Assembly: GCF_006352065.1 (NCBI RefSeq)
Contig: NZ_CP040915.1
Coordinates: 1,550,001-1,614,000 of the forward strand
DNA from: Georgenia yuyongxinii
Lineage (GTDB): Bacteria; Actinomycetota; Actinomycetes; Actinomycetales; Actinomycetaceae
DNA: 64,000 bases
Reading direction: 5' to 3'
Part shown: one piece after another, positions 1 to 64,000 of the stretch
Position numbering within the stretch: position 1 is the stretch's first letter
Layout: every line of letters starts with the position of its first letter
The notes under the pieces: model-generated
Seen by the model: only the letters and a program-made list of their open reading frames with translations
Told to the model about the DNA's origin: nothing
Databases searched by the model: none
Translations under genes and position numbers: made by a program

Positions 1-984
1 ATGTCGGACCCTCTGACGGCCCTGGCGGAGATGGGGTCCCGGGCGGCTGCTGCTCATGACGCCTCGACGGTCGGGGAGCACCTGCTGCCGAGGCTGCTCG
101 CCTCGACGGCCAGCACGATGCACCTGGGCTACGCGGCGGTGGAGCTCGCCGATGGGTCGGTGATCTCCAGTGGCGAGGTCGGGGGAGAGCACGTGCGTGT
201 GCCGCTGGTCCACGACGGTGCCGATGTCGGCTTCCTCGTCGTCGGTGGCCGGCGTGCGGGCCTGTCGCGCAGGGATCGAGACCGCCTGGCACGATTGGCG
301 AGTCAGGTCGCCGTAGCGGCCCACAACGTCCTCTTGGTCAACGCGTTGCGCCGGTCCGGCGAGGAGCTCGTCAACGCGCGAGAGGAGGAGCGGCGACGCC
401 TGCACCGGGAGCTGCATGACGGGGTCGGACCCTCCCTCGCCGCTCTGGCGCTGACCATCGAGCTGGCGCGTGACCTGGTTGTGGACGAACCGAAGGAGGC
501 CGTCGAGCTGCTCGACCGGACCCTGCCCCGGCTGAAGGGGACGGTGGACGACGTCCGGACCGTCGTCCTCGGTCTGCGGCCGCCCGCGCTCGACGACCTG
601 GGACTGGCCGGGTCCGTGCGGGAGCTGGCCGCTGGTTTCGCCGGGCCGAGCCTCTTGGTGCGCGTGCAGGTCGACGGCGACCTGTCGGATCTGCCGGCAG
701 CGACCGAGGTGGCGACCTATCGGATCGTCGCCGAGGCGCTGGCGAACGCGAGCCGGCACGCCGATGCAGGGGAGATCGTCGTCTGGCTGGAGCGGTACGG
801 GGATGAGGTGAGCGTCGACGTGGTGGACGACGGCCGGGGCATCGAGGTGAGCCGACCGGGTGGCGTCGGGCTGCAGTCGATGACGGGGCGGGCCACCGAG
901 GTTGGTGGTCGGCTGCTGCTCGGCCCGGGCAGGGACGGCCGCGGAACCAGCGTCCGCGCGGTCCTCCCGGCGGTGACACCGTGA
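1..984 (+). CDS. NarL-type sensor histidine kinase (possibly 5'-truncated by window)
   Basis: Sensor kinase half of a two-component system; it should autophosphorylate on His and pass the phosphate to the overlapping response regulator. The first ~110 residues look like a GAF-type input region. A HisKA_3 dimerisation segment follows with the phospho-acceptor His near residue 139 (ELHDGVGP). A HATPase_c domain comes next, with N box NASRHA near 249 and G1 box DDGRGIE near 276. No membrane segment is visible. The ATG is the very first base of the window, so the true start may lie upstream and a sensor region may be missing. The stop codon overlaps the next GTG start (GTGA), which indicates translational coupling. 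The signal sensed cannot be read from the sequence. Confidence 0.88.
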   Translation: MSDPLTALAEMGSRAAAAHDASTVGEHLLPRLLASTASTMHLGYAAVELADGSVISSGEVGGEHVRVPLVHDGADVGFLVVGGRRAGLSRRDRDRLARLASQVAVAAHNVLLVNALRRSGEELVNAREEERRRLHRELHDGVGPSLAALALTIELARDLVVDEPKEAVELLDRTLPRLKGTVDDVRTVVLGLRPPALDDLGLAGSVRELAAGFAGPSLLVRVQVDGDLSDLPAATEVATYRIVAEALANASRHADAGEIVVWLERYGDEVSVDVVDDGRGIEVSRPGGVGLQSMTGRATEVGGRLLLGPGRDGRGTSVRAVLPAVTP

Positions 985-1634
985 GGGTGGTCGTGGTGGA
1001 TGACCACCCCGTCTACCGGGAGGGTCTGAGCGCGGTGATCGGCCGCATGGACGCCGTCGAGGTGGTGGGAGAGGCGGATGACGGCGAGGCTGCGGTGCCG
1101 CTAGTGCAGCGCCTGCAGCCCGACGTGGTCGTCATGGACCTGCACATGCCGCGTCTGAACGGCATCGACGCCACGCGGCAGGTCCTGGAAGTCGCTCCGT
1201 CGACCGGCGTGCTGGTGCTGACGATGCTCGAGGGCGACGAGTCCGTGTTCGCCGCGATGCGAGCGGGGGCCCGCGGTTACGTGCTCAAGGGCGCCGACCG
1301 CGGCGAGATCGAGCGGGCCCTGCGCGCCGTCGCCAGCGGGGAGGTCGTCTTCAGTGCAGGCGTCGCCGCGCGGGTGCTCGCCTGGTTCCGCACCGGAGGT
1401 GCAGCCCGCGAGTCGCTGGCCCCCTTTCCCGAGCTGACGGAACGCGAAAGGGAGGTGCTCACCCTGGTGGCCCGAGGTCTGACGAACACGGAGATCGCGA
1501 GCAGGCTCGTCGTGTCCGGCAAGACGGTGCGTAACCACGTCTCCAACGTCTTCGCCAAGCTGCACGTGACGGACCGCGCGTCTGCGGTGGCACGGGCACG
1601 GGACGCCGGTCTCGGTAGAACAGACCTGGCGTAG
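981..1634 (+). CDS. LuxR/NarL-family response regulator
   Basis: DNA-binding output partner of the preceding kinase. The receiver domain starts at residue 1 (VVVVDDHPVYREGL) and has the phospho-accepting Asp near residue 53 (VVVMDLHMPRLNG) and the conserved Lys in YVLKGA. A C-terminal LuxR/GerE helix-turn-helix covers about residues 150-210 (LTEREREVLTLVARG, NTEIASRLVVSGKTV, NHVSNVFAKLHV). Length (217 aa) is normal for the family. The GTG start overlaps the kinase stop by 4 bases. No target operator can be assigned; the adjacent DNA downstream is a non-coding accessory zone, so the regulon probably lies elsewhere. Confidence 0.93.
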   Translation: MRVVVVDDHPVYREGLSAVIGRMDAVEVVGEADDGEAAVPLVQRLQPDVVVMDLHMPRLNGIDATRQVLEVAPSTGVLVLTMLEGDESVFAAMRAGARGYVLKGADRGEIERALRAVASGEVVFSAGVAARVLAWFRTGGAARESLAPFPELTEREREVLTLVARGLTNTEIASRLVVSGKTVRNHVSNVFAKLHVTDRASAVARARDAGLGRTDLA

Positions 1635-2825
1635 GTCAGCGATCCGAGCGGCGGTTGACATGCTGCGGCGTCGCTCAGGGGGACCAGGTGAGCGCTCGTG
1701 GGTGGGACGTCGTTGCGGGCCATGTCCGTCTACAATCGGATCGACGCCTTTGTCCATCAGGTGTACTGGGGGCGCCGCGCAAGGCAACGTCGGGCGGACC
1801 GTCGGTCAGACGCTCGCCGGGCTGGCGAGGGCGGGGTCTCTGCGGTGGGCGTGAGTCACGCCCACCGTTCAGTCCTCCGCTGATTCGTCTCCGAAGCGCG
1901 AGGCCTCCGGCCGCGTTGCGGTCCTCGGCCAGCAGCCGAGGGGCGCCGCCTCGCGGGGACAGCGGCTTGCGTCTCGGCACGGAGGGAAACGCAGGATCGC
2001 AACCTCACCGAGGCGGCTGGCGGTGACGACACGCTGGCGGAGCGCACCATCGCCGCCGGCGCTGCGCCCGCCGAAGCGGTCGAGCTGTCCGTGCCCCAAC
2101 GATGGCGGCGGCGCGTACCCCTTTCCGTCCCCTCTGACCGCGTCCTCCCAGCCCCCCGAGGAGAGGCACGGCAACAATGCAGGTCAGAGCGTCCCCTCGT
2201 CGGGAAGCGTGTATGCGGCGGCGGCAAGTGATCTTTGTTGGCGGCCTCGGCCACGGTGCGTTGGTGATGGTCGAGAAGTTGGCCAGGATCGACTCGGTCG
2301 AGAGTCTGCGCGAACTTCGGACGGACTTGTGCGCGCGTCCTCCAGACCGTGCGCATTGCGGCTCCTCCTACGTTCACGCGAGCGTTCGAGGTCGACGAGG
2401 ACGTCGTCGGCGGGTACACGGGCAACTCCTGTCCGCGTTGGCGGGCCACGATTCTGTCGGCACGCGGCACGCGGCACGCGGCACGCGGCACGCGGCACGT
2501 GTGTGCGGGATCGTGATGCGCGCTTTGATGCCGAGCCACATGCGGGGGAGGTGATGGTCGCGCGCTCGGCGGTTGGCAATGTCGGGTGCACCCGCGACCT
2601 GGTCGGTCATGGCGCCGCGTTCCGTCACAGGCGACGTTCGCCCGGGCTCCGGCTCGTCGTCGTTCGGTGCGGCGGTCGCTGTCGCCGTCGCTCGGCGGCG
2701 TCCCGGCGGCCGCTGCCGCCGTCGTTGCCTTTCGCCGCCGCGGTCCGTGGTGTCGTCTCGAGGCTGGTCACACGTCTGGCACTGAGGCCGGTTGAGCGAA
2801 CACACCTTCATCGTGGAGGTGTGAT
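1635..2825. other. 1.2-kb gene-poor stretch, decayed accessory DNA
   Basis: No convincing gene is visible. The open frames here lack recognisable domains, overlap on both strands and have no plausible ribosome binding sites. A + strand frame around 1930-2215 and a - strand frame around 2190-2370 have somewhat protein-like composition but match no family I can name. A 7-bp tandem repeat lies at 2461-2500. The stretch runs directly into a broken conjugative relaxase, so I infer it is eroded plasmid or integrative-element DNA. Confidence 0.5.
2461..2500. repeat. 7-bp tandem repeat, 5 copies plus partial
   Basis: The unit CACGCGG is repeated perfectly five times (2461-2495), followed by CACGT. 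It lies in the non-coding accessory stretch upstream of the relaxase remnant. It could be a slippage-generated microsatellite or part of an old iteron-like region; the sequence alone does not decide. Confidence 0.8.
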
Positions 2826-3467
2826 GTGACGGTCTCGATGAGGGTGATGTCGGCCGGGGACGGCTATGCGTTCTTGCTGCGCTCGGTCGTAACCGGCGAC
2901 GGCCTGGCGTCGCATACCTCTGCACTGTCCCGGTACTACGCCGCGGCCGGCACACCGTCGGGAACCTGGATGGGCGCGGGCGTCACCCAGTTCGGCAAGG
3001 GCGAGCTGCAGGCAGGCATGACCGTCACCCCGGAGCAGCTGCAGGCGCTCCTGGGCTGCGGGTGCGACCCGATGACCGGTGCCGGCCTTGGACGCCCCTA
3101 CCAGCGGTACGCGACCGTGGCGGAGCGCATCGCTGCCCGCGTCGCAGGGATCGACCGGAGCCTGCCCGTCGCGGAGTACGACGCCGAGGTCGCCCGGATC
3201 GAGGCCGATGAGACCACGCGGGGACCGCGCACCTCGGTTGCCGGGTTCGACCTGACGTTCTCGGTGCCGAAGTCCGTCTCGGTGCTGTGGGGCGTGGCCG
3301 ATGCCCACACCCAGGAGCTGATCGTCGAGGGCCCACCATATGGCTGTCGCGCAGGTGTTGGAGTTCTTCGAGCGGGAGGTTGCCGCCACCCGGGTCGGCT
3401 CCGGGGGCGTCGCGCAGGTCGAGGTTCTCGGGGTGGCGGCCGTCGGGGTCTTCCGGATGGGTGGCGT
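2826..3467 (+). pseudogene. TrwC/MobF conjugative relaxase, N-terminal remnant, frameshifted
   Basis: N-terminal part of a MobF-type relaxase (TrwC), the enzyme that nicks and pilots DNA in conjugation. Frame 1 reads MTVSMRVMSAGDGY, then RYYAAAGTPSGTWMG and GFDLTFSVPKSVSVLWG, all typical of actinobacterial TrwC proteins. At the G run 3329-3331 one extra G shifts the frame. The homology continues in the next frame from 3331 (AHHMAVAQVLEFFEREVA) to about 3467 and then stops. Intact TrwC proteins are several times longer and carry a helicase domain, so this is a dead fragment. A GTG at 2826 and an ATG at 2838 are both possible original starts. Confidence 0.85.
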
Positions 3468-3526
3468 GAGAACCTCCATCCTCGGAAGACCTCGACCCCT
3501 ATCGGGCGACCGACGCACCGCCCCTC

Positions 3527-3553
3527 ACTACACCCTCAACTGCGAAGAGCCGC
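3527..3553 (+). mobile_element. Right-end remnant of an ISL3-family element
   Basis: These bases read as the last codons of an ISL3-type transposase (LHPQL, with the usual stop changed to CGA) followed by GAAGAGCC, which matches the right terminal inverted repeat of ISL3-family elements (GGCTCTTC on the other strand). 21 of the first 25 bases match a second such end at 5508-5534. Only the tip remains, so the call rests on this match and on family knowledge. Confidence 0.5.
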
Positions 3554-3622
3554 CAAAGTGGCACACAGGGACTCCTCTCCTATACTTCAAAGCCGAGTAT
3601 TGCGGCTGGAGCACGGCTGAGA

Positions 3623-5101
3623 TCAGCGCGGCTCCAAGCGGTCCTCGCGGGGCACCTCGACGAAGAAGTCCTCTGCCTCCAGACGTTCCCAGATCCGCGC
3701 GTTAATCCGACCGGCGGTATTGATAACCTCGGCGACGTCGTCGAAGACAAACTCGCCGTCACGCAGCTGCCACACACCCTCGGTGAGTACGTTGCGCACC
3801 GACAGTCCATTGGCGTAAAGCAGGAGGTTCAGTGGCTCCGGCGGCACCACACCGACGCCGTGCGGCGCCCCCACGACGTCGATCGAGCACAGGTCGGCGC
3901 GTGCACCTGGGACGAGGCGGCCCAGATCCCGCCGCTCCAGACCCGCCGCAGCGCCGATCGTGGCGGCATGCAGCGCCGTCCAGATCGATGGTCGGTCCAT
4001 CGCCACCGCCGAACGGTCGACGAGGAAATCCGTGCGCGCCCGGCCGTACATCACCGCCAGCTTGATGTTCTCCAGATAGTCCGCCGAGTGCGCGTCGATC
4101 CCGATCGAGGTGTTGACGCCCGCCGCGAGCATCTCAGGCCAGGGGGCGATCCCCGGCGAGACCCCACCGCCGGTAGCGGAAGGCGAGTTGACATAGGTGA
4201 AGTTGTCGCGGGGAAGCAGGTCCAGGTCACGTTCGAGCTCGAGTCCAAGGCAATGAGCGCCGAAGACGGGCGTTCCCGGGTCAAACAAGCCAAGCGCCGC
4301 AAGCCACGGGACCTCATCATTGCCCCATACCCGGCGAAACTGCTCATCCGTCCCCGTCGGGCCACCAGTGAAGCCGGCCTGCAGGTGAATCTGCACACCG
4401 TGGAACCGCTCCGCCGCTTCTCGCACCTGTCGGATCGTTTCGGGCGTGTGCGCGGCACTGGTTCCAACTGCCATCATCGGCCGAAGGAGATCGTCCTCGA
4501 TGGACGCCGCGAAGTCCACGGCGAGCGCAATCTCCGTCTCGGTTTCGGCCGCGGCAGCGCGCAGCACGTGTTGATCAGCGCCCCAGAGTTCCATGATCCG
4601 ATGCATGCCAGGGACCATCGCCGAGGGATAGCCGCGTACGCCGTACCGCCGAGCAACCCGTACGTAGGACTGCATCTGCTTGAGGCTGAGCGACATTTCG
4701 ACATGTGTGGTGCATCCGCCGCGCAACATCCCTAGCACGTTCGCCGCTGTCAGGGCGTCCCGCTCATCGTCGGTAAGCTCTTCGAGGAGCTCCATCGTAT
4801 GCAGGAAGTTGCGGCCGCGGCGGGTGCGGGGATTGCTCTCGACGTAGCCGCGTGTGGAGCTCAGCGCGCCGATGTGGCTATGTCCCGAGATGAAACCTGG
4901 CAAGAGCAGGTGCCCTTCAAGCCAGATCCGGTCGTCGCTGCCGCGCGGATCGGTAGCGGGCCGCACATCCGCAATGACACCCCGATCGATGACCACCTCG
5001 TGGTCGCGGACGAGTTCCAGCCGGTCGTCGGTCGCGGTCAGCACCCAACTCGCGCCGACGATGCGCGGGCCGGCGGTGGAGCGATCGCGGTCTGGGGTCA
5101 T
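3623..5101 (-). CDS. Amidohydrolase, ATZ/TRZ-cytosine deaminase-like
   Basis: Metal-dependent hydrolase of the amidohydrolase superfamily, probably deaminating or dechlorinating a small N-heterocycle or hydrolysing an amide; the substrate is unknown. The metal-ligand pattern is intact: GHSHIG (HxH) near residue 78, QIHLQAG, GAHCLGL and GIDAHSAD. The flanking beta-sandwich is present at both ends (VVIDRGVIADV; GARADLCSIDV). I start at 5101 because AGGAGG lies 7 bases upstream; the frame is open 12 codons further. The gene is less GC-rich than its neighbours and stands alone between transposase fragments, with an ISL3 tail beyond each end. I infer it is cargo acquired with mobile DNA. Length (~492 aa) is normal for the family. 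Confidence 0.85.
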   Translation of the reverse strand: MTPDRDRSTAGPRIVGASWVLTATDDRLELVRDHEVVIDRGVIADVRPATDPRGSDDRIWLEGHLLLPGFISGHSHIGALSSTRGYVESNPRTRRGRNFLHTMELLEELTDDERDALTAANVLGMLRGGCTTHVEMSLSLKQMQSYVRVARRYGVRGYPSAMVPGMHRIMELWGADQHVLRAAAAETETEIALAVDFAASIEDDLLRPMMAVGTSAAHTPETIRQVREAAERFHGVQIHLQAGFTGGPTGTDEQFRRVWGNDEVPWLAALGLFDPGTPVFGAHCLGLELERDLDLLPRDNFTYVNSPSATGGGVSPGIAPWPEMLAAGVNTSIGIDAHSADYLENIKLAVMYGRARTDFLVDRSAVAMDRPSIWTALHAATIGAAAGLERRDLGRLVPGARADLCSIDVVGAPHGVGVVPPEPLNLLLYANGLSVRNVLTEGVWQLRDGEFVFDDVAEVINTAGRINARIWERLEAEDFFVEVPREDRLEPR

Positions 5102-5216
5102 GAGCGGGCCTCCTGCAAGCAAAAGTGCCGGCTCCATGTGCCAGCTGTGACGGACAATCTAGCGAGGTCAAACCCGCGGGAGTGCCGTATCGGACGGCGT
5201 GATCCGTTCGGGTTGC

Positions 5217-5350
5217 TTAGGCGCTCACAGCGGCGGGGATCTCGGCGGTGGTGACCTCTTCGGTTCGCTTACGAGGGTGAGGGGACTTGGCCAGGACTTC
5301 GAGGCCGAAGTAACGGCGGCCTTCTGCCCATCGTCGTGCTGTTCGGCGGC
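5217..5350 (-). pseudogene. IS256-family transposase, C-terminal remnant
   Basis: On the minus strand the last ~40 codons of a mutator-type (IS256) transposase are readable: WAEGRRYFGLEVLAKS, then a basic tail and the TAA at 5217-5219. The preceding EQHD segment is one frame off, so a single base has been lost at the D-E-W junction. Everything N-terminal, including the DDE catalytic core, is gone. The fragment lies immediately upstream of the amidohydrolase gene and could have brought in promoter activity, but no promoter is evident. Confidence 0.7.
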
Positions 5351-5364
5351 GGCGACATTAGGGC

Positions 5365-5534
5365 TTCGATCGGCTCGGGACATCGGATGGGCCAACCGAG
5401 GCCATGAACGGTCGCCTCGAGCACTTCCGAGGCTCCGCCCTCGGGTACCGCGACCTCATCAACTACATCGGACGGTCGCTGCTCGAGGCCGGCGGATTCA
5501 GAACCCGACTACACCCTCGATTCTGAAGAGCCCC
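5365..5534 (+). pseudogene. ISL3-family transposase C-terminus with right inverted repeat
   Basis: The + strand reads GTSDGPTEAMNGRLEHFRG, then SALGYRDLINYIGRSLLE, then a GGFRTRLHPRF end and TGA at 5524-5526. This is the conserved C-terminus of actinobacterial ISL3 (IS1096/IS1165-like) transposases. It is followed by GAAGAGCC, the expected right terminal repeat. The DDE catalytic region is absent. A matching right end lies at 3527-3553 in the same orientation, so the amidohydrolase sits between two ISL3 right ends. Confidence 0.75.
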
Positions 5535-5855
5535 TTTGGCTCCGCCGCCGCCTCGTTTGGGTGAGTTGTCTTCGAGGCCAGGACCCTGCGTTGGTCCTGA
5601 GTTCGGTCATTCGGGAGCCCAAGGCGGTCCGTTGCTGCGGATGACCCAGGGCTCGGTAGAGTTGCCGATGGTGGGCATGTTGCCCACTCGAGATCAAGAC
5701 GTGACCGTCAGGGTCTCGCCACCTCCGTCTCGGCGGGGGAGCGCACACGTGCCCGATTCCCCCATGGTTCCCCCACAGCCTCCCGGCTCACATTGGCTTG
5801 CAGGTCAGGGCGGGTACGCACAGTTCAACGTCTGACCCGTCTGGCTCGTCCGCCC

Positions 5856-5888
5856 CGCGAGATGTCATCTTCTCCGCGAGATGTCATC
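5856..5888. repeat. Dispersed intergenic repeat, copy 1
   Basis: A 14-base unit CGCGAGATGTCATC occurs twice in direct orientation (5856-5869 and 5875-5888), separated by TTCTC. The same arrangement recurs at 19603-19634, and in reverse complement as part of a hairpin at 21586-21641. All three copies are in non-coding DNA just beyond gene 3' ends. Function is unknown; a REP-like element or a protein-binding site are both possible. Confidence 0.75.
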
Positions 5889-5909
5889 GGTGTGCGCCGC
5901 GGCGCGGGC

Positions 5910-6782
5910 TCAGAGCTGCGGCGCGGCGAAGGTGTCGCACGCGGCCATCGTGCCCTGCTCATAGCCCGTGGTGAACCACTGCACCCGCTGCTCGGCCGCG
6001 CCGTGGGTCCAGGTCTCAGGGTTGACCTCTTGCCCGGCGCCGGCCTGGATGCGGTCATCGCCCACTGCGGCGGCCGCGTCGATCGCATCCGTGACCTGCT
6101 CGCGCGTCGGCGGCTGGATGAACGTCACGCCCGAGTCCGGGTCGACGACGTTCGCGGCCTGTCCGACCCACAGCCCGGCGTAGCAGTCCGCCTGCAGCTC
6201 CAGCCGGACGCCGTCGGACTCGGGGCCGGTGCCCTGCCGGTCGATGGTGGCCATCGTGCCCTGCTGGTTCTGGATGTGATGGCCCCACTCGTGGGCGACG
6301 ATGTACATCTGTGCCAGCGGCGCGTTCTCCGCACCCAGCTGCGTCTCGAGCTGGTCGAAGAACCCGATGTCGAGGTAGACCGAGGCGTCCGGCGGGCAGT
6401 AGAACGGGCCGACGGCGGCGGTGGCGTTGCCGCACCCGGTCGAGACGCTCTGCTCGAAGACCCAGAAGTCGGGCTGCTGGTACGCGATCCCGGTCTGGTC
6501 GGGCAGCGCCGCGCCCCAATACTGGTCCAGCGCGTCCGCCGTGAAGAGCATCCGGCAGTCGGTGAACTCGTTGGCGTCGGCGCCGGTGCGGCAGTGCTCG
6601 AAGGACCCCTGTTCCGCGGTGGGCTGCTCACCGCCCTCGAGGACGCCGGAGACGTCCTGGCCGGTGAAGAGATAGATCAGCAGTGCCACGATGCCCAGGC
6701 CGCCACCCCCGACGGCGATGCCCCGTCCGCGTGAACGGCCCACCCGCCCGGTGTCGGCACGCACGCCCTCGTTGAACGTCAT
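5910..6782 (-). CDS. Neutral zinc metallopeptidase (YpfJ/KPN_00183-type)
   Basis: Membrane-anchored zinc peptidase of the neutral zinc metallopeptidase family (PF04228). A short N-terminal cytoplasmic segment rich in Arg/Gly is followed by one transmembrane helix (GIVALLIYLF, ~res 30-40), so the catalytic domain should face outward. The zinc motif HEWGHH begins near residue 164, and the third ligand region LELQADCYAGLW lies ~40 residues later. Four cysteines in the external domain could form disulfides. The start at 6782 (MTFNEG) gives 290 aa, the usual length; the frame is open further upstream but that part overlaps the divergent phosphotransferase gene. Physiological substrates are not known for this family. 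Confidence 0.88.
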   Translation of the reverse strand: MTFNEGVRADTGRVGRSRGRGIAVGGGGLGIVALLIYLFTGQDVSGVLEGGEQPTAEQGSFEHCRTGADANEFTDCRMLFTADALDQYWGAALPDQTGIAYQQPDFWVFEQSVSTGCGNATAAVGPFYCPPDASVYLDIGFFDQLETQLGAENAPLAQMYIVAHEWGHHIQNQQGTMATIDRQGTGPESDGVRLELQADCYAGLWVGQAANVVDPDSGVTFIQPPTREQVTDAIDAAAAVGDDRIQAGAGQEVNPETWTHGAAEQRVQWFTTGYEQGTMAACDTFAAPQL

Positions 6783-6904
6783 GGGCAGAACGTAGCCTCG
6801 GCGCGTCGCACGTGCCCGTCGCACGCCGCGGCGCCAGGCTTCCCGTGCGGGGTCGGCGAACGTCCCGGCCGGTCGTGAGCACCGGGCCGGAGGAAGGAGA
6901 GCGC

Positions 6905-7783
6905 ATGGCCGACAAGCCCGCTGCCGAGGTAGCCGTCGACGAGGCACTGGTCGCACGGCTCCTCGCCGACCAGCACCCGGACCTCGCCGCACGCCCGTTG
7001 CGCCTGGTGGCCAGCGGCTGGGACAACGCGATCGTCCGGGCGGGGGAGGACCTCGCCGTGCGCGTGCCGCGCCGCGCGGCCGCCGCCGACCTGATCCGCC
7101 ACGAGCAGCGGTGGCTACCGGTGCTGGCCCCGCGCCTGCCGGTGGATACCCCGGTCCCGCTGCGCCACGGGGAACCGACGGCATACTTCCCGTGGGCGTG
7201 GAGCGTGACCCCGTGGCTGCCGGGGACGACGGCGGCCGTCCTCGCCGCGGGGGAGCGACGGCCGCTGGCGGAGCCGCTCGCCGCGTTCGTCACTGCGATG
7301 CATCGGCCCGCCCCCACGGACGCCCCGCACAACCCGGTGCGCGGTGTGCCGCTGCGCGGACGACACGACGCCGTGCGAGAGCGGCTCGGCTCGGGGCTCG
7401 TGCCCGAGGCGGACCGTGTTCTCACCCTCTGGGAGGACCTCAGCCGCGCACCGGCCTGGACCGGACCGCCGCTGTGGCTGCACGGCGACCTTCACCCCGC
7501 GAACATGCTCGTCCGCGACGGCGTCCTGACCGCCGTCCTCGACTTCGGCGACCTCACTGCCGGAGACCCGGCCACCGACCTGGCCACCGCCTGGCTCACG
7601 TTCGACGCCCCCGGCCGCGACTCCTTTGCCCGCGCCCTGGCCGGGGCCTACGACGAGGCGACCTGGCGCCGCGCCCGTGGCTGGGCGCTGTCCCTGGCGA
7701 CGGCGCTGCTCGCGCACTCCGACGACGTGCCGCTGCTGCGCGCGGTGGGTGAGCACACCCTGCGCGAGGTGCTCGGAGGCTGA
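6905..7783 (+). CDS. Aminoglycoside phosphotransferase-family kinase
   Basis: Small-molecule kinase of the APH/choline-kinase fold (PF01636). Visible signatures are the glycine-poor N-lobe SGWDNAIVRAG with the Val-Arg Lys-equivalent region LAVRVPRR, the catalytic loop LHGDLHPANML near residue 200, and the metal-binding DFGDLTAGDPATDLA. The ATG at 6905 is preceded by AGGAAGGAGA and gives 292 aa. Such genes are common in actinomycetes and most do not confer resistance; the substrate here is unknown. A hairpin at 7780-7835 starting at the stop codon probably ends the transcript. Confidence 0.87.
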   Translation: MADKPAAEVAVDEALVARLLADQHPDLAARPLRLVASGWDNAIVRAGEDLAVRVPRRAAAADLIRHEQRWLPVLAPRLPVDTPVPLRHGEPTAYFPWAWSVTPWLPGTTAAVLAAGERRPLAEPLAAFVTAMHRPAPTDAPHNPVRGVPLRGRHDAVRERLGSGLVPEADRVLTLWEDLSRAPAWTGPPLWLHGDLHPANMLVRDGVLTAVLDFGDLTAGDPATDLATAWLTFDAPGRDSFARALAGAYDEATWRRARGWALSLATALLAHSDDVPLLRAVGEHTLREVLGG

Positions 7784-7835
7784 CGACGGACGCCCGGCTG
7801 CGCCGTCGGGCATGACGCTCTCGGTCCGTCGTCAG
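7780..7835 (+). terminator. Nested inverted repeat after phosphotransferase gene
   Basis: A perfect 12-base inverted repeat (7780-7791 with 7824-7835, arm CTGACGACGGAC) encloses a smaller stem (GCCCG...CGGGC). It overlaps the stop codon of the phosphotransferase gene and precedes the ABC-F promoter region. There is no U tract, as is common for actinobacterial terminators. Confidence 0.55.
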
Positions 7836-7940
7836 ACGTGTCGAACCTGGCAGAACCGGGCGAAGCGGACCGCCGTACACTGGAACGGCGCGTCCCGGCG
7901 TGCTCCCCACTCTCCTGAGCCATGTCTTGAGGTCTGCCCT

Positions 7941-9554
<1,614 letters not shown>

Positions 9555-9589
9555 GACCTGGCCCGGCTCGACCTGGGGGCTGGTCGGCC

Positions 9590-10567
9590 TCAGTCCCGCT
9601 CGACCTCCGGCCCGGCCGCCTCGATGACCCGGTCGCGACCCTGTTGCTCGGCCGGGTCCAGCCGCGCGCCGGACCCACCGGACACGCCGGACCCACCGGG
9701 CAGCGCAGTCGTTGCCCGCAGCTGCTGGTAGACCTCCAGGTCCTCCTCGAACTCCGCCCGGCTGAGCGTGCGCACCGGGCCGCGGCCGGAGCGGTCGGCG
9801 GCCTCGCGCCGGGCGAGGACCACCACGGCGCCGAGCGCCGCGACCGAGAACAGCCCCCACTGAATCGTGTACGACAGGTTCATCCCGTAGTTGAAGGCGG
9901 GCCGTGCGTACCCGCCCAGCGGCTGCGGCGGCGCAGGAGACTCCTTCGCGGCGAGCACGTGCCCGTCGAGCACGGGCAGGCCGGCCACCTCGGTCAGGTC
10001 CGTCACCTCCGCGGCGGAGGCGAGCACCTCCTCGGGCGCGAGCGTGTACATCTGCCCGGTGGGACGGGCGCGACCCGCGGGGTCCTCGGCGAGGCGGAGC
10101 CGTCCGGTCAGCCGCACCTCGCCGGACGGCGGCGCCGGCAGGTCGGCGCCGAGCTCGTCCGCGCGGTCGGCCGCGATCCAGCCGCGGTCGACCACCACGA
10201 CCAGGCCGTTCCCGCCGCCGCCCGAGGCCACGAACGGGGTCACCAGGTGGGCGGCGGCGTTGCCGTCCACCGGGCGGTTGCGCAGCACCACGGTGGCATC
10301 GTCGACGTAGTGGCCGGTGAGCTCGACGGGCCGCCACTCGTCCCCGGGCCGCACCGTCAGCGTGGGGAGCGCCTCCATCAGCGGCTCGGGTGAGGCGTCG
10401 TAGACGGCGTTGACCTGCCGGGAGTCGGCCGAGCGTTCCTCGAACCGGCTCCACTGCCACCGGCCGAGGAGCACGCACGCGAGGGAGACGGCCACCATCA
10501 ACGCGATCAGGCTGAGCCAGCGAGGAGTGGTGAGGAAGGCGTAGCGACCGGTCGTCGGCGCGCTCAC
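9590..10567 (-). CDS. SURF1-like cytochrome oxidase assembly protein
   Basis: Membrane protein of the SURF1 family, which helps assemble aa3-type cytochrome c oxidase. Two terminal transmembrane helices bracket an extracytoplasmic domain: an N-terminal one at ~res 16-35 (LSLIALMVAVSLACVLLGRWQW) and a C-terminal one near 240-255 (GLFSVAALGAVVVLA). Conserved SURF1 patterns are visible: LGRWQWSRFEER, DRGWI near residue 128, and NYGMNLSYTIQWGLF before the second helix. The C-terminal ~60 residues are a variable cytoplasmic tail. The GTG start overlaps the stop of the upstream small gene (GTGA). Last gene of the DUF3099-small protein-SURF1 operon. Confidence 0.9.
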   Translation of the reverse strand: MSAPTTGRYAFLTTPRWLSLIALMVAVSLACVLLGRWQWSRFEERSADSRQVNAVYDASPEPLMEALPTLTVRPGDEWRPVELTGHYVDDATVVLRNRPVDGNAAAHLVTPFVASGGGGNGLVVVVDRGWIAADRADELGADLPAPPSGEVRLTGRLRLAEDPAGRARPTGQMYTLAPEEVLASAAEVTDLTEVAGLPVLDGHVLAAKESPAPPQPLGGYARPAFNYGMNLSYTIQWGLFSVAALGAVVVLARREAADRSGRGPVRTLSRAEFEEDLEVYQQLRATTALPGGSGVSGGSGARLDPAEQQGRDRVIEAAGPEVERD

Positions 10568-10809
10568 CCGTGCGACTCGTCGAGCTCGTCCACGCCGACC
10601 ACCTCGCGCAGGAACGACCGGGCCGTTAGGAACTGTGAAAGGTGCTCACGGTGAGCCTCACAGGCCAGCCACACCTTGCGGCGGCCCTCGGTGTGCAGGC
10701 GCGGGTTGTTCCACAGCAGCGCGTGCACCGCTCGCTCGCCGCAGCCCTTGGCGCTGCAGGCGAGCTGCCCGACGTCGCGCACGTAGGGCAGGGCGGCGTC
10801 CGGGCTCAT
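10564..10809 (-). CDS. Small conserved Cys/His protein of unknown function
   Basis: 81-residue protein with LACSAKGCGERAVHALLWNNP and, later, VWLACEAHREHL. The spaced Cys-Cys and Cys-His pairs suggest a small metal-binding (zinc-ribbon-like) fold, which is inference. Its ATG overlaps the stop of the DUF3099 gene (ATGA), and its own stop overlaps the SURF1 start, so all three are translationally coupled. I recognise it only as a gene usually found beside SURF1 and DUF3099 in actinomycetes. No membrane segment is visible. Confidence 0.8.
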   Translation of the reverse strand: MSPDAALPYVRDVGQLACSAKGCGERAVHALLWNNPRLHTEGRRKVWLACEAHREHLSQFLTARSFLREVVGVDELDESHG

Positions 10810-11132
10810 GCGAGGTACTCCGTGTTCGGGTCGTAGGGCAGGCGGGGGAGCTCAGGCGGCTCGTCGCCTGAGGAGAGCAACGTCTCGGCCGGCACGGGGC
10901 GCTCACGCCCGGCGTTGGCGAACAGCACCGCGATCATCGGCAGGAAGATCGCGCCGGCGCCGGCCACCCACTTCCACCAGCCGGGGACCACGAACAGCAG
11001 CAGCATGCAGCCGGTGCGGATGCCCATCGAGGTGAGGTACCGCACCGTGCGGGCGTGCACATCCTCCGCCAGCGCACGCGGCGCCGAGGTGATCGCGTAG
11101 ACCCGCGACTCCTGGCCGTGTCGTCCCCTCAC
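10806..11132 (-). CDS. DUF3099 membrane protein
   Basis: 108-residue protein of the actinobacterial DUF3099 family. The N-terminal half contains the family pattern ITSAPRALAEDVHARTVRYL followed by two closely spaced hydrophobic segments (GCMLLLFVVPGWWKWVAG and AGAIFLPMIAVLFANA). These probably form a membrane hairpin. The acidic C-terminal tail should be cytoplasmic. GTG start at 11132. First gene of the operon with the small Cys/His protein and SURF1; the neighbourhood hints at a respiratory or envelope role, but no function is established for the family. Confidence 0.85.
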   Translation of the reverse strand: MRGRHGQESRVYAITSAPRALAEDVHARTVRYLTSMGIRTGCMLLLFVVPGWWKWVAGAGAIFLPMIAVLFANAGRERPVPAETLLSSGDEPPELPRLPYDPNTEYLA

Positions 11133-11290
11133 TCCACCAGGCTACGCCGCACGGGGACGGTCGGCGTGGCCCGCCCGCCACCCGCCGGGCCGGCCAGCCC
11201 GGCCGGGCCGGCCGGCCGGGCGGCGCTCGGGCGCACAGGCGGTGCGACCCGGTCGCCACTACGCTGCCGTCATCCGGCGATGGAGGTTCC

Positions 11291-11953
11291 ATGTCCGAGT
11301 CCGCAGCCCCCATGCAGAGCAGCCGGCCCGGACGCAGCCGGCCGCTGATCGCCATCTCGGCGACCTACGGTGCCGGTGGGGCCGTCGTCGGCCAACGGGT
11401 CGCCGACGCGTTGGGTGTGCCGTTCCTGGCGCACACGTTCAGCTCCGAGCAGATGGAGCAGGCGCACCGGGAGGGCGGCGCGGCGAACCCGTCGGCCGCC
11501 TACCTCCAGCACCGCGTGCGTGGCGACCTGGCAACGGACGACGACGCCGCGCGCTCCGCGCTGGCCGAGCTCGAGAGCCGGTCCTTCTTCGAGGAGAGCG
11601 ACGAGGAGGTGCGCGCCCTGCTCACCACGGGCGGCGTGGTCGTCGGACGGGCGGGCCCGTACCTCCTGCGCGACGACCCCGCGGTGCTGCGGGTCCTCCT
11701 CGACGGCCCGCGTGACGCCCGCGTCGCGGCCGGCGCCGCGCAGGAGGGCGTGGACGCGGCGACCGCGGAGCGGCGCCAGGCCGCCCACGACGCCTCCCGG
11801 GTCGCGGTCGCCCGGGTGCACTACGGGGTCGACCCGAACGAGCTGCGGCACTACGCCGTCGTGCTCGACACCGTGGTGCTCGGGTTCGACACGGCGGCAG
11901 ACGTGATCGTGACGGCAGCGCGGGCGCTGCACGACCGGACCGCGAGCCGATGA
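11291..11953 (+). CDS. Cytidylate kinase-like family protein
   Basis: P-loop NTPase of the cytidylate kinase-like family (PF13189). The nucleotide-binding loop is modified: ISATYGAGGAVVG in place of a classical GxxGxGKS, as is usual in this family. The lid-like region ESRSFFEESDEEVRALL and GGVVVGRAGPYLL follow, then DGPRDARV and RVHYGVDPNELRHYAVVLDT, family features in the C-terminal half. Nucleotide kinase activity has not generally been demonstrated for these proteins. It is followed 101 bases later by a gluconate permease gene in the same direction; whether they form one transcript is not clear. Confidence 0.8.
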   Translation: MSESAAPMQSSRPGRSRPLIAISATYGAGGAVVGQRVADALGVPFLAHTFSSEQMEQAHREGGAANPSAAYLQHRVRGDLATDDDAARSALAELESRSFFEESDEEVRALLTTGGVVVGRAGPYLLRDDPAVLRVLLDGPRDARVAAGAAQEGVDAATAERRQAAHDASRVAVARVHYGVDPNELRHYAVVLDTVVLGFDTAADVIVTAARALHDRTASR

Positions 11954-12054
11954 GCTGCGGGGCGCCCCGGCGGGTGCCCCGTCCGGCACCTCGCCGAGCC
12001 CGGGACCGGTAGGCCGCCCGGGCCGCCACAACCACTCAGTAGGGGGCCTGTCTC

Positions 12055-13449
12055 ATGGAATGGGTGCACATCCTGTTCGTGGTGCTCGGCATCGCGCTCA
12101 TGCTGTTCCTGAACATCAAGTTCAACGTCAACGCCATGCTGGCGCTGCTGCTGGCGACACTGTTCATCGGGTTCCTGGAGATGGGCGGGATCGCCCTGGG
12201 GTGGCTGCCGACCCCGGAGGGTGGGCTGAATCCCGCGGTCATCCTCGAGACGATCCAGACCGGCTTCGGCTCGACCCTGGGGTCCCTGGCCATCATCGTG
12301 GTGTTCGGCGCGGTCATCGGGAAGCTGATGGTCGACTCCGGCGCCGCGAACCAGATCGCCGAGACCCTGATCGCCCGGTTCGGGATCCGCTTCGTGAAGA
12401 TCGCCATGGTCATCGCGGGCAGCGTCTTCGGCCTGGCGATGTTCTACGAGGTCGCCTTCATCATCATGGCGCCGCTGATCGTCGCCGTCGCCCACGAGGC
12501 GAAGATGCCGTTCATGAAGATCGCGATCCCCGCCGTGGCGGCCACGACGACGGCGCACTCGCTGTTCGTGCCGCAGCCCGGCCCGGTCGCGCTGGTCGAG
12601 GCGTACAACGCCGACACCGGCATGGTCTACATCTACGGGATTCTCGTGGCGATCCCCACGATCGCCGTGACCGGCTGGGTGCTGCCCCGGCTGCTGGGCA
12701 ACCTCGACTACCCGGTGCCCAAGCTGCTGCAGGCCGAGAACGAGGTGCCGGTAAGCATGCGGCCCTCGTTCGGGATCTCGATGCTGGTGCCGCTGATCCC
12801 GGCGATCATCATGATCGGGGCCACGATCGCGAACGCGTTCCTCGTCGAGGGCACAACCGTGCACATGTGGGTGAACTTCGTCGGCTCACCCATCGTCGCG
12901 ATCTCGCTCGCGATGATCGCGGCGTTCTACTTCTTCGGCACCGCCCGGCGCCGGTCGTTCGAGTGGGTGATGGACTCCTTCGGCGGCGCTGTCAAGGCGA
13001 TCGCCATGGTCGTCCTCATCATCGGTGCGGGCGGCGCGCTGAAGCAGATGATCATCGCGACCGGGATCGGTGACTACATCGGCACCCTGATGTCGGGATC
13101 CTCGGCGAACCCGTACATCATGGCCTGGCTGATCACGGTGCTCATCCGGCTCGCCACCGGGCAGGGTGTGGTGTCGGCGATGACCGCCGCCGGGATCATC
13201 GGCTCCGCGGTCATCGACCCGGCGACCGGTCAGATGGTGGCAGGGGTCGACCCCGCGCTGCTGGTGCTCGCCACCGCCGCCGGGTCCAACACCCTCACCC
13301 ACGTCAACGACGCCTCGTTCTGGCTGTTCAAGGGCTATTTCGACCTGTCGGTCAAGGACACGCTCAAGACCTGGGGCCTGCTCGAGCTGTGCAACTCCCT
13401 CGTCGGCCTCGGCGTGGTGCTGCTCCTCTCGCTGTTCGTCGGAGGGTGA
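12055..13449 (+). CDS. gntP: GntP-family gluconate:H+ symporter
   Basis: Inner-membrane permease of the GntP family taking up gluconate or a related sugar acid by proton symport. About 12-14 hydrophobic segments run the whole length. Family signatures are [23 protein letters not shown] near residue 63, the central [18 protein letters not shown], and the C-terminal [20 protein letters not shown]. 464 aa is a typical length. The closest family members transport D-gluconate, but related ones carry fructuronate or other hydroxy acids. No gluconate kinase gene is adjacent, so the substrate is inferred only from the family. Confidence 0.9.
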
Positions 13450-13573
13450 CCTCACCCACCCGCCGGACCCGCGCACCGGGCGGCCAGGGCACCGGGCTTT
13501 TCCCCGTGCCGGTCGCCGTCGGCTACGGTTTCCCCGCAGCGACAGCGACCGGCAGACGAACGGGGAGACACGG

Positions 13574-14290
13574 GTGGACGAACAGGGTGCGCGCAGCGTG
13601 CTGGTGACCGGGGCGAACCGGGGTATCGGCCGCGCGATCGCGGAGCGGTTCGTGGCCGCCGGTGACAAGGTGGCCACGATCTACCGGTCCGGCGACCTGC
13701 CCGACGGCGTGCTCGGCGTGGTCGGGGACGTGCGCGACACCGCCTCCATCGACGCGGCGTTCACGCAGATCGAGGCCGAGCACGGCCCCGTCGAGGTCGT
13801 CGTCGCCAACGCGGGGGTGACCCGCGACCAGCTCCTCATGCGCATGAGCGACGAGGACTTCGACACCGTCCTGGACACCAACCTCGCCGGTGCGTTCCGG
13901 GTGGCCCGGCGGGCGAGCAAGGGCATGATCCGGCTGCGTCGCGGCCGCATCGTGCTCATCTCCTCCGTGGTGGCCATGTACGGCGGGCCCGGTCAGGTGA
14001 ACTACTCCGCGTCGAAGGCGGGCCTGATCGGCATCGCCCGCTCGATCACCCGCGAGCTCGGCGGGCGTGGCATCACCGCCAACGTCGTCGCCCCGGGGTT
14101 CATCGACACCGCGATGACGCAGGCGCTGCCGGAGAAGCAGCAGCAGGCCTACCTCGCCGCCATCCCCGCCGGCCGCTTCGGCGCCGTCGACGATGTCGCG
14201 GCCGCCGTGCAGTTCCTCGCGAGCGACGCCGCGGCCTACATCTCCGGCGCCGTCGTCCCCGTGGACGGCGGCCTGGGCATGGGTCACTGA
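13574..14290 (+). CDS. fabG: 3-oxoacyl-ACP reductase FabG
   Basis: NADPH-dependent short-chain dehydrogenase reducing 3-oxoacyl-ACP in type II fatty-acid synthesis. It has the cofactor motif TGANRGIG near residue 12, NAG (ANAGVT), catalytic Ser in ISSVVAMYG, and the YSASKAG active site. The C-terminal PVDGGLGMGH is typical of MabA/FabG1. 238 aa is the expected size. GTG start preceded by GGGGAGA. It lies just upstream of fabI, the actinobacterial mabA-inhA arrangement, which supports FabG over another SDR. Confidence 0.92.
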   Translation: MDEQGARSVLVTGANRGIGRAIAERFVAAGDKVATIYRSGDLPDGVLGVVGDVRDTASIDAAFTQIEAEHGPVEVVVANAGVTRDQLLMRMSDEDFDTVLDTNLAGAFRVARRASKGMIRLRRGRIVLISSVVAMYGGPGQVNYSASKAGLIGIARSITRELGGRGITANVVAPGFIDTAMTQALPEKQQQAYLAAIPAGRFGAVDDVAAAVQFLASDAAAYISGAVVPVDGGLGMGH

Positions 14291-14352
14291 CCACCGCCCC
14301 CAGATCTATCCCCGCGGCGCCCGCGCGCCGCCACATGAAGGAGACGCACGAC

Positions 14353-15120
14353 ATGGGCCTGCTCGAGGGCAAGACGATCCTGGTGACCGGGGTGCTGAAG
14401 GACAACTCCATCGCTTTCCACGTGGCGCGGCTCGCGCAGGAGCAGGGCGCCTCGGTGATCCTGTCCTCCTTCGGCCGCCAGCTCCGGCTCACGGAGATCA
14501 CCGCCCGCCGCCTGCCCCAGCCCGCACCGGTGGTCCAGCTCGACGTGCAGAGCCAGGAGGACCTCGCCGGCCTGGCCGCCGCCGTCCGCCAGCACGCCGA
14601 CCACCTGGACGCGGTGGTGCACTCCATCGGGTTCGCCCCGCAGTCCGTCATGGGCGGCAATTTCCTCGCGGGGGAGTGGCAGGACGTCTCCACCGCGATC
14701 GAGGTCTCGGCCTACTCCCTCAAGGCCCTCGCCGTGGCGGCCAAGCCCCTCATGGGCCGGGGCTCCGCCGTCGTCGGCCTGACCTTCGACGCGTCCTTCG
14801 CGTGGCCGGTCTACGACTGGATGGGCGTCGCGAAGGCGGCCTTCGAGGCCACCTCCCGCTACCTGGCGCGCGACCTGGGGCCGGACGGCATCCGGGTCAA
14901 CCTCGTCTCCGCGGGCCCCGTGCGCACCACGGCGGCCACGTCCATCCCCGGCTTCGACCAGGTCGAGGGCGGCTGGGACGACCGTGCCCCCCTGGGCTGG
15001 GACGTCTCCGACGCCGAGCCCACCGCCCGCACCGTGCTGGCCCTGTGCTCCGACTGGCTGCCGGCCACGACGGGGGAGATCGTCCACGCCGACGGCGGCG
15101 TCCACGCGATGGGCGTGTGA
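14353..15120 (+). CDS. fabI: Enoyl-ACP reductase FabI (InhA-type)
   Basis: NADH-dependent enoyl-ACP reductase catalysing the last step of each fatty-acid elongation cycle; in mycobacteria this is the isoniazid target InhA. It has the divergent SDR motif VTGVLKDNSIAFHVA, SIGFAP, and the catalytic Tyr/Lys in FDASFAWPVYDWMGVAKAAFE. The C-terminal GEIVHADGGVHAMGV matches the family. I take the ATG at 14353 because GAAGGAG lies 8 bases upstream; an in-frame ATG at 14335 would put that signal inside the gene. It follows fabG by 62 bases, and its stop overlaps the sixA start. Confidence 0.93.
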   Translation: MGLLEGKTILVTGVLKDNSIAFHVARLAQEQGASVILSSFGRQLRLTEITARRLPQPAPVVQLDVQSQEDLAGLAAAVRQHADHLDAVVHSIGFAPQSVMGGNFLAGEWQDVSTAIEVSAYSLKALAVAAKPLMGRGSAVVGLTFDASFAWPVYDWMGVAKAAFEATSRYLARDLGPDGIRVNLVSAGPVRTTAATSIPGFDQVEGGWDDRAPLGWDVSDAEPTARTVLALCSDWLPATTGEIVHADGGVHAMGV

Positions 15121-15620
15121 TGGCGCGCACGCTCGTACTGCTGCGGCACGCCAAGGCCGAGCCGGAGGGCGACCTCGGCGACGCGATGCGCCCGCTGGCG
15201 GGGAAGGGCCGCAAGCAGGCCACCGCGCTGGGCCCCCAGCTCGCCGACCTCGTCGGACCCGTGGACGTGGCACTGGTGTCGAGCGCCCTGCGGGCGACGG
15301 AGACCTACAAGCTGGTCGCCGCGGGGATGAAGGTGCGGGCGCAGCAGGTGGTCGGGGAGATCTACGAGGGGGGTCCGCGCACGGTGCTCGGCCTCCTGCA
15401 GGACGTGGACGAGGCGGCCGCCACGGTGCTCGTGGTCGGCCACGAGCCCACTATCTCCGGCCTGGCGTCCCTGCTGCACGACGCCCGCGACGACCTCGCC
15501 CGGCAGGTCAGCCTCGGGGTGCCGACGGCGACGGCGTGCGTCCTCCAGGTGCCCGGCACCTGGCAGGAGCTCGACCGCTCGACCGCCCACCTGAGCAGGC
15601 TGATCCGCCCGTCGCACTGA
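15120..15620 (+). CDS. sixA: SixA-like phosphohistidine phosphatase
   Basis: Histidine phosphatase superfamily enzyme, branch 1, of the SixA type. The catalytic RHAK motif (LLRHAKAEPEG) lies at residues 9-12, a second Arg region in SSALRATETYK, and the C-terminal His in VVGHEPTISGL. At 166 aa it is a minimal SixA without extra domains. The ATG shares a base with the fabI stop (TGATG), so it is co-translated with fabI. SixA removes phosphate from phosphohistidine in known cases; the partner here is not identifiable. Confidence 0.88.
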   Translation: MARTLVLLRHAKAEPEGDLGDAMRPLAGKGRKQATALGPQLADLVGPVDVALVSSALRATETYKLVAAGMKVRAQQVVGEIYEGGPRTVLGLLQDVDEAAATVLVVGHEPTISGLASLLHDARDDLARQVSLGVPTATACVLQVPGTWQELDRSTAHLSRLIRPSH

Positions 15621-15707
15621 CCTCAGGCTCACTCTCGACGGCCTGCCGCAGGGGTGGTGCGCGGTGGCTGCGCGGCGCACACTGGAGGCACGGCGAAGGG
15701 AGTGACC

Positions 15708-15878
15708 ATGTGTTACGGAGCCTACGGAGAACGCTTCTGGGAGGAGCGCGAGGAACGTCGCCGTCGCGCCCAGGAGCAGGCGAAGACCCCTGAGGAGAAG
15801 ACCACCGCGGCACCCGAGACGTTCGAGGACGCGCCGGTCGAGATGATCATCGAGGAGCTCGAACCCGCCGCCCGGTGA
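15708..15878 (+). CDS. Small acidic hypothetical protein
   Basis: 56-residue highly charged protein, MCYGAYGERFWEEREERRRR at the N terminus and an acidic C-terminal half (VEMIIEELEPAAR). The central Glu/Arg stretch should be helical. ATG at 15708 with GAAGGGA about 7 bases upstream. No family recognised. It lies between sixA and the converging serB gene and may be a separate short transcript. Frame, start signal and codon bias look genuine, but a spurious call is possible. Confidence 0.55.
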   Translation: MCYGAYGERFWEEREERRRRAQEQAKTPEEKTTAAPETFEDAPVEMIIEELEPAAR

Positions 15879-15963
15879 GGTGGTGAGGGATCGGCTGCAC
15901 ACCACGTGGCCCGTCCGGCGCTCAGGCGCAGGGCGGGCTCGCGCGCGTGCCCGGCGCGCGTTG

Positions 15964-16875
15964 TCACCTGCCGAGCAGGCCCAGGACCGCGTCCAGGCGC
16001 GGGAACGTCAGTGCCGCGTGCGCCTCGGCCTGCACCACCGGCTTGGCGCAGAACGCCACGCCCAGCCCGGCGACCGCCAGCATGTCCAGATCGTTGGCGC
16101 CGTCGCCCACGGCGACCACCCGCTCCAGGGGCACCCCGTCCTCGGCCGCCCACGCGCGCAGGTGCCGCTCCTTCGCGGCCCGGTCGACGACGGCGCCGGC
16201 CGTGCGGCCCGTGAGCTGGCCGCCGTCGACCTCGAGGGTGTTGGCGACCACGTGGTCGATGCCCAGCTCCTCGGCCAGCGGGCGCACGATCTCGGCGAAG
16301 CCGCCGGAGACCAGGCCCACCGTCCCGCCGGCGGCGTGGACAGCCTCGACGAGCTCGCGGGCCCCCGGGGTCAGGCGGACGGCCGCGCGCACCTCGTCGA
16401 GCACCCGGGCGTCGAGACCGGCCAGCGTGGCCACCCGCTCGCGCAGGCTGGCGGCGAAGTCCAGCTCGCCGCGCATCGCCCGGTCGGTCACCGCGGCCAC
16501 CATCTCGCGGGTACCGGCGTGCTCGGCGATGAGCTCGATGACCTCGGCGGTGACGAAGGTGGAGTCCACGTCCGTCACGAGCAGGCCGACGCCATCGGCC
16601 GCGAGCGGGCCGGCTGTGACCGCGCTGTCCACTCCCAGGGCGGTGGCGGGGCCGCGGAGCTCCGTGCCCAGCTCCGCGTGCGAACGCCCACCGGGACGTG
16701 CAGTGCCGGCCACGGCGAGGCCGAACCAGCCGTCGCGGGAGGTGTCGGTGACGCTGACGCCGTCGGCGCCCTGCTCGATGACGGCGACGGCGTGGCGCAC
16801 CAGCGTCTCGGGGATGGGGCGGGCGGAGACCAGGCCGGCGCGCACGGCGGAGCCGGGGACGGGGGGAAGACTCAC
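15964..16875 (-). CDS. serB: Phosphoserine phosphatase SerB
   Basis: HAD-family enzyme that hydrolyses O-phosphoserine to serine, the last step of serine biosynthesis. Motif I is DVDSTFV near residue 101 (DxDxT), motif II SGGF in GLVSGGFAEIV, motif III Lys in AAKERHLRAW, and motif IV GDGANDLDML. The first ~95 residues are an ACT-like or degenerate N-terminal domain, as in other actinobacterial SerB proteins. GTG start, 303 aa. The neighbouring glgC gene reads in the same direction 57 bases upstream. Confidence 0.92.
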   Translation of the reverse strand: MSLPPVPGSAVRAGLVSARPIPETLVRHAVAVIEQGADGVSVTDTSRDGWFGLAVAGTARPGGRSHAELGTELRGPATALGVDSAVTAGPLAADGVGLLVTDVDSTFVTAEVIELIAEHAGTREMVAAVTDRAMRGELDFAASLRERVATLAGLDARVLDEVRAAVRLTPGARELVEAVHAAGGTVGLVSGGFAEIVRPLAEELGIDHVVANTLEVDGGQLTGRTAGAVVDRAAKERHLRAWAAEDGVPLERVVAVGDGANDLDMLAVAGLGVAFCAKPVVQAEAHAALTFPRLDAVLGLLGR

Positions 16876-16932
16876 GGGCGCAGCCTACGGTGACGCGGCG
16901 GCTCGGCGGGGACGGCGTCCGCCGGGTCCGTC

Positions 16933-18174
16933 TCAGCGGCTGACCACCGCGCCCTTGGGCACCACGGTGATGCCGGACTCGGTCACGGTGAAGCCGCGCT
17001 CGAGGTCCTTCTCCACGTCCAGGCCCACCTGCGCGCCCTCCTCGACGCGCACGTTCTTGTCCAGGATCGCCCGGCTGACGGTGGCGTTGCGGCCCACGTC
17101 CACCCCGTCGAACAGGACCGAGTCACGCACCGACGACCAGGAGTTCACCCGGGTTCCGGGGGAGAGGACCGAGCCGACGACCTCGCCGCCGGAGACGATC
17201 ACCCCGGGGGAGATGAGCGAGTCCAGCGCGTGGCCGAGGCGCTCGCGGTGGCCGTAGACGAACTTCGCCGGCGGCAGCCCGGTGTAGCCGGTGTGCAGGG
17301 GCCAGTGGTCGTTGTAGAGGTTGAAGATCGGGTAGACGGAGATGAGGTCCTGGTTGGCGTCGTAGAACGCGTCCACGGTCCCGACGTCGCGCCAGTAGCT
17401 GCGGTCCCGGTCGGTGGAGCCGGGCACCTCGTTGAAGGTGAAGTCGTACAGGCCCGCGGCGCCGTCGGCCACGAAGCGCGGGACGATCGAGCCGCCCATG
17501 TCGTGCTTGGAGGCCTCGTTCTTGGCGTCCGCGCTGACGGCCTCCACGAGGGCGTCGGCGTTCATGACGTAGTTGCCCATCGAGGCGAGGACCTTGTCGG
17601 GGGAGTCGACCAGGCCCACGGCGTCCTTCGGCTTCTCCAGGAACTCCCCGATCTTGTGGGGGTTGTGCGGGTCTGCCTGGATGACGCCGAACTGGTCCGC
17701 GAGGGAGAGCGGCTGTCGGATGCCGGCCACCGTGAGGGGGAAGCCGGAGTCGATGTGCTGCTCCACCATCTGGGAGAAGTCCATCCGGTAGATGTTGTCC
17801 GCACCGGTGATGACCACGATGTCGGGCCGCTCGTCGTCGATGAGGTTCAACGACTGGTACACCGCGTCGGCGCTGCCGAGGAACCAGTGCTTGCCCACCC
17901 GTTGCTGCGCGGGCACGGGCGCGACGTAGTTGCCGAGCAGGTTCGACATCCGCCACGTCTTGGACACGTGCTTGTCCAGGCTGTGTGACTTGTACTGGGT
18001 GAGCACCACGATCTTGAGGTAGCCGGAGTTCACCAGGTTCGACAGAGCGAAGTCGATCAGCCGGTAGATGCCCCCGAAGGGCACTGCGGGCTTGGCCCGG
18101 TCGGCAGTCAGCGGCATCAGGCGCTTGCCCTCTCCGCCTGCCAGGACGATTGCCAGAACGCGTGGGGATGCCAT
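16933..18174 (-). CDS. glgC: Glucose-1-phosphate adenylyltransferase GlgC
   Basis: Makes ADP-glucose from glucose-1-phosphate and ATP for glycogen synthesis. The nucleotidyltransferase domain opens with [18 protein letters not shown], followed by [10 protein letters not shown] and the sugar-binding FLEKPKD and GNYVMNAD. The C-terminal left-handed beta-helix has the hexapeptide-like [20 protein letters not shown] segment. I use the ATG at 18174 ([14 protein letters not shown], 413 aa); the longer frame adds 36 residues with no family counterpart. It is divergent from glgA, with 161 bases between them that should hold both promoters. Confidence 0.94.
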
Positions 18175-18335
18175 AGCACCGACCATATTGCCGACCGCCG
18201 AGAACGGCGTGGCGAACGGCAACATCTTGCACCGTGTTGCGCGTCTCACCCGGCGTGGGGGCATGCTGGGACCCGGCCGCACCGCGGCGGCCGCCTGGCC
18301 GACATGCCGACATGCCAGTACCTGGAAGGACAGCC

Positions 18336-19568
18336 ATGAGGGTCGACCTCCTCACCCGCGAGTACCCGCCCCACGTCTACGGGGGTGCCGGGGTGCACGT
18401 GACCGAGCTGGCGCGCGTGCTGCGCCGCAGCATCGACGTCCGGGTCCACGCCTTCGACGGCCCGCGCCTGAACGGCGACTCCGACAACGACGACGTCGTC
18501 CCCGTGACGGGCTACGACGACCTCCCCGAGCTGCAGGGCGCGAACGCGGCGCTGCGCACGTTCGGCGTCGACCTGCAGATCGCCGCCAACCTCGACGGCA
18601 CCGACCTCGTGCACTCCCACACCTGGTACGCCAACCTCGCGGGCACCCTCGGGTCGTTGCTGCTCGACGTGCCGCACGTGCTATCTGCCCACTCCCTCGA
18701 GCCGCTGCGCCCGTGGAAGGCCGAGCAGCTCGGCGGCGGGTACGCGCTGTCTAGCTGGGCCGAGCGCACCGCCTACGAGGGGGCCGCCGGGGTCATCGCG
18801 GTGTCGGGCGGCATGCGGGAGGACATCCTGCGGGCCTACCCGCAGGTGGACCCCGCCAAGGTGCACGTGGTCCACAACGGCATCGACCTCGAGGGCTGGC
18901 GGCGCCCGGACGACGACGCCGCCCGGGAGGCCGCCGAGGCCACCCTCGCCCGGCTCGGCATCGACGCGACCCGGCCGACCGTGGTGTTCGTCGGCCGTAT
19001 CACCCGCCAGAAGGGCCTGCCGCACCTGCTCCGCGCCGTCGAGCAGCTGCCCGCCGACGTCCAGCTCGTGCTGTGCGCCGGCGCCCCCGACACCACCGAG
19101 ATCGCCGCGGAGGTCACCGGCCTCGTGGAGGGCCTGCAGGACAAGCGGGACGGCGTCGTCTGGATCGAGGAGATGCTGCCCCGGCCTGAGCTGGTCGCCG
19201 TGCTCGCCGCCGCGACGGTGTTCGTGTGCCCGTCGATCTACGAGCCCCTCGGCATCGTCAACCTCGAGGCCATGGCCGTGGGCCTGCCCGTGGTCGGCTC
19301 CGCCACCGGCGGCATCCCCGAGGTCATCGACGACGGCGTGACGGGCACCCTGGTCCCGATCGAGCAGGTGACCGACGGCACCGGCACGCCGGTGGACCCG
19401 CGTGCCTTCGAGCGGGACCTGGCCGAGGCGCTCACCGCGCTGGCCGGCGACCCCGAACGAGCCGCCCGCATGGGGGTCGCCGCTCGGCGCCGGGTGGAGG
19501 ACCACTTCTCGTGGGACGCGGTCGCCGATCGCACGTTGGAGGTCTACCGCGCGGTCCTTCAGGGCTGA
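18336..19568 (+). CDS. glgA: Glycogen synthase, actinobacterial GT4 type
   Basis: GT-B glycosyltransferase, family GT4, of the actinobacterial GlgA type that elongates alpha-1,4-glucan (or makes maltose-1-phosphate) from ADP-glucose. The N-terminal domain opens with [20 protein letters not shown], the acceptor-side glycine loop. The C-terminal donor domain has [16 protein letters not shown] and the E-x7-E motif in [22 protein letters not shown] at 18336 with GGAAGGA upstream, 410 aa. Divergent from glgC. A dispersed repeat copy follows its 3' end. Confidence 0.92.
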
Positions 19569-19602
19569 GTCCACGCACCCTCCCTACCCGCCCTCCCTAA
19601 CC

Positions 19603-19634
19603 CGCGAGATGTCATCTTCTCCGGGAGATGTCAC
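19603..19634. repeat. Dispersed intergenic repeat, copy 2
   Basis: CGCGAGATGTCATCTTCTCC is followed by a second, imperfect unit GGGAGATGTCACGATC. This is the same double-unit layout as 5856-5888. It lies between the converging 3' ends of glgA and the 19655-20524 gene. Its position is consistent with a role in transcript ends or with a REP-like element. Confidence 0.7.
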
Positions 19635-19654
19635 GATCGGACTCGGCGGCGTCG

Positions 19655-20524
19655 TCAGCTCCGGCCCGGCCTGGTCGCGCTCGCCGCGCACATCGCGTGC
19701 CGGGCCGCGCGCTCCACGTGGGCCAGCGCGTGGGCGCGCTGGTCGATCTGCGCCGCCGTGACCGCGGCGCCGGCGTCGTCCAGCGCCAGGTCGACGATGG
19801 CCAGCAGGCGCGCCGCGCGCTCGAGGACGTCGAGCTGGCGCGGCTCCACGTGCGGGGGAACCAGCCGGTCGGGGAGCGTGGCGAGGGAGAGGTCGAGCAG
19901 CTGGTCGGCCAGGTCGGGCCGGTTGCGGGCGACGTCGAGCGCCTCGAGGGTCTCGACCGCCTCGGTCAGCGCCAGCTGGATCTCGCGGCGAGCATGGGAG
20001 AGGGAGTCAACCCCGGCGAGCAGGAGGCTCGGGGCGGGCACCAGGTCGGTGATGTCATCCTCGACAGTCCAGGTCACCAGCTCCCCGCGCTCGTAGACGC
20101 TGCCGTAGGTGCTGCGCATCGGCACGACCACGCTGCACTGCTCGATGCCATGCCCGTCGGTGCGGCGTAGCAGCAGGCCTTCGCCGGCGTCGAGGAGGTC
20201 CGCCGAGCGTGCGGCGGGCGCGCCCATGGGATCCCCCGCGCGGGGCATCACGGCAGCTACCTCGAGCACCGGGGTCAGCCCCACCACCAGGTCGTGCAGG
20301 GCGGCGAGCCAGGCAGAGGAGCTCACCGCCGGTGCCCGCCGTCGTGCCTCGAGCTCGTCGGCACGCGAACGGTGGACCGCTCTACGGTTGTGGACCTCGT
20401 GATGCTCACCGGACCGGGCGACGGCGCGTGCGGCCCGGTAGGCGGAGTCACGGTCGTTGGCGACAGGCAGCCAGAGCGCGAGCGTCACCGAGGCGGGCAG
20501 CGCGAGGATCGCCGGGCCGGACAT
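19655..20524 (-). CDS. Hypothetical actinobacterial protein
   Basis: 289-residue protein of unknown function. It starts MSGPAILALPASVTLALWLP and is otherwise soluble-looking and rich in Ala/Leu helices. The C-terminal ~100 residues (LDLSLATLPDRLVPPHVEPR onward) could form a helical bundle. A Ser/Arg-rich middle section (RARADELEARRRAP-like) separates two parts. I see no catalytic motif. Gene length, codon bias and the convergent arrangement with glgA support a real gene. ATG at 20524. Confidence 0.75.
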   Translation of the reverse strand: MSGPAILALPASVTLALWLPVANDRDSAYRAARAVARSGEHHEVHNRRAVHRSRADELEARRRAPAVSSSAWLAALHDLVVGLTPVLEVAAVMPRAGDPMGAPAARSADLLDAGEGLLLRRTDGHGIEQCSVVVPMRSTYGSVYERGELVTWTVEDDITDLVPAPSLLLAGVDSLSHARREIQLALTEAVETLEALDVARNRPDLADQLLDLSLATLPDRLVPPHVEPRQLDVLERAARLLAIVDLALDDAGAAVTAAQIDQRAHALAHVERAARHAMCAASATRPGRS

Positions 20525-20745
20525 GGGTACACCTTACGAACATGCGGACCTGTAGCGGTCGGCCGCCGCTCCCAGACGCAGCGGACCGGTGCGCGACGAA
20601 TCGCGCGTCGTCGCCCGGGCGGGGCTGCCGCCGTCGTCCGCGCGACCTCTGCCGTCCGCGCGCGACTTCCGCCGTCGCCCGGGGAGCGACCCCGGCGGGC
20701 GCGTGCGGGTCGGGACCAGGCGCCGAGGTGTTCTAGGGTCAGGGC

Positions 20746-21555
20746 ATGGGTGATGTGCTCGAGCTCGACGCGGTCTCGGTGCGCCGCGGGACCAAGATGA
20801 TCCTCGACGACGTGAGCTGGTCGGTGAACGAGGGCGAACGGTGGGTCGTGCTCGGCCCCAACGGTGCCGGGAAGACCACCGTCATCCAGCTCGTCTCGGG
20901 CCGCATGCACCCCACGTCCGGCTCCGTGACGATCATCGGCGAGCCGCTCGGCAGGACCGACGTCGCCGAGCTGCGTCCGTTGATCGGGCTCGCCTCGGCC
21001 GCGCTCGCCCACCGCATCCCCGACGACGAGAAGGTTCTCGACGTCGTCGTCACCGCGTCCTACGGCATCACCGGGCGCTGGCGCGAGCAGTACGAGGATC
21101 TCGACACCGACCGCGCGCAGGCGCTGCTCGACGTCTTCGGCGTCGGCCACCTGAGCGGCCGGGCCTACGGAACCCTCAGCTCGGGTGAGCGCAAGCGCGT
21201 CCAGGTCGCCCGCGCCCTCATGCCGGACCCGGAGGTGCTGCTGCTCGACGAGCCGGCCGCCGGGCTCGACCTGGGTGGACGTGAGGAGCTCATGCAGGCC
21301 CTCGCCGAGCTGGCCGGTGACCGGCGCTCGCCGGTGATGGTGCTGGTCACCCATCACGTGGAGGAGATCCCGCCCGGCTTCACGCACGCTCTCCTGCTGA
21401 AGGAGGGCACCGTCGAGGCCGTCGGACCGATCGACGAGGTCATCACCCCGCAGCACCTGTCGCGGGCGTTCGGCCTGGACCTCGAGGTGGAGCGGCACCG
21501 CGACCGCTTCGCCGCACGCGCGGCCGGCGCGCACGTCGGCGCCCGCGCGCACTGA
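20746..21555 (+). CDS. ABC transporter ATP-binding protein, orphan
   Basis: Stand-alone ABC ATPase of 269 residues. Walker A is GPNGAGKTT near residue 39, signature LSSGERKRVQVARAL, Walker B VLLLDEPAAGLDLGG, then the H-loop VTHHVEEIPPGF. The pattern resembles the E. coli ModF/molybdate-like and iron-type ABC ATPases that act without an obvious permease. No membrane-protein gene is adjacent, so the partner is encoded elsewhere, or the protein has a non-transport role. ATG at 20746. Confidence 0.87.
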   Translation: MGDVLELDAVSVRRGTKMILDDVSWSVNEGERWVVLGPNGAGKTTVIQLVSGRMHPTSGSVTIIGEPLGRTDVAELRPLIGLASAALAHRIPDDEKVLDVVVTASYGITGRWREQYEDLDTDRAQALLDVFGVGHLSGRAYGTLSSGERKRVQVARALMPDPEVLLLDEPAAGLDLGGREELMQALAELAGDRRSPVMVLVTHHVEEIPPGFTHALLLKEGTVEAVGPIDEVITPQHLSRAFGLDLEVERHRDRFAARAAGAHVGARAH

Positions 21556-21585
21556 CGCTCCCTCCCGCCTCACCCTTTCCCACGG

Positions 21586-21641
21586 TGTCATCTTCTCCGC
21601 AACATGTCGTGACATCTCGCGGAGAAGATGACATCTCGCGG
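21586..21641. repeat. Dispersed repeat copy 3, forming a perfect hairpin
   Basis: TGTCATCTTCTCCGC (21586-21600) and its exact reverse complement GCGGAGAAGATGACA (21619-21633) form a 15-bp stem with an 18-base loop. Within it lies the reverse complement of the double GAGATGTCATC unit seen at 5856-5888 and 19603-19634. It sits after the stop of the orphan ABC ATPase and before the nfeD promoter. A transcription terminator is plausible, though there is no U tract. Confidence 0.75.
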
Positions 21642-21710
21642 CGACGACGAAGCTCGGTGATAACGGGCGTTGGCGGCGTGGTATCACCCCTGGTATGGCC
21701 GTCAGCCGGG

Positions 21711-21716
21711 TAGGAT
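21711..21716 (+). promoter_or_regulatory. Candidate -10 element upstream of nfeD
   Basis: TAGGAT in GGGTAGGATCTGAGTG resembles an actinobacterial sigma-A -10 box and lies 72 bases before the nfeD ATG. No clear -35 hexamer is present at 17-18 bases, so confidence is limited. Confidence 0.35.
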
Positions 21717-21787
21717 CTGAGTGACACGCGCGGCCGTCGGTGCACGTCACAGACACGTGCAGCGGTCTGGAGCGAGGGGAGCGACGC

Positions 21788-22237
21788 ATGGCCTGGCTCT
21801 GGTGGCTCGGCGCGGCGCTGGTGCTCGGCGTCATCGAGCTCGTCACCGTCGACCTGATCTTCCTCATGTTCGCCGGTGGCGCTGCCGCCGCCGCGGTGGT
21901 GGCCCTCATCGGGACGCCGCTGTGGGTGCAGGTGCTCGTGTTCGCCGTCGTCTCCGTGGTGCTGCTCTTCGGTGTGCGCCCCTGGGGCAAGCGTCTCCTC
22001 GAGCGCTCCACCCCCGACACGCTCACGAACGTCGCCGCCCATGTCGGACGTGAGGCGACCGTGCTCATCGACGTCACGGACCGGGCCGGTCGTGTCAAGC
22101 TCGTCGGCGAGGTCTGGACCGCCCGCGCGTCGCGGCCGGGTGTGGTGCTGCCCGCCGGGACCAGCGTCCGGGTGGTGCGGATCGACGGCGCGATCGCCGT
22201 CGTCGAGGCCACTGCCGACACCACGTTGTACCCCTGA
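21788..22237 (+). CDS. NfeD-family membrane protein
   Basis: 149-residue short NfeD-type protein. Three transmembrane segments fill the N-terminal half (WLWWLGAALVLGVIELVTV; LIFLMFAGGAAAAAVVALI; WVQVLVFAVVSVVLLFGV). An OB-fold domain follows (GREATVLIDVTDRAGRVKLV, then VVRIDGAIAVVEA). The ATG at 21788 has GAGGGGAG upstream. NfeD proteins act with SPFH/stomatin partners in membrane-domain organisation, and such a partner is the next gene, 24 bases downstream, so the two form one operon. Confidence 0.9.
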   Translation: MAWLWWLGAALVLGVIELVTVDLIFLMFAGGAAAAAVVALIGTPLWVQVLVFAVVSVVLLFGVRPWGKRLLERSTPDTLTNVAAHVGREATVLIDVTDRAGRVKLVGEVWTARASRPGVVLPAGTSVRVVRIDGAIAVVEATADTTLYP

Positions 22238-22261
22238 CCGCATCACGTCCGAAGGAGCACC

Positions 22262-23605
22262 ATGACCGAGAGCGTCGGCAGCATCATCGCGGTGATCATC
22301 CTCGCCCTGCTCGCGGTCCTGGTGATCGTCGCCATCTACAAGGCTGTGCGGATCGTGCCGCAGGCGGTGGCGCTCATCGTCGAGCGGCTGGGCAAGTACC
22401 AGACCACCATGTACGCCGGCCTGCACTTCCTCATCCCGTTCGTGGACCGGGTCCGGGCCAGCGTGGACCTGCGCGAGCAGGTCGTCTCCTTCCCGCCGCA
22501 GCCGGTGATCACCTCCGACAACCTCGTCGTCAGCATCGACACCGTCATCTACTTCCAGGTCACCGAGCCGAAGTCGGCCACCTACGAGATCGCGAACTTC
22601 ATCACCGGCATCGAGCAGCTCACCGTCACCACGCTGCGCAACGTCATCGGGTCGATGGACCTGGAGCAGACCCTGACCAGCCGCGACCAGATCAACGGCC
22701 AGCTGCGCGGGGTGCTGGACGAGGCGACCAGCCGGTGGGGCATCCGCGTGAACCGGGTCGAGCTCAAGGCGATCGACCCGCCCCCGTCCATCCAGGGCGC
22801 GATGGAGCAGCAGATGCGCGCGGAGCGTGACCGCCGTGCCGCGATCCTCACCGCCGAGGGCGTGAAGCAGTCCCAGATCCTCACCGCCGAGGGCGAGAAG
22901 CAGTCCGCCATCCTCCGGGCCGAAGGGCAGGCGCAGGCCGCGATCCTCCGGGCCCAGGGTGAGTCGCGGGCCATCCTGCAGGTCTTCGACGCCATCCACC
23001 GCGGCAACGCCGACCCGAAGCTGCTCGCGTACCAGTACCTGCAGACCCTGCCGAAGATCGCCGAGGGCAACTCGTCAAAGATGTGGATCATCCCGACCGA
23101 GTTCACCGCCGCCCTGACGTCCATCACCCGCGCGTTCGGCGGCGGCGGAGCCGACGGCGGCAACGGGGTGGACGATGGCGACCCCAACCCCGTGGTCGAC
23201 TTCGGCCCTGGCGGCAGCGAGCTCGCGGAGGGGCTGCGCGACACCAGCCTGCAGGACCCCGACGAGGCGCTCGCCGAGGCCCGCGGGGAGGCCGAGCGTG
23301 CCACCTCCGAGGCCACCTCGGCCGGCACAGCCTCCGGGATGCCCTTCTCCCAGAGCGCCGAGCGGGGCCAGCACCCCGCAGAGGACGAGCCCAGCCGCGC
23401 CGAGCGGCGCCGCGCCTCCCGTGAACGCGTCGAGGATGCGATCGAGGACGGCGGCGAGCGGGCCCGCCGGGAGGCGCTGCGACGCGCCGAGGAGCGCGCG
23501 GGCCAGGACGACACCTCACGCTTCGCCCCGCCGCCCGGCGAGCAGACCGGGCCGACCGACGCCGGTGCCGACCCGGCACAGGGGCCCGACACGCCCCGGC
23601 AGTAG
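22262..23605 (+). CDS. SPFH/stomatin-like (slipin/QmcA) membrane protein
   Basis: Flotillin/stomatin family scaffold protein that oligomerises at the membrane. One N-terminal transmembrane helix (IIAVIILALLAVLVIVAIY, res 8-26) precedes the SPFH domain, starting VPQAVALIVERLGKYQTTMY and including FPPQPVITSDNLVVSIDTVI. A long Ala/Glu/Gln coiled coil follows (ERDRRAAILTAEGVKQSQIL), containing repeated A-E-G-x-K-Q-S turns. The last ~150 residues are a charged, Glu/Arg-rich disordered tail. It is translated after nfeD; the pair is widespread and thought to act together. Confidence 0.92.
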   Translation: MTESVGSIIAVIILALLAVLVIVAIYKAVRIVPQAVALIVERLGKYQTTMYAGLHFLIPFVDRVRASVDLREQVVSFPPQPVITSDNLVVSIDTVIYFQVTEPKSATYEIANFITGIEQLTVTTLRNVIGSMDLEQTLTSRDQINGQLRGVLDEATSRWGIRVNRVELKAIDPPPSIQGAMEQQMRAERDRRAAILTAEGVKQSQILTAEGEKQSAILRAEGQAQAAILRAQGESRAILQVFDAIHRGNADPKLLAYQYLQTLPKIAEGNSSKMWIIPTEFTAALTSITRAFGGGGADGGNGVDDGDPNPVVDFGPGGSELAEGLRDTSLQDPDEALAEARGEAERATSEATSAGTASGMPFSQSAERGQHPAEDEPSRAERRRASRERVEDAIEDGGERARREALRRAEERAGQDDTSRFAPPPGEQTGPTDAGADPAQGPDTPRQ

Positions 23606-23723
23606 CGCCCGGCGTGGGCCGAACGGTGGGGGCCGTTCGCCCTGCGCGAGCGGACGCGCTACCGGGCACCATGCGCGCCTACGCTGGACCGCCGATGTTC
23701 TGGGGCGCGACGGAGGGTGATCG

Positions 23724-25622
23724 ATGCTGCTGCGGGTCCTCAGGCTCTTCCTACGGCCCTACCGCGGCGCCGTCGCCGTGGTCGTGCTGCTCCAGGCCGC
23801 CGCGACCATCGCCGCGCTGTCGCTGCCCAGCCTGAACGCCGACATCATCGACCTCGGTGTGGTCACCGGTGACACCGGGTACATCCTTCGCACCGGCGCG
23901 CTGATGCTGGGCATCACCGCCGTGCAGATCGCCGCCTCGATCGTCGCGGTCTACATCGGGGCCCGTACCGCGATGTCGGTCGGCCGTGACCTGCGCTCGG
24001 CGCTGTTCGACCGCGTTCAGCAGTTCTCGCTCGAGGAGATGGGCCGGTTCGGGGCGCCGTCGCTGATCACCCGCACGACCAACGACGTCCAGCAGGTCCA
24101 GATGGTCACCCTGCTCACCTTCACCATCATGGTGATGGCCCCGATCATGATGGTCGGCGGCGTGGTGATGGCGCTGCGGCAGGACGTGGTGCTCTCCGGG
24201 CTGCTGGTCGTCATCGTGCCCGTCCTGGTCCTCGTCATGGGCCTTGCTGTCTGGCGTATGCGCCCGCTGTTCCGGCAGATGCAGGTGCGACTCGACCGGA
24301 TCAACCGGGTGCTGCGCGAGCAGATCGCCGGCGTGCGGGTGGTCCGGTCGTTCAACCGGCAGGCCACCGAGCGGCAGCGGTTCGAAGGCGCGAACACCGA
24401 GCTGATGACCACCGCGCTCAGCGTCGGCCGGCTCATGGCCATGCTGTTCCCCGCCGTGATGCTGATCATCAACGTCTCCTCGGTCGCCGTGATCTGGTTC
24501 GGCGCCGGCCGCATCGACGCCGGCGACATGCAGGTCGGCTCGCTGGTGGCGTTCCTCAACTACCTCATGCAGATCCTCATGTCCGTCCTCATGGCGGTCA
24601 TGATGTTCATGATGGTGCCGCGCGCGGAGGTGGCCGCCGAGCGCATCCGGGCAGTGCTCGCCACCGAGCCCGCCATCGTGGCCCCCGCCGCACCCACCCC
24701 CCTGCCGCGCGGCGGCATGGCCGGCGCCGCCGTCACCGCCGCCGGCAGCGGTCAGCGCCACTCCGGCAACATCGCCACCCAGGTCGCCGTGTCCGGTAAC
24801 GGCCAGCGCCGCGAGCCCGGCGTCGCCACCCAGGTCGCCGTGTCCGGCAACGGCCAGCGCCGCACGCCCGTTGACCGGGGCCTCGTCGTCGAGCTCGACG
24901 GCGCCACCTTCGGCTACGCCGGCGCCGAGGTGCCTGTGGTCCGCGGGGTGGACCTGCGCCTCGAGCCCGGCCGGACGACGGCGATCATCGGCTCCACCGG
25001 CGCGGGCAAGACCACCCTGGTCAACCTCATCCCGCGGCTGATCGACGTCACCGCCGGCGCGGTGCGCGTGGGCGGGGTCGACGTGCGCGCCGTCGACCCG
25101 GGCGAGCTGCGCGAACGGATCTGCCTCGTGCCGCAGAAGTCCTACCTGTTCTCCGGCACCATCGGCTCGACCCTGCGTCACGGCCGGCCCAGCGCCACGG
25201 ATGACGACCTGTGGCGGGCCATCGACGCCGCCCAGGCCCGTGACTTCGTCGACGAGCTCGCCGACGGGCTGGCCACCCCGGTGGAGCAGGGCGGGACCAA
25301 CTTCTCCGGCGGGCAGCGCCAGCGGCTGGCGATCGCCCGGGCGCTCCTGCGTCAGGGCGACGTCTACCTCTTCGACGACTCCTTCTCCGCCCTGGACTAC
25401 GCCACGGACGCCCGGCTGCGGGCCGCCCTGCCGGCCGCCACGGGCGGCGCGACCGTCCTGATCGTCGCGCAGCGGGTGGCCAGCATCCGCGACGCCCACC
25501 AGATCGTGGTGCTCGACGGCGGAGCCGTGGTGGGCACCGGCACGCACCACGAGCTGATGGAGACCAACGAGACTTACCGCGAGATCGTCCTGTCCCAGCT
25601 CAGCGCGGCGGAGGCCGCATGA
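23724..25622 (+). CDS. ABC exporter half-transporter A (degenerate catalytic site)
   Basis: Type IV ABC exporter subunit: six transmembrane helices (res ~15-305) fused to a nucleotide-binding domain. Walker A GSTGAGKTT lies near residue 424, a canonical signature FSGGQRQR near 527, and Walker B VYLFDDSFSALD, with Asp where the catalytic Glu normally stands. That is the mark of the degenerate half of a heterodimeric exporter such as TM287/288. The TMD-NBD linker (~res 330-385) is unusual: it carries two near-identical 17-residue repeats. The stop overlaps the start of the partner gene (ATGA). Substrate unknown; multidrug or lipid export is possible. Confidence 0.92.
   Translation: MLLRVLRLFLRPYRGAVAVVVLLQAAATIAALSLPSLNADIIDLGVVTGDTGYILRTGALMLGITAVQIAASIVAVYIGARTAMSVGRDLRSALFDRVQQFSLEEMGRFGAPSLITRTTNDVQQVQMVTLLTFTIMVMAPIMMVGGVVMALRQDVVLSGLLVVIVPVLVLVMGLAVWRMRPLFRQMQVRLDRINRVLREQIAGVRVVRSFNRQATERQRFEGANTELMTTALSVGRLMAMLFPAVMLIINVSSVAVIWFGAGRIDAGDMQVGSLVAFLNYLMQILMSVLMAVMMFMMVPRAEVAAERIRAVLATEPAIVAPAAPTPLPRGGMAGAAVTAAGSGQRHSGNIATQVAVSGNGQRREPGVATQVAVSGNGQRRTPVDRGLVVELDGATFGYAGAEVPVVRGVDLRLEPGRTTAIIGSTGAGKTTLVNLIPRLIDVTAGAVRVGGVDVRAVDPGELRERICLVPQKSYLFSGTIGSTLRHGRPSATDDDLWRAIDAAQARDFVDELADGLATPVEQGGTNFSGGQRQRLAIARALLRQGDVYLFDDSFSALDYATDARLRAALPAATGGATVLIVAQRVASIRDAHQIVVLDGGAVVGTGTHHELMETNETYREIVLSQLSAAEAA
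24771..24872 (+). repeat. 51-bp tandem repeat inside the ABC exporter linker
   Basis: Two units of 51 bases (24771-24821, 24822-24872) encode IATQVAVSGNGQRREPG and VATQVAVSGNGQRRTPV. A more divergent, shorter copy precedes them (24729-24770, AVTAAGSGQRHSGN). The period is a multiple of three, so the frame is preserved. The repeats lengthen the flexible link between the membrane and ATPase domains. Confidence 0.85.
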
Positions 25623-27547
25623 GCGGCCACGGTCCCATGGGGCGCGGGCCCGTCGTCGCGCCCGGCCAGAAGTCGATGAACTTCGGCCCGTCGCTGCGCC
25701 GGCTCCTGCGCAGCCTCGTCCCGGAGCGGGCGAGGCTCGTCGCCGTCGTCGTGCTTGGCACCGCCTCGGTGGCCCTGTCGGTGCTCGGCCCCAAGATCCT
25801 CGGCGACGCCACCAACATCGTCTTCAACGGCGTCGTCGGCCGTACGCTGCCCGCCGGGCTCACCAAGGAGCAGGCCGTCGAGGGGTTGCGGGCAGCCGGC
25901 CAGGGCAGGGTCGCGGACATGGTCTCCGGCATGGACGTGGTGCCCGGGCAGGGCATCGACTTCACCGCGCTGCAGACCACCGTGCAGGTGGTGCTGGTGG
26001 TGTACGTCCTCGCCGCCATCTTCCTCTGGCTGCAGGGCCGGATCCTCGCCGGCGTCGTCCAGCGCACCGGATTCCGGATGCGCGAGGACGTCCAGGCGAA
26101 GATCGACCGCCTCTCCCTCGGGCACCTGGACGGCCAGCCCCGCGGCGACGTGCTGTCCCGGGTGACCAACGACATCGACAACGTCACCCAGAGCCTCCAG
26201 CAGACCCTCTCCCAGCTCGTCACCAGCCTGCTGACGGTGCTCGGTGTGCTCGTGATGATGTTCGTGCTGTCCTGGCAGCTCGCCCTCATCGCGCTGGTCA
26301 CGGTGCCGGTCTCGGCCGCCCTGACCATGGTCATCGCCAAGCGCGCCCAGCCGCACTTCGTCCAGCAGTGGGCCTCCACCGGCAAGATGGGCGGGCACGT
26401 CGAGGAGGCGTTCACCGGCCACGACCTCGTCACCGCGTTCAACGCCCAGGACAGCTTCAGCAAGACCTTCGAGGCCGAGAACGACCAGCTCTACCGGGCC
26501 AGCTTCCGGGCACAGTTCATCTCCGGGACGATCATGCCGGTGATGAGCTTTGTCTCGAACCTCAACTACGTGCTGGTCGCCGTCGTCGGCGGCCTGCGGG
26601 TGGCCTCCGGTGCGCTCACCCTCGGCGAGGTGCAGGCGTTCATCCAGTACTCCCGCCAGTTCAGCCAGCCGCTGGCGCAGCTGGCGTCGATGGCCAACCT
26701 CGTCCAGTCCGGGGTCGCCTCCGCGGAGCGCATCTTCGAGCTGCTCGACGCCCCGGAGGAGATCCCCGACCCCGTGCCGAGCGCCCGCCCGGCCGAGGTG
26801 CGCGGCCGGGTCGAGTTCGCCGGCGTGAGCTTCCGTTATGACCCCGAGGTCCCGCTCATCGACGACCTCGACCTGGTGGCCGAGCCCGGGCAGACGGTCG
26901 CCATCGTCGGGCCCACCGGCGCGGGGAAGACCACGCTGGTCAACCTGATCATGCGGTTCTATGAGATCGACGGCGGGCGCATCACCCTCGACGGCGTCGA
27001 CACGGGCGAGATGACCCGCCAGGACCTGCGCGACCGGATCGGGATGGTCCTGCAGGACACCTGGTTGTTCCAGGGCACCATCGCCGAGAACATCGCCTTC
27101 GGCCGCACGGACGCCACCGAGGACGAGGTCCACGCGGCCGCCCGGGCCACCAGCGTGGACAGGTTCGTCAGCTCCCTGCCCGACGGGTACGGCACCGTCA
27201 TCGACGAGGAGGGCGGCGGCGTCTCCGAGGGCGAGAAGCAGCTCATCACCATCGCCCGCGCGTTCCTGGCCGACCCGCAGATCCTCATCCTCGACGAGGC
27301 GACGAGCTCGGTGGACACCCGCACCGAGGTGCTCGTGCAGCAGGCCATGGCACAGCTACGCCGCGGCCGCACCAGCTTCGTCATCGCCCACCGGCTGTCC
27401 ACCATCCGTGACGCGGACCTCATCCTCGTCATGGAGCACGGCCGCATCGTCGAGCAGGGCACCCACACGGAGCTGCTCGCGGCCGGCGGGGCGTACGAGC
27501 AGCTCTACGACGCCCAGTTCGCGGCGCCCGCCGTCGAGCAGGCCTGA
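25619..27547 (+). CDS. ABC exporter half-transporter B (catalytic Glu present)
   Basis: Partner of the preceding half-transporter. A membrane domain with a large insert between helices 1 and 2 (~res 65-120) is followed by the nucleotide-binding domain. Walker A GPTGAGKTT lies near residue 431, a non-canonical signature VSEGEKQ near 535, and Walker B ILILDEATSSVD with the catalytic Glu intact. The pairing of a canonical signature plus missing Glu in A with a degenerate signature plus intact Glu in B predicts one hydrolytic and one inert ATP site, as known for heterodimeric exporters. Translationally coupled to A through ATGA. Confidence 0.92.
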   Translation: MSGHGPMGRGPVVAPGQKSMNFGPSLRRLLRSLVPERARLVAVVVLGTASVALSVLGPKILGDATNIVFNGVVGRTLPAGLTKEQAVEGLRAAGQGRVADMVSGMDVVPGQGIDFTALQTTVQVVLVVYVLAAIFLWLQGRILAGVVQRTGFRMREDVQAKIDRLSLGHLDGQPRGDVLSRVTNDIDNVTQSLQQTLSQLVTSLLTVLGVLVMMFVLSWQLALIALVTVPVSAALTMVIAKRAQPHFVQQWASTGKMGGHVEEAFTGHDLVTAFNAQDSFSKTFEAENDQLYRASFRAQFISGTIMPVMSFVSNLNYVLVAVVGGLRVASGALTLGEVQAFIQYSRQFSQPLAQLASMANLVQSGVASAERIFELLDAPEEIPDPVPSARPAEVRGRVEFAGVSFRYDPEVPLIDDLDLVAEPGQTVAIVGPTGAGKTTLVNLIMRFYEIDGGRITLDGVDTGEMTRQDLRDRIGMVLQDTWLFQGTIAENIAFGRTDATEDEVHAAARATSVDRFVSSLPDGYGTVIDEEGGGVSEGEKQLITIARAFLADPQILILDEATSSVDTRTEVLVQQAMAQLRRGRTSFVIAHRLSTIRDADLILVMEHGRIVEQGTHTELLAAGGAYEQLYDAQFAAPAVEQA

Positions 27548-27603
27548 CGACCGTCCGGCCACGGGAGTCCGGCGCGCCGCCGTGGGTGCGGGATCATGAC
27601 CCC

Positions 27604-28470
27604 GTGCCCCTGATCCGTATCACCGACCCCGCAGACGAGCGCCTGGCCGACTACACGAACCTGACCGACGTCGCCCTGCGTTCGCGGCACGAGCCGGAGA
27701 AGGGCCTGTACATCGCGGAGAGTGCCAACGTCATCCGCCGCGCCACCGGGGCCGGGCACCGGCCCCGCTCCTTCCTCATGGCCGAGAAGTGGCTCGAGTC
27801 GATGGCACCGGTCATCGCCGCGTCGCCGGGCAGCGGGGGAGTGGCCGACGGCGGCACGGACGTGCCCGTGTTCGTCGCCGAGGAGTCGGTGCTCCGTGCC
27901 GTCATCGGCTACAACCTGCACCGTGGGGCGTTGGCCGCCATGCACCGCCCGCCACTGGCCGGGGTGCGGGAGCTGCTCGAGGGCGCTCGCGGCGGGGCGG
28001 GCGCCCGGCGGGTGGCGATCCTCGAGGACATCGTGGACCACACCAACGTCGGTGCCATGTTTCGGAGCGCGGCCGGGCTCGGCGTGGACGCGGTGCTCGT
28101 CACGCCGCGCTGCGCCGACCCGCTCTACCGGCGCTCCGTGCGCGTGTCGATGGGCACCGTGTTCCAGGTGCCGTGGACCCGGCTGACCACCTGGCCCGAG
28201 GGGATCGAGAAGCTGCACGCCATCGGGTTCACCGTGGCGGCGTTGGCGCTCGCGGACGACTCCGTCGGCCTCGACGACTTCGCGGCGTCCGACGCCGTCC
28301 GCGCCCCCGGTTCTCGGGTGGCGCTGGTGCTGGGCGCCGAGGGCGACGGGCTGGCACGCAGCACCGTCGAGGCCGCGGACGTGGTGGTGCGCATCCCGAT
28401 GTCCGGCGCGGTGGACTCGCTCAACGTGGCCGCGGCGTCCGCCGTCGCCTTCTGGGCGACCCGAGTTTGA
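27604..28470 (+). CDS. TrmH/SpoU-family RNA 2'-O-methyltransferase
   Basis: SPOUT-class S-adenosylmethionine-dependent methyltransferase modifying a ribose in rRNA or tRNA. The N-terminal substrate-binding domain includes RSRHEPEKGLYIAESANVI. The trefoil-knot motifs are ILEDIVDHTNVGAMFRSAAG near residue 140, LVLGAEGDGLARS and IPMSGAVDSLNVAAASAVAF at the C terminus. I favour the GTG at 27604; an in-frame start at 27586 is also open. Its last 165 bases are repeated, diverged and frameshifted at 29793-29956, with a mobile cassette between, so the present C-terminus may itself be imported. Confidence 0.9.
   Translation: MPLIRITDPADERLADYTNLTDVALRSRHEPEKGLYIAESANVIRRATGAGHRPRSFLMAEKWLESMAPVIAASPGSGGVADGGTDVPVFVAEESVLRAVIGYNLHRGALAAMHRPPLAGVRELLEGARGGAGARRVAILEDIVDHTNVGAMFRSAAGLGVDAVLVTPRCADPLYRRSVRVSMGTVFQVPWTRLTTWPEGIEKLHAIGFTVAALALADDSVGLDDFAASDAVRAPGSRVALVLGAEGDGLARSTVEAADVVVRIPMSGAVDSLNVAAASAVAFWATRV
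28306..28470 (+). repeat. Direct repeat, trmH 3' end, left copy
   Basis: The last 165 bases of trmH match 29793-29956 with about a dozen substitutions and one deletion (roughly 92% identity by eye). The longest perfect run is 48 bases, 28410-28457 against 29896-29943. The 1.3 kb between the copies is foreign-looking. This is the layout left when an element integrates in a gene's 3' end and restores it with its own copy. Confidence 0.9.
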
Positions 28471-28485
28471 AGCCGCACACGACTC

Positions 28486-29040
28486 TTAAGCCGTCTTCCG
28501 TCGGCGGGTCCGTTTGGCTGACTTCGTTACACCGATCAGATCATTGATCACTTCAAGCATCATGAGCGTCCTCTCTGGCGCGTCATCCAGTAGCCGATGC
28601 GCACGAGGATTTCTCCATGCGCCTATGACGCCTTGACACAGTTGCATGTGGCCACGTTGGGCACTCTCATCGCTTTTGGTTCTACCGGAGTTGATCCGCA
28701 GGATTGGATTCGAGGGGGAGAAGACTACCGTCATGAGGCCGTCACCATCTTCATGTCGACCGCTGAGCGAGCGTACACATTCGTTGAGTGTCTTCACTGC
28801 AGCCTCAACTGCGTCAGCATAGTGCTGCGAGACGAACCGTGACCGTGTTGCCTGACGGAGATCGGTATCCGTAATGCGGTTATCGAAGTCGGGCAGCAGT
28901 TCCCCACCCGGATGCAGAGTGGGCACCTGTTCGGCAGGAGGTTCGTCGTTCTCAAACGTGGGACTGGCGTACTCAGCTAGTTCACTGCCGAGGCGGACGG
29001 CTAGCCGTATCGGAGTTTTCCAGTAATCGACCCCCGTCAT
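28486..29040 (-). CDS. TIGR02391 (Ymh-type) HEPN-like protein
   Basis: 184-residue protein matching the TIGR02391 family of predicted HEPN-fold RNases. The conserved core LRQATRSRFVSQHYADAVEAAVKTL (res 61-85) is followed by the HEPN RX4H motif RNPRAH at residues 143-148, preceded by QLCQGVIGAW and followed by LMMLEVINDLIG. The tail is basic (KRTRRRKTA). HEPN proteins are often RNA-cleaving toxins in defence systems; that role is inferred here. The ATG overlaps the stop of the upstream DUF5343 gene (ATGA). The gene is clearly less GC-rich than its surroundings and lies in an insertion in trmH, which indicates recent transfer. Confidence 0.8.
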   Translation of the reverse strand: MTGVDYWKTPIRLAVRLGSELAEYASPTFENDEPPAEQVPTLHPGGELLPDFDNRITDTDLRQATRSRFVSQHYADAVEAAVKTLNECVRSLSGRHEDGDGLMTVVFSPSNPILRINSGRTKSDESAQRGHMQLCQGVIGAWRNPRAHRLLDDAPERTLMMLEVINDLIGVTKSAKRTRRRKTA

Positions 29041-29723
29041 CGCTGATAGAGATGCTTCGCCATACTCGCGAAGATCTGATCGATCTGCTCGCCGTCCGCC
29101 GTCGCAGGGATGTGGATTTGGATGTCTAGGTGCACCACAGGTTGAGTTCCTTGCCCAGCGGGCGGGACCGGACCAGTTGCGTCCGGGACGTCGACCATCG
29201 AGGCGTGTGGTTGTTTCGGTGACCCGTCACCGGTTATTGGCGCCTTTCGGCTCGCCTTCCTGGGCCCGTTCTTCTTCGAATCCCCTCCCGTTGGCGGCTC
29301 GGTGGGACTCTTGTCAGCGATCAGGGCGTACGTGGCTGCCATAGACGCGGCGTTTGACCCCCCAAAACCCTTGTGCTGGAGCCAGGTCGCGATCCGTGCC
29401 TTGTCCGGCTCGCCTGCAGGTGTCGTCAATGCCGCGAGGTCTCCTGGGTAGACCTCGTCGAGGATTTCCTGGCAAGCATCGGCATACGTGGAGTCGATTC
29501 TCCACTTGTTACCGCGCTCCGTAAGCGTGCCATCTTCTTCCAGTAGCCCTAACTTCTTGAGCGGTGAGACGACGTTGTCCTGAGCGCTCCTTGGACCTGA
29601 CATGTCGAGGAGGGCTGCGACTGTAGCTGGTGTGAACTTCGTGGAGGGTGCGGCCGAGGCACGAGCCCGTAGGACTTTCCAAGCTTTAGCAGGCACCTTC
29701 GGGTAGGCGTTGGAAGTCGCCAT
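29037..29723 (-). CDS. DUF5343 family protein, winged-helix-like
   Basis: 228-residue protein, first gene of the trmH-island operon. The N-terminal ~80 residues (AYPKVPAKAWKVLRARA; PATVAALLDMSG; VVSPLKKLGLLEEDG; LTERGNKWR) match DUF5343. The pattern of short helices, then LGLLEEDGTLT as a wing, suggests a winged helix that could bind DNA. A low-complexity Ser/Lys/Pro linker (~res 140-190) leads to a conserved C-terminal element VVHLDIQIHIPATADGEQID, then QIFASMAKHLY. GGAGA lies 5 bases before the ATG but is inside an inverted repeat (29729-29753). It is probably the regulator or antitoxin-like partner of the HEPN protein; this is inference. Confidence 0.72.
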   Translation of the reverse strand: MATSNAYPKVPAKAWKVLRARASAAPSTKFTPATVAALLDMSGPRSAQDNVVSPLKKLGLLEEDGTLTERGNKWRIDSTYADACQEILDEVYPGDLAALTTPAGEPDKARIATWLQHKGFGGSNAASMAATYALIADKSPTEPPTGGDSKKNGPRKASRKAPITGDGSPKQPHASMVDVPDATGPVPPAGQGTQPVVHLDIQIHIPATADGEQIDQIFASMAKHLYQR

Positions 29724-29728
29724 TGGGT

Positions 29729-29753
29729 TCTCCGTTCAGTGGGTTAACGGAGA
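29729..29753 (-). promoter_or_regulatory. Inverted repeat covering the DUF5343 ribosome binding site
   Basis: TCTCCGTT (29729-29736) and AACGGAGA (29746-29753) are exact reverse complements with a 9-base loop. On the minus strand the 3' arm contains the GGAGA that serves the DUF5343 ATG. A folded mRNA would mask this signal; the DNA dyad could equally be an operator for a self-regulating winged-helix protein. A TAGTAT -10-like element lies just upstream (29751-29756 region). Confidence 0.6.
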
Positions 29754-29792
29754 TACTAGATCCAAACTCTCGTCGTCCGGGCTCAGACGTGT

Positions 29793-29956
29793 CCCGGCTC
29801 TCTTGTCGCGCTGGTGCTGGGCACCGAGGGGACGGGCTGGCACGCAGCACCGTCGAGGCCGCGGACGTGGTCGTGCGCATCCCGATGGCCGGCGGGGTGG
29901 ACTCGCTCAACGTGGCCGCGGCGTCCGCCGTCGCCTTCTGGGCCACGCGGGCCTGA
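29793..29956 (+). pseudogene. Decayed second copy of trmH 3' end
   Basis: Carries the TrmH C-terminal sequence (RSTVEAADVVVRIPMAGGVD then SLNVAAASAVAFWATRA) in the reading frame after a one-base loss in the GAGGGGAC run near 29829. Upstream codons are out of frame and truncated. This is the displaced original, or an att-like copy, left at the far edge of the inserted cassette. From 29957 to 30134 I see no gene; GTG/ATG frames there have no domain match. Confidence 0.85.
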
Positions 29957-30134
29957 GCGCCCGGTATCGACTGTGCCGACAACGGCCGTCGCGTCGTCCT
30001 GAGCAATTCAGGCGGCCGAGCTGGAGCCGCGTGGCACGATCCAGGCTCAGAGCTTCCGCGCGGGACCGATGAACGCCCGGGTCGGCGGAGGTCTCTCCAT
30101 CCGCGCAAGACGGCCGAGCAGACGGAGCCAGCAC

Positions 30135-30782
30135 ATGACACGGACCCGCATCCACAACCTTTCCATCTCGCTGGACGGGTTCGCCACCGGCGTCGGCCAG
30201 GCATCCGAAGCACCCATGGGCCACGCCGGCCAACGGCTGCACGAGTGGATGATCGCCACCCGCTTCGGCGCCCCGATCATGGGACGCGAGGGCGGCACCC
30301 TCGGCGTCGACGACGCCTTTGCCCAGCAGCACGAGCCCGGCATCGGCGCCGAGATCATGGGTGCGGGCAAGTTCGGCCCACCTGGCTGGCAGGACGACGC
30401 CGACTGGCAGGGGTGGTGGGGTCCGAACCCCCCGTTCCACACGCCGACCGTCGTGCTGACCCACCGCCCGCGACCCTCGATCGAGATGGAGGGTGGCACC
30501 ACCTTCCACTTCCTCGACGCCGCACCGGCCGAGGCGCTCGACGCCGCCCGTGGGCTGGCCGACGGACGGGACGTCCGCATCGGCGGTGGTCCGACCGTCG
30601 TGCGCGACTTCCTCGCCGCAGGCCTGGTCGACCACATGCACCTGGTCCAGGTGCCGATCGTGCTCGGCCGTGGTGTCCGTGTGTGGGACGGACTGGAGGC
30701 GCTGGAGGAGGACTACGAGATCGAGGCCGTCTCGGCGCCCAGCGGGGTCACCCACCTGACCTTCGACCGGAAGACCTCGTGA
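30135..30782 (+). CDS. Dihydrofolate reductase-family (RibD C-terminal) protein
   Basis: NAD(P)H-dependent reductase fold of the DHFR/RibD-C superfamily. It opens with RIHNLSISLDGFATG (substrate region), has APIMGREGG, PTVVLTHRPRPSIEMEGG, the cofactor-binding DVRIGGGPTVVRDFLAAGLV and the C-terminal HLVQVPIVLGRGVRVW. 215 aa. ATG at 30135 with GGAG upstream. Such stand-alone proteins are abundant in actinomycetes and their substrates are usually unknown. It is not a housekeeping FolA. Confidence 0.88.
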   Translation: MTRTRIHNLSISLDGFATGVGQASEAPMGHAGQRLHEWMIATRFGAPIMGREGGTLGVDDAFAQQHEPGIGAEIMGAGKFGPPGWQDDADWQGWWGPNPPFHTPTVVLTHRPRPSIEMEGGTTFHFLDAAPAEALDAARGLADGRDVRIGGGPTVVRDFLAAGLVDHMHLVQVPIVLGRGVRVWDGLEALEEDYEIEAVSAPSGVTHLTFDRKTS

Positions 30783-30844
30783 CGAGGGCGTGTCGCGAAA
30801 CCCGGCATCTGCTGCACGAGGCACGGCACGCACCCTGACGGCGC

Positions 30845-31237
30845 TCAACCGCGCGGAGGCCGGATGGTGAAGGACAGGGAGTCAGGCACATCGAGGAGTC
30901 CCAGGAGCTCCCGGACCAGCGGCGGCGCCCAGGCCACAGTGGGGTCGTGGACCAGACGGGGCTCGGCCAGCTCGACCCGGCGGCCGCGTGTCGTGATCCA
31001 GCAGCCACCCGCGGCGAGCACGTTGCGCACCCAGTCCGCTTCGCGCCCGTAGGTCAGCGCAACCCGGTAGCCCGGGCCGGCACGGAAGATGTTGACCACG
31101 GCGCTGTGCTCACGACCGCTGCGGCGGCCCACGTGGGTCAGCACGGCGAAGCCGGGCAGGCGCGGGGCGACCAGGCCCATGACCCTGTTCAGCACCAGCC
31201 GGTTCGCCCGCCCGAGCCATCGCGGCAAGGGGCTCAT
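30845..31237 (-). CDS. Deazaflavin (F420)-dependent nitroreductase-family protein
   Basis: 130-residue split-barrel protein of the DDN/FDOR family. The pattern VLTHVGRRSGREHSAVVNI, then YRVALTYGREADWVRNVLAAG and CWITTRGRRVELAEPRLV, is typical of small F420-binding reductases. I use the ATG at 31237 (MSPLPRWLGR); the frame extends 24 codons further upstream. Binding of F420 is inferred from the family. It is divergent from the MmcQ/YjbR gene. Confidence 0.82.
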   Translation of the reverse strand: MSPLPRWLGRANRLVLNRVMGLVAPRLPGFAVLTHVGRRSGREHSAVVNIFRAGPGYRVALTYGREADWVRNVLAAGGCWITTRGRRVELAEPRLVHDPTVAWAPPLVRELLGLLDVPDSLSFTIRPPRG

Positions 31238-31332
31238 CCGCGGCCTCCCGTCTGCGTCTGAAGGCGCCGGCCACGGCCGTGTCGGTACCGCGCCGTACGC
31301 TGGCCGCACGGCCCGACCGAGAGGTGGCGAGG

Positions 31333-31776
31333 ATGGCCCACCCGACGATGTTCCACGACGCCGATCCCTACCTTGCCCTGCTGCGCACCATCGCGCTGGC
31401 CTTCCCGGAGGCCGAGGAGGTGGTCTCGCACGGCCGGCCGAACTTCCGTGTGCGGAAGGTCTTCGCCGTCTATGGCTCCGGCACCAAGGGTCCCGCGGCG
31501 ACGCGGGTGAGGTACGACCACGGTCTGGTGGTGCTGCCCGAGGAGTCCGAGCGGCCGGCGCTGGTACAGGACCCGCGGTACTTCGTCCCTGCGTACCTGG
31601 CGCCCTCGGGGTGGATCGGCGTCGACCTGACCGCTCGGGGCCGCGACGGTCCCGACGATGTGGACTGGGACGAGGTCGCCGAGCTCCTCGACGGCTCCTA
31701 CCGGCAGGTCGCCGGTCCGCGGCTCGTCACCCGGCTCGACGCCGAGGGCGGCCCGGCGGCGCACCGACGCCGCTGA
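31333..31776 (+). CDS. MmcQ/YjbR-family protein
   Basis: 147-residue protein of the MmcQ/YjbR-like family (PF04237). Family signatures are ALAFPEAEEVVSHGRPNFRV near residue 16, KVFAVYG and GWIGVDLTARG, ending in a helical WDEVAELLDGSYRQVA. The fold resembles DNA-binding CyaY-like proteins, but no biochemical role is certain. ATG at 31333 after GGCGAGG. It stands alone between divergent and convergent genes. Confidence 0.85.
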   Translation: MAHPTMFHDADPYLALLRTIALAFPEAEEVVSHGRPNFRVRKVFAVYGSGTKGPAATRVRYDHGLVVLPEESERPALVQDPRYFVPAYLAPSGWIGVDLTARGRDGPDDVDWDEVAELLDGSYRQVAGPRLVTRLDAEGGPAAHRRR

Positions 31777-31844
31777 CGCCGACGCTGCCAACGCCCGCGT
31801 CCGAGGACCGGGCCGCCCCGGACGAACGCGTCAGGACGATCGCG

Positions 31845-33575
31845 TCAGCGCGCCGGCAAAGTGGCGCAGTCCAGCTGCGAGCGGCCGTTCAGCTCGTGGC
31901 GCACGTGGTTGCGGGCGTGGGCGACGGCGGCGGAGATGTCGTGGAAGTAGTGCAGCTCACCGATCGCGGCCAGCACGCCCACCGCGCCGGCCACCCGCAG
32001 CTGGCGGGCGTCGAGACCCTTGAGCAGCACCGTGATCCCGCGTCGCTGGAGGCTGGTGACGATCTCGGTCAGGGCGTTGGCGCCGGAGGCGTCCATCATG
32101 CGCACGTCCGTCAGGGCCAGGATGATCACGTGCACGTGCTTGACGCTGGTGAGCTCGTCGAGAAACTGCTTCGTGCCACCGAAGAAGAGGGCACCGTGGA
32201 AGCGGTAGACGGCGATGTGCTCGTGCAGCAGCGCATCCTCCTCGGCCGCGTCGAGCTCGGGCACACCCTCCCGGCGGAGCCCGGAGACACGGGACATCGC
32301 CCGCAGTGCCAGGAAGGCCGCGACCGCGACGCCCGCCTCCACCGCGACCACGAGGTCGAACACGATCGTCACGGCGACCGTCACGACGAAGACCAGACCG
32401 TCCGACCGGGTCGACCGCAGGATGGAACGGGCCGTGCCCAGGTCGATCATGCGCACGGCGGTGACGATGAGCACCCCCGCCAACGCGGCGGTCGGGATGA
32501 GCGCCACCACTGGCGTCGCGAGCAGCACCACGGCCACGAGGACGACGGCGTGGCTCGCCGAGGCCACCCGGGTCCGGGCGCCGGCGCGCACGTTGACGGC
32601 GGTCCGGGCGATGGCCCCGGTGGCCGGCATGCCGCCGAAGATGCCGCTGGCGATGTTGGCCAGGCCCTGCCCGACGAGCTCGCGGTCGGCCTGGGTGTTC
32701 GGGACCTCCTCGACCATGCCGTCGGCCACGCGCGCGGAGAGCAGGCTCTCCAGCGCCGCCAGTGCGGCAATGGCCAGGGCGGCGGGGAACAACGCGGCGA
32801 TCGCCTCGTTGTCCCAGGCCGGGAACGTGGGGGAGGGCAGCGAGGCAGGCAGCTCGCCGATGCGGGCCACCGGCAGGTCCGCTACCTCGGCCACCACCGT
32901 GACGGCGGCGACGGCGATCAGCGAGCCGGGCAGCGAGCGGCGGATCCGGGCGAGCACGAGCATCAGGACGATGGCACCGACCGTGAGCATCAAGGGCACG
33001 GTGGCCACCGACCAGTCCGCGACCCGCAAGGTCGACACCGCCACGAGGGCGGCGTTCTCGCCGTCGGGCTTGGGCACGTCCAGGGCGAGGGGCACCTGCT
33101 GGAGAAAGATGATCACCCCGATGCCCAGGGTGAAGCCCTCGACCACGGGCCAGGGGATGACCGAGACGAGCCGGCCCATGCCCACCAGACCCATGACGAC
33201 GACGAGCAGCCCGGCCAGGATCGAGAGTGCGAAGACCGCCTCGGGGCCGTAGCGGGCGACGACGGGCACGAGCACCACAGTCATCGCACCGGTGGGGCCG
33301 GAGACCTGCAGGTGCGAGCCGCCGAAGACGGCGGCCACGAACCCTGCGACGATCGCGGTGACCAGCCCCGCGGCGGCGCCAACCCCAGACGCGACTCCGA
33401 AGCCGAGAGCGAGCGGGAGCGCCACGATACCGACCGTGACGCCCGCGATGAGGTCGCGACGCCACGAGCGCGGGAGCTCGGCGTAGTCGCTGCGGCGCGG
33501 TACCAGCAGGCCGGCGGCGTGCCGCGCCGCACTGCGCCAGGTCAGGCGCGGTTGGAGTGCGGGGATGGCGCTCAT
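31845..33575 (-). CDS. SulP-family anion permease with STAS domain
   Basis: SLC26/SulP transporter. The first ~420 residues are membrane-spanning with signatures GVTVGIVALPLALGFGVASG, GSHLQVSGPTGAMTVVL and GGMPATGAIARTAVNVRAGA. The C-terminal ~130 residues form a STAS domain (FHGALFFGGTKQFLDEL; ILALTDVRMMDASGANALTE). The transported anion may be sulfate, bicarbonate or a dicarboxylate; the sequence does not decide. The start overlaps the stop of the upstream ArsR gene (ATGA), so the two are one operon under the regulator. Confidence 0.92.
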   Translation of the reverse strand: MSAIPALQPRLTWRSAARHAAGLLVPRRSDYAELPRSWRRDLIAGVTVGIVALPLALGFGVASGVGAAAGLVTAIVAGFVAAVFGGSHLQVSGPTGAMTVVLVPVVARYGPEAVFALSILAGLLVVVMGLVGMGRLVSVIPWPVVEGFTLGIGVIIFLQQVPLALDVPKPDGENAALVAVSTLRVADWSVATVPLMLTVGAIVLMLVLARIRRSLPGSLIAVAAVTVVAEVADLPVARIGELPASLPSPTFPAWDNEAIAALFPAALAIAALAALESLLSARVADGMVEEVPNTQADRELVGQGLANIASGIFGGMPATGAIARTAVNVRAGARTRVASASHAVVLVAVVLLATPVVALIPTAALAGVLIVTAVRMIDLGTARSILRSTRSDGLVFVVTVAVTIVFDLVVAVEAGVAVAAFLALRAMSRVSGLRREGVPELDAAEEDALLHEHIAVYRFHGALFFGGTKQFLDELTSVKHVHVIILALTDVRMMDASGANALTEIVTSLQRRGITVLLKGLDARQLRVAGAVGVLAAIGELHYFHDISAAVAHARNHVRHELNGRSQLDCATLPAR

Positions 33576-33958
33576 GCCCGTTCCCCCGCCGCGCCGCGCA
33601 CCGCGCCGACCTCGTCGGGCTCCGTGAGATCTGCAAGCACGCCGCTGGCCTCGCCCAGGCGGTGCAGCAGGAAGGTGCGTGCCACGGTCAGCAGGTCCGC
33701 GACCGAGGGGTCGGCGAGCGAGTAGGTCACCGAGTTGCCCTGGCGTGCCTTGGTCACCGCCCCCGCCCGGCGCAGCACCGCGAGGTGCTGCGAGAGGTGC
33801 GACGCCTCGATGCCGATGTCGGCGAGCAGTGCGCTGACCGGCCGGTCACCGGCGCTGAGCAGCTCCAGGGTGCGGATGCGCACCGGGTGGCTGAGCGCCT
33901 TGAACAGCTCGGCTTTGATCTCGTAGATGGGGGCCTGAAGGGCCACAGGTTCGGGCAC
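33572..33958 (-). CDS. ArsR-family transcriptional regulator lacking cysteines
   Basis: 128-residue winged-helix repressor. The ArsR core is ALSHPVRIRTLELLSAGDRP, then recognition helix ASHLSQHLAVLRRAG and wing RQGNSVTYSLADPSV. There is no cysteine anywhere, so it cannot sense metals or polysulfide through thiolates as ArsR/CadC/BigR do; sensing must use other residues or another ligand. GTG start at 33958. It is co-translated with the SulP gene and divergent from a flavoprotein disulfide reductase. The dyad at 33994-34011 in the shared upstream region is a likely operator. Confidence 0.9.
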   Translation of the reverse strand: MPEPVALQAPIYEIKAELFKALSHPVRIRTLELLSAGDRPVSALLADIGIEASHLSQHLAVLRRAGAVTKARQGNSVTYSLADPSVADLLTVARTFLLHRLGEASGVLADLTEPDEVGAVRGAAGERA

Positions 33959-33993
33959 GGACGATCCACTCGTTTCCGACAGGGACTTGGCGA

Positions 33994-34011
33994 CTTGATG
34001 ACTGTATCAAG
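33994..34011. promoter_or_regulatory. Candidate ArsR operator between divergent genes
   Basis: CTTGAT and ATCAAG flank a 6-base centre (GACTGT), a perfect dyad 36 bases upstream of the arsR GTG. A second overlapping symmetry, CAAG...CTTG, extends to 34024. It is in the 195-base gap between the arsR-sulP operon and the flavoprotein gene, well placed to control both. Confidence 0.6.
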
Positions 34012-34153
34012 TGCGCAAGTGCTTGTGTGCCCGTCGCCGAGGGCGCCGCGGCACTAGCAGGTGCTGCCGCCCCGGCACATCGAGGGGCCTGCGACCGGTG
34101 GTCAGGGTGATGATGGCCCGGTACGCACGCCGTCGCCCGTTGAAGAGAGCAAC

Positions 34154-35536
34154 ATGCCATCGCACGCGATCGAGGACGTCGACCTGCTGGTGATCGGCGG
34201 CGGCAAGGCGGGGAAGTCGCTGGCCATGGACCGTGCCAAGGCCGGTCAGGCAGTGGCCATGGTCGAGCGGGACAAGATCGGCGGCACATGCATCAACGTC
34301 GCCTGCATCCCCACCAAGGCCCTCGTCGCCTCTGCCCGGACGCTTCTCACCGCGCGCCGCGCCGGCGCGCTGGGCGTCGTCGTCGACGGCGAGCCTGCTG
34401 TGGCCCTGGAGAGGCTCCGCGCCCACAAGGAGGGCGTGGTCGGCGGTATGGTCGCCGCCCACCAGAAGCTCTTCGCCGACTCGGGGATGGACTTCATCCT
34501 CGGCACCGCCCGGTTCGTGGGTGAGCGCACCGTCGAGGTCTCGACGGCGGGCGGCGGCACCCGACGGCTGCGCGGCCGCGACGTCGTGATCAACACGGGC
34601 ACCACCCCCGCACACCCGGACCTGCCCGGTCTGGCCGACGCGAGGCCCTGGGACTCCGAGAGCATCCTGCGCCTGGAGCGGCTGCCCAACTCCATCGTGG
34701 TGCTCGGCGGCGGTTACGTGGGCTGCGAGTTCGCGTCTATGCTCGCCGTGTTCGGCTCCCGCGTGACGCTCCTTCAGGGCCGCGACCAGGTCCTGCCGCG
34801 CGAGGACCCCGACGTCGCCGCCGCCGTCGCCGACGTGCTGACCGACCAGGGCGTCGACGTCCGGCTCGGTGCCCGCGCCTCGGCGGCCCGGCGCGACGCC
34901 GGCGGCGTGGTGGTCACGCTCACCGACGGCACCGAGGTCCGCGCGGACGACCTGCTCGTCGCCACGGGCCGGGCACCGGTGACCGCGGACCTGGGTCTGG
35001 CCGCGGCCGGCGTGGAGCTGGATGAGCGCGGGTTCGTCGTGGTCGACGACCACCTGCGTACCTCCGCCGAGCACGTCTGGTCCGCGGGCGACGTCGCCGG
35101 CAGCCCGCAGTTCACCCACGCCTCCTGGCACGACTTCCGTGTGCTCAAGGCCCAGCTCTCTGGCGGCGACGCCACTGTGACGGGCCGGCTGGTGCCCTAT
35201 TGCGTCTTCATCACCCCGGAGCTCGCCCGGGTAGGCATGAGCGAGTCCGAGGCCCGCGCGGCAGGCCGGGAGATCAAGGTGGCTCGGCTACCGGTCGCCG
35301 CGATCCCGCGCGCGAAGACGCTCCGCGAGACGGTGGGCCTGTGGAAAGCGGTCGTCGACGCCGGTACTGACGAGATCCTCGGCGTCGCCCTGCTGGGCCA
35401 CGCGGCCGGCGAGGTGGTCACGGCCGTGCAGATGGCGATGCTCGGGCGCCTGACCTACCAGCAGGTGCGCGACGCCGTCATCACGCACCCGACCATGGGG
35501 GAGGGGCTCAACCTCCTGTTCGACCCGCTCGGATAG
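34154..35536 (+). CDS. Pyridine nucleotide-disulfide oxidoreductase (MerA/Lpd-like)
   Basis: FAD-dependent class I disulfide oxidoreductase of 460 residues. It has the FAD motif DLLVIGGGKAGKSLA, the redox-active pair GGTCINVACIPTKAL (Cys at ~42 and 47), the NAD(P) motif VVLGGGYVGCEFASM near 180, and the dimerisation domain ending ITHPTMGEGLNLLFDPLG. The C-terminal vicinal cysteines of true mercuric reductases are absent, as are lipoamide-complex neighbours. The physiological disulfide substrate is unknown. ATG at 34154 follows GAAGAGAG. It is divergent from arsR-sulP and probably in the same regulon. Confidence 0.88.
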   Translation: MPSHAIEDVDLLVIGGGKAGKSLAMDRAKAGQAVAMVERDKIGGTCINVACIPTKALVASARTLLTARRAGALGVVVDGEPAVALERLRAHKEGVVGGMVAAHQKLFADSGMDFILGTARFVGERTVEVSTAGGGTRRLRGRDVVINTGTTPAHPDLPGLADARPWDSESILRLERLPNSIVVLGGGYVGCEFASMLAVFGSRVTLLQGRDQVLPREDPDVAAAVADVLTDQGVDVRLGARASAARRDAGGVVVTLTDGTEVRADDLLVATGRAPVTADLGLAAAGVELDERGFVVVDDHLRTSAEHVWSAGDVAGSPQFTHASWHDFRVLKAQLSGGDATVTGRLVPYCVFITPELARVGMSESEARAAGREIKVARLPVAAIPRAKTLRETVGLWKAVVDAGTDEILGVALLGHAAGEVVTAVQMAMLGRLTYQQVRDAVITHPTMGEGLNLLFDPLG

Positions 35537-35582
35537 GGGCCGAGTCCGCGTCGGGTCCGGCGGACATCACCATGGGCGGGCC

Positions 35583-36935
35583 TCACGCCCGGCCGGCGTC
35601 GGGACCGGGCGCCTCGGCGTCCCACACCTGGCCCGGGGCGATGGGCGGCTCCTGAGACGGCGTCACCGGCGGGGAGCCAGGGGGCTCCTCGGCCGGTGCG
35701 CCCATCTGGGTGTCGGCGGGGTGGCGCTCACGCCGGGACAGCGCCAGGAACGGCAGCCCGAGCACGGAGATCCCGGCGCTGACGAGGAAGGAGGCGCCGT
35801 ATCCGCCGAGGTCGGCGGCGCGGCCGAGGACGGGCTGGGCCCAGACCCCGCCGGCGGAGGACATCAGCGAGTCGAAGGACAGGATCGTCGCGCGCTGCTC
35901 GGAGGGGATCATGCCGTTGAGGTAGGCCTGGCGGATCGGCTCGGACGCGGCCCAGAGCAGGCCCCAGACCACGACCAGGGCCATGACCACCCAGAACCGC
36001 TCGATGGCGCCGACGCCTACGAGGGTGGCGGCGCTGATGCCGGCCGCGAGCAGGAGCGCGGAGGTGCGGCGGTGGAAGAGCTTGCGCAGGCGGGAGGCGG
36101 CCAGCCCGCCGAGCATCTGCGCGCCGGCCACGACGGCCGCCACCAGGCCGGCGACGGTGTACGCGTGCGGGTCGCCGTAGAGCTCGAGCAGGTACGGCTG
36201 GAGGGCGTAGAAGACGTAGATGCCCACGCCGCCGGTGAACAGCGCCTCGAGCATGAGCCAGCGGACCGCCGGACGCCGCAAACCCTGGTCGACGGACTCC
36301 CGCACGAGGCGGCGCACCTCGCCCATCGGGGACCGTCCGCGCCGTCGGGTGAAGCCCAGGTCGCGCATCATCAGGTACGCGACGACGAACATCGCGACGA
36401 GGATCACGCCCCGCAGCACGTACGGGACGCCGAGGTTGGTGGCCTGGGCGATGATGCCGCCCGCCACCGAGCCGACCAGCATGGCCGCCCCGCCGACGAC
36501 CTGCGCGCGCCCGAAGACGACCTCGAGGTCCCCGGTGAATCCCGTGGCCTTCAGGGCGTCGACCAGCCAGGCCTCGACCGCGCCGGAGAAGAACGTGAAC
36601 CCGAGCCCGATGAGCACCGAGACGACGGCCCAGAGCCAGAACGCCGCGCCGACGTACCAGAGCAGCACGTACAGCAGGGTCGAGGCGGCGAGGGTGACCG
36701 TACCGAGCAGGAAGGAGTAGCGGCGTCCCAGCGTGTCCGCGATGACCCCGGTGGGCACCTCGAACAGGACCATGCCGGCGGTGAAGAAGGCGTTCGCAGC
36801 GAACGCCTCGAAGTTCGACAGCCCCGCGTCCAGCAGGAAGATCGTGTTGATGCCCCAGATGAGGGACGCGGCGAGGGTGTTGCCGAGCGTCAGCACCAGG
36901 TAGGTACGCACGATCGACCGCGACGTCGTCGCCAT
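35583..36935 (-). CDS. MFS transporter
   Basis: Major facilitator superfamily permease with about 12 hydrophobic helices. The loop 2-3 signature is FEVPTGVIADTLGRRYSF, near residue 60, and a second pseudo-symmetric loop is present after helix 8. The C-terminal ~45 residues are a Pro/Ala/Glu-rich cytoplasmic tail. I take the ATG at 36935 (MATTSRSIVRTYLVLTLGNT), giving 450 aa; the open frame continues far upstream but there overlaps the trmL gene. Substrate unknown; related proteins are annotated as drug or sugar exporters. Confidence 0.88.
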   Translation of the reverse strand: MATTSRSIVRTYLVLTLGNTLAASLIWGINTIFLLDAGLSNFEAFAANAFFTAGMVLFEVPTGVIADTLGRRYSFLLGTVTLAASTLLYVLLWYVGAAFWLWAVVSVLIGLGFTFFSGAVEAWLVDALKATGFTGDLEVVFGRAQVVGGAAMLVGSVAGGIIAQATNLGVPYVLRGVILVAMFVVAYLMMRDLGFTRRRGRSPMGEVRRLVRESVDQGLRRPAVRWLMLEALFTGGVGIYVFYALQPYLLELYGDPHAYTVAGLVAAVVAGAQMLGGLAASRLRKLFHRRTSALLLAAGISAATLVGVGAIERFWVVMALVVVWGLLWAASEPIRQAYLNGMIPSEQRATILSFDSLMSSAGGVWAQPVLGRAADLGGYGASFLVSAGISVLGLPFLALSRRERHPADTQMGAPAEEPPGSPPVTPSQEPPIAPGQVWDAEAPGPDAGRA

Positions 36936-36970
36936 GGTCGTCAACGATGGCACTGTGAGGGGTCTCCCCG

Positions 36971-37435
36971 CTACACCCCTTCGGTGTACCCATGCTGGCG
37001 CCACGCCTCGTAGACGGCGACGGCGGCGGAGTTGGACAGGTTGAGGGAGCGGATGCCCGGGATCATCGGGATGCGCACCCGGTCGGTCAGCCGCGGGTCG
37101 GCGAGCACCTCGGCCGGCAGGCCGGTGGGCTCGGGCCCGAAGAGCAGCGCGTCGCCCGGGGCGTAGGCGACGTCGGCGAAGCTGCGGGTGGCGTGCCCGG
37201 TGAAGGCGTAGACCCTGCCCGGGGCGACGGCGGCCAGCGCAGCGTCGAGGTCGGCGTGGACGACGACGTTCGCGAGGTCGTGGTAGTCGAGGCCCGCACG
37301 GCGCAGGTTGGCGTCCGTCAGGTTGAACCCGAGCGGCTCCACAAGGTGCAGGGTCGCCCCGGTGCAGGCAACCATCCGGATGGCGTTGCCGGTGTTCGGT
37401 GGGATGCGGGGCTCGTAGAAGACGACGTGGAACAC
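36971..37435 (-). CDS. trmL: tRNA (cytidine(34)-2'-O)-methyltransferase TrmL
   Basis: Minimal SPOUT methyltransferase (154 aa) that 2'-O-methylates the wobble base of certain tRNA-Leu species. It has the full TrmL pattern: FYEPRIPPNTGNAIRMVACTGATLHL, PLGFNLTDANLRRAGLDYHD, LLFGPEPTGLP and the knot IPMIPGIRSLNLSNSAAVAVYEA. GTG start at 37435 (VFHVVFYEP). It lies 35 bases before the MFS gene in the same direction. Confidence 0.93.
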   Translation of the reverse strand: MFHVVFYEPRIPPNTGNAIRMVACTGATLHLVEPLGFNLTDANLRRAGLDYHDLANVVVHADLDAALAAVAPGRVYAFTGHATRSFADVAYAPGDALLFGPEPTGLPAEVLADPRLTDRVRIPMIPGIRSLNLSNSAAVAVYEAWRQHGYTEGV

Positions 37436-37479
37436 CGGCCAATCTTGCACCGTGCGCCAACGAGATGCGGGAGCGGTAG

Positions 37480-38022
37480 CTACGCCGCCCCGCCCGCGGC
37501 GGCCGGTGCGCCTGGCGACACCCCGCCGTCGCCGATCTGCTCCCGGGCCACGTAGTTCTCCAGGTCGAACAGGTTCGACCCGGCCCGCTCGGCCACGGTG
37601 AGCAACGTGGTCGCGGAGGCGACCTCCTCCACCTGCTCCTGCAGGAACCAGAGCATGAACTGCTCGCCGAGCGGGTCGTTCTCCGCCCGGGCCGCGCGGA
37701 AGATCGCCTCGATCTGCGCGGTGACCTGCTTCTCCTGCTCCAGCGCCAGGCGCAGCGGCTCGGTGACGTCGGCGAAGTCGTTGCGCACCGGGGAGCCGGC
37801 GGGGATCTGCACGTCGAGGCTGCGGTCGATCATGTACTGCACGATCATCATCGCGTGGTTGCGCTCCTCGAGGGCCTGGCGGTAATAGTGCCGGGCCAGC
37901 TGGGGCAGGTCGTGGATGTCGAACCACACCGCGATCGCGACGTACTGCTGGTGGGCGTCGAACTCGTGGCCCACCTGCTCGTGCAGCAGCCGGAGGAACT
38001 GGGACGTCGTCGGCTCGCTCAT
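37480..38022 (-). CDS. Ferritin
   Basis: Non-haem ferritin iron-storage protein of 180 residues. The diiron ferroxidase ligands are visible: E in HEQVGHEFDAHQQY near 15-22, EERNHAMMIV near 52, and EQFMLWFLQEQVEE near 126-132. A four-helix bundle plus a Gly/Ala-rich C-terminal tail is expected. ATG at 38022. Bacterioferritin's haem Met is not evident. It fits with the Fur, catalase and Fe-S genes elsewhere in the window as part of iron and peroxide management. Confidence 0.9.
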   Translation of the reverse strand: MSEPTTSQFLRLLHEQVGHEFDAHQQYVAIAVWFDIHDLPQLARHYYRQALEERNHAMMIVQYMIDRSLDVQIPAGSPVRNDFADVTEPLRLALEQEKQVTAQIEAIFRAARAENDPLGEQFMLWFLQEQVEEVASATTLLTVAERAGSNLFDLENYVAREQIGDGGVSPGAPAAAGGAA

Positions 38023-38072
38023 GCGCGCCAGGCTACGCGCCGGCGCCCACACCGGCGATGGTTCCCGCTCGG

Positions 38073-38100
38073 CGCCACCGCCACCGCCACCGCCACCGCC
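38073..38100. repeat. GCCACC hexanucleotide repeat
   Basis: GCCACC is repeated about 4.5 times in the gap between the ferritin start and the YbaK-domain stop. It is upstream of the ferritin gene, within its likely promoter region, so length changes could matter, but no promoter element can be tied to it. Confidence 0.7.
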
Positions 38101-38128
38101 AACGGCCAGCGCCAGGCCGCAGGAGCGC

Positions 38129-38791
38129 CTACGCGGGCTGCGCCAGCCCGGGGACCACCTCGGCGCCCGGCAGGACGGCGAGTGCCTCGCCCGGCAGCAG
38201 CAGCTTCGAGCCGCGGATCCCCGACCCCACGATGGCGTGCCCGGTCGTCACCCGCGGGTCCAGCAGCAGCCGCCACCCGTCAGGGACCCCGACGGGTGTG
38301 ATCGCGCCGTACTCCATCCCGGAGGCGGCCACCGCCTGCTCGGTGGGCCAGAACGACGCCTTGCGCACGTCGAGCAGCCGCCGCACCACGTTGTTGACGT
38401 CGGCACGGGTGGTCGCGCGCACCACGCACGCCGCGACCCGCTCCTCCCCGGCCCGTCTGCCCGCCACCAGCACGCAGTTGGCGGAGACCTCCAGGGGCAG
38501 GGCGTAGGCCGTCGTCATGGCGGCGGTGTCCGCGTGCTCGGGGTCGATCTCCGCGACGAGGATCTGCTCGGCCAGGTCGGGGTGGCGGTCGGCCAGCTCG
38601 GCGAGGGCGACGTGGACGGGCTCGGCGAGCAGGTCCCGACGCTCCAGCGCGGGCACCCACACGAGCGTGCCGAAGGCGACGGCGCCGGTCTCGCCGAGCA
38701 CCGCCGTCGGCTCGCCCGCGACCTCGGGGAGGTCCGGCGACGCTTCGCCGGCTGCCGAGGCGCCGGTCGCGGGGGACTGGGCCGCGGTCAT
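38129..38791 (-). CDS. YbaK/EbsC-type aminoacyl-tRNA deacylase-like protein
   Basis: 220-residue protein with a YbaK/ProX editing domain that hydrolyses mischarged aminoacyl-tRNA in known cases. The core reads ANCVLVAGRRAGEERVAACV, then VVRRLLDVRKASFWPTEQAV and GMEYGAITPVGVPDGWRLLLD, and ends GSGIRGSKLLLPGEALAVLP. The catalytic-region Lys sits in RKASFW. The N-terminal ~50 residues are extra. AGGAGG lies 6 bases before the ATG at 38791. Upstream the YbhB gene ends only 11 bases away, so they are probably one transcript. Confidence 0.87.
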   Translation of the reverse strand: MTAAQSPATGASAAGEASPDLPEVAGEPTAVLGETGAVAFGTLVWVPALERRDLLAEPVHVALAELADRHPDLAEQILVAEIDPEHADTAAMTTAYALPLEVSANCVLVAGRRAGEERVAACVVRATTRADVNNVVRRLLDVRKASFWPTEQAVAASGMEYGAITPVGVPDGWRLLLDPRVTTGHAIVGSGIRGSKLLLPGEALAVLPGAEVVPGLAQPA

Positions 38792-38802
38792 GGCGCTCCT
38801 CC

Positions 38803-39330
38803 TCAGTTCTTGTAGGTCGCCACCAGGACGCCGCGGGCGACCGTGTGGTTGAGGATGCGCATGGACGCCTTGGCCAGCGAGACGTCCTCGTCCAGCTCGA
38901 GTGTCTCGGTGTCCAGGGCGTGCACGACGAAGTAGTAGCGGTGCTCGCGGTCGCCCCGCGGCGGTGCCGCCCCCACATAGGCGTGCTCGCCGTCGTCGCC
39001 GCGCAGGTGCATCGCGGCACCGGGGAGCATGAGGTCGGACTGCCCGGCCCCCTGCTCGAGCTCGGTGAGGTCTGCGGCGAGGTCCACCACGGCCCAGTGC
39101 CACCAGCCCGACGGCGTGGGCGCGTCCGGGTCGAAGCAGGTGACGACAAACCCTCGGGTGCTGTCGGGAAAACCCGACCAGGCCAGCTGCGGGGAGACGT
39201 TGCCGCCGCCGGCGGTGAACGTGGCAGCCATCGGCCGGCCGTCGGCGATGTCGGTGGAGGTCACGGGAAAGGACGGCACGCCGGGCAGCTTGCCGTACGG
39301 GTCCTGGGCGTGGGGGCGGTCAAGGTTCAT
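38803..39330 (-). CDS. YbhB/YbcL (PEBP) family protein
   Basis: Phosphatidylethanolamine-binding-protein fold, bacterial YbhB type, 175 residues. Signatures are GGGNVSPQLAWSGFPDSTRG, CFDPDAPTPSGWWHWAVVDL near residue 66, and EHRYYFVVHALDTETLEL. The conserved anion-binding pocket DPDAP and HW are present. No signal peptide. Cellular role of the family is uncertain. ATG at 39330 after GGAGGATCC-like spacing. It is divergent from the 2-oxoacid oxidoreductase operon. Confidence 0.9.
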   Translation of the reverse strand: MNLDRPHAQDPYGKLPGVPSFPVTSTDIADGRPMAATFTAGGGNVSPQLAWSGFPDSTRGFVVTCFDPDAPTPSGWWHWAVVDLAADLTELEQGAGQSDLMLPGAAMHLRGDDGEHAYVGAAPPRGDREHRYYFVVHALDTETLELDEDVSLAKASMRILNHTVARGVLVATYKN

Positions 39331-39490
39331 GGATCCTCCGGGACTCGGGAGCCGGGGCGCTCGCCCCGGTCCCGAACAACTTAGGCCCTCGGCGGCGACG
39401 GCGCCGCGAACCTCTCCCCGCGCGCCTGACCTGCGCGCACACGGCGGCGGGCCGTCCCGCGACAGGCCACGCCTGAGCTTGAGGACCTTC

Positions 39491-39510
39491 GTCCCCTCCG
39501 CGGAGGGGAC
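39491..39510. promoter_or_regulatory. Perfect 20-bp palindrome upstream of the POR operon
   Basis: GTCCCCTCCGCGGAGGGGAC is its own reverse complement. It lies 45 bases before the GTG of the gamma-subunit gene, in the gap divergent from ybhB. The position and perfect symmetry suggest a repressor or activator site; no regulator can be named. Confidence 0.6.
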
Positions 39511-39555
39511 GCACGGCATAGAAACGAGGGAAGGCTCGGACAAGGAGGTCCACTC

Positions 39556-40176
39556 GTGTTCCAGGTCCGCATCCACGGCCGCGGTGGCCAGGGGGTGGTC
39601 ACCGCCGCCGAGCTCCTCGCCGACGCGGCGTTCCGCCAGGGCCGCCACGCCCAGGCCTTCCCCAGCTTCGGCTCCGAGCGCACCGGCGCCCCGGTGGTCT
39701 CCTTCTGCCGCATCGCCGACCACCCCATCCGTGTGCGCGAGCCCGTGCTCGCCCCAGACGCGCTGATCGTCCAGGACGCCACCTTGCTCAGCGGCATCGA
39801 CGTCTTCGACGGTCTCGCCCCCGACGGGTACGTGCTGCTCAACTCCCGCCGCACCTTCGCCGACCTCGGTGTCGCCGACCGGGTCCGCCACCTGCCGAGC
39901 GGGCACGCGGTCACGGTGCCCGCCACCGACCTGGCCGTCGAGCACCTGGGCCGACCGCTGCCCAACGCCGTCCTGCTCGGGGCGTTCGCCGCCCTGCACC
40001 CCGGTCTGGACCTGGGCGCGGTCCTGGACGCCCTGCGGGCCCGGTTCCCCGGCGAGACCGGCGAGCGGAACGCGGCGGCGGCGCTCGCGGCCCATCGCGC
40101 CGTCGACGCGGTCACCCGCACCACGGACGACGGCGGCACCCGCACCCCGCACGAGGAGGAGAAGGCGCATGCGTAA
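39556..40176 (+). CDS. porG: 2-oxoacid:ferredoxin oxidoreductase gamma subunit
   Basis: Gamma subunit of a pyruvate/2-oxoacid:ferredoxin oxidoreductase. Characteristic residues are VRIHGRGGQGVVTAAELLAD (res 3-22), AFPSFGSERTGAPVVSFCRI and LINSRR-like LLNSRRTFADLG, then NAVLLGAFAALHPGLDL. The C-terminal ~25 residues are a charged tail. AAGGAGG lies 7 bases before the GTG at 39556. The stop overlaps the alpha-subunit start by 8 bases, so the genes are coupled. First of four genes of the operon. Confidence 0.9.
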   Translation: MFQVRIHGRGGQGVVTAAELLADAAFRQGRHAQAFPSFGSERTGAPVVSFCRIADHPIRVREPVLAPDALIVQDATLLSGIDVFDGLAPDGYVLLNSRRTFADLGVADRVRHLPSGHAVTVPATDLAVEHLGRPLPNAVLLGAFAALHPGLDLGAVLDALRARFPGETGERNAAAALAAHRAVDAVTRTTDDGGTRTPHEEEKAHA

Positions 40177-41431
40177 GCAGATCGAGGGCTCCCGGGCCGT
40201 CGCCGAGGCTGTGGCCGCGTGCCGGCCGCAGGTGATCTGCGCCTACCCCATCTCGCCGCAGACCCACATCGTCGAGCAGCTCTCCCGGTTGGTGAAGGCC
40301 GAGGAGCTGGTGTGCGAGTACGTCAACGTCGAGTCCGAGTACGCCGCGATGTCGGTGGCCATCGGCGCCTCGGCCACCGGTGCGCGGGCCTACACCGCCA
40401 CCGCAAGCCAGGGTCTGCTGTACATGGTCGAGCCGGTCTACAACGCCGCGGGGATGCGGCTGCCGATCGTCATGACGGTGGCCAACCGGGCGATCGGCGC
40501 GCCGATCAACATCTGGAACGACCACACCGACGCGATGAGCCAGCGCGACTCCGGCTGGCTCCAGCTCTACGCCGAGGACAACCAGGAGGCGGCGGACCTG
40601 CACGTGCAGGCCTTCCGGATCGCCGAGGAGCTCTCCGTGCCGGTGATGGTGTGCATGGACGGCTTCATCCTCACCCACGCCGTCGAGGCGGTGGACGTGC
40701 CCGAGGCGGCCGAGGTGGACGCGTTCCTGCCGCCGTTCGTCCCGCGCCAGCGGCTCGACCCGGACGACCCGGTGACGATCGGCGCCATGGTCGGGCCCGA
40801 GGCGTTCACCGAGGTCCGCTACCTCGCCCACCAGGCCCAGCTCGACGCCGTCGAGGTGGTCGACCGGGTGGCGCGGGAGTTCCGCGAGGTCTTCGGCCGC
40901 GACAGCGGCGGCCTCGTGCGGCCCTACCGGATGGAGGACGCCGAGACGGTCGTCGTCGCGCTCGGCTCCGTGCTCGGCACCATCAAGGACGTGGTCGACG
41001 CTCGCCGCGAGCGCGGGGAGCAGATCGGCGTCCTGGGCATCACGTCCTTCCGGCCCTTCCCGTACGCGGCGCTCCGCGCCGCGCTCGAGGGCGCCCGGTA
41101 CGTGGTGCTCGTGGAGAAGGCGTTCGCGCCCGGCGTCGGCGGCATCGTCGCGCAGGACCTGGCTACCGCGCTGGCCGGCACGGGCACGCAGGTGCGCACC
41201 GTCGTTGCCGGTCTCGGTGGCCGACCCGTCACCCAGGCGTCCCTGCACGGGGTGCTCGACGCCGTCGGGCACCTCGAGCCGTTGACGTTCCTGGACCTCG
41301 ACCGGGCCGTGACCGAGCGGGAGATCGCCCGGGACCGGGCCCTGCGGGCGGACCCCACCGCGGCACCACCCGGGTGGACGGAGCCGGCCGCCGCACCGGC
41401 GGCCCTGGCCCAGGAAGGGAGCAGGCGATGA
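40169..41431 (+). CDS. porA: 2-oxoacid:ferredoxin oxidoreductase alpha subunit
   Basis: Alpha subunit that contributes the 2-oxoacid-binding pyrimidine domain and the transketolase C-terminal domain. It opens MRKQIEGSRAVAEAVAACRP, then CAYPISPQTHIVEQL, EYVNVESEYAAMSVAIGASA, TATASQGLLYMVEPVYNAAG and APINIWNDHTDAM. The C-terminal part (LVEKAFAPGVGGIVAQDLAT) is the domain III equivalent. 420 aa plus an Ala/Pro-rich tail. GAGGAGGAGAAGG precedes the ATG. Substrate pyruvate is likely from close resemblance, but other 2-oxoacids are possible. Confidence 0.92.
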   Translation: MRKQIEGSRAVAEAVAACRPQVICAYPISPQTHIVEQLSRLVKAEELVCEYVNVESEYAAMSVAIGASATGARAYTATASQGLLYMVEPVYNAAGMRLPIVMTVANRAIGAPINIWNDHTDAMSQRDSGWLQLYAEDNQEAADLHVQAFRIAEELSVPVMVCMDGFILTHAVEAVDVPEAAEVDAFLPPFVPRQRLDPDDPVTIGAMVGPEAFTEVRYLAHQAQLDAVEVVDRVAREFREVFGRDSGGLVRPYRMEDAETVVVALGSVLGTIKDVVDARRERGEQIGVLGITSFRPFPYAALRAALEGARYVVLVEKAFAPGVGGIVAQDLATALAGTGTQVRTVVAGLGGRPVTQASLHGVLDAVGHLEPLTFLDLDRAVTEREIARDRALRADPTAAPPGWTEPAAAPAALAQEGSRR

Positions 41432-42588
41432 CCACCACGCCCGTGAAGTTCTACCAGGTGGGTAGCTTCGCCGTCGGGAACCGGCTGCTGGACCCGGCGC
41501 TGGCGAGCGTGCAGTCCCAGCCCGACCGCACCAACGCCCTGACTTCCGGCCACCGCGCCTGCCAGGGCTGCGGGGAGGCGCTCGGCGCGCGGTACGCCCT
41601 CGACGCCGCCATGGCCGCCACCGACGGGCGGATGGTCACCGTCAACGCGACCGGGTGCCTGGAGGTCTTCTCCACCCCGTACCCCGAGAGCTCCTGGCGG
41701 GTGCCCTGGCTGCACTCCCTGTTCGGCAACGCCCCGGCCGTCGCCACCGGCGTGGCCGCGGCCCTGCGCGCCACCGGCCGCGACGATGTCCGCGTGGTGG
41801 CCCAGGGCGGCGACGGCGGCACGGTCGACATCGGCTTCGCCTGCCTGTCCGGCATGTTTGAGCGCAACGACGACGTGCTGTACGTCTGTTACGACAACCA
41901 GGGGTACATGAACACCGGCGTGCAGCGCTCCGGCGCGACGCCGCCGGCCGCCCGCACCGCCACGACGCAGGCGGTGGGCCCGGAGCCGGGCAACGTCTTC
42001 GGCCAGGGCAAGGACGTCCCACGCATCGCCATGGCGCACGAGATCCCGTACGTGGCCACCGCGACCGTCGCCGACCTGCGCGACCTCGAGGCCAAGGTCG
42101 CCAAGGCGATGACCATGCGCGGGGCCCGCTACATCCACGTGCTGGTGCCGTGCCCGCTGGGCTGGTCCTCGGCCTCCAGCCACACGGTGCGGGTGGCCCG
42201 GCTGGCCACCGAGTCCGGCCTCTTCCCGGTCTTCGAGGCCGAGCACGGCGAGGTCACCGCGGTGCGGCGGATCCGCCGGCAGGTGCCGGTCGAGGAGTAC
42301 CTGCGGCTGCAGGGCCGCTACGCCCACCTGTTCCGGCCCGCCCGAAACGAGGCGGTGCTCGCCCGCCTGCAGGCCGGCGCCGACCGCAACATCCGCCGCT
42401 ACGGTCTGCTCGAGCCCGCCGCCGTCCCCGAACCGACCCACGGCGAACCGGTGCTCACCGGCCCCGCCCCGCACCTGGAGCACCCGGCCCCGCGCAGCGA
42501 CGACCACGCGCCGTCCACGTCGGCCGGGCCGGCCCTGGACGTGCACTTCCGTCCCGCCCCCGGGCGGACGCCCCACCAGGAGGTCTGA
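41428..42588 (+). CDS. porB: 2-oxoacid:ferredoxin oxidoreductase beta subunit
   Basis: Beta subunit, carrying thiamine diphosphate and a proximal [4Fe-4S] cluster. Cluster cysteines are in HRACQGCGEALG (near 44-47), NATGCLEVFS and VLVPCPLGWS. The TPP motif is GGDGGTVDIGFACLSG near 132 with the partner CYDNQGYMNTGVQRSGATPP. The last ~60 residues are a Pro/His-rich extension not found in compact PorB proteins. The ATG overlaps the alpha stop (ATGA). One base separates its stop from the next gene. Confidence 0.92.
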   Translation: MTTTPVKFYQVGSFAVGNRLLDPALASVQSQPDRTNALTSGHRACQGCGEALGARYALDAAMAATDGRMVTVNATGCLEVFSTPYPESSWRVPWLHSLFGNAPAVATGVAAALRATGRDDVRVVAQGGDGGTVDIGFACLSGMFERNDDVLYVCYDNQGYMNTGVQRSGATPPAARTATTQAVGPEPGNVFGQGKDVPRIAMAHEIPYVATATVADLRDLEAKVAKAMTMRGARYIHVLVPCPLGWSSASSHTVRVARLATESGLFPVFEAEHGEVTAVRRIRRQVPVEEYLRLQGRYAHLFRPARNEAVLARLQAGADRNIRRYGLLEPAAVPEPTHGEPVLTGPAPHLEHPAPRSDDHAPSTSAGPALDVHFRPAPGRTPHQEV

Positions 42589-42589
42589 G

Positions 42590-44206
42590 ATGGACAAGCC
42601 CTTCGCGATCACCCTCGACGTGGGGTCCTCGCTGGTCAACCGCACCGGCGCCTGGCGGGTGGAGCGTCCCGTGTACCGCGACTTCCTGCCGCCGTGCCAG
42701 AAGGCCTGCCCGGCCGGTGAGCACGTCCAGGAGTGGCTCTACGACGCCGAGGACGGCAACTACGAGCGGGCGTGGCGCACCCTCGTGCGCGAGAACCCGC
42801 TGCCCGCCGTGATGGGCCGCGTCTGCTACCACCCGTGCCAGACCGCCTGCAACCGCGGCCAGGTGGACGAGGCGGTCGGCATCAACGCCGTCGAGCGGTT
42901 CCTCGGCGACGAGGCGATCCGGCGGGGCTGGACGATCCCCGTCACCGCGCCGGACACCGGCCGGCGGGTGCTCGTGGTCGGCGCCGGCCCCACCGGGCTG
43001 TCCGCGGCGTACCACCTGCGCCTGGCCGGGCACGACGTCACCGTGCGCGACGCCGCGCCGCGGCCCGGCGGCATGATGCGCTACGGCATCCCCGCCTACC
43101 GGCTCCCGCGCGAGGTCCTCGACGCCGAGATCGCCCGGATCGCCGAGATGGGCGTGCGCTTCGAGCTCGACTCCCGGGTGGGCAGTGTGGCGCCCGAGCT
43201 GCAGCACTACGACGCCGTCCTGCTCGCGGTCGGCGCTCAGATCGGCAAGCGCGCCTACGTGCCGGCCGGTGAGGCCGCCCGCATCCTCGACGCCGTCCAG
43301 CTCCTGCACGACGTCGAGGACGCCGACGCCCCCATGCTGGGTCGGCGCGTGGTGGTCTACGGCGGCGGCAACACCGCCGTCGATGCGGCCCGGACCGCCA
43401 AACGGCTCGGCGCCGAGGAGGCGATCGTCGTCTACCGGCGCACCCGCGACCGGATGCCTGCCCACGACTCCGAGGTCACCGAGGCCTTGGAGGAGGGCAT
43501 CACCGTGCGGTGGCTCTCCACCATCAGCTACGCCGACGCCGGCACGGTCACCATCGAGAAGATGGAGCTCGACGAGTCCGGGTTCCCCCGCGCCACCGGC
43601 GTGCTCGAGGACCTCGCGGCCGACGCCGTCGTCCTCGCGGTGGGGCAGGAGAGCGACCTGTCCCTCGTCGACGACGTGGACGGCCTCGTCATCGACGACG
43701 GCGTGGTCCGGGTGGACGCGCACATGATGACCGGCCGGCCGGGGCTGTTCGCCGGCGGTGACATGGTGCCCTCCGAGCGCACCGTCACCGTCGGCGTCGG
43801 TCACGGCAACCTCGCCGCCCTCAACATCGACGCCTACCTGCGCGGCACCACACACACCGAGCCGGCCCCCGCCCCGGATGCCGAGCTGGGCGCCCTGAAC
43901 ACCTGGTACTACGCCGACGCCGCGCACCAGGTGCGCCCCCGGTTGGAGGGGCCGCGCCGCGCCGGCACGTTCGACGAGGTGGTCCAGGGGCTGAGTGCCG
44001 AGACCGCCCTGTTCGAGGCGCGCCGGTGCATGGCCTGCGGGAACTGCTTCAGCTGCGACAACTGCTTCGGGGTGTGCCCCGACAACGCGGTGAAGAAGCT
44101 GCCGGACGGCAGCTACGAGATCGACTACGAGTACTGCAAGGGTTGCGGCATCTGCGTGGAGGAGTGCCCTTCCGGCGCGATCGAGATGGTGCCCGAGGAG
44201 GCGTAG
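42590..44206 (+). CDS. GltD-like NAD(P)H/FAD oxidoreductase with ferredoxin domain
   Basis: Fusion of a glutamate-synthase small-subunit-type flavoprotein with a two-cluster ferredoxin (PorD-like). The N-terminal Fe-S part has CQKACPAGEHVQEWL and CYHPCQTACNRG. FAD binds at VVGAGPTGLSAAYHL near 127, NAD(P) at VVYGGGNTAVDAARTAKRLG near 257, and a third Gly-rich site is GLFAGGDMVPSERTVTVGVG. The C-terminal ~75 residues hold CMACGNCFSCDNCFGVCPDN and CKGCGICVEECPSGAIEM, two [4Fe-4S] sites. It probably supplies the missing delta subunit and couples ferredoxin electrons to NAD(P)H. It ends 5 bases from the converging catalase stop. Confidence 0.92.
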   Translation: MDKPFAITLDVGSSLVNRTGAWRVERPVYRDFLPPCQKACPAGEHVQEWLYDAEDGNYERAWRTLVRENPLPAVMGRVCYHPCQTACNRGQVDEAVGINAVERFLGDEAIRRGWTIPVTAPDTGRRVLVVGAGPTGLSAAYHLRLAGHDVTVRDAAPRPGGMMRYGIPAYRLPREVLDAEIARIAEMGVRFELDSRVGSVAPELQHYDAVLLAVGAQIGKRAYVPAGEAARILDAVQLLHDVEDADAPMLGRRVVVYGGGNTAVDAARTAKRLGAEEAIVVYRRTRDRMPAHDSEVTEALEEGITVRWLSTISYADAGTVTIEKMELDESGFPRATGVLEDLAADAVVLAVGQESDLSLVDDVDGLVIDDGVVRVDAHMMTGRPGLFAGGDMVPSERTVTVGVGHGNLAALNIDAYLRGTTHTEPAPAPDAELGALNTWYYADAAHQVRPRLEGPRRAGTFDEVVQGLSAETALFEARRCMACGNCFSCDNCFGVCPDNAVKKLPDGSYEIDYEYCKGCGICVEECPSGAIEMVPEEA

Positions 44207-44211
44207 CGGCC

Positions 44212-45093
44212 CTACTCCTTCTTGAGCTTGTCCTGGACTGAGCCGGCGATCTTCTCGACCCGGTTGGGCACGTCGGTGGTGCCGTACATCCGGGCGTCGG
44301 GGCGGGTGACGTCGGGCATGGGCGCCGTCGTCGTCGGGCCGTCGTGGTAGGAGAACTCGCCGTTGCCGTCGGGCGTCGGCCCCTTGGCCCAGGACCCGTC
44401 GCCGGCCTGCTGACCGTCGGAGAAGTTCAGGTACTGGTAGGACACCGCGGTGTGCTCCTTCTTCTGCGGGAAGTTGCTCGGGACCGGCAGCTGCTCGAGC
44501 CCGTCCGCCTTGAGCTCCTCGACGGCGCGGAGCCACTGGTTCTGGTGCATCGTGTCGCGGGCCAGGAGGAAGGACAGCAGGTCGCGCACGCCGGCGTCGT
44601 CGGTCATGTGGTAGAGCCGGGCGACCTGGACGCGGCCCTGCATCTCGGCGTTGGCGTTGGCCATGAAGTCGGCCAGGAGGTTGCCGCTGGCGGTGATGAA
44701 TGACCCCTGCCACGGGTTGCCGTTGGAGTCCACCGCCCGCGCGCCGGCCCCCGCGACGATGGCGTGCTGGACGTCGGTGCCGCCGATGATCGCGGCGACG
44801 GTGGGGTCGTCCTGGATCGCGTCCTTGGTGATGCCCACCGGGGCCTTCTCGAGCAGCTGGGCGATCATCGTGGCGAGCATCTCGACATGGCCCATCTCCT
44901 CGGCGCCGATGCCGAAGACCAGGTCGCGGTACTTGCCGGGGATGTGCATGTTCCAGGCTTGGAACATGTACTGCATGGCCACCGTGATCTCGCCGTACTG
45001 GCCGCCGAGGACCTCCTGGAGCTTGCGGGCGTAGACGGCGTCGGGCTGGTCCGGCGTGGACGAGTACTGCAGCTCCTGCTTGTGGAAGAACAT
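44212..45093 (-). CDS. Manganese catalase
   Basis: Dimanganese (non-haem) catalase of 293 residues, breaking down hydrogen peroxide. Metal ligands are visible as E in GGQYGEITVAMQYMFQAW near 36, E and H in GIGAEEMGHVEMLATMIAQL near 65-71, E in NANAEMQGRVQVARLYHMTD and H in LARDTMHQNQWLRAVEEL. The C-terminal extension (SDGQQAGDG onward) is as in other bacterial members. ATG at 45093 after AGGAGA. It converges on the POR operon. With KatA downstream, the window has two unrelated catalases. Confidence 0.93.
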   Translation of the reverse strand: MFFHKQELQYSSTPDQPDAVYARKLQEVLGGQYGEITVAMQYMFQAWNMHIPGKYRDLVFGIGAEEMGHVEMLATMIAQLLEKAPVGITKDAIQDDPTVAAIIGGTDVQHAIVAGAGARAVDSNGNPWQGSFITASGNLLADFMANANAEMQGRVQVARLYHMTDDAGVRDLLSFLLARDTMHQNQWLRAVEELKADGLEQLPVPSNFPQKKEHTAVSYQYLNFSDGQQAGDGSWAKGPTPDGNGEFSYHDGPTTTAPMPDVTRPDARMYGTTDVPNRVEKIAGSVQDKLKKE

Positions 45094-45486
45094 CGGGTCT
45101 CCTCAAGTGCCGACTGTGAGGTCGGCGCATTATGGGCTTGCCTCTGAGCGGCAACTGCCGGGGACCGCGACATCGCGGCCCGGGCACCTCGCCTTTGACC
45201 TTCGGTCCGGCGTCCGGACCAAGGGTGTCCATCGTGAACCCGGACCGGGGGATGGTGCATCTGGAAAACCATGTTCGATGGACCGTTTGTCGGGCGGGCA
45301 CCTGGGCGGAGCGCTGGATCCGGGCCGATGTGGGTGGTCGGCGGCATGCTGCTGGTGAGGGCCGATACGGCCGTTCTCGGTGGCGGGTGCTCGGTTGACT
45401 TTGCCCGCTCGCCGACGAACACTGATGTCGAACGCATGTTCGACTCGCGGTTACGGCGGGTCGCTCGGGAGAGGGAGGAGGAGCCC
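45094..45486. other. Promoter region between catalase and imuA'
   Basis: 393-base gap between divergent genes. It contains the Mn-catalase leader (ending AGGAGACCCG before the ATG), an imperfect dyad around 45200-45225 (CCTTCGGTCCG / CGGACCAAGG) and the SOS box at 45428-45443. No further gene is supported, though an in-frame upstream extension of imuA' is open from 45271. Confidence 0.6.
45428..45443. promoter_or_regulatory. LexA SOS box upstream of imuA'
   Basis: TCGAACGCATGTTCGA is a perfect 16-base palindrome with the GAAC-N4-GTTC core of actinobacterial LexA sites. It ends 43 bases before the imuA' ATG. A second perfect box lies before dnaE2, so both parts of the mutasome should be induced together by DNA damage. 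Confidence 0.88.
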
Positions 45487-46485
45487 ATGGGAACGGTCAC
45501 GACCGCCCCCGACGTGCACCTCCGGACCCCCGATGATCCCGGCGGCTCCCGTCCGGCCCCCACCGGCCCGCCAGGCCGGCCCGCGGACCCGGCTGGCAAG
45601 CTCGCCGCCGCCCGAGCCGCGCTGACCCGGGCGGAGCTGGCGGCCGGCCTGCGCACCCGGCTGGCCGGGCCGACGGTGGTGGGCACCAGCCCTGCCCTGG
45701 TCGCCGTCTCCGGCGGGGCTGTCTCCGACACGGCCGCCCCGCTCGCGACGGTGGCGACCGGCGCCGGCCCGGTGCCCGGCGACGACCGGCACCTCCCGGT
45801 GCCCGGCGACGACCGGCACCTCCCGGTGCCCGGCGACGACCGGCACCTCCCGGTGCCCGGCGTCCTCGCGCCGCTCTTCCCCGGCGGCGCCCTCGCCCGC
45901 GGCAGCGTGGTCCAGGTGACCGGCTCCACCTCGGTCCTCCTTGCCCTGGCCGGGGCCGCCAGCGCGGACGGGGCCTGGTGCGCGCTCGCGGCCATGCCCG
46001 ACGTCGGGTGGCGCGCCGCCGCCGCGGCCGGCCTGGCGCCGGAGCGGGTGGCCGTGGTGCCCGCGCCCGGTCCGGACGCCGCGGCGGTGGTCGGCGCGCT
46101 GGCCGACGGCTTCGACGTGCTCGTGGTGGGCCGGTGCCCGGCCCTGGGGGAGCGGGACCGTCGGCTCCTCGGGTCCCGGCTGCGCACCCGGGGCGCCGTG
46201 CTGCTCAGCACCCACCCCTGGCCCGGCGCCCAGCTGGTGCTGCGGGCGACGGTGCAGTCCTGGGACGGCCTCGGCCAGGGGTGGGGCCATCTGGCACGGC
46301 AGGAGCTGGCGGTGCGGGCCACCGGCCGGGCCGGCGCCACACGGGCCCGCGAGGTCCGGGTCCACCTCGGTACCGCAGGGCTGCTCGTCCCCGTGCCGGG
46401 TGCGCCGTCGTCCGGCTTGGCGGCCGTCGCCACCCCGGCGTCCTCGGCCTCCCCGGACGAGGCGCCCCTGCTCCAGGCGGTGTGA
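45487..46485 (+). CDS. imuA': ImuA'-like RecA-fold mutasome protein
   Basis: RecA/SulA-like accessory protein of the DnaE2 mutasome. Recognition rests on position (SOS box upstream, imuB 1 base downstream) and on the RecA-like layout: LFPGGALARGSVVQVTGSTS, where the Walker A is degenerate, then AMPDVGWRAAAAAGLAPERV and VLLSTHPWPGAQLVLRATV. A Pro/Gly-rich linker holds three exact copies of a 9-residue unit PGDDRHLPV (27-bp repeat, 45771-45851). ATG at 45487 with GGAGGAGG upstream; the frame is open earlier but the SOS box would then fall inside the gene. Confidence 0.82.
   Translation: MGTVTTAPDVHLRTPDDPGGSRPAPTGPPGRPADPAGKLAAARAALTRAELAAGLRTRLAGPTVVGTSPALVAVSGGAVSDTAAPLATVATGAGPVPGDDRHLPVPGDDRHLPVPGDDRHLPVPGVLAPLFPGGALARGSVVQVTGSTSVLLALAGAASADGAWCALAAMPDVGWRAAAAAGLAPERVAVVPAPGPDAAAVVGALADGFDVLVVGRCPALGERDRRLLGSRLRTRGAVLLSTHPWPGAQLVLRATVQSWDGLGQGWGHLARQELAVRATGRAGATRAREVRVHLGTAGLLVPVPGAPSSGLAAVATPASSASPDEAPLLQAV
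45771..45862 (+). repeat. 27-bp tandem repeat in imuA'
   Basis: Three identical 27-base units (45771-45797, 45798-45824, 45825-45851) and an 11-base partial unit encode V-P-G-D-D-R-H-L-P three times in frame. Identical copies at the DNA level imply recent expansion by slippage. The insert lies just before the RecA-like core. Confidence 0.92.
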
Positions 46486-46486
46486 G

Positions 46487-48121
46487 ATGGCCACCGCCGG
46501 AACCGGGCGGGCCGCCCGCCGGGCCGTGCTGTGGGTCCCCGACTGGCCGGTGGCCGCAGCCCTCGCCGAGGGTGTCGTCGACCCGCAGGTCCCGGTCGCG
46601 GTGCACGACGGACGTGGCGTCGTCGTCGCCTCCGCCCCGGCCCGCCGCGCGGGCGTGCGCCGCGGCATGCGACGTCGCAGCGCCCAGCAGGTCTGCCCCG
46701 AGCTCGTGCTCCTGGCCGCCGACCCGGTGCGCGACGCGCGCGCTTTCGAACCGCTGGTCCAGGCGGTGGAGACGGTGGTCGCCGAGGTCGAGGTGGTCCG
46801 GCCCGGCATGGTCGTCTTCCTCGCACGCGGACCCGTGCGGCACGTCGGCTCGGAGGACGCCCTGGCCGAGCTGCTCGTCGGCACCGTTGCCACCGAGACC
46901 GGCGCCGAGTGCCAGGTGGGTCTGGGGGACGGGCTGCTCGCCGCCATGCTCGCCGCGCGGGCCGGGGTGCTCGTCCCCGCCGGTCCCGGCGCCACCGCGG
47001 ACTTCCTCGGCGCCCAGGACGTCGGGGCCCTGACCCTCGCGGCCAGCACCCGGCAGGCCGAGACCGAGACGGTCGAGCTCGTGGACCTGCTGCAACGCCT
47101 CGGTTTGCGCACCCTTGGGGCCTTCGCCGCCCTGGAGACCGGCGACGTCGCCGCCCGGTTCGGCACCCGCGGACTGGCCGCCCACCGCCTCGCCCGCGGG
47201 CTGGACATGCGCCCGCCCACCACGCGCCGGCCCGAGGACGACGTCGTCGCCGCGCGCGAGCTCGACCCGCCCGCCGAACGGGCCGACGTCGCCGCGTTCG
47301 CCGCCCGGGCGCTGGCCGAGCAGCTCGCCGAGCGCATGCTGCGGCGTGGGGTGGTCTGCGCCCGGCTGCGGGTGACGGCACGCACCGAGGACGGCAACGA
47401 GCTGGTCCGCACCTGGAGCATCGACGGCGCGCCCACCGCCGCCGAGCTGACCGACCGGGTGCGCTGGCAGCTCGAGGGGTGGCTCTCCGGGCGCAGCGGG
47501 CGGGCCCCCTCGGCGCCGCTGACCCACCTGGAGCTGACCGCTCAGGAGGTCAGCCCGGCGGGTGCGGTGCAGGACGGGCTGTGGGGACGCTCGCTGCGCG
47601 GGCACGCGCAGGCGGGCCGGGCTGCCCTGCGGGTGCAGGGGCTGCTCGGCGCGGAGGGCGTGCTCGTGCCGGTGCTCCAGGGCGGGCGGGACCCCCGTGC
47701 CGCCGCCCGGCTCGTGGCCTGGGGTGACGACCCGGCCCCGCTGCGCCGTCCCGACGCGCCCTGGCCGGGGCAGGTGCCCGCGCCCTGGCCGGCCACCGTG
47801 CCCGCCGAGCCGGTGCCGGTCCGGCTCATCGACGCCGCCGGCGCGCCGGTGCGCGTGGACGCCCGGGGTCGGGCCAGCGCCGCGCCCGCGTGCGTGGTCG
47901 TGCCCCCGGACCCGCGGACGGTGGCGGGGCAGGCCCCCGCGCCGGTGGCGGCGGGGGAGTACCCGTTGCGCGCGTGGGCGGGCCCGTGGCCGGTGACCGA
48001 ACGGTGGTGGTCGCCCGAGGGGCGTCGGCGCGCCTACGTCCAGGTGGTCCCGGAGGGGGTGCCGGCGCTGCTCCTGGCCGTCGAGCGCGGCGCCTGGCAG
48101 GTGGAGGGGGTGTACGACTGA
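46487..48121 (+). CDS. imuB: ImuB, catalytically inactive Y-family polymerase-like protein
   Basis: Y-family polymerase homologue that bridges ImuA', DnaE2 and the beta clamp in induced mutagenesis. The polymerase fold is evident (VPDWPVAAALAEGVVDP; RAGVRRGMRRRSAQQVCPEL; LGLRTLGAFAALETGDVAAR; RGLDMRPP), but the catalytic carboxylates are gone: the first motif reads VLWVPDWPV and the SIDE-type motif is VRPGMVVF. This loss is normal for ImuB. A long C-terminal region follows (~res 350-544). It begins 1 base after the imuA' stop. Confidence 0.9.
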   Translation: MATAGTGRAARRAVLWVPDWPVAAALAEGVVDPQVPVAVHDGRGVVVASAPARRAGVRRGMRRRSAQQVCPELVLLAADPVRDARAFEPLVQAVETVVAEVEVVRPGMVVFLARGPVRHVGSEDALAELLVGTVATETGAECQVGLGDGLLAAMLAARAGVLVPAGPGATADFLGAQDVGALTLAASTRQAETETVELVDLLQRLGLRTLGAFAALETGDVAARFGTRGLAAHRLARGLDMRPPTTRRPEDDVVAARELDPPAERADVAAFAARALAEQLAERMLRRGVVCARLRVTARTEDGNELVRTWSIDGAPTAAELTDRVRWQLEGWLSGRSGRAPSAPLTHLELTAQEVSPAGAVQDGLWGRSLRGHAQAGRAALRVQGLLGAEGVLVPVLQGGRDPRAAARLVAWGDDPAPLRRPDAPWPGQVPAPWPATVPAEPVPVRLIDAAGAPVRVDARGRASAAPACVVVPPDPRTVAGQAPAPVAAGEYPLRAWAGPWPVTERWWSPEGRRRAYVQVVPEGVPALLLAVERGAWQVEGVYD

Positions 48122-48159
48122 CTGGGCAAAGCCGAGCCGACTGGGCAGGATCGACTCCC

Positions 48160-48984
48160 ATGACCGTTTGGATCTGCCGCACGTGCGCCGTCGAGCACCC
48201 CGACGCCGACCGACCGCCACAGGTGTGCGCGATCTGCGCGGACGAACGGCAGTGGGTCCCGGCCGCCGGCCAGCAGTGGACCACCCTCGACGAGCTGCGC
48301 ACGCCCGACCGGAAGATGGCGGTCGAGGAGGTCGAGCCCGACCTCTTCGGCATCACCGTCGACCCCGAGGTGGGCATCGGCCAGCGCACCCTCCTTGTAC
48401 GCACACCCGCGGGCAACCTGCTGTGGGACCCCACCGGCTACCTCGACGAGGACACCGGGCGACGGCTCGGCGACCTCGGCCCGGTCGTGGCCATCGCGGC
48501 GAGCCATCCGCACATGTTCGGCGTCCAGGTCGAGTGGAGCCGGGCTCTGGGGGACGTCCCGGTACTCGTCAACGAGGCCGACGCCCGCTGGCTGGCACGC
48601 CCGGACGCGGTGGTGCGCTACTGGTCCGGCACGTTCGAGGTGGTTCCCGGGCTCAGGCTGCACCAGATCGGCGGGCACTTTCCCGGCAGCGCGGTCGCAC
48701 ACTGGCCGGCGGGGGCCGGTGGCGCCGGTGCTCTGCTGGCCGGGGACACCATCGCACCCAACCCGGACCGTGCCACGGTCTCGTTCATGCGCAGCTACCC
48801 CAACCGCATCCCGCTCTCCGGTGGCGTGGTCGAGCGGCTGGCCCGCAGCGTCGAGCCGCTGGCCTTCGACCGGCTCTACGGCAACTTCGCCGGGGTCGTG
48901 CCCACCGGCGCCAAGGCCGCCGTGCGGTACTCGGCCGCCCGGCATGTCGCCTGGGTGACCGGCGAGCACGACGACGAGACCTGA
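48160..48984 (+). CDS. MBL-fold hydrolase with N-terminal zinc ribbon
   Basis: 274-residue protein joining a small N-terminal zinc-ribbon-like segment (ICRTCAVEH...VCAICADERQ, two CxxC pairs, res 5-31) to a metallo-beta-lactamase-like domain. The metal motif appears as SHPHMFG rather than canonical HxHxDH, with HQIGGHFPGSAVAHW and LLAGDTIAPNPDR further on. ATG at 48160. It separates imuB from dnaE2 together with the next gene; neither has a SOS box of its own. Substrate unknown. Confidence 0.83.
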   Translation: MTVWICRTCAVEHPDADRPPQVCAICADERQWVPAAGQQWTTLDELRTPDRKMAVEEVEPDLFGITVDPEVGIGQRTLLVRTPAGNLLWDPTGYLDEDTGRRLGDLGPVVAIAASHPHMFGVQVEWSRALGDVPVLVNEADARWLARPDAVVRYWSGTFEVVPGLRLHQIGGHFPGSAVAHWPAGAGGAGALLAGDTIAPNPDRATVSFMRSYPNRIPLSGGVVERLARSVEPLAFDRLYGNFAGVVPTGAKAAVRYSAARHVAWVTGEHDDET

Positions 48985-49055
48985 GTCGATCCGACCCTAC
49001 GCCGGGCCCGCGGCGGGGAGACTTGGGGCGGTCCGTCAGCCACCGGAGGCCTGCG

Positions 49056-49625
49056 ATGCGCCAGATCGTCCTGCACATGTCCGTCTCCCTGGACGGCTAC
49101 ATCGAGGGCCCGAACCGGGAGATCGACTGGCACGTCGTCGATGACGAGCTGCACCAGCACATGAACGACGTGCTGGGCCCCATGGGCGCGTTCCTCCACG
49201 GCCGCGTCGTCTACGAGCTCATGGCGGACTACTGGCCCACCGCCGACGCCGACCCCGCCGCCCCCGGCGTCATCCGCGAGTTCGCCGCGATCTGGCGGGA
49301 GAAGCCGAAGTATGTGTACTCGCGCACCCTGCAGCAGGCGGGCTGGAACAGCACCATCGTGCGCGACGTCGTGCCGGAGCAGGTCGCGGCGCTCAAGGCC
49401 GAGCCCGGCGGCGACCTGGTGCTCGGTGGGGCGGACCTGGGCGCGGCGTTCCTCCGGCACGACCTGATCGACGAGTTCCGCACCTACGTCCACCCGGTGC
49501 TCATCGGCCGCGGCACGCCGCTGTTTCCCGCCCGGGACGGGCGGGCACGGCTGGATCTGGTCGAGACCCGGACGTTCGGCAACGGCGTCGTGCTGCTGCA
49601 CCACCGGCGAGTACGTTCGAACTGA
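49056..49625 (+). CDS. Dihydrofolate reductase-family protein
   Basis: 189-residue DHFR/RibD-C-fold protein, unrelated in detail to the one at 30135. Signatures are QIVLHMSVSLDGYIEGPNRE, GAFLHGRVVYELMADYWPT, KYVYSRTLQQAGWNSTIV and the cofactor-binding GGDLVLGGADLGAAFLRHDL, then VHPVLIGRGTPLF. The ATG at 49056 has GGAGG upstream. The dnaE2 SOS box overlaps its 3' end (49617-49632). Function unknown. Confidence 0.87.
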   Translation: MRQIVLHMSVSLDGYIEGPNREIDWHVVDDELHQHMNDVLGPMGAFLHGRVVYELMADYWPTADADPAAPGVIREFAAIWREKPKYVYSRTLQQAGWNSTIVRDVVPEQVAALKAEPGGDLVLGGADLGAAFLRHDLIDEFRTYVHPVLIGRGTPLFPARDGRARLDLVETRTFGNGVVLLHHRRVRSN

Positions 49626-49632
49626 CGTTCGA
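49617..49632. promoter_or_regulatory. LexA SOS box upstream of dnaE2
   Basis: TCGAACTGACGTTCGA has perfect outer symmetry and the GAAC-N4-GTTC core. It starts inside the last codons of the DHFR-like gene and ends 12 bases before the dnaE2 GTG, so LexA bound here would block dnaE2 directly. Confidence 0.88.
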
Positions 49633-49644
49633 TATGCTGGGGCG

Positions 49645-52600
49645 GTGGTGGTCCCCTACGCCGAGCTGCACGCTCACTCGGCCTTCAGCTTCCTCGACGG
49701 CGCGAGCCAGCCCGAGGAGCTCGCCGTCGAGGCCGCGCGGCTCGGGCTCGAGGCCCTCGCCCTGACCGACCACGACGGCCTCTACGGCGTGGTGCGCCTG
49801 GCCGAGGCCGCCCGCGCCCTCGGCCTGCCCACCGTGCTCGGCGCCGAGCTGAACCTGGGCACCACCGGGCGCGCCGGTGGCGCCACCGCCGCGGGGGCGC
49901 ACGGGCAGATGGACCCGGACGGCACCCACCTGCTCGTCCTGACCCGGGGCGCGGAGGGCTACCGGCGCCTGTCCCGCGCGATCGCGCAGGCGCACCTGAG
50001 CGCCGGTGCCAAGGGTCTGGCGGACTACGACCTGGAAGACCTCGCCGCCCAGGCGGACGGGCACTGGCTCGTGCTCACCGGGTGTCGCAAGGGTGCGGTG
50101 CGCCAGGCACTGGAGGGTACCGGCCCTGGTTCGGTCGTCGGCCAGGGCGCTGCCACCAGCCCACGCTCCGCCGTCGGGTATTCCGACGGCGAGCGGGCCG
50201 CCCGGGCCGAGCTGGACCGGCTCACCGCCCTGTTCGGGCGGGACAACGTGGCGGTGGAGATCACCGACACCGGCTCCCCGCCGGACTCCGCCCGCAACGA
50301 CGCCCTCGCGGCGCTGGCCCGCGCCGCCGGTCTGCCCCTGGTGGCCACCGGTGCGGTGCACTGCGCCCGCCCCGGGGACCAGCTGCTCGCCGACGTCCTG
50401 GCCGCCACCCGCGCCCGGGCCAGCCTGGAGGAGATCGACGGCTGGCTGCCCGCGGCACCGGCGCACCTGCGCTCGGGGGCCGAGATGGCCGAGCGGCACC
50501 ACCGCCACCCGGCCGCCGTCCCCACCTCGGTGGCCCTGGCCGCCGAGTGCGCCTTCGACCTGCAGCTCGTCGCCCCGAACCTGCCCCCGCACCCGGTCCC
50601 GCCCGGGCACACCGAGGCCACCTGGCTGCGTGAGCTGACCTACCGCGGCGCCGCGCAGCGGTACGGGCCGCGCGGGGCGGAGCGGGTGCCCGGCGCCTAC
50701 GACATGATCGAGCACGAGCTGGCGATCATCGAGCAGCTGAGCTTCCCCGGCTACTTCCTCATCGTCCACGAGATCGTGGAGTTCTGCCGCGACCGGCACA
50801 TCCTGTGCCAGGGCCGCGGCTCGGCGGCGAACTCCGCGGTGTGCTTCGCCCTGGGCATCACCGCCGTCGACGCCGTGCAGCACCGCCTGCTCTTCGAGCG
50901 GTTCCTCTCCCCGGGGCGCTCCGGCCCGCCGGACATCGACCTGGACATCGAGTCGGGCCGCCGCGAGGAGGTCATCCAGTTCGTCTACGAGCGTTACGGG
51001 CGCGAACACGCCGCCCAGGTGGCCAACGTCATCTCCTACCGGCCCCGGTCCGCGGTGCGCGACGCCGCCCGCGCCTTCGGCTACGACGTCGGCCAGCAGG
51101 ACGCCTGGTCCAAGAGCATCGAGCGGTGGGGGAGCCTGCGCACCGCCGACGACGGCGACGGCGGCGCGGGGCCGACCACCCGCGACGGGCGGGCCGCCCC
51201 GCCCGCGGACGATCTCGGCGGGATCCCCGAGCACGTGCTCGACGTCGCCGAGCAGATGCTGCGCCTGCCCCGGCACCTGGGCATCCACTCCGGCGGCATG
51301 GTGCTGTGCGACCGCCCCGTCATCGAGGTCTGCCCGGTGGAGTGGGCCACCATGCCCGGGCGCACCGTGCTGCAGTGGGACAAGGACGACTGCGCCGACG
51401 CCGGGCTGGTCAAGTTCGACCTGCTGGGTCTGGGCATGCTCACCGCGCTGCGGCTGGCCTTCGACGCCATCAACGCCGCTGAGGGACGCGGGGTCGACGG
51501 CGCACCGCCGGAGCTGGGCCTGCACTCCCTGCCCCAGGAGGACCCGGCCGTCTACGACCTGCTGTGCGCGGCGGACACGGTCGGGGTGTTCCAGGTGGAG
51601 TCCCGCGCCCAGATGGCCACCCTGCCGCGGCTGCGGCCGCGGTGCTTCTACGACATCGTCGTCGAGGTCGCCCTGATCCGGCCCGGACCCATCCAGGGCA
51701 ACTCGGTCAACCCCTACATCAACCGGCGGCTGGGCCGGGAGGAGGTCACCTACCTGCACCCGCTGCTGGAGCCGGCGCTGTCGAAGACCCTCGGGGTGCC
51801 GCTGTTCCAGGAGCAGCTCATGCAGATCGCGATCGATGTCGCGAACTTCAGCCCCGCTGAGGCGGACCAGCTGCGCAAGGCCATGGGCTCCAAGCGCTCC
51901 ACCGAGCGGATGGAGGCCCTGCACGGCCGGCTGCTGGCCGGGATGGCCGAGAACGGGGTCACCGACGAGGTGGCCGAGGCCATCTACGACAAGCTCCGCG
52001 CCTTCGCCGACTTCGGGTTCCCCGAGTCACACTCCTTCTCCTTCGCCTACCTCGTCTACGCCAGCGCCTGGCTCAAGGTGCACCACCCGGAGGCGTTCTA
52101 CGCCGCGCTGCTGGCGGCCCAGCCGATGGGGTTCTACTCCCCGCAGTCCCTGGTGGCCGACGCCCGCCGGCACGGGGTGGCCGTGCTGCGCGCCGACGTC
52201 AACGCCTCGGCGGTCCAGGCGCAGGTCGAGCGCCTCCCCGCCGACGCCGTCATCTCACGGGATCAGGGCGGGGGCGACGTCGCACACCTCGTCCGCCCCC
52301 ACCCCCACCTGGCCGTCCGGCTGGGGCTGGCGCCGGTGCGCGGGGTGGGGGAGAAGACCGCCGAACGGGTCGTCGCCGAGCGCGAGCGTGGCGGGCCTTT
52401 CACCGACCTCGCCGACCTCGCCCGGCGGGTGGACGTGACCGCGGCCCAGCTCGAGGCGTTGGCCACCGCGGGGGCGCTGGGCTGCTTCGGGCTGGACCGG
52501 CGCGAGGCGCTGTGGGCCGCGGGGGTTCTCGCGGGGGAGCACGGCACCCGGCACGCGGGCCGGCGTCGCCGCCGCGCCGGGCACGCCACGGACCGGGGCA

Positions 52601-53106
52601 CGCCGTCGTCGCCGGAGGAGGCCGGGCCGGTCTGGTACCAGCCCCCGCTGCCGGGCACCGCCGTCGGGGCCGGTGCGCCGCTGCTGCCCGGGATGGACGA
52701 GGTCGAGACCGCGGTGGCGGACGTGTGGGCCACCGGCGTCTCCCCGGAGAGCTACCCCACGCAGTTCCGCCGGGGCGACCTGGTGGCCGGGGGAGTGCTC
52801 ACGGTGGCGGACCTGGCCGTCCACGCGGCGGGGGAGCGCCTGCGGGTGGCGGGGGTCGTCACGCACCGGCAGCGCCCGGGCACCGCCGGCGGGGTGACCT
52901 TCCTGTCCCTGGAGGACGAGACGGGTCTGCTCAACGTGGTCTGCTCGCCCGGCCTGTGGGCGCGGTACCGGCAGGTGGCCCGCACCAGCGCGGCCCTGGT
53001 GGTCCGCGGCACCCTGGAGCGGGCCGACGGCGTGACGAACCTCGTGGCGGACCAGATCGCCCCGCTCAGCCTGGTGGTGCCGTCCGTGTCCCGGGACTTC
53101 CGGTAA
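49645..53106 (+). CDS. dnaE2: Error-prone DNA polymerase DnaE2 (ImuC)
   Basis: C-family polymerase alpha subunit dedicated to translesion, mutagenic synthesis. The PHP domain opens YAELHAHSAFSFLDGAS (res 4-20). The polymerase palm has GRGSAANSAVCFALGIT and the catalytic Asp motif PPDIDLDIESGRREEV near residue 430. The fingers follow (VALIRPGPIQGNSVNPYINR), then HhH (GVGEKTAERVVAER) and a C-terminal OB domain (VVTHRQRPGTAGGVTFLSLE). 1153 aa is within the DnaE2 range. GTG start right after the SOS box. It works with ImuA' and ImuB encoded 1.5 kb upstream. Confidence 0.95.
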   Translation: MVVPYAELHAHSAFSFLDGASQPEELAVEAARLGLEALALTDHDGLYGVVRLAEAARALGLPTVLGAELNLGTTGRAGGATAAGAHGQMDPDGTHLLVLTRGAEGYRRLSRAIAQAHLSAGAKGLADYDLEDLAAQADGHWLVLTGCRKGAVRQALEGTGPGSVVGQGAATSPRSAVGYSDGERAARAELDRLTALFGRDNVAVEITDTGSPPDSARNDALAALARAAGLPLVATGAVHCARPGDQLLADVLAATRARASLEEIDGWLPAAPAHLRSGAEMAERHHRHPAAVPTSVALAAECAFDLQLVAPNLPPHPVPPGHTEATWLRELTYRGAAQRYGPRGAERVPGAYDMIEHELAIIEQLSFPGYFLIVHEIVEFCRDRHILCQGRGSAANSAVCFALGITAVDAVQHRLLFERFLSPGRSGPPDIDLDIESGRREEVIQFVYERYGREHAAQVANVISYRPRSAVRDAARAFGYDVGQQDAWSKSIERWGSLRTADDGDGGAGPTTRDGRAAPPADDLGGIPEHVLDVAEQMLRLPRHLGIHSGGMVLCDRPVIEVCPVEWATMPGRTVLQWDKDDCADAGLVKFDLLGLGMLTALRLAFDAINAAEGRGVDGAPPELGLHSLPQEDPAVYDLLCAADTVGVFQVESRAQMATLPRLRPRCFYDIVVEVALIRPGPIQGNSVNPYINRRLGREEVTYLHPLLEPALSKTLGVPLFQEQLMQIAIDVANFSPAEADQLRKAMGSKRSTERMEALHGRLLAGMAENGVTDEVAEAIYDKLRAFADFGFPESHSFSFAYLVYASAWLKVHHPEAFYAALLAAQPMGFYSPQSLVADARRHGVAVLRADVNASAVQAQVERLPADAVISRDQGGGDVAHLVRPHPHLAVRLGLAPVRGVGEKTAERVVAERERGGPFTDLADLARRVDVTAAQLEALATAGALGCFGLDRREALWAAGVLAGEHGTRHAGRRRRRAGHATDRGTPSSPEEAGPVWYQPPLPGTAVGAGAPLLPGMDEVETAVADVWATGVSPESYPTQFRRGDLVAGGVLTVADLAVHAAGERLRVAGVVTHRQRPGTAGGVTFLSLEDETGLLNVVCSPGLWARYRQVARTSAALVVRGTLERADGVTNLVADQIAPLSLVVPSVSRDFR

Positions 53107-53170
53107 CCGGTGCGCCGGTTGCGGGCCAGCGTCGGACAACCCCGACGCCGTGGCGGCGTGGCGGCCGCGG

Positions 53171-54574
53171 TCAGCCCTCCGCGCCGAGGTCATCGCTCAT
53201 GCGGCCGCGTGCCTCGAGCTCCCCGCGCTGCTCGAGCGCCCGGCGTGCGCGCGGTGTGGCCGCCGGTGGTTCCTCCATGGGTGGGTCCACCTGCCGCACC
53301 GAGGAGTACACCGCCCACGCCACGGCAATCAGCGGGATGGCCACGACCGCGCCCAGCAGGCCGCCGAGGAACGTGCCGGCCGTCACGCCCACCGCGACGA
53401 CCACCGGGTGCAGGGACACCTGCTTGCCCATCACCAGCGGCTCGAGGATGTGTCCCTCGATCTGCCCGATCAGGGCCACCCCGAGGGTGACGACGAGGGC
53501 GGAGACGATGCCGTTCGCGGCAAGTGCGACGACCGCGGCGACGATCATCGCGGCCGGGGCACCGATCAGCGGGATGAACGCGCCGATGAACACCAGCACG
53601 GCGAGCGGCGCCGCCAGCGGCACCCCGACCACCGTGAGGAGGATGAAGGCGAGGACGCCGTCGGCGAACGCCACGATCATCGTGCCGCGGGCGTAGCCGG
53701 AGAACGTGTACCAGCCGGCGCTCGCGGCGGTGTGCACCTGCTCGCGGTTCCTGGTGGGCAGCTGGTTGAGGAACCACCGCCACATCTGGGCGCCGCGGGC
53801 CAGGAAGAAGATCGTGATGAACAGGCTCAGCGCGAGCACGGTGAAGATCAGCGCGACGGCCCCGGCGTTGCTGAGCACCGTGCTGGCCAGGTCGCCGGCG
53901 TTCTCCTGCACGTACGTGGTGGCCTGGTCGATGAGCTGGTTGATCGCGTTGTTGATCTCCGCCTGGGTGAAGTGCCACGGCAGCGGCCCGGACTCGAAGA
54001 ACTCGAGGATCTGGTTGATGCCGTCGCCGAACCGCTCGGAGAGCGTGGCCCACTGGGTGGTGACCGAGGTGACCACGTAGGTGACCAGACCCGCCACGAC
54101 GGCGAACGAGCCCAGGAGCCCCAGCACCGTGGCCAGCGCGCGGGGGATGTAGCGCGCGAGCGCGGTGACGACCGGGTCGAGCAGCGAGGTGACCACCAGG
54201 GCGATGAACACCGCGATGAAGACCACCTGGATGCGCGAGGTCGCGAAGACGATCATGGCGACGACGATGACGATCCCGATGAACAGCCACGCCATGAGCC
54301 CGTACCTGCGGATCCACCGGGGCACGCCGTCGGCGTAGGTCTCCGCCCGCACGGCCCGGTCGGGCATGCGGCGCAGCGAGAGGCGGCCCGCGGTGGTCGG
54401 CCGCATGGTGCGGGTCACCTCGCCGCGCGCGCTGCGGGGCGCCACCTCGGCCTGGGAGATCACCTGGTCGACGGCGGTCGGGTGGGACGGCCGTACCCGC
54501 CGCGAGGCGCGGCCGGTCAGCTGCCGGCTCATCTGGCTCAGCAGCTTGCGGGAGCGTCCGCCGATCGATGCCAT
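53171..54574 (-). CDS. AI-2E family transporter
   Basis: Membrane protein of the AI-2 exporter family (PF01594), 467 residues. About eight hydrophobic segments start at residue ~93 (GLMAWLFIGIVIVVAMIVFA) and include the family signature region VFIGAFIPLIGAPAAMIVAA and GHILEPLVMGKQVSLHPVVV. A ~90-residue basic N-terminal and a ~50-residue acidic/basic C-terminal cytoplasmic extension flank the core. The family is diverse (Na+/H+ exchange, quorum signals), and the solute cannot be told here. Confidence 0.9.
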   Translation of the reverse strand: MASIGGRSRKLLSQMSRQLTGRASRRVRPSHPTAVDQVISQAEVAPRSARGEVTRTMRPTTAGRLSLRRMPDRAVRAETYADGVPRWIRRYGLMAWLFIGIVIVVAMIVFATSRIQVVFIAVFIALVVTSLLDPVVTALARYIPRALATVLGLLGSFAVVAGLVTYVVTSVTTQWATLSERFGDGINQILEFFESGPLPWHFTQAEINNAINQLIDQATTYVQENAGDLASTVLSNAGAVALIFTVLALSLFITIFFLARGAQMWRWFLNQLPTRNREQVHTAASAGWYTFSGYARGTMIVAFADGVLAFILLTVVGVPLAAPLAVLVFIGAFIPLIGAPAAMIVAAVVALAANGIVSALVVTLGVALIGQIEGHILEPLVMGKQVSLHPVVVAVGVTAGTFLGGLLGAVVAIPLIAVAWAVYSSVRQVDPPMEEPPAATPRARRALEQRGELEARGRMSDDLGAEG

Positions 54575-54623
54575 CGGGTTCAGTGTGCCCCACCCGTGGC
54601 GAGGATTACCTCCGACGCGCGCC

Positions 54624-55628
54624 TCAGAGCATCCGCGCCCAGGTGCGGGCCTGCGCCAGCTCGGCCAGGGCGCCGTCCCGGTCGCCCTGCACGGCGGCGC
54701 GCCACAGCGCCGACTCGCAGCTGCGGGCCAGCGCCCAGGCGGCCACCCGGTCGGCCTCCAGGCCCGCCGCCGCGCACAGCACCCGGGTGTGGGTGCGCAG
54801 GGTGGCGGGAGGGTTGTCGTCGGTGAACGGTGCGCCCACCTGCGTCAGCAGCGGCCAGGGGTCGTATGCCGGGTCGCCCAGGGCGGGCTTGGGGTCGATG
54901 GCCAGCCACGTGCGCCCGGTTCCGTCGCTCGCGGCGAGGATGTTGCCGGGATTGAGGTCCCCGTGGACCAGCACGGTGCGGGCGGCGGAGCCGGGCAGCT
55001 CCTCGAGCAGCCCCGCGGCCTCCGCGACCAGCCCGGTGTCCAGCTCGAGGGGACCGGCCAGGCGGGCCGCCCGGTCTTGCAGCAGCTCGGCCCAGGGCAC
55101 CACCTGGGACGGCAACGCAGCCACGCCGTCGGCCGGGTGGGGAGCGTCGTGCAGGCGGGCGAGCAGCTCACCGGCGACGTCGAGCCGTGCCGGCGCCGGC
55201 CGCTCGGCGAGGAGACGGTCCTCCTCGAGGCCGTGCCCGGGACGGGCGCGGCGCAGCAGGAGCGTCCAGGCCTCGGTGTCGTCGTCCAGGAGCTCGACGG
55301 CGCCCTGGCCTGTCCAGGCGCGCAGCGCCGCGGCCTCGCCGGCCGCCTCCGGGTGCGGCAGGACGATCTTGACCACGGCGTCAGCGCCGTCCCGGGTGCG
55401 CGCCGGCGCGGTCCACGCTGTGGTACCCGGCTCGAACGGGGGCTCCAGCCGCAGGCCCCACCGGGTGCGGGCCCGGTCCACCAGGGCGGGCAGCCGGGTC
55501 AGCCAGGCTGCGCCGTCGGGGGTGGTCCCGGCGCCGCGACGCAGGGCGTCGGGGACGGGCACCGCCTCCGGGCCGGGGCCCGCGGGGGCGTCCCCGGGGC
55601 GATCCCGGTCCCCGGCGCGTGGGCTCAT
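54624..55628 (-). CDS. APH(6)/hydroxyurea-type phosphotransferase
   Basis: Kinase of the aminoglycoside 6-phosphotransferase/hydroxyurea resistance family (PF04655). The catalytic loop is LVHGDLNPGNILAASDG near residue 222 and the metal site TWLAIDPKPALGDPAYDPWPLL, which is characteristic of this branch. The N-terminal ATP-binding region is DAVVKIVLPHPEA. 334 aa. Its ATG overlaps the stop of the upstream HAD gene (ATGA), so the two are one operon. Relationship to streptomycin resistance is by family only. Confidence 0.85.
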   Translation of the reverse strand: MSPRAGDRDRPGDAPAGPGPEAVPVPDALRRGAGTTPDGAAWLTRLPALVDRARTRWGLRLEPPFEPGTTAWTAPARTRDGADAVVKIVLPHPEAAGEAAALRAWTGQGAVELLDDDTEAWTLLLRRARPGHGLEEDRLLAERPAPARLDVAGELLARLHDAPHPADGVAALPSQVVPWAELLQDRAARLAGPLELDTGLVAEAAGLLEELPGSAARTVLVHGDLNPGNILAASDGTGRTWLAIDPKPALGDPAYDPWPLLTQVGAPFTDDNPPATLRTHTRVLCAAAGLEADRVAAWALARSCESALWRAAVQGDRDGALAELAQARTWARML

Positions 55629-56392
55629 CGGCGCGCCGGCACCGGCTGGCCCAGGAGGGCGGCGAGCTCGGCGGCGTCGGCGACGACGGCGTGCGCGCCG
55701 TCCTCCTCGCCGGGCTGCCCGTAGCCCCACCGCACCAGGATCGCGGGGATGCCGTGCTCGGTGGCTCCCTCGACGTCGTGGTGACGGTCGCCGACCATCA
55801 CGGCCCGGGAGATGTCGGCGCCGGCGGCAGCGAGCCCGGTGAGGGCGTCGATGACGATGTCGGCCTTGGCGCTGCGGGTCTCGTCCGCCGTCGCGCCGCG
55901 GATCACGGTGAAGTACCGGGTGAGCCCGGCGTGGGCGAGGATCGGCTCGGCCATCACCTGCGTCTTGGAGGTGGCCACGGCCAGCGGGACGCCGGCGGCG
56001 TGCAGCCGGGCGATGAGCTCGGGGACGCCGGGGTAGAGGTCGACGTCGAGCATCCGCTCGGTGTACGCGGCGCGGTAGTGCGCGACGACAGGCTCCAGGT
56101 CGGCGTCGCTCACGCCGGCGAAGCGCTGCAGGCCTACCCGGATCGGGGGGCCGACGAAGCGCAGCAGCTGCTCCGGCGTCTGCGCGGCGTAGCCGAATGC
56201 GGCCAGGGCCTCGGCGATCGAGCGGGTGATGGCCGGGCCGGAGTGGGTGATGGTGCCGTCGAGGTCGAAGAGCACCGCGGTCGGTCGCAGCCCGGGCCGC
56301 CGGGACGCGGCGGGGGCGGGGGCGGTGCTGGCGGGATCGGCGTTGACAGTCAAGGGAATACGTTCCTTCCGGTTCGCGGTCAGGGTAGACAC
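55625..56392 (-). CDS. HAD hydrolase, phosphoglycolate phosphatase-like
   Basis: Haloacid-dehalogenase phosphatase with C1 cap. Motif I is VLFDLDGTITHSGPAI near residue 40, motif II LAVATSKTQV, motif III Lys in SAKADIVIDAL and motif IV MVGDRHHDVEGATEHGIP. It resembles Gph/PpaX enzymes acting on small phosphate esters. The outer GTG start at 56392 has no good ribosome site; a TTG at 56353 with GGAAGGA 10 bases upstream is a credible alternative (242 aa). First gene of the pair with the phosphotransferase. Confidence 0.87.
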   Translation of the reverse strand: MSTLTANRKERIPLTVNADPASTAPAPAASRRPGLRPTAVLFDLDGTITHSGPAITRSIAEALAAFGYAAQTPEQLLRFVGPPIRVGLQRFAGVSDADLEPVVAHYRAAYTERMLDVDLYPGVPELIARLHAAGVPLAVATSKTQVMAEPILAHAGLTRYFTVIRGATADETRSAKADIVIDALTGLAAAGADISRAVMVGDRHHDVEGATEHGIPAILVRWGYGQPGEEDGAHAVVADAAELAALLGQPVPARR

Positions 56393-56606
56393 GTCTCTGA
56401 TTGCGGAACGCCGACGGCCATAGGGTGGATTCCGTGACCTTGGTGACGGCGCGGCGGCCCGGGGCCGTCCTGGACCGCGACGGGCTGCCTCCTACCTGGG
56501 GGCCCTCGATGGTCGGGGTGCGGCTGGGCCAGGCCTGGGAGGCCCCGCCGCGCGCCGGGCGGCGGCCCGGCAGGCATGGCAGGCTGACCTCTCGGAACGT
56601 GACAGC

Positions 56607-57071
56607 GTGAACGGGAGTGTCGTGGGCAAGGTCGGGACGTTGATCAAGGTCGCGGTGGCCGCGGGTCCCGCGGTCTGGGAGGCGGTGCGCCGGCTCGGCC
56701 CCACCCTCACCCGCCTGCGGGAGGAGAACCCGGAGATCTACAAGCTCGTCTCGGACCAGGTCACCCGCCTGGCCCGGACCCGCCGCGAGAGCCACGGACC
56801 GGAGGGGCTGCGCCGCCGGATCGGTGTCATGCGCGACCAGGTGGCCTACCTGCTCGCCTCGGCCGACGACGACGGCGAACGGCACCGGGCGCAGGACTGG
56901 CGCCGCCAGCTGGACAAGATCGAGGCGTCCCTCCCGCTGCTCACCGCGATGAGCCCGCAGGCCGCGGCGCGCGAGGCCCGGCACGTCGACGAGCGGATCG
57001 ACGAGCTGTCCGCGGTGATCCTCTCGGCCTACGTCGACGAGCAGCGCGAGGACCACCAGCTCGAGCCGTAG
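56607..57071 (+). CDS. Hypothetical actinobacterial helical protein
   Basis: 154-residue soluble-looking protein, highly charged and helical (LREENPEIYKLVSDQVTRLA; GVMRDQVAYLLASADDDGER). No known motif. It starts with GTG at 56607 and ends 57 bases before the mutarotase gene in the same direction. Orthologues of similar size are, to my knowledge, common in actinomycetes without an assigned role. Confidence 0.7.
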   Translation: MNGSVVGKVGTLIKVAVAAGPAVWEAVRRLGPTLTRLREENPEIYKLVSDQVTRLARTRRESHGPEGLRRRIGVMRDQVAYLLASADDDGERHRAQDWRRQLDKIEASLPLLTAMSPQAAAREARHVDERIDELSAVILSAYVDEQREDHQLEP

Positions 57072-57128
57072 GCGGCAAGTTCGTGCAACCGGTGTCGGCG
57101 GGCACGCTGGACAACTAGCGTCGTGCTC

Positions 57129-58040
57129 ATGCCTGAAGACCTGATCGCTGTCGATCTGCCCGCCTCGGTCACCCGCACGGACGGCGAGGGTGGACTGCCC
57201 GTCCTCCGCGTGTCCACGCCCGTCGCCACCGGGGAGGTGTATCTCCACGGCGCTCACGTCAGTGCGTACACCCCGGCCGGTCAGGACCCGGTGATCTGGA
57301 TGAGCAAGGCGAGCATGTTCGCCGCCGGCCAGCCGATCCGTGGCGGGGTGCCCGTCTGCTTCCCGTGGTTCGGTGCCGGACGTGAGGCCGGCATGGCCCC
57401 GGCGCACGGCTTCGCCCGGCTCGCCGACTGGACCCTCGTCGGCGCAGACGACGCCGACGGCGTCGTGCGCCTGACCTTCCGGCTCACCGATACCGACGTG
57501 GCCGCGCTGCCCGGGGTGGAGGCGTGGGCGCACGGCTTCGAGCTGACCTACGTCGTCACGTTCGGGCCCGAGCTGACCCTCGCGCTGTCGGTGCGCAACA
57601 CGAGCGGGGAGGAGTACTCCTTCGAGGAGGCCCTGCACACGTACTTCCACGTCAAGGACGCCACCGCGGTGACCGTCGAGGGCCTGGACGGCGCGTCCTA
57701 CCTGGACAAGGCACCCGGGGCAGGCACCGACCGGCTTAACCAGTCCGGGCCGGTGGCCTTCACGGGCGAGACCGACCGCGTGTACGTCTCCACGGGCACC
57801 GCCGTGGCGGTGGATCCGGGCAGTGCCCGGACGATCACCGTGGCCAAGGAGAGCTCGGCCAACACGGTCGTGTGGAACCCGTGGGCGGCCAAGGCTGCCG
57901 CCATGGCCGACTACGACGACGCCGAGTGGCCGACCATGGTGTGCGTCGAGACGGCGAACGCGCTCGAGCACGCGATCACGCTCGGCGCCGACCAGAGCCA
58001 CACGATGACCGCACGGATCAGCGTGGCGCCGAAGGCCTGA
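57129..58040 (+). CDS. D-hexose-6-phosphate mutarotase
   Basis: Aldose-1-epimerase-like enzyme (YeaD type) interconverting alpha and beta anomers of glucose-6-phosphate. Signatures are HGAHVSAYTPAGQDPVIWMS, IRGGVPVCFPWFGAG near residue 75, APAHGFARLADWTLVG and the catalytic-region EALHTYFHVKDA, ending WPTMVCVETAN. 303 aa. A GTG at 57123 two codons upstream is also possible. A strong hairpin follows at 58077-58107. Confidence 0.9.
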   Translation: MPEDLIAVDLPASVTRTDGEGGLPVLRVSTPVATGEVYLHGAHVSAYTPAGQDPVIWMSKASMFAAGQPIRGGVPVCFPWFGAGREAGMAPAHGFARLADWTLVGADDADGVVRLTFRLTDTDVAALPGVEAWAHGFELTYVVTFGPELTLALSVRNTSGEEYSFEEALHTYFHVKDATAVTVEGLDGASYLDKAPGAGTDRLNQSGPVAFTGETDRVYVSTGTAVAVDPGSARTITVAKESSANTVVWNPWAAKAAAMADYDDAEWPTMVCVETANALEHAITLGADQSHTMTARISVAPKA

Positions 58041-58076
58041 GCGATGCCGGCGAGCCGGTAAGCCGGTGGCCCGCTG

Positions 58077-58107
58077 ACGAACCCGCAGCCAGTGGCTGCG
58101 GGTTCGT
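58077..58107 (+). terminator. Hairpin after mutarotase gene
   Basis: A 14-base perfect inverted repeat (ACGAACCCGCAGCC, loop AGT, reverse complement) starts 37 bases after the mutarotase stop. Very stable GC-rich stem without a U tract, consistent with an actinobacterial intrinsic terminator isolating the fur-katA promoter. Confidence 0.75.
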
Positions 58108-58216
58108 GCGTTACGGCGAGGGAATGGCCATGGGCGGCACAGGCGGCTGGTACGGGCTGGACGCCGATGGTCGGGAACGCCGGCACCACGCGGCCCTGAA
58201 TCACCGCGCGAAGCGG

Positions 58217-58253
58217 ACTGGAACGGCTCCTTAACTTGAGTCATTCCAGTTAA
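58217..58253 (+). promoter_or_regulatory. Candidate Fur/auto-regulatory dyads upstream of fur
   Basis: Two nested symmetries lie 20-55 bases before the fur ATG. ACTGGAA (58217-58223) pairs with TTCCAGT (58244-58250), and TTAAC (58231-58235) pairs with GTTAA (58249-58253). The AT-rich tract TTGAATTGAATTTATG leads directly into the start codon with no clear ribosome site. Auto-regulation of furA-type genes at such sites is known in actinobacteria; binding here is inferred. Confidence 0.5.
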
Positions 58254-58271
58254 TCTGCTTGAATTGAATTT

Positions 58272-58712
58272 ATGGCCGCCACCTTCCCTGAACTGCTCCG
58301 GCAGGCGGGCTTGCGCGTGACAGCGCCCCGCCTCGCCGTGCTGGCGGAGGTGGCCGAACATCCTCACGCGGACGTCGAGACGATCCGCCGGGGCGTGCTC
58401 GACCGCTTGGGCGCGGTGTCGACCCAGGCCGTCTACGACGTCCTCCACGCCCTCACCTCGGCCGGCATCCTGCGGCGCATCGAGCCTGAGGGCTCGCCCG
58501 GCCGCTACGAGATGCACCGCGGGGACAACCACCACCACCTCGTCTGCCGGGGGTGCGGGCGCCTCGAGGACGTGCCGTGCGCCGTCGGCGCCGCACCGTG
58601 CCTCCACGCCAGCACGGACCACGGCTTCGTCATCGACACGGCCGAGGTCATCTATTGGGGCACGTGCCCCTCCTGCCTGTCCGAAACCGTTTCCACGAAG
58701 GAGATCTCTTGA
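58272..58712 (+). CDS. furA: Fur-family regulator (FurA/PerR-like)
   Basis: 146-residue Fur-family repressor. The N-terminal winged helix is [20 protein letters not shown], with recognition helix [18 protein letters not shown]. Regulatory metal-site residues occur in [20 protein letters not shown], and two CxxC pairs (CRGC, CPSC) make the structural zinc site. Its stop overlaps the katA TTG start (TTGA). The furA-catalase pairing is the usual peroxide-response unit, so it most likely represses katA and itself. Confidence 0.92.
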
Positions 58713-60229
58713 CCCAGAGCAACGGCGCGCACGCGCCCTCCACCACCCAGTTCGGCGCCCCCGCCGTCTCGGACCGCAACTCGCTGAGCGTCGGCTCCAA
58801 CGGCCCGCTGCTGCTGCACGACGTCCACCTGGTCGAGACCCTCGCGAGCTTCAACCGTGAGCGGGTGCCGGAGCGCAACCCGCACGCCAAGGGGTCCGGT
58901 GCTTTCGGTACGTTCGAGACCACCGAGGACGTCTCCCGCTACACCAAGGCCGCCCTCTTCCAGCCGGGCGCCACGGTGGACATGCTGGCCCGGTTCTCCA
59001 CGGTCGCCGGCGAGCAGGGCTCGCCCGACACCTGGCGCGACGTACGTGGCTTCTCGCTGAAGTTCTACACGACCGAGGGCAACTACGACCTCGTCGGGAA
59101 CAACACCCCGGTCTTCTTCGTGCGCGACCCGATGAAGTTCCCCCACTTCATCCGCTCGCAGAAGCGCACCCCCGCCTCCGGCCTGCGCAGCGCCGACATG
59201 CAGTGGGACTTCTGGACGCAGAACCCCGAGTCGGCCCACCAGGTCACCTACCTCATGGGTGAGCGCGGCCTGCCCAAGACGTGGCGGCACATGAACGGCT
59301 ACGGCTCCCACACCTACATGTGGATCAATGCCGCGGGCGAGAAGTTCTGGGTCAAGTACCACTTCCACACCCACCAGGGCATGGAGTTTCTCAGCAACGA
59401 GGAGGCCGAGAAGCTGGCCGGCTCCGACGCCGAGTACCACCGCCGGGACCTGTTCGACGCCATCGAGCGCGGGGACCACCCGAGCTGGACGCTGTCCGTG
59501 CAGGTCATGCCGTACGAGGACGCGAAGGCTTACCGCTTCAACCCGTTCGACCTGACCAAGGTCTGGCCGCACGCGGACTACCCGCTGATCAAGGTCGGCA
59601 CGATGACGCTGAACCGGAACCCGGAGAACTTCTTCGCCGAGATCGAGCAGGCCGCGTTCGCCCCGTCCAACACGGTGCCCGGCATCGGCGTCTCCCCGGA
59701 CAAGATGCTGCTCGGCCGCGTGTTCGCCTACGCCGACGCCCAGCGCGCCCGCATCGGCACCAACTACCAGCAGCTGCCGGTCAACAAGTCGATCGCCCCG
59801 GTGCGCTCGTACACGTTCGACGGCAACATGACGTTCGAGCACTCCGGTGATGCCCCGGTCTACGCGCCGAACTCCTTCGGCCGCCCGTGGTCGGACGAGA
59901 CGGGCCCGGTCAACGACGGCTGGGAGGCCGACGGCGAGCTGGTCCGCAGCGCCTACGCCCTGCACGCCGAGGACGACGACTTCGGCCAGCCCGGCACCCT
60001 CGTGCGCGAGGTGTACAACGACGCGCAGCGCCAGCAGCTCGTCGACACCGTCGCGGGCGCGCTGCTGGGTGTCCAGCACGACGTCGTCCTCCAGAACGCC
60101 TTCCAGTACTGGAAGAACGTGGACAACGAGATCGGCGACCGCATCCAGGCCGCCGTCCACGCCGGCAAGGGCGACCCTGAGGTCGGCCTGGACAACGAGG
60201 CCATCGACGAGCCCGTCGCGGCTCGCTGA
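58709..60229 (+). CDS. katA: Haem catalase KatA
   Basis: Monofunctional haem catalase, small-subunit type, 506 residues. The distal His is in [13 protein letters not shown] near residue 57, then [20 protein letters not shown], the Asn-containing [13 protein letters not shown], and the proximal Tyr in [14 protein letters not shown] near 340. The C terminus lacks the flavodoxin-like domain of large catalases. I start at TTG 58709: AAGGAGA is 5 bases upstream and the codon overlaps the furA stop, so translation is coupled. A strong terminator follows at 60245-60277. Confidence 0.94.
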
Positions 60230-60244
60230 CCCACGGTGCCTTCG

Positions 60245-60277
60245 GGGCCCGGTGACCGTCGATCGGTCACCGGGCCC
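60245..60277 (+). terminator. Hairpin terminator after katA
   Basis: A perfect 14-base inverted repeat (GGGCCCGGTGACCG with CGGTCACCGGGCCC, loop TCGAT) followed by CTTC, 15 bases after the katA stop. Confidence 0.85.
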
Positions 60278-60352
60278 TTCGCGCGCTGCACGGGCGGCCG
60301 GCCCGCCGCACGCCCGACAGAGCCGTCGCCGCGCTCGGGATCAGGATGACGA

Positions 60353-60401
60353 ACGACGAAGGCCCCGGCCCGGCGTTTCCGCCGGCCGAGGCCTTCGTCG
60401 T
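60353..60401 (-). terminator. Hairpin between katA and tRNA-Leu
   Basis: ACGACGAAGGCC (60353-60364) and GGCCTTCGTCGT (60390-60401) form a 12-bp stem with an inner CCGGC/GCCGG stem. It lies 15 bases beyond the 3' end of the minus-strand tRNA-Leu and so probably terminates that transcript. Confidence 0.75.
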
Positions 60402-60416
60402 CGCTGTCTCAACGAG

Positions 60417-60502
60417 TGTCCGGAGGGGGACTTGAACCCCCACGCCCGATAAAGGGCACTAGCACCTCAAGCTAGCGCGTCTGCCTATTCCGCCACCCGG
60501 AC
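60417..60502 (-). tRNA. tRNA-Leu(GAG)
   Basis: 86-nt class II tRNA. The acceptor stem GTCCGGG pairs with the 3' TCCGGAC followed by discriminator A. The D arm has TGGCGGAATAGGCAGACGC. The anticodon stem CTAGC/GCTAG encloses loop TTGAGGT, giving anticodon GAG (Leu, CUC/CUU codons). A long variable arm (TGCCCTTTATCGGGCG) is followed by the T arm GGGGGTTCAAGTCCCCC. CCA is not encoded. Confidence 0.95.
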
Positions 60503-60716
60503 GGGTGGTGCTCCGCGGTGTCGAGGCGGCCTTTCGGCCTCCCCGTTCCCCGTGGGCAACGCCGTAAAAGATAGCACGCAGGATGAGGCGTGATCGAACG
60601 CGCCCGTCGGAAACGGGGCTCAGGTGACCGATACCACAGACGGTACGGTGGACACCCGCAGCCCGCTGGTGAGGCCGTCGCCGGCAGGGCCCGCCGAGCA
60701 AGTACGGTCGGGGCCC

Positions 60717-61799
60717 ATGGAACCCTTCGCGCTGCGCTCGGCCGACGGCACGCTCGAGCTCACCATCCCCACCGCCGCCGACGTGGGCCGGATCGCCGAG
60801 ATCTGCGCCGAGCCCGACATCCAGCGCTGGACGACCGTGCCCAGCCCGTACACCCCTGGCGACGCCGAGGGGTTCGTGGGCGGCCTCGTCGCCGAGGGGT
60901 GGCAGCAGGGCTCGCCCACCTGGGCGGTGCGCACGGTGGACGACGGCGGGACGACCCTCGTCGGCATGGCGGGCCTGGCGGACGTGCGCGACGGCAGGGG
61001 CGAGCTCGGCTACTGGCTCGCCGGCGAGACCCGTGGCCGCGGCGTGATGACCCGCGCGGTGAGCCTCGTGCTCGACGCCGCCTTCGACCGGCTCGAGCTC
61101 GACACCGTGCTGTGGCGGGCCGACGTCGGCAACTGGGCGTCGTGGCGGGTCGCCTGGCGTCACGGGTTCCGCCACGAGGGCACCGTGCGCGCGCTCAACG
61201 CCAAGCGCGGACGGTGGGTCGACGGGTGGATCGGCACGCTCCAGCGCGGCGACATCCGCGAACCGGTCGCACCGTGGGACGGCCCCGACTCGCTCAGGGG
61301 TCCCGGCACGACGGCGCAGCTCGCCCCGGACCCGCGCGACCCGGAGGCGCTCGTGCGCCAGTTCCACCAGACCTACCGGCTGCCGGTCGTCGACGACGCC
61401 CCGACCGTCGACCGCGACCGCGTCCACATGCGCATGGCCCTGGTGGCGGAGGAGCTCGCCGAGCTCGTCGCCGCCGTCTACGGCGAGGCGGCAGGGTCGG
61501 AGATGTCCGCGGCGTTCACCCGGGCGGTGGCGGCCGACGACGGCACCCGGGACACCGTCGAGGCCGCCGACGCGCTGGGTGACCTCATCTACGTCATCTA
61601 CGGCATGGCCCTCGAGTGCGGCATCCCGCTCGGTGACGTGCTGCGCGAGATCCAGGCCTCGAACCTGTCCAAGCTCGGCGCCGACGGGCAGCCGATCTAC
61701 CGCGAGGACGGCAAGGTGCTCAAGGGCCCGGGCTTCTTCCCCCCAGACATCCCCGCCGTCCTGGCCCGGCACGGCTACCGCCCGCCCGCCCGCGGCTGA
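60717..61799 (+). CDS. GNAT acetyltransferase fused to MazG-like NTP-PPase domain
   Basis: Two-domain protein. Residues ~10-175 form a RimJ/RimL-type GNAT acetyltransferase (LTIPTAADVGRIAEICAEPD; ELGYWLAGETRGRGVMTRAV as the acetyl-CoA loop; WRADVGNWASWRVAWRHGFR). Residues ~205-345 form an all-alpha NTP pyrophosphatase-like domain (FHQTYRLPVVDDAP; MALVAEELAELVAAVYGEAA; DTVEAADALGDLIYVIYGMA with the metal-binding E-x-x-E and E-x-x-D pattern). I use the ATG at 60717; an in-frame GTG at 60624 would add a low-complexity leader. Such a fusion is uncommon and its substrate is not evident. Confidence 0.82.
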   Translation: MEPFALRSADGTLELTIPTAADVGRIAEICAEPDIQRWTTVPSPYTPGDAEGFVGGLVAEGWQQGSPTWAVRTVDDGGTTLVGMAGLADVRDGRGELGYWLAGETRGRGVMTRAVSLVLDAAFDRLELDTVLWRADVGNWASWRVAWRHGFRHEGTVRALNAKRGRWVDGWIGTLQRGDIREPVAPWDGPDSLRGPGTTAQLAPDPRDPEALVRQFHQTYRLPVVDDAPTVDRDRVHMRMALVAEELAELVAAVYGEAAGSEMSAAFTRAVAADDGTRDTVEAADALGDLIYVIYGMALECGIPLGDVLREIQASNLSKLGADGQPIYREDGKVLKGPGFFPPDIPAVLARHGYRPPARG

Positions 61800-61857
61800 G
61801 CGGCGCGGGCGGGCACATCTGGACCCTCGCGAGCCGGTACCGGATCGAGGCGGCACA

Positions 61858-64000
61858 ATGACCCGCATGCCTGCCGAGACCGTCGCCACCTTCGAGCCCG
61901 CCGGGGGAGCCGCCCTCGACGCCTCGAACCCCTTCGCCGCCCCGTCCGCGCTGCCGTACGGGCTCCCCGACTTCGCGGCCGTGGGGGTCGAGCACCTCCG
62001 GCCCGCCGTCGCTGCCGGCATGGCGGCCCAACGGGCGGAGTGGGAGGCGGTGGCCACCGACGAGCGCATGCCGGACGTCGCCAACACCCTCGAGGCGATC
62101 GAGCGCTCGGGAACTTTGCTGCGCCGGGTGATGACCGTCTTCCACACCCTCGCCAGCTCCGTGGGCGGGGACGAGATCCACGCCGTCGAGACCGAGGTGG
62201 CCCCGCGCCTGGCCGCCCACGGTGACGCGTTCTGGCTCGACCGGCGCATCTTCGACCGCCTGGAGTCCCTTGCCAACGCCGCGCCGCTGCTGGACCTCGA
62301 CCCCGAGACGGCGTGGCTGCTGCACACCTATCGCAAGAACTTCCAGCGGGCCGGCATCCGCCTGGCCGACGCCCAGCACGAGCAGCTCCGCTCGCTCAAC
62401 GGACGCATCGTCACCCTGGAGACCGAGTTCTCCCAACGGGTGGTCAAGGCCATGGAGGTCGGCGTCGTCCGGGTCGAGGACCCGGCCGAGCTCGCCGGGC
62501 TGGACGAGGGCACGGTCGCGGCACTCGCCCGCAACGCGGCCGACCGTGCCGGGTCCACGCTGGCCATGCCCGGCGGAGGCCACCTCGTCACCCTCATGCT
62601 GCCCACCCAGCAACCGCTGCTGGCCCGGGCCTCCCACCGCGGCCTGCGCGCCCGTCTCCTCGAGGCCTCCCTGACACGGGGCACCGGGGTCGACGCCGCC
62701 TCCGACACCCGAGCGGTGCTGCTCGAGCTCGCCCGGCTCCGCGCGGCACGGGCCCAGCTGCTCGGCTACGCCCACCACGCCGCGTACGTGGTCGAGGACG
62801 GCACCGCCGCCTCCGCCGACGTCGTGGGCGAGATGCTCGCCCGGCTCGCCGCCCCCGCAGCTCGTAACGCCACCCGCGAGGCGGCAGAGCTGCAGGAGAT
62901 GCTCGATGCCGACCCCACCGTCCCCGACGGCACCCGGCTCGCCCCGTCGGACTGGACCTACTACGCCGAGCGGCTGCGCAAGGAGCGGCTTTCCTTCGAC
63001 GACACCGTCCTGCGCCCCTACCTCGAGCTGGACCGCGTCCTCACCGAGGGCGTCTTCTACACGGCCGGCAAGCTCTTCGGTCTGACGTTCCGCGAGCGGG
63101 ACGACCTGGCGGGGTACGCGGACGACGTGCGCGTGTGGGAGGTGCTCGAGGCCGACGGCACCGGCGTCGGCCTGTTCGTCGGCGACTTCTACGCGCGTCC
63201 GGGCAAGCGCGGCGGCGCGTGGATGCACAACCTCGTCGACCAGTCCGGCCTGCTGGGCCAGCGCCCCGTCGTGGTCAACAACCTCAACATCACCCCGCCC
63301 CCGCCGGGCATGCCCACGCTGCTCACGTGGGACGAGGTGCGCACCTGCTTCCACGAGTTCGGCCACGCGCTGCACGGACTCTTCTCGGACGTGCGCTACC
63401 CGTCCCTGTCCGGCACGTCAGTGCCCCGCGACTTCGTCGAGTACCCCTCCCAGGTCAACGAGATGTGGATGGCGCACCCCGACGTCGTCGCCCGGTTCGC
63501 CCGCCACCACGTGACCGGCGAGCCGCTGCCGGCCGAGCTGCTGGAGAAGGTGCTCTCCGCGGGCACCTACGGGCAGGGCTTCGCCACCACCGAGTACCTC
63601 GGCGCCGCGCTCCTCGACCAGGCCTGGCACCAGGTCGGCCCCGACCAGGTGCCGACCGAGCCCACCGAGGTGGAGGCGTTCGAGCGGGAGGCGCTCGACC
63701 GCGCCGGCGTCGGTCTAGAGCTCGTGCCCCCGCGCTACCGGTCGACGTACTTCAACCACACCTTCGGCGGTGGGTACGACGCGGGCTACTACTCCTACAT
63801 CTGGTCCGAGGTGCTGGACGCCGACACCGTCGAGTGGTTCGAGGAGCAGGCGCAGGACGGCGACGGCGGGCTCAACCGGGCGGCCGGCACACGGTTCCGC
63901 GAGGCGCTGCTCTCCCGCGGGTACTCCCAGGACCCGCTGGCCTCCTTCCGCGAGCTGCGGGGCCGGGACGCGGTGATCGACCCGCTGCTCGTGCGCCGCG
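61858..64000 (+). CDS. M3-family peptidyl-dipeptidase (3' end beyond window)
   Basis: Zinc metallopeptidase of the thimet oligopeptidase/peptidyl-dipeptidase Dcp family, here ~714 codons with the end outside the window. The helical N-terminal half runs from FAAVGVEHLRPAVAAGMAAQ. The zinc motif FHEFGHALHGLFSD has its first His near residue 499, followed by SGTSVPRDFVEYPSQVNEMW with the third ligand Glu. The region FGGGYDAGYYSYIWSEVLDA close to the window end is the family's substrate-binding Tyr segment. No signal peptide. It degrades short peptides, probably in the cytosol. Confidence 0.93.
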   Translation, partial: MTRMPAETVATFEPAGGAALDASNPFAAPSALPYGLPDFAAVGVEHLRPAVAAGMAAQRAEWEAVATDERMPDVANTLEAIERSGTLLRRVMTVFHTLASSVGGDEIHAVETEVAPRLAAHGDAFWLDRRIFDRLESLANAAPLLDLDPETAWLLHTYRKNFQRAGIRLADAQHEQLRSLNGRIVTLETEFSQRVVKAMEVGVVRVEDPAELAGLDEGTVAALARNAADRAGSTLAMPGGGHLVTLMLPTQQPLLARASHRGLRARLLEASLTRGTGVDAASDTRAVLLELARLRAARAQLLGYAHHAAYVVEDGTAASADVVGEMLARLAAPAARNATREAAELQEMLDADPTVPDGTRLAPSDWTYYAERLRKERLSFDDTVLRPYLELDRVLTEGVFYTAGKLFGLTFRERDDLAGYADDVRVWEVLEADGTGVGLFVGDFYARPGKRGGAWMHNLVDQSGLLGQRPVVVNNLNITPPPPGMPTLLTWDEVRTCFHEFGHALHGLFSDVRYPSLSGTSVPRDFVEYPSQVNEMWMAHPDVVARFARHHVTGEPLPAELLEKVLSAGTYGQGFATTEYLGAALLDQAWHQVGPDQVPTEPTEVEAFEREALDRAGVGLELVPPRYRSTYFNHTFGGGYDAGYYSYIWSEVLDADTVEWFEEQAQDGDGGLNRAAGTRFREALLSRGYSQDPLASFRELRGRDAVIDPLLVRR

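Follow-up and report, generated by a model that had tools for sequence, protein, structure and literature searches.

A modular HEPN gene pair with a shared C-terminal tail, inserted at a methylase gene end in Georgenia yuyongxinii

INTRODUCTION

The closest described counterparts of the gene pair studied here are the PDC-M34 models of PADLOC-DB, PDC-M34A (DUF5343) and PDC-M34B (Swt1-like HEPN), PDC standing for phage defence candidate. In the literature that we searched, neither DUF5343 nor TIGR02391 nor PDC-M34 was mentioned, and Hypoth_Ymh was named by a single paper. Other described systems are related through one component. Those passages of the 2013 HEPN survey that treat the Ymh family (PF09509) describe it as motif-conserved, occurring by itself or in fusions with pMORC, AbiJ-NTD1 or AbiTii, and present in operons with restriction–modification (R-M) genes (PMC3710099). 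Hma, defined in PMC8565338, is treated in the relevant part of a later study as a DUF499-centred, BREX-related system that often comes with a HEPN protein; HEPN effectors are described there as back-up effectors of DUF499-centred systems, and BrxA as a tandem-HTH DNA-binding part (PMC12839542). PD-lambda-3 serves as an abortive control in the section concerned of one paper (PMC13190303) and is placed among PD(D/E)XK systems in that of another (PMC10952713).

Here we describe a gene pair in the window, that is, the whole 64,000-nucleotide stretch of the Georgenia yuyongxinii genome that was analysed. It belongs to a real, widespread, modular HEPN system and is a variant, with a different effector, of the candidate PDC-M34; the new parts are a shared, swappable tail and a trading place at the end of a trmH-type gene.

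RESULTS

A low-GC gene pair between two copies of a methylase gene end

The cassette is a 1.3-kb pair of minus-strand genes, A and B, which overlap by four bases in the open reading frames of the window. Its layout is as follows.

27586..28470, plus strand: intact gene of a SpoU/TrmH-family RNA methylase (294 aa), target of the insertion
28306..28470, plus strand: 3′ part of this intact gene, with a duplicate downstream
28486..29040, minus strand: gene B, coding for a TIGR02391/Hypoth_Ymh HEPN protein of 184 aa, the predicted RNase effector
29037..29723, minus strand: gene A, coding for a DUF5343-like/PDC-M34A-like protein of 228 aa, a predicted sensor or regulator
29729..29753, minus strand: perfect 8-base inverted repeat with a 9-base loop, directly upstream of A
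29793..29949, plus strand: second, frame-shifted copy of the methylase 3′ end, ∼157 bases

Gene B lies on the strand opposite to the methylase gene, and its end is 15 bases away from the stop codon of the methylase. The methylase belongs to the SpoU family by Pfam (1e-33), and no NCBIfam equivalog cut-off was met for it. The second copy of its 3′ end shares 93% identity with 28306-28463 and has lost a single base, which disrupts its frame. The sequence-only reading was right to place the operon between an intact and a decayed trmH 3′ end. Its coordinates, strand, ATGA-type overlap, motif and composition were likewise all correct on re-examination. The low GC that it had noted amounts to 0.589 in the cassette versus 0.721 in the whole window, and only 0.08% of the window's overlapping 1.33-kb tiles reach a value as low. 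No integrase or transposase gene was present in the cassette, the long non-overlapping open reading frames in 28471-29792 being A and B only. An RNA family search of 27500-30100 gave no match, no promoter-like site was found at the cassette and predicted terminators were no better than chance.

Protein A carries a conserved tail and protein B is a HEPN protein

The following parts of the two proteins were distinguished.

29304..29714, minus strand: N-terminal domain of A (residues 4-140), modelled with a winged-helix/BrxA-like arrangement on the basis of weak matches
29142..29291, minus strand: linker of A (residues 145-194), modelled with a pLDDT below 50 and probably disordered
29040..29141, minus strand: conserved tail at the C-terminus of A (residues 195-228), modelled helix 211-226
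28966..29019, minus strand: isolated N-terminal helix of B, residues 8-25
28597..28614, minus strand: RNPRAH (RX4H) motif, B residues 143-148

Protein A had DUF5343 as its sole Pfam match at E 1, and with 21.3 bits (E 3.6e-4) this match fell short of the curated cut-off of 27. The PADLOC model PDC-M34A matched residues 1-225 (E 1.4e-14). The predicted model of A aligned with winged helices, and its N-terminal domain may have a BrxA-like arrangement; the matches were weak. Searches of plasmid and viral-contig collections returned no match for A, and its tail had none among viral contigs, plasmids or phages.

For B, the TIGR02391 core with RNPRAH that had been read from the sequence was confirmed: both family cut-offs were passed (Hypoth_Ymh, E 1.2e-26, 93.4 bits versus 25; TIGR02391, E 6.7e-21, 74.7 bits versus 39.45) and the motif lies at residues 143-148. 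Structure prediction, proposed earlier as a check, gave a HEPN fold, with HEPN toxins of toxin–antitoxin pairs among the best structural matches. Sequence searches of solved structures revealed no relatives, one giving no match and another two with E above 0.4. As for conservation of the RX4H residues, R143, N144, P145, R146 and H148 were invariant in 10/10 aligned sequences. There was no match to B in viral contigs, and 2 phage and 93 plasmid records matched, at 26-38% identity among the matches listed. In the model, a low-confidence linker connects the N-terminal helix of B with the HEPN domain, and this helix is a possible docking partner for the tail of A. We rejected it as a docking site common to B proteins: it was seen by eye and through a weak profile match, and a shuffle test was unspecific.

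The window pair is a variant of PDC-M34

The pair shares with PDC-M34 the match of A over residues 1-225 and the gene order, A followed by a HEPN gene. In addition, five pairs with a Swt1-like partner (L046, L093-L096) bear a related tail; one of them, L046, is an adjacent DUF5343 and Swt1-like HEPN pair that matches both PDC-M34A and PDC-M34B. Protein B of the window, however, is a TIGR02391 protein without a PDC-M34B match at E 1. Because its effector comes from a different HEPN family, we class the window pair, on these sequence comparisons, as a variant of PDC-M34 and not strictly a member. The earlier statement that no characterised system is known with this composition therefore has to be qualified by the existing candidate models PDC-M34A/B.

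The B model of PD-lambda-3 matches the HEPN region of window B (E 1.5e-15), but it is longer (270 positions, with window B on 133-249), and PD-lambda-3 gave no match for window A at E 1. In HEPN-MNT (MntA-HepT) systems the partner is a nucleotidyltransferase, whereas the partner in the window is a DUF5343 match with a winged-helix/tail model. Window B belongs to the Ymh family, with its conserved motif and R-M operons, but the survey passages on that family name solos and fusions (pMORC, AbiJ-NTD, AbiTii) and no tail-bearing partner gene (PMC3710099).

A common tail joins different N-terminal domains to different effectors

We scanned a single genome of each species with patterns from the window protein and from the relative nearest to it, and obtained 19 loci. 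At 10 of these the alignment was confined to residues from 146 onward, and it is the last ∼34 residues that are common to A-type proteins with differing N-terminal parts (C-terminal consensus HIDIQIHI…EQIDQIF.SMAKHLY). The conserved tail noted earlier is thus present, but it is not specific to DUF5343, since unrelated N-termini share it. In total, we gathered 42 A-type genes, namely those of the window, of a sister species (G004) and of 40 other loci, including the frame-shifted L051. A B candidate lay directly downstream of 39 of them, and the remaining three either stood at the end of a contig or were followed by a transposase-like gene; the pair therefore recurs beyond close relatives, in distant phyla, as a search suggested by the sequence-only reading was to establish. 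With the predicted HEPN fold and the conserved RX4H residues, none of the three findings by which that reading would have been refuted came about. We left out L049, a PDC-M34A match without tail or HEPN neighbour, and L103, a 22-residue tail-profile match at 3e-4 that we judged to be chance. In four phylum samples, the tail profile matched 9/350, 7/299, 5/149 and 4/198 genomes (centre genomes counted; the last count contains one match judged chance), and it was present as a single copy in each of 13/13 genomes already known to carry the tail.

The N-terminal parts fell into four clusters by BLAST linkage: a ‘WW.LR’ form that includes the window and canonical DUF5343 (33 members), L059/L062/L084/L089, L061/L063 with the G004 protein, and the singleton L088. 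From these clusters and a tree, we assigned types N1–N5, N1 and N2 being one BLAST cluster split by the tree; the 5′ truncated L068 was given no type. The 39 partners formed six BLAST-linkage clusters, namely TIGR02391 (16), DUF4145-like (13), Swt1-like (5), RNECAH (3) and two singletons. Pfam at E 0.01 assigned Hypoth_Ymh to 16 of the 39, DUF4145 to 12, HEPN_Swt1 to five, HEPN_SAV2148 to three, DUF5677 to two and the pPIWI-associated nuclease model to one, while PADLOC found PDC-M34B in five. The name ‘DUF4145-like’ refers to the BLAST cluster of 13, and the 12 Pfam DUF4145 matches include L034 and L047. We discarded the name SAV2148 for the RNECAH cluster (L045/L047/L097), as L045 was without a family and L047 had only a weak DUF4145 match. 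R-X4-H was present in 16/16 members of the TIGR02391 cluster; in the DUF4145-like cluster the H is invariant and RX4H absent. Profile–profile comparison of the partner families gave no convincing match across HEPN.

How tails, N-terminal parts and partners are combined is best seen from their distribution. The best tree of 30 A proteins required 7 partner-type changes, against a minimum of 3 and a shuffled mean of 15.0. Its starred branch with the window's form of A holds seven TIGR02391 and five DUF4145-like pairs, and the starred branches by themselves force two gains or losses each for these two partner types. In L059 and L060, the tails are near-identical and the B proteins closely similar, while the N-terminal parts are unrelated. 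More generally, mean tail identity was 0.562 between proteins with a different N-terminal type and the same partner versus 0.385 in the reverse case, a difference reached in 0/2000 shuffles. Without the 19 pattern-scan loci, the values were 0.420 versus 0.342 (20 rows, 15 of which came from the tail profile; 83/2000 shuffles). On these alignments, we conclude that the tail goes with the partner, or effector, type more than with the N-terminal type.

A wider and more tentative reading, to which we give less than even weight, takes the tail as a general plug. Through this ∼34-residue docking element, winged-helix sensors from four exchangeable N-terminal clusters would be linked with nuclease effectors that are exchangeable as well, from five HEPN-like clusters and the pPIWI-associated nuclease. 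The result would be a combinatorial immune family of which PDC-M34 would be one corner and whose modules would be traded via the methylase 3′ end in the genus. The shared tail joins PDC-M34, the TIGR02391 pairs and the DUF4145-like pairs, which are unnamed or candidate pairs, into one scheme with a common connector, and this would point to a function for the DUF5343 architecture; if the tail is a docking plug, tail searches could reveal unknown sensors and nucleases of bacterial immunity. In the literature searched, we found no description of such a modular tail scheme, which may still be published, and nothing on pPIWI-RE together with HEPN and a winged helix. Two loci showed unusual forms of A. 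At L058 (L058:5001-6712), two sensor-like domains stand in tandem before a single tail and a TIGR02391 partner. In the nearest relative of the window pair (L050/L051:5001-5663), the A gene is frame-shifted N-terminally, with the tail and B open, which may reflect decay or a sequencing error.

A putative sensor–RNase module

We consider the pair probably defence-related and most likely a DNA-sensing abortive module. In the form that we favour, and hold to be moderately probable, it is a stand-alone sensor–RNase module of abortive infection with exchangeable sensors and effectors, inserted at the methylase 3′ end. The winged-helix domain of A, perhaps BrxA-like, would read foreign or damaged DNA, and the disordered linker would tie this sensor domain to the short C-terminal tail docking on B. 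Protein A would keep B, a presumed HEPN RNase, inactive or in place. Upon infection, the complex would change and the HEPN dimer cut RNA, so that phage growth is stopped and the cell lost. The family would keep the tail–effector connection and swap sensors and effectors. We infer all of these steps (DNA sensing, docking, inhibition, RNase activity and abortive infection), as well as the cassette's way of moving.

Much of the same evidence could describe a classical toxin–antitoxin pair, in which A would be antitoxin and autorepressor and B a constitutively harmful HEPN RNase, the pair being self-maintaining and defence incidental. The order of the genes, A first and in translational overlap with B, would fit, as would the toxin–antitoxin HEPN proteins among the structural matches of B and the winged-helix-like fold of A together with the inverted repeat upstream, which covers the likely ribosome-binding site of A and whose 8-base arm was matched in 1.3% of shuffles. 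This repeat, however, is not a family feature, an arm of at least 7 being found in 5 of 35 upstream regions, window counted. Moreover, the same tail and partner occur with different N-terminal domains, which changing sensors fit better than a single antitoxin function. We therefore regard a classical toxin–antitoxin function as unlikely, although the two readings are not exclusive and both can hold.

Defence genes near some relatives

The abortive module that we favour would act by itself. Alternatively, the pair could be an auxiliary or back-up effector that works only with larger restriction-like systems, such as Hma/BREX-related or R-M systems. We scanned 94 flanking open reading frames of the 19 loci against PADLOC, taken from an initial 105 with some left out or replaced, plus 10 chosen proteins singly (two from L045). 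In Moorella stamsii (L052:1324-10653), HmaA, A, B, HmaB and HmaC follow one another in one run (E 4.6e-168, 3.1e-121 and 7.8e-65 for the Hma proteins), so that a relative of the pair sits inside an Hma operon, between HmaA and HmaB. A second protein matched HmaA and, judging by its 58% identity to the L052 protein, is encoded by the gene overlapping the start of A at L061. HEPN proteins are, besides, a common extra and back-up effector in DUF499-centred, Type-1 BREX-related systems, as the part of PMC12839542 on these systems describes. These two were, however, the only HmaA matches among the 94 flanking proteins, and in the window HEPN stands alone as a protein, paired with a winged-helix-like partner. 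No Hma gene was recognised near the window pair (26000-32500, open reading frames judged by eye) and no such system was seen by eye beside that of G004, so an auxiliary effector would need to act in trans. We accordingly consider a purely auxiliary role improbable.

The defence neighbourhood anticipated by the sequence-only reading was found in part. Apart from L052 and L061, there were a type II restriction enzyme and methylase near L054, a TIR gene near L057 and a nicking endonuclease with a methylase near L045; 3 of the 10 singly scanned neighbours, in L051, L053 and L062, had no PADLOC match. With no matched control, these genes describe context and not enrichment.

The methylase gene end is a repeated insertion site in the genus

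That cassettes of this kind might be found at trmH 3′ ends had also been suggested, and within the genus this site was indeed used repeatedly, in 2/9 genomes. In the sister species G004 (L034:4220-6535), a different pair lies at the same methylase end, in the same orientation and again with a four-base overlap. Its A-type protein has an N-terminal form that is BLAST-linked to L061 and L063 and a tail-like end (named by eye), its partner is a larger protein with an RNAADH motif, and the second copy of the methylase 3′ end is 420 bases long. The other seven of eight congeners (G001, G002, G003, G005, G006, G007 and G008) showed no sign of a second 3′ copy or of such a cassette; in six of them the start of the next gene in common with the window follows within about 0.7 kb, the exception being G002, in which a high-GC gene takes up 1.9 kb. 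That one gene end has received two different insertions speaks for a preferred site. Integration at a single att site was rejected as a simple model, since the unequal repeats (about 157 bases in the window versus 420 in G004) and the absence of an integrase speak against it. Rather, the cassette would have arrived by recombination through the methylase gene's own homologous end, leaving the gene intact and a second 3′ copy behind.

In the window, the downstream 3′ copy is closer than the upstream one to 8 of 9 relatives. At the 12 differing positions, the relatives' commonest base is in the downstream copy at six and in the upstream copy at three (neither counted at three), and at the five positions with agreement among 7 or 8 of the 8 relatives, the downstream copy has it at four and the upstream copy at one. 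Given this greater likeness of the downstream copy, the 3′ end 28306-28470 was possibly imported along with the cassette. Over the last 190 bases in G004, the two copies resembled the nearest sister G002 to a similar degree (15 matches upstream and 14 downstream), and the other congeners were matched more by the upstream copy (20 versus 9), so that either copy may be the native one there. No other nearby second 3′ copy was among the matches listed for 213 genomes of the family, and flanking direct repeats comparable to those of the window were found at 0/17 loci of relatives tested, with short ones of 35 and 54 bases in L063 and L066.

A different kind of gene end was seen in Anaerolineae, where the pairs of L064, L065 and L067 lie directly 3′ of a metH-like gene (named by eye). 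These genes are 70-78% identical among themselves, and their end is perhaps another preferred insertion site.

Finally, A and B could have ordinary regulatory or housekeeping functions, with the cassette carried along by a larger element that has since decayed, as the cassette's lack of an integrase or other mobility gene and the recurrence behind the metH-like gene might indicate. Against this stand its low GC, the restriction or defence neighbours at other loci, the finding of two different cassettes of this type at a single site within the genus, and the patchy presence of the pair: the PDC-M34A model matched in 6/396 genomes of the phylum versus 0/14 control genomes, and a relative of A occurred in 2/213 genomes of the family, the window's own genome counted. 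The passenger explanation thus seems very improbable to us, and the stand-alone abortive module remains our preferred reading.

Two minor observations concern the surroundings. In G008, a sister species without a trmH cassette, a divergent DUF5343 and TIGR02391 pair (L044:1372-2552) lies on the same contig as its own methylase gene, ∼20 kb away. The other low-GC patch of the window holds an amidohydrolase-like gene (3623-5137), convergent to a fragment (2826-3620) that we take, by eye, to be the broken N-terminal part of a MobF/TrwC-like relaxase.
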